NCBI GenBank assembly: GCA_016928495.1
Contig: JAFGKQ010000204.1
Location: 1 to 9,552, forward strand
DNA: 9,552 nucleotides
Origin: Candidatus Fermentibacterales bacterium
GTDB lineage: Bacteria > Fermentibacterota > Fermentibacteria > Fermentibacterales > JAFGKQ01
Direction: 5' to 3'
Under the pieces are notes generated by a model. That model searched no databases. It was not told the DNA's origin and saw only the letters and a list, made by a program, of their open reading frames with translations. Positions 1-9,552 of this stretch are shown piece by piece (the stretch's first letter is position 1; every line of letters begins with the position of its first letter). The position numbers and the translations under genes are program-made.

Positions 1-365
1 CCGGCTCGGGCTGGAACGGCAGGATCTACGGGCTCGAGGGCAGGTTCACCGGAGTCGCGGCCGGGAGCGTCGTGCTGAGGGACAGAGCGGGATCCGTAGA
101 TACCGTCCTGGCCTCGGCCGACGGCTCCCTGATAGCCGACATCAATGGAGACAACGGCGTGGACGTCGTCGAGGCCTCTCCCGGTCTCGTCAGGGTGATC
201 TCCAACGTGGTCGGGTCCAGTGGGATGACGCTCACTGTCCGGGCCGTCACCGGCGGTCGGGAAGTGATGGTGGAGGACATCTACACGATAGGGTCGATTC
301 CCGGTCGCTGTGCCGGATCCGCCGGCGCAGTTCCTCCGGCCTCCGCGGGATTGGACGGGATATGA
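1..365 (+). CDS. C-terminal fragment of an unassigned extracellular-type protein (5' truncated)
   Basis: The frame is open from base 3 to the TGA at 363-365, giving 120 visible residues; the true start lies left of the window. The GTG at 72 is internal and not a credible start, because coding continues upstream of it. The fragment is rich in Gly, Val, Ser and Thr with alternating beta-strand-like stretches and no membrane helix, suggesting an exported beta-rich domain. At 138-173 it encodes DINGDNGVDVVE, which matches the spacing of an EF-hand or dockerin-type calcium loop. The ATG of the next gene overlaps its stop (ATGA), so the two are probably co-translated. By position it could be the GspH/FimT-like member of the pilin set, but the diagnostic N-terminus is missing and I do not recognise the family. 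Confidence 0.7.
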   Translation, partial: GSGWNGRIYGLEGRFTGVAAGSVVLRDRAGSVDTVLASADGSLIADINGDNGVDVVEASPGLVRVISNVVGSSGMTLTVRAVTGGREVMVEDIYTIGSIPGRCAGSAGAVPPASAGLDGI

Positions 366-727
366 CAGGCAGCAGCGCCCGGAGAGGATTCACGCTGGTC
401 GAGTCCGTGGTCGCTGCGGTGGTCATCCTCATCGTGCTGGGAGCGCTTGCCCAGGCGGCCAGGACCTTCTTCGAGGGCCAGCGGAAGCTGGGGGAGAGAC
501 AGGCCTGCCTTACGGTCGCCTGGACGGAGATTTCGAGGATAGAGGGTCAGGGCTATATTCCGGAGGATGGCTCCAGGACGAGACGTGAGACCCTGATGGG
601 CCGGAGCTACATGCTCGTGACCGAGACCAGGACCAGCGAGGACGGCTCATACACCGATGTCAGCGCGAGGGCCGTCTCGGAGCTGGCCGAGTCTCAGGTG
701 GAGCTCCAGAGGAGGTTCTACAGATGA
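362..727 (+). CDS. Minor pilin / pseudopilin, GspI- or PilV-like
   Basis: A 121-residue protein with a textbook prepilin signal: leader MTGSSARRG, predicted cleavage after Gly9, then FTLVE with Glu14 at mature position +5, and a hydrophobic helix to about residue 33. Prepilin peptidase would cut and N-methylate it; the mature protein is anchored in the inner membrane until assembly into a filament. The short globular part (RQACLTVAWTEISRIEG, then a GYIPEDG turn and beta-strands) resembles the small I-type pilins that pair with J and K in the tip complex. The start ATG overlaps the upstream stop. No strong Shine-Dalgarno precedes it, so translational coupling is likely. Assignment to pilins is firm; assignment to I/V rather than another minor pilin class is inference from size, sequence feel and gene order. 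Confidence 0.9.
   Translation: MTGSSARRGFTLVESVVAAVVILIVLGALAQAARTFFEGQRKLGERQACLTVAWTEISRIEGQGYIPEDGSRTRRETLMGRSYMLVTETRTSEDGSYTDVSARAVSELAESQVELQRRFYR
710..715 (+). promoter_or_regulatory. Shine-Dalgarno AGGAGG ahead of the ATG at 724
   Basis: A perfect AGGAGG lies 8 bases before the ATG at 724, inside the end of the upstream pilin gene (its last residues QRRFYR). It is the main reason to take the short ORF at 724-861 seriously. AGG is a favoured Arg codon here, so an Arg-Arg pair could create it by chance. Confidence 0.4.
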
Positions 728-861
728 TCCGCATGCCGGTGCGCGAGCCGGCCTGCCAGTCTTTCATTCGCTCTGTGGAGAAGAGTTGTCGTCACACCAT
801 ATCTGCCGGGGCGGCCGAAGGGTCTCCCGGCAGTGGAGTGCTCCGAGGAGGGAGGAGATAA
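724..861 (+). CDS. Possible 45-residue leader or linking ORF
   Basis: ATG at 724 overlaps the previous gene's TGA (ATGA), has a perfect Shine-Dalgarno 8 bases upstream, and the frame ends in a TAA at 859-861 that overlaps the next gene's ATG (TAATG). The predicted product (MIRMPVREP..., 45 residues, two Cys, ending VLRGGRR) has no recognisable domain, no signal peptide and no pilin motif. Third-position GC is lower than in the neighbouring genes (several TCT, AGT, CGT, TGT codons), which argues against a conserved protein. It also contains an 8-bp inverted repeat at 803-833. Reading it through would couple translation of the two I-like pilins. It may instead be noncoding spacer with a chance ORF. 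Confidence 0.3.
   Translation: MIRMPVREPACQSFIRSVEKSCRHTISAGAAEGSPGSGVLRGGRR
803..833 (+). other. Inverted repeat / RNA hairpin upstream of the second I-like pilin
   Basis: CTGCCGGG (803-810) and CCCGGCAG (826-833) form a perfect 8-bp stem around a 15-base loop. No T-run follows, so it is not a classic intrinsic terminator. It ends 27 bases before the pilin ATG and 12 bases before its Shine-Dalgarno. That position would suit an mRNA processing or stability element, or an attenuator affected by ribosomes reading the short ORF. A weaker 5-bp pair, GCCGG (735-739) with CCGGC (748-752), lies near the start of the same gap. Confidence 0.45.
846..855 (+). promoter_or_regulatory. Purine-rich Shine-Dalgarno for the pilin at 861
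   Basis: AGGAGGGAGG ends 5 bases before the ATG at 861. This fixes the start there rather than at upstream in-frame GTG or ATG codons, and it gives a normal-length prepilin leader. Confidence 0.7.
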
Positions 862-1238
862 TGGTCGGACGTCCGGTCAGAGGAACCGGAGGGTTCACCA
901 TGATCGAGGTCCTGCTGGCCAGCGTGCTGCTGGGCATACTGATCGTAGGGCTCGCGATGTTCTTTGCTTCGATGCTCCGCCAGTCGGACGTCGTCGACGA
1001 CAGGACCCGGGCCCTCGAGCTTGCCAGAGGCGGGCTGGAGGAGATGAGAACGGTCGACTTCGACACCGTTCCCGCTCCCAGCGCGACCTACGGTCCGGAA
1101 ACGATAGAGAAGTTCGAGAGATGGTTCTACGTCGACACGCCCATAGATACACTCGGCAAGGCGCGTCTCGTGAGGTGCTGCGTGCGATTCGAGTCGGCCA
1201 ACGGGAACGACTCGGTCAGCCTCAGCACCATTTTCTAG
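861..1238 (+). CDS. Minor pilin / pseudopilin, GspI- or PilV-like (second copy)
   Basis: A 125-residue protein from ATG 861 to TAG 1236-1238. Leader MVGRPVRGTGG is cut after Gly11, followed by FTMIE with Glu16 at mature +5 and a hydrophobic helix ending near residue 35 (VLLGILIVGLAMFF). After the helix comes RALELARGGLEEMRTVDFD, the pattern typical of I/V-type minor pilins, where this helix continues as the amphipathic stalk. The rest is a short beta-rich head (FERWFYVDTP, ARLVRCCVRFES). A vicinal Cys pair (RCCVRF) is present. The frame is open further upstream, but that extension has no coding character and would bury the leader. It follows another I-like gene and precedes a J-like gene, so it probably belongs to the tip-initiation complex. 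Confidence 0.9.
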   Translation: MVGRPVRGTGGFTMIEVLLASVLLGILIVGLAMFFASMLRQSDVVDDRTRALELARGGLEEMRTVDFDTVPAPSATYGPETIEKFERWFYVDTPIDTLGKARLVRCCVRFESANGNDSVSLSTIF

Positions 1239-1252
1239 GGCAGGTGGTGGAT

Positions 1253-4200
1253 ATGGGATCGAAGAGCAGGAGGGAATCGGGCCGGAGAGAGGGCATGACC
1301 CTCGTCGAGCTCATCGTCGTGATCATGATTCTCGGGGTGGTGCTGGCAGGCATCTACCTGATCTTCCTCCGGACAACCGAGCACTACCATTTCGGCAGGC
1401 GCCAGAGCGAGCTCGACATCTCGGGACGGCACACTCTCGAGAGGGTGACCGATGAGCTCATCTGGGCCGGCTACATGCCCTACGGCGGCTGGGACGACGA
1501 CGAATGGCACCCGATAACCATCGCAAGCCAGGACGAGGTGCAGTTCTACGCCGACTTCCGGCCCTTCGGCAGCCTTCAGCCCGAGGATACCGTCTCCATC
1601 TCGCTGAACACCCTCGACAAGCGTGTCCAGTTCCAGGACGCGGCCGGTAGCACCTGGTTCGAGGGTTTCAACATCGACCTTCTGGCCTTCAACTATCTCG
1701 ACCAGAGCGGCAGGGAGATCCAGGGCGACCCGCTGGTGTTCCCGGACAGCACCGACCTGGTCCGCCACATACAGGTGGACCTCACCCTGTCCGACATCTA
1801 CGCCGGCAACTTCTACCAGACCATGATGCACACCACGGTATCGCCCAGGAACCTGGGGATCAACCACAACATCAACCCGGCCTTCTGGCCGCCCCCCCCT
1901 CCCGGCGGCATCATCATCTTCAACGTGGCCAGCCCCGACACGCAGCCCTCGTTCGACGAGTCCGAGCAGATCGAGTACCTGCTGCTGCGGGGGTTCACTG
2001 TCCAGATAATCGCCGACGACGAGGTGCCGACCTTCGACTTCAGCACGGCGGACCTGCTCGTCATACACAACGAGGGCGGAGTGCACACGCACCAGTCGGT
2101 GCTGGACTCGCTCCGTTTGCCGATAGTCACCATGAACCCCTACATCGGGATCGAGTTCGGCATAGGCTGGGACTACCACCTGCTCCCGGTGCCTCCCGCG
2201 ACCGTCTCGGGCGGGGAGGATATCAACGATGACGGCATCTGGAGGCTCAACCCCGATCACGAGGTGATGATCTGGAGCCTTCCCGACCCGACCGCTGACC
2301 CATGGGTGCTCCTCTACGACACCACGGGGGCCCAGACCTTCATCCTCAACACCGACAGCGTCTACGGGGCCGGCTGGTTTCCGGACTCGCTGCTTGCCGT
2401 GAAGGGCCCCAATGCCGACGAGTTCGACGCCACGGTGGCAGTGGTGGCCGAGGATGACTCGCTCATGAGAAGGGTCTTCTTCGGATGCCACGACGCCACG
2501 GCCTACAACCACGACGGCTGGGACCTCTTCTACAACGTCATAGTCTGGGGCATGATGGGTCCGCAGCAGCCTCCGGAGCCGGGCGACCCCATCACGGAGC
2601 TCGAGGACTTCGAGGGAACGGGCCCCGGTCCCACCGTCGTCACTCTGTGGGACGACCCGATCATACCGAACTTCGGGGCCGATACCACGATCATCTACAT
2701 GGAGGACTTCGAGGATCCCCTGGGGCTGGAGTGGAACCTGGTCAGCCTGAGCTCCGCCGGAAGAATCCAGGTGGGCTCGGGGATAATGTCCATGGACAGG
2801 ACCGGTCCGGGCGCGGCGACGCGCAACCTCGCCGCCCTGACCGTGGACCTCTCGGCCTACAGCGAGCTGACCGACGAGCTTCTGCTGATCTATCACTCGA
2901 GGACACACGAGGGGGCCGCGGACGCCAACGACGGCGTCTTCTTCAGGGATCTCTCCAACTACCAGGTGGACACCCTCTATCTGGAGGACTTCACGAGCCC
3001 TCCTGGCGACAACCCGGAGTTCTGGGGCGACCTGTTCGGGCGCTGGAGAAGGCACAACACCTGGGCGGGGGACGGCTACTTCGTCACCCTGGACACCAGG
3101 ACCTCCGGCAACTGGGCGGTCAACAGGATGATGGTCGAGCTGAATACCTCCGGGTTCGTCAACGACCAGGTGTTCCTCGACTTCGACTTCGAGGACCACA
3201 ACGAGCAGAGCACGTCCGGTGACGCCGGCGACTTCGTGGGCTACAACGACCACGGCATCATCAACGGACCGGTGGGCCTGTTCGAGGACCTCGACCCCGG
3301 CGCCTACGCGGACGGCGTATGGCACCACCGGACCGTGAACGTGCACGACTATCTCAACCCCTCGTCGTTGCCCGATCCCCTCTACATCGTCTTCGGTCAC
3401 GCGGGGGACGAGATGGCCATCGGCCCGGCGGCCAACGGGGGGCTCTCCTTCGACAACATCATGGTCACTGGGGCCGGTTACGCCGACACGACCTACGACC
3501 GCTTCGCCATCCCGGGCGCAGCCGGAGGCTGGGTCTACAACGTGGTCGACCTCGACGACGCGGCCATCCTCCACGGGCAGACCTTCGACGCGGACTTCGA
3601 GATGGTCTTCAGCCAGTACGGGGGCAATCCGATACCCACCGAGGGCCGCGACTGGGACAACGTGAAGATCGGCATAGCCGGCGCCGGGGCAGCCGTGGAC
3701 GGATGGACGCACGGCATGATGCCGGGCTACGGGACAGACGACTGGGACCCCCAGCTCGTCTCGCCGCCGCTGGACTACGCCTGGACCTCCTGGAAGAACG
3801 TGGCCAGCAGCTACAGCCCCGACTGCTACTGCTGGCTGCAGAGCCCCGAGATCACCATACCGGGGTGGATCACCTCGCCGACACTCACCTTCGAGCACGA
3901 CTACTCGTTCGAGACGGGTGACGACGGCGGCTACATGCTGATCAGCGTCAACGGAGGGGCATGGACGCCCCTCACGGCGGCCAGCGGACTGGCCTACACC
4001 GGCGTCGCGACTGCCGACAACCCCATCCCCGACGGCACCGAGATCTTCACCGATGCCTCGGGCGGGTGGGTCACGGAGACCGTAGACCTGACGCCCTACA
4101 TCGGCAACGACGTGCGGTTCCGGTTCATACTGGGCTCTGACGCCGCCGACGAGGATGGCGGCTGGGCCCTCGACAACTTCCACGCCGAGGGGATCGGCAC

Positions 4201-5233
4201 GGGCTACATAATCCACACCATCGACTTCTACGCCGTGGACTCCGCGCTCGATCCGTGGAACCACTTCGACGTCTACCTCGGGACCACGGCCAGCAGCGAC
4301 TTCACGGTCTCCGGTGAGCTGAACAAGGCCGCGATGCAGCTCTCGGCGGACGACGCTACGCTGGACGTGTCCGCGACGGGTTGGAAGAGCATCCCTCTGG
4401 ACGTGCCCTTCGCGCTTCCGGCCGGGACCAACCTGACGCTGAAGATCGAGCTCAGCAACGCCGCGACCGGCATGAACAACACCTGGTGGCAGTGCCTCGA
4501 CACCGGGGCGATCTCCCAGTGCCGCCACGCCGGGAGCGATCTCGGCGATCCGGCCAGCCTGAGCCTGGAGTACTACAAGCCCAACGTGATACTCCACAGC
4601 TACGCCGGCGTTCTGTCCGTGGCGACGGGCACATCGCAGCGCGAGCTCTACCCGCTCTGCGACAACTACCTGTTCAACGACTTCGAGGCGATCTACACGG
4701 CCACCGAGCTGGGAACCACGGGTGCCGACTGGTACCACGAGGGGACCAACGACGACTGGGAGATCGGGTGGCCGCTGTTCGTTCCGGCGCCCGACCCGGT
4801 GCCTCCGCCATCCTGCGGGGCGCACGTCGCCGGCAACGATCTCACCGACGATGGATTCTACGTAGACGACGCCTGGTCCTGGATGAGGTCGCCGGCCTAC
4901 CCGATGGCCGCAGCTCTCGCCTACGACACAGTGTTCGTCAGGTTCGACCGCTGCCTGAGGCTGGAGGGTCTGGACAACGGCTTCCTGCAGCTTGCCTTCA
5001 CCACGGACCCCGGCCTTCCCACCACCTCCCTCGACTGGCAGGTCATAAGGTCCTACGTGGGTGAGAACCACTCGATCTACGAGACGGAGGAGGTGGACAT
5101 GACGAGCGACTTCAACGACAACGCCGACTCGACGTTCTACATGCTCCGCTTCGTCCTGGACTCCGGGCCGTGGTTCTCGAGGGGCGGCTGGAACCTCGAC
5201 AACATCCAGGTCTTCGGCCGCACGGCTCCATAG
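1253..5233 (+). CDS. Giant modular minor pilin, GspJ/PilW-like N-terminus with a large multidomain head
   Basis: 1326 residues, several times the usual length of GspJ or PilW (roughly 200-350). The ATG at 1253 follows AGGTGG with 5 bases spacing. Leader ends RREG14, then MTLVE with Glu19 at +5 and a helix to about residue 37. Residues 38-210 are a PilW-like head (EWHP at 84, PEDT at 110, SPRNLG near 200). A Pro-rich linker (FWPPPPPGG) leads to a Rossmann-like alpha/beta domain (about 218-436). Then come beta-sandwich modules: about 446-575 (EDFE at 451 and 484, DGVFF at 560), 576-740 (closing SFDNIMV), 741-980 (closing WALDNF), 984-1110 (VYLGTT) and 1137-1326 (closing WNLDNI). All eight Cys lie outside the pilin domain (411, 858, 860, 1081, 1090, 1136, 1188, 1234), so disulfides are possible. 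Likely a filament-tip adhesin or sensor; ligand unknown. Pilin identity is firm; module families are inferred by eye. Confidence 0.88.
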   Translation: MGSKSRRESGRREGMTLVELIVVIMILGVVLAGIYLIFLRTTEHYHFGRRQSELDISGRHTLERVTDELIWAGYMPYGGWDDDEWHPITIASQDEVQFYADFRPFGSLQPEDTVSISLNTLDKRVQFQDAAGSTWFEGFNIDLLAFNYLDQSGREIQGDPLVFPDSTDLVRHIQVDLTLSDIYAGNFYQTMMHTTVSPRNLGINHNINPAFWPPPPPGGIIIFNVASPDTQPSFDESEQIEYLLLRGFTVQIIADDEVPTFDFSTADLLVIHNEGGVHTHQSVLDSLRLPIVTMNPYIGIEFGIGWDYHLLPVPPATVSGGEDINDDGIWRLNPDHEVMIWSLPDPTADPWVLLYDTTGAQTFILNTDSVYGAGWFPDSLLAVKGPNADEFDATVAVVAEDDSLMRRVFFGCHDATAYNHDGWDLFYNVIVWGMMGPQQPPEPGDPITELEDFEGTGPGPTVVTLWDDPIIPNFGADTTIIYMEDFEDPLGLEWNLVSLSSAGRIQVGSGIMSMDRTGPGAATRNLAALTVDLSAYSELTDELLLIYHSRTHEGAADANDGVFFRDLSNYQVDTLYLEDFTSPPGDNPEFWGDLFGRWRRHNTWAGDGYFVTLDTRTSGNWAVNRMMVELNTSGFVNDQVFLDFDFEDHNEQSTSGDAGDFVGYNDHGIINGPVGLFEDLDPGAYADGVWHHRTVNVHDYLNPSSLPDPLYIVFGHAGDEMAIGPAANGGLSFDNIMVTGAGYADTTYDRFAIPGAAGGWVYNVVDLDDAAILHGQTFDADFEMVFSQYGGNPIPTEGRDWDNVKIGIAGAGAAVDGWTHGMMPGYGTDDWDPQLVSPPLDYAWTSWKNVASSYSPDCYCWLQSPEITIPGWITSPTLTFEHDYSFETGDDGGYMLISVNGGAWTPLTAASGLAYTGVATADNPIPDGTEIFTDASGGWVTETVDLTPYIGNDVRFRFILGSDAADEDGGWALDNFHAEGIGTGYIIHTIDFYAVDSALDPWNHFDVYLGTTASSDFTVSGELNKAAMQLSADDATLDVSATGWKSIPLDVPFALPAGTNLTLKIELSNAATGMNNTWWQCLDTGAISQCRHAGSDLGDPASLSLEYYKPNVILHSYAGVLSVATGTSQRELYPLCDNYLFNDFEAIYTATELGTTGADWYHEGTNDDWEIGWPLFVPAPDPVPPPSCGAHVAGNDLTDDGFYVDDAWSWMRSPAYPMAAALAYDTVFVRFDRCLRLEGLDNGFLQLAFTTDPGLPTTSLDWQVIRSYVGENHSIYETEEVDMTSDFNDNADSTFYMLRFVLDSGPWFSRGGWNLDNIQVFGRTAP
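1892..1899 (+). repeat. Run of eight C in the Pro-rich linker
   Basis: Eight consecutive C (then T and CCC) encode part of the proline linker between the pilin domain and the head of the giant protein. Losing one C would bring in a TAA at 2007-2009; gaining one would bring in a TGA at 2230-2232. Either change would leave a pilin of near-normal size without its head. The run is short for a proven phase-variation tract. Confidence 0.5.
1904..2560 (+). other. Rossmann-like (glutamine-amidotransferase/ThuA-like) domain within the giant pilin
   Basis: Residues about 218-436 show an alternating strand/helix pattern: IIIFNVASPD, then IEYLLLRGFTVQIIADD, then ADLLVIHN, then LPIVTMNPYIG, and a closing FFGCHDATAYNHDGWDLF with an amphipathic helix. 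This recalls the noncatalytic amidotransferase-like domains found in secreted multidomain proteins. I see no nucleophile-elbow GxCxG motif, so a catalytic role is not supported. A DINDDG motif inside could bind metal. The paralogue at 8387 has no equivalent domain. Family assignment is by fold pattern only. Confidence 0.5.
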
Positions 5234-5243
5234 AGGGGGTGAT
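5234..5243 (+). promoter_or_regulatory. Shine-Dalgarno AGGGGGTGAT for the K-like gene at 5248
   Basis: It starts one base after the giant gene's TAG and differs at one base from the extended AGGAGGTGAT complement of 16S rRNA. It favours ATG 5248 over the in-frame GTG at 5239, which lies inside it. Confidence 0.65.
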
Positions 5244-5247
5244 AGAG

Positions 5248-6756
5248 ATGCTCGCAATCAGAATACCGGGAACAGGCAGAGGCGGAAGGAGGGGGTCGGC
5301 GCTCGCGCTGGTCGTCCTCTTCGCCTTCGGCATGTCGATCCTCGCAGCCGCCATCTACACCCTCTTCAGGATCAACATGACGAGCTTCATCTATGACAGA
5401 GACAAGATGCAGGCCAGGTACACCTCGGAAGCGGGGGCCAACCTGGCAATGCACATGATCCTCGGGGGCGCCTCCGTCCCCGGGGACACCATGCCCGAGT
5501 ACTTCATGGGCTCCCAGCTCGTCTGGCTCGACCTCCCCGGGAACGACCTCGGGGAGGTCAAGGTCGTGGTGGACCCCAGCGACGCCAACCCCGAGATAAC
5601 CGAGGGCAACTCCTACGAGATAAGGTCTCTCGGGAAGAACATCGGGGAGGACAACGACAACTACTACCACGGCACCAGGGCCTACATGATGCCGGAGAAC
5701 TTCGCGCGCTTCGCCGCCTTCCTGAGCACTCCGAACCTGGGCGGGTTCTACGGCGACGGGTACCGCTTCGACGGGCCCTTCTTCGCCAACGGGCCGATCT
5801 GCATCTGGAGCCAGACGGGCTTCTGGAGCCCCGACGAGCCCATGTTCTACTCGCTCGGCCTGGCGTCGCCGCACTACTACTACTCGACCGGAGGCGCCAG
5901 CAACCCGACCAGCGTTCCGCACGTCGGAGGGCTCTGGATCGAGCCCTACGACAGGATGCTGCTCGGGCCGCCCTACTTCGAGATGAACGCCGACCCGATC
6001 GAGTTCGGGCCGGACGAGGTGGACTGGCAGACGGCCAGGAACGCCGCGATGAGCAACGGCATCTACTTCGCGGGCGGAGCGGCCCCGAGCGGGACCAGGA
6101 TGATCGTCCGTGGCGACACCCTGATAGTGAAGACGTCCCAGGCGGCTGCCGAGCAGCGCTTCTGCATCAGCGACTACGGCAACCCGGTGGTCTGGGTGGA
6201 CAACAACAACACGGACAACCTCTACCTCAAGACCTACCCCTCGATGGTGGACACGAACTTCCTGACCGTTCCCCTGACCATCGGCATGAGGGGCAATCTC
6301 TACATGGCCGGCAGCTTCCGCTACGCCAACGAGGACTGCCTGGACCCGAGCAACAAGATCCTCGCCGGGTTCATCACGGTCTACGGCGACATCCTGATGG
6401 CCCACGACCCCGAGACCACCGGGGGAGCTGACTGGGCCGGGATCTGGGAGGTCGAGACCTTCGTCAACTGGCAGTTCAACGGCGTCCTGATGGCCCTCAG
6501 CGGCGAGATCAGGGCGGAGAACTACTGGTACCCCCAGCCTTCCGTGGACCTGACCATCCTGGGCGGCTACATAGTGGTGGAGGAGGGCATAACGACGACT
6601 ACGATGCCCAGCGGCTTCGACTGGGCCATACACTACGACACCAGGCTCATGTCCATGCACCCGCCCTTCTTCCCGTCCACGGGCAAGTGGGACCTCATCG
6701 CGTGGTGGGAGGACCCGAGCATGAACGAGCACTGGCTGGACCTCAACCTCTACTAG
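5248..6756 (+). CDS. GspK/PilX-like minor pilin with a large beta-rich head (first paralogue)
   Basis: 502 residues. Leader ends GGRRG16, then a hydrophobic helix SALALVVLFAFG... to about residue 40. Mature +5 is Leu rather than Glu, a hallmark of GspK and PilX, the subunits thought to sit at the very tip. The segment after the helix (SEAGANLAMHMI, Glu61) matches the PilX-type 'AEAG' pattern. The head contains DGPFFANGP at 175, GGADW at 392, WEVET at 400 and MHPPFFP at 470, all shared with the next gene. The 'dGPvh-NG' pattern recalls a domain of unknown function (DUF4900-like) in pilus-associated proteins of other phyla; that link is from memory and unverified. It lies 14 bases after the giant pilin gene, so the pair is probably co-expressed. 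Confidence 0.85.
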   Translation: MLAIRIPGTGRGGRRGSALALVVLFAFGMSILAAAIYTLFRINMTSFIYDRDKMQARYTSEAGANLAMHMILGGASVPGDTMPEYFMGSQLVWLDLPGNDLGEVKVVVDPSDANPEITEGNSYEIRSLGKNIGEDNDNYYHGTRAYMMPENFARFAAFLSTPNLGGFYGDGYRFDGPFFANGPICIWSQTGFWSPDEPMFYSLGLASPHYYYSTGGASNPTSVPHVGGLWIEPYDRMLLGPPYFEMNADPIEFGPDEVDWQTARNAAMSNGIYFAGGAAPSGTRMIVRGDTLIVKTSQAAAEQRFCISDYGNPVVWVDNNNTDNLYLKTYPSMVDTNFLTVPLTIGMRGNLYMAGSFRYANEDCLDPSNKILAGFITVYGDILMAHDPETTGGADWAGIWEVETFVNWQFNGVLMALSGEIRAENYWYPQPSVDLTILGGYIVVEEGITTTTMPSGFDWAIHYDTRLMSMHPPFFPSTGKWDLIAWWEDPSMNEHWLDLNLY

Positions 6757-6760
6757 GAGG
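6755..6760 (+). promoter_or_regulatory. Shine-Dalgarno AGGAGG supporting a TTG start
   Basis: A perfect AGGAGG overlaps the upstream TAG and lies 9 bases before TTG 6770. No ATG or GTG exists between it and the conserved prepilin cleavage site, so this site decides the unusual start. Confidence 0.75.
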
Positions 6761-6769
6761 GGCAGGGGT

Positions 6770-8212
6770 TTGACCATCCCGCGGGGGCGCGGAAGGGGCA
6801 GGAGCGGCCCGGGCAGCGGAGCGGCAGCCAGGAGAGGCGCTGTGCTCGGCATAGTCGTCGTCCTGATGTTCGCTCTGGCGGTGCTCGCCACCGCCGCGTT
6901 CGTGCTCTTCCGGAGCAACCTCAGATCGGGGGAGTGGCGGGAGGACAGGGTGAGGGCCATGATGGCAGCCGAGTCGGGCGCGGCTCTTGCCATGCACTAC
7001 CTCGGCACTCTGGATGTCCCGCCCTCCGATCCCGAGCCCTTCTCTCTGGACGGGGACAGCCTCCAGTGGATCGAGATCCCGGGGTCGGGCGGCGACAAGG
7101 TCTGGGTCGTCGTGGATCCGTTCGACCAGGGCATGGGACCCGTGAACAACGGGGGAGTGGAGATCAGGTCGAGGGGGATGTCGGGGGAGTCCGTTCGCGA
7201 CGTCGTCGTGAGGGCATGCCCGGACTACCCCTCGCGCTACGCGAGGCTGGTCGACCGGAGCCTGTTGTCCCGTCCCTTCGTGGATGGCGACGTGGTGGAC
7301 GGTCCCGTCCACTGCAACGGGCCCATAGGCTTCGCCAGCCTCTCGTCCGACTCGGCCGGCGATCCCTACCTCTCGATGGTGGGGACGACGGTGGACGGCG
7401 GCTTCCATTTCTCCGGCCACGGCTACTCCACGAGCCCCCATCCGGAGGGCAGCAACGTCTGGGTGAGGCCCTTCGCCCACCACCTCCAGGGCAAGCCCTA
7501 CTGGGACGCCACTGCCGACAGCATTGATTTCGACGGCCTGAGAAGCTACTTCGAGGACCTTTCCGGGGTCGCGGCCTCCCAGGGCTCCTACCTCTCGGGT
7601 GTCCGGCGCCTCCTGATCGATGGGAGCAGGATCATCTGCTCCGCGGGGCCCGAGTCCGAGCCCGAGACGCTCAGCCTTGCCGGAAGGGACGTGGTGTTCG
7701 TGCGGGGAGGCCCGGTCTACGTCAAGACGATAGACAGGCTGACCACGCCGCTGACCCTCGTGGTGAGCGGCGATCTGATCATCGCCGGCCAGCTCGACGC
7801 GCCGGGGGCCGGTCTGGGCACCCCTCTGGGCCTGGTGTCCCTCGGCGACGTGCAGGTTGCCCGGGATCCCGACCTGTGGGGAGGCACCGACTGGGCCTTC
7901 CCGTGGGAGATAGAGACGGAGGGGCACATCCTGGTCCATGCAACGGTAGCCGCGCTGGGCGGCTCGCTCAGGGCGGAGTCTCCGGGGGAGCCGACGCCTC
8001 AGCGAGTGCTCAGCATTCACGGCGGTCTGATGGAGCGGGAGGCCGGAAGGCTGGGTACGTCGAGCGGGGGCTTCGGACTGGCTCTGGGTTACGATTCCGG
8101 CCTTCAGTCGGTTCACCCTCCCCGCTTCCCGTCGCTGGAGACCTGGGTGATGACCTCGTGGATGATGGACCCTGACTATGGAGATCGCTCGATAGATGAC
8201 AACATGTTCTAG
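6770..8212 (+). CDS. GspK/PilX-like minor pilin with a large beta-rich head (second paralogue, TTG start)
   Basis: 480 residues from TTG 6770 to TAG 8210-8212. The leader is long and rich in Arg and Gly (MTIPRGRGRG..., ending AARRG23), then the helix AVLGIVVVLMFALAV... to about residue 47; mature +5 is Ile, not Glu. The next in-frame alternative start, GTG 6842, would delete the cleavage site. AESGAALAMHYL (Glu68) follows the helix. The head aligns with the previous gene along its length: DGPVHCNGP at 177, VYVKT, a PLTLVVSGDLIIAG strand pair, GGTDW at 371, WEIET at 379, VHPPRFP at 448, and a closing Trp-rich segment ending in an Asp-Pro. Both copies probably arose by tandem duplication and may form a heteromeric tip. 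Function beyond pilin assembly is unknown. Confidence 0.85.
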   Translation: MTIPRGRGRGRSGPGSGAAARRGAVLGIVVVLMFALAVLATAAFVLFRSNLRSGEWREDRVRAMMAAESGAALAMHYLGTLDVPPSDPEPFSLDGDSLQWIEIPGSGGDKVWVVVDPFDQGMGPVNNGGVEIRSRGMSGESVRDVVVRACPDYPSRYARLVDRSLLSRPFVDGDVVDGPVHCNGPIGFASLSSDSAGDPYLSMVGTTVDGGFHFSGHGYSTSPHPEGSNVWVRPFAHHLQGKPYWDATADSIDFDGLRSYFEDLSGVAASQGSYLSGVRRLLIDGSRIICSAGPESEPETLSLAGRDVVFVRGGPVYVKTIDRLTTPLTLVVSGDLIIAGQLDAPGAGLGTPLGLVSLGDVQVARDPDLWGGTDWAFPWEIETEGHILVHATVAALGGSLRAESPGEPTPQRVLSIHGGLMEREAGRLGTSSGGFGLALGYDSGLQSVHPPRFPSLETWVMTSWMMDPDYGDRSIDDNMF

Positions 8213-8220
8213 AACCGCGA

Positions 8221-8272
8221 CGGGGCGGGGGGAGCCCCGGCGTGACGGACGGCAACCCGTGAGAGGAACGGG
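8221..8272 (+). terminator. Two GC-rich inverted repeats after the K-like pair; weak terminator candidate
   Basis: CGGGGC (8221-8226) pairs with GCCCCG (8234-8239), loop 7; CCCGT (8256-8260) pairs with ACGGG (8268-8272), loop 7. They begin 9 bases after the stop of the upstream gene. Neither has a T-tract, so Rho-independent termination is doubtful. They could instead protect the 3' end of a processed transcript. Confidence 0.25.
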
Positions 8273-8351
8273 AATTCTGTCAGATTCGTACGATCGAGCT
8301 CAAGTCGTTTCGTATCCTTGTGTGGCTCTGAAGCAGCAGGGCCGGTGCTTT

Positions 8352-8365
8352 GGCTCAGTCGAGCC
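8352..8365 (+). other. Hairpin GGCTC-AGTC-GAGCC ahead of the second giant pilin
   Basis: A 5-bp stem with a 4-base loop, extendable by three T-G wobble pairs, ends 9 bases before the Shine-Dalgarno of the gene at 8387. It could affect ribosome access. The preceding stretch (about 8275-8340) is noticeably more AT-rich than the genes, as expected for noncoding spacer, but I see no good -35/-10 pair. Confidence 0.3.
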
Positions 8366-8374
8366 GGGAGTGAG

Positions 8375-8381
8375 AGGTGAT
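8375..8381 (+). promoter_or_regulatory. Shine-Dalgarno AGGTGAT for the gene at 8387
   Basis: AGAGGTGAT matches the 3' part of the 16S complement and ends 5 bases before ATG 8387, supporting that start. Confidence 0.6.
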
Positions 8382-8386
8382 TGAGC

Positions 8387-9552
8387 ATGCACGCTAGGTT
8401 GCACGCATGGCTTTGGTGCGATGACCGCCGGCGAGCGGGAGGTTTCACTCTTCCCGAGCTGGTGATCGTGATCGCCGTGGTCGGGGTACTGCTCGCGGCG
8501 ATCTATCTTGTGTTCCACAGCGGGCGCGAGGCCGGAAGGCAGATCTCCGACTCCCATGATGCCGAGGTGGCCGCAAGGCTGGCGGTAGAGGAGCTGGAGA
8601 CCTACCTGAAGCACGCCGGATACACCGGTGTGGCCCCGGCAGGCGAGTGGCATCCCCTGAGGTCCGCCGGGCGTGACAGGATCGTGTTCGTCGCCAACCT
8701 AGAGAACCCGGGGTCGTTCGGACCCGAGGACACCCTGACGGTCGAGTGGGACTCCGGCGGCAGGCTGGTCGTCAGCAACGCCTCGGGCGAGACCCTCTAC
8801 CAGGGCGGCGCCTGCACGGAGGTCAGTCTCTCCTATCTGGACGGCACGGGAACCGAGCTGTCCGGAGGGGAGCTCTCGACCCAGGAGGGTCTGGACCGCG
8901 TAAGGCAGATAGCCTACAGGGTCTCGACCGGCGACGGCGGCTTCGTGATGCCCGGCCTGTCGACACCCAGGAACCTGGCCTTCGCGGGCGAGAGCCCGGA
9001 CTTCATGGCCTCGTTCCTCCCCGAGCGCTTCTCGGGCGGCAACGACATCAGCTTCTTCGAGGAGACATGGGAGAGCCCGGGCTACTACTCCTTCTACGAC
9101 ACCATCGAGGCCGAGCCGGGATGGGTCCCGATCATCATCGAGGACTTCGAGACGGCCGCCTCCTGGACCAACAACTGGGTGCTCTACAGCTCCGAGACCA
9201 ACGGCAGGATACGCAGGTACGCCGATGCCGGCGCGCACGGCGGTTCCTACGACCTGGCCATGGACGCCAGCCCCGCCGGGCTGGTGAACCTGAACGGAGC
9301 CATCTGGAGGGTGGACCTCACGGGCTACGACGAGTTCACGGACAGCCTGAGGCTCCACTGGTTCTGGATGGAGAACAACGACGAGGCCGACTCGGAGGAC
9401 GGGGTCTTCTTCCCCGACTTCCTGGGAGGCTCCGAGACCCTGATCAACTCCGAGGACTTCTCCGGCTTCCGCTTCGATCTCAGGAGCGACTGGGAGTACT
9501 GGAACACCACCTACGGCAACGTAAGGGTACTGGACAACGCCTGGTCCCAGCC
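8387..9552 (+). CDS. Second giant modular minor pilin, GspJ/PilW-like (3' truncated by window end)
   Basis: Open from ATG 8387 to the window edge, 388 codons with no stop. The leader is 19 residues (…RRRAGG19) and the mature N-terminus is FTLPE with Glu24 at +5, then a helix to about residue 41. The pilin head is homologous to the protein at 1253-5233: EWHP at 87 and PEDT at 113 keep exactly the same 26-residue spacing, and TPRNL matches SPRNL. A linker leads directly to a beta-sandwich module with EDFE at 252, DGVFFPDF at 338 and the next EDF at 356. The 18-residue DGVFF-to-EDF spacing equals that of the first giant. The Rossmann-like domain is missing here. It follows a 174-base gap, so it may be partly independently expressed. 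More modules probably follow beyond the window. Confidence 0.88.
   Translation, partial: MHARLHAWLWCDDRRRAGGFTLPELVIVIAVVGVLLAAIYLVFHSGREAGRQISDSHDAEVAARLAVEELETYLKHAGYTGVAPAGEWHPLRSAGRDRIVFVANLENPGSFGPEDTLTVEWDSGGRLVVSNASGETLYQGGACTEVSLSYLDGTGTELSGGELSTQEGLDRVRQIAYRVSTGDGGFVMPGLSTPRNLAFAGESPDFMASFLPERFSGGNDISFFEETWESPGYYSFYDTIEAEPGWVPIIIEDFETAASWTNNWVLYSSETNGRIRRYADAGAHGGSYDLAMDASPAGLVNLNGAIWRVDLTGYDEFTDSLRLHWFWMENNDEADSEDGVFFPDFLGGSETLINSEDFSGFRFDLRSDWEYWNTTYGNVRVLDNAWSQ

Follow-up and report, generated by a model that had tools for sequence, protein, structure and literature searches.

A 1326-residue W/J-type pilin with a modular head in Candidatus Fermentibacteria: a candidate pilus-tip adhesin where PilY1 is mostly missing

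The window analysed here, a 9,552-nucleotide stretch from a Candidatus Fermentibacterales genome, encodes a pilin of 1326 amino acids (positions 1253–5233; this and all other features lie on the forward strand), hereafter the giant pilin. We consider it probable (roughly 60%) that this protein is a modular W/J-type tip pilin whose own head takes over from PilY1 as the adhesin; we infer its place at the tip and any part it has in adhesion or sensing. PilY1 is usually seen as the adhesin at the tip of type IVa pili in outer-membrane bacteria, and as a partner in their priming. Modular pilins are already known, and what is new here is the size, the occurrence throughout an order and the missing PilY1.

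The giant pilin is read from an ATG start as a single intact protein, and there are no internal stops in its frame. The window comes from a fragmented MAG, of which it is one short contig; in such a setting a join or frameshift could fuse a PilW gene with one for a secreted protein, and an earlier note on this DNA had named such an event as a possible refutation. None was found. Relatives sharing 34–45% identity were found in numerous independent genomes of Ca. Fermentibacteria, and those of 1294–1320 residues, from independent assemblies, are full-length and co-linear with the giant pilin. The GC content by codon position stays at approximately 0.6/0.4/0.9 throughout the frame, without a shift where the pilin meets the head, and pN/pS is 0.15–0.29 overall in four close pairs and at most 0.41 in each module, indicating purifying selection. 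The steady GC, the co-linear relatives and the low pN/pS thus show that the frame is neither a chance one nor a join, and an artefact is ruled out for practical purposes.

The N-terminus consists of a class III leader peptide (residues 1–14; positions 1253–1294), MGSKSRRESGRREG, which ends in Gly and is followed by M(+1)TLVE(+5)LIVVIMILGVVLAGIYLIF, with a hydrophobic tract and Glu at +5 as in type IV pilins. Cleavage is predicted before M15, and we infer processing by a prepilin peptidase after Gly14. Scores against PF07963 (25.4 bits, cut-off 21.2) and TIGR02532 (22.4 bits, cut-off 16.3) bear out the prepilin signal that had been proposed from the letters alone. In the predicted structure, the pilin domain (residues 15–205; positions 1295–1867) displays a long helix (residues 17–72) packed on an antiparallel, GspJ-type sheet, which is the fold of type IV pilins. 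Foldseek matched this model to XcpGHIJK and EpsI:EpsJ entries, and it superposes on the GspJ-like TTHA1219 with a Z-score of 11.9 (3.5 Å over 142 residues); confidence in the structure models is moderate to low (pLDDT 67 and 62). Searches with the giant sequence against solved structures gave no match at E ≤ 1, and its profile recovered only pilin N-termini and weak NKG2-D rows.

Assignment to the PilW/GspJ type rests on the J-type fold and on a gene that adjoins those of I- and K-like pilins, an arrangement shared with Pseudomonas PilW, XcpW, EpsJ and Thermus TTHA1219, whose genes lie between I- and K-like genes (PMC5131608). However, TIGR01711 (T2SS GspJ) gave no row at E ≤ 1 with the giant pilin, which is thus J-like in fold and is not classed as a T2SS GspJ. 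Minor pilins and pseudopilins of the PilW/GspJ type are approximately 200–350 residues long and headless, whereas the giant pilin bears a head and has no match to the NCBIfam GspJ model.

From N- to C-terminus, the leader and pilin are followed by a ThuA/GATase1-like domain and by approximately 880 residues of reelin-, MAM- and cleaved-adhesin-like beta-sandwiches, folds that are supported by structural matches and sequence models; the head thus amounts to some 1100 residues. The ThuA/GATase1-like alpha/beta domain (residues 215–440; positions 1895–2572) matches 4pxy with a Z-score of 14.1. No conserved Cys was present in this domain across 18 sequences, which led us to reject an amidotransferase, and its fold means that adhesion alone leaves some modules unexplained. 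The first beta-sandwich region (residues 446–741; positions 2588–3475), for which the model is of low confidence, resembles the K1 cleaved-adhesin domain of gingipain Kgp (Z 11.5). A further beta-sandwich is predicted at residues 984–1130 (positions 4202–4642).

Two modules are of MAM type. The C-terminal one (residues 1153–1325; positions 4709–5227) matches the MAM domain of meprin beta (Z 13.9, 2.8 Å, 142 residues) and InhA2 (Z 11.6). The other (residues 810–982; positions 3680–4198) was matched by choice_anch_J and, under cut-off, by PF20773 (E 6e-4), and it resembles both the MAM domain of RPTPmu (Z 11.4) and the chondroitinase carbohydrate-binding domain 8jiy (Z 12.0). Among 18 orthologues, sequence models recognise an InhA-like MAM in 8 (best E 1.9e-8), and they score under cut-off in the giant pilin itself. 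With one module resembling a carbohydrate-binding domain in addition to MAM, the head could be an array that holds polysaccharide as food and does not serve to bind cells or surfaces; digesters and sediments are known habitats of relatives, but jelly-roll folds also occur in many non-carbohydrate modules, and we regard this reading as quite unlikely. MAM-type sandwiches are also known from secreted enzymes without adhesive roles. A PF07963 pilin part together with MAM folds at Z 11–14 corresponds to a modular pilin as described by Raynaud et al. (2021), and the open reading frame, orthologues and fold matches all uphold the proposal that a PilW/GspJ-like pilin is fused in one frame to a large extracellular-type head.

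Across the order, a head of approximately 600–1100 residues is encoded in the same gene set, and the giant pilins fall into length classes of about 1300, 1140, 850 and 790 residues. The pilin and the C-terminal MAM-type module, constant in all forms, are the best conserved, and the middle modules come and go: region 446–741 is missing in short forms, and the 984–1130 sandwich is kept in the ~790-residue forms and mostly missing from those of ~850 residues. In one well-assembled genome (G005, 95% complete), the giant pilin is the sole W/J-type prepilin found.

Adhesive modules grafted on pilins have experimental precedent, and modular type IV pilins are widespread in bacteria (PMC8179133, PMC9934059). 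Streptococcus sanguinis PilB (vWA) and PilC (Ig and lectin) likewise are pilins with modules grafted at the C-terminus and a proposed tip position (PMC8179133, PMC9934059). These proteins are of approximately 450–500 residues against 1326, carry different modules and come from an organism without a secretin, and their adhesion is experimental, whereas that of the giant pilin is predicted. CofB of the CFA/III pilus is likewise large for a minor pilin; it carries additional beta domains and is predicted to be exposed at the tip (PMC8179133), but it belongs to a type IVb pilus, forms a trimer, is much smaller and has neither MAM-like nor GATase1-like domains.

The giant pilin gene belongs to a conserved minor-pilin operon, K0-V-I-giant-K1-K2, behind which a second W-type pilin is often encoded. 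K0 (positions 3–365) is the C-terminal end of a large third K/PilX-like pilin whose gene is cut by the contig start, and is weakly similar to a ~480-residue protein upstream of V/I in relatives. It is followed by two small prepilins, a V-like one (121 residues; positions 362–727; PF07963 25.5 bits, weak gspI match) and an I-like (PilV/GspI) one (125 residues; positions 861–1238; PF07963 21.7 bits; TIGR02523 PilV at E 2e-5, under cut-off), the latter preceded by a strong Shine-Dalgarno sequence, GGAGG, and found in all 18 relative loci. Downstream lie the large K/PilX-like pilins K1 (502 residues; positions 5248–6756), which lacks Glu at +5 and whose relatives show weak PilX_N and DUF4900 matches, and K2 (480 residues, TTG start; positions 6770–8212), with a weak match to the GspK model. 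The contig end cuts a second long-headed W/J-type prepilin (at least 388 residues; positions 8387–9552; PF07963 28.6 bits), which the earlier note passes over and which is 33% identical to residues 11–202 of the giant pilin and 36% to residues 480–604. The order K0-I-giant-K1-K2 was present in 18 of 18 relative loci examined.

This operon could instead encode the minor pilins of a competence pilus, like Thermus ComZ/PilA2, whose tip catches DNA for ComEC and DprA. In each of the 11 loci outside genus g2, obg-dprA is the immediate upstream neighbour, ComEC was found in 15 of 15 genomes tested, and TTHA1219, which the pilin domain resembles, comes from a Thermus minor-pilin cluster. ComZ moreover provides the precedent of a very large DNA-binding, tip-type minor pilin encoded beside small I/J-like pilins (PMC6561018). 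It is, however, of GspK type with an inserted DNA-binding beta-solenoid, whereas the giant pilin is of J type with C-terminal MAM-like modules and a strongly acidic head (net charge −100; acidic in 18 of 18 orthologues), unlike a DNA binder. In addition, dprA is unlinked in all seven g2 loci, although these keep the giant pilin, ComEC is common to most control genomes, and a profile of K1/K2, the candidates for a ComZ-type pilin, matched no solved structure, ComZ included, at E ≤ 1. We hold this reading to be unlikely, although one pilus could serve both adhesion and uptake.

The I-J-K-K make-up resembles GspIJK and the fold matches of the pilin domain are to GspJ, so that a T2SS-like pseudopilus should also be weighed, in which the V/I/J/K set powers secretion and the head selects, or belongs to, secreted cargo. 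Against this, PilB/PilT-type ATPases, PilM and a single secretin were found in 15 of 15 genomes tested (in the source genome, elsewhere than in the window), with PilT-type ATPases in most genomes and no separate T2SS secretin in those tested. Where contigs permit (e.g. G013:C52), the secretin lies approximately 5 kb from PilM, as in pilMNOPQ. One secretin near PilM makes a type IV pilus the most likely identity of the filament, and we judge a pseudopilus very unlikely.

PilY1/PilC tip adhesins are large, modular and expected at the tip with minor pilins (PMC7541494, PMC10191384), a job the giant pilin would share; they are, however, non-pilins whose hallmark is the PF05567 beta-propeller, and the giant pilin shows no match to it. 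The earlier note had seen no PilY1-like gene, for which 9.5 kb is weak evidence, yet the observation extends to the source genome as a whole (81% complete) and, across the order, to 41 of 42 genomes, as far as PF05567, which may overlook very divergent PilY1, can tell. It had also held that a separate PilY1 would count against a fusion; only G003 has one, and since the giant pilin is present there too, the two are not mutually exclusive.

For the giant pilin as a tip adhesin, we propose that a prepilin peptidase would cleave it after Gly14 and that its pilin domain would join the I- and K-like proteins in a priming/tip complex via the N-terminal helix. The head, too bulky for the shaft, would sit at the pilus tip. 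The ThuA-like domain and the middle beta-sandwiches may form a variable-length stalk that holds out the constant MAM-type module at the C-terminus. This module could bind a protein or glycan of cells, particles or polymers; by retracting, the pilus would then anchor or move the cell. PilY1's job, done elsewhere by a separate protein, would be performed by the head in one chain with the filament. More tentatively, an order with secretin-type pili may have dropped PilY1 and moved its task to a W/J-type pilin, obligatory at every pilus tip, with a constant binding module on a stalk that gains and loses modules over evolution.

An order nearly without recognisable PilY1 but with a large-headed pilin is a natural experiment on what a tip complex needs, and the giant pilin is a concrete candidate for attachment of uncultured Fermentibacteria in digesters and sediments. 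Literature searches on pili in Fermentibacter/Fermentibacteria turned up no paper that, judging by its title, deals with these pili. Large minor pilins may be undercounted where their modules lack database signatures. A search of viral contigs gave no match to the giant pilin. Outside the order, PilY1 was found in none of three genomes with a PilW-like frame of at least 550 residues and in three of nine with shorter ones, numbers too few to count. PilW-like prepilins of 1657 residues, beside PilM (G076), and of 1017 residues (G098) occur in other lineages, in genomes with no PilY1 match; if the proposal is true, they would mean more than one such origin.

As the earlier note had claimed, window positions 1253-5233 (+) encode a 1326-residue protein in a frame without interruption. 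Its class III leader was likewise confirmed: residues 1-14 end in Gly, M15 is at +1 and E19 at +5, and the cut-off of each of the two prepilin models is exceeded. The contig (C298), complete at 9552 bases, is part of a 2.3-Mb metagenome-assembled genome that is 81% complete, and a scan of named genomes placed its relatives (Fermentibacter daniensis, Sabulitectum and Aegiribacteria) in Ca. Fermentibacteria. Of the 42 genomes of the order, 39 gave a match to this giant pilin in a genome search, in many cases as a single open frame, with lengths of about 1300 amino acids in family f3 and genera g7 and g8, and of about 790-880 in genus g2. An alignment of 18 orthologues covers leader through final residues (GGWN-DN) in every sequence, and four close-pair comparisons gave pN/pS ratios of 0.15-0.29 overall and at most 0.41 for any module, values that are rough because synonymous sites approach saturation in some pairs. 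GC content by codon position shows no break along the frame. On these grounds we rejected an assembly join or frameshift. An antisense open frame of 1340 codons at 1235-5257 (-) is most likely a composition shadow, since third-position GC of the sense frame is about 0.9. At one locus (L054, on G041:C3), the genes for the giant, for the PilX-like pilins K0 and K2 and for DprA are each broken over several frames, a pattern suggestive of decay or of errors in the sequence.

AlphaFold models of the giant, calculated in two pieces from only 13 and 14 sequences, are of moderate to low confidence (mean pLDDT 67 and 62). Residues 1-205 are predicted to form a long helix and a GspJ-type sheet, in agreement with the PilW/GspJ-like assignment of the earlier note; Foldseek matched this region to the XcpGHIJK pseudopilus model and the EpsI:EpsJ complex, and VIA-align of the predicted model to Thermus TTHA1219 gave a Z of 11.9. 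TTHA1219 is nearest to XcpW/GspJ according to its authors (PMC5131608). Residues 215-440 are modelled as a ThuA/GATase1-like fold (Z 14.1 to 4pxy, with IFT52 also matched), in which an orthologue check found no conserved cysteine. The remainder (446-1326) would be a string of beta-sandwiches, with reelin repeats as top Foldseek matches; predicted modules resemble the gingipain Kgp cleaved-adhesin domain (446-741, Z 11.5), the RPTPmu MAM (810-982, Z 11.4) and the meprin beta MAM (1153-1325, Z 13.9). Sequence models agree with this MAM-type reading, the InhA-like MAM PF20773 being matched in 8 of 18 orthologues and choice-of-anchor-J at residues 817-976.

Among long forms, the pilin domain and the C-terminal MAM are the best conserved modules (mean pairwise identity 0.52 and 0.50), and variation is concentrated in the middle of the chain. 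Residues 577-742 are missing from the G005 protein and about 457-853 from one g2 group; another g2 group retains, of the head sandwiches, only that at 986-1130 and the C-terminal MAM. This pattern would fit a head whose terminal binding module is kept while the stalk that carries it differs in length.

Minor pilins of the H/I/J/K type prime the filament and remain at its tip, where PilY1 usually caps them (PMC10191384, PMC7541494); here the J/W-type pilin bears a head of about PilY1 size. The absence of a visible PilY1-like gene, remarked on in the earlier note, extends to the order, PF05567 being found in just one of 42 genomes. Among 57 genomes from outside the order, the same search was positive in 9, with 7 scoring over the cut-off, and is therefore able to detect PilY1 in distant lineages. 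The sole exception, G003, encodes a 2483-residue PilY1 with its own pilins (L052:2305-9756) in addition to the giant (877-residue frame). The pilins beside that PilY1 are of normal size, the J-like one having 197 residues, and the locus looks like a separate minor-pilin set, perhaps acquired. All 15 genomes tested carry PilB/PilT-type ATPases, one secretin and one strong PilM, the latter two lying about 5 kb apart where contigs allow (e.g. G013:C52), as in pilMNOPQ. This single secretin near PilM makes a T2SS-like role less likely. In the window's own genome, N_methyl was matched six times, with four of these matches inside the window; in G005 (95% complete), no W/J-type prepilin other than the giant was found. 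What the data establish is the architecture, its conservation, the operon, the lack of PilY1 and the single secretin; for the pilin-adhesin fusion that had been proposed, we infer the tip position and binding. A tip adhesin built in cis is the simplest account: the leader would be cleaved, the giant would be located at the pilus tip, its head would bind as an adhesin, and pilus retraction would be put to use. G001 (98% complete) differs from the other 14 tested genomes in having a single strong PilB-type ATPase without any PilT-type match; the usual mode of retraction may not apply to its pilus.

The gene order K0 (about 480 residues), I-like prepilin, giant, K1, K2 is kept in 18 of 18 relative loci, with a V-like prepilin recognisable before the I-like one in 13. 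Like GspK, K1 and K2 have no Glu at +5, and some members weakly match PilX_N and DUF4900. Directly upstream lie obg and dprA in all 11 loci outside g2 (L035, L037-L044, L053, L054), a possible link to DNA uptake. The main rival to the adhesin, the tip of a DNA-uptake pilus, draws on this adjacency, on ComEC (present in 15/15 tested genomes) and on likeness to the Thermus minor-pilin set; however, the dprA linkage is lost in g2, where aroE and a radical-SAM gene take its place in 7/7 loci, and the head, whose net charge is -100, is acidic in every orthologue.

A second W/J-type prepilin follows within the same operon in f3 loci, G011, G013, G019 and the window (8387-9552, contig end). In the window and at L035:16237-19212, L040:16134-19103 and L042:5109-8090, it bears a separate head built of the same type of modules as the giant's but without the GATase1-like domain. 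It has 989-993 residues in G002, G011 and G013, and the head of these long forms aligns to giant residues 481-980; in G004, G006 and G008 it is a pilin of normal size, with about 199-206 residues. This indicates that two different pilins have either acquired or shed head modules. After the long-headed form comes a large lipoprotein (lipobox e.g. LLSC) with Kre9/KNH Ig-like modules (L042:2545-5280 (-); L040:19104-20000; also L035/L036, L068 and L083), and the pair stays together where sited elsewhere in the genome (G041).

Compared with known modular pilins, what is new here is the greater length, the J/W-type pilin domain, the order-wide presence with a secretin, and the coincidence with a missing PilY1. 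Fermentibacteria are not alone in having giant forms, since PilW-like prepilins of 1657 residues (L077:3589-8562, G076) and 1017 residues (L078:6421-9474, G098) occur in two other sampled lineages. Their heads matched no Pfam family, and the longer one adjoins PilM and an 814-residue PilX-like gene.
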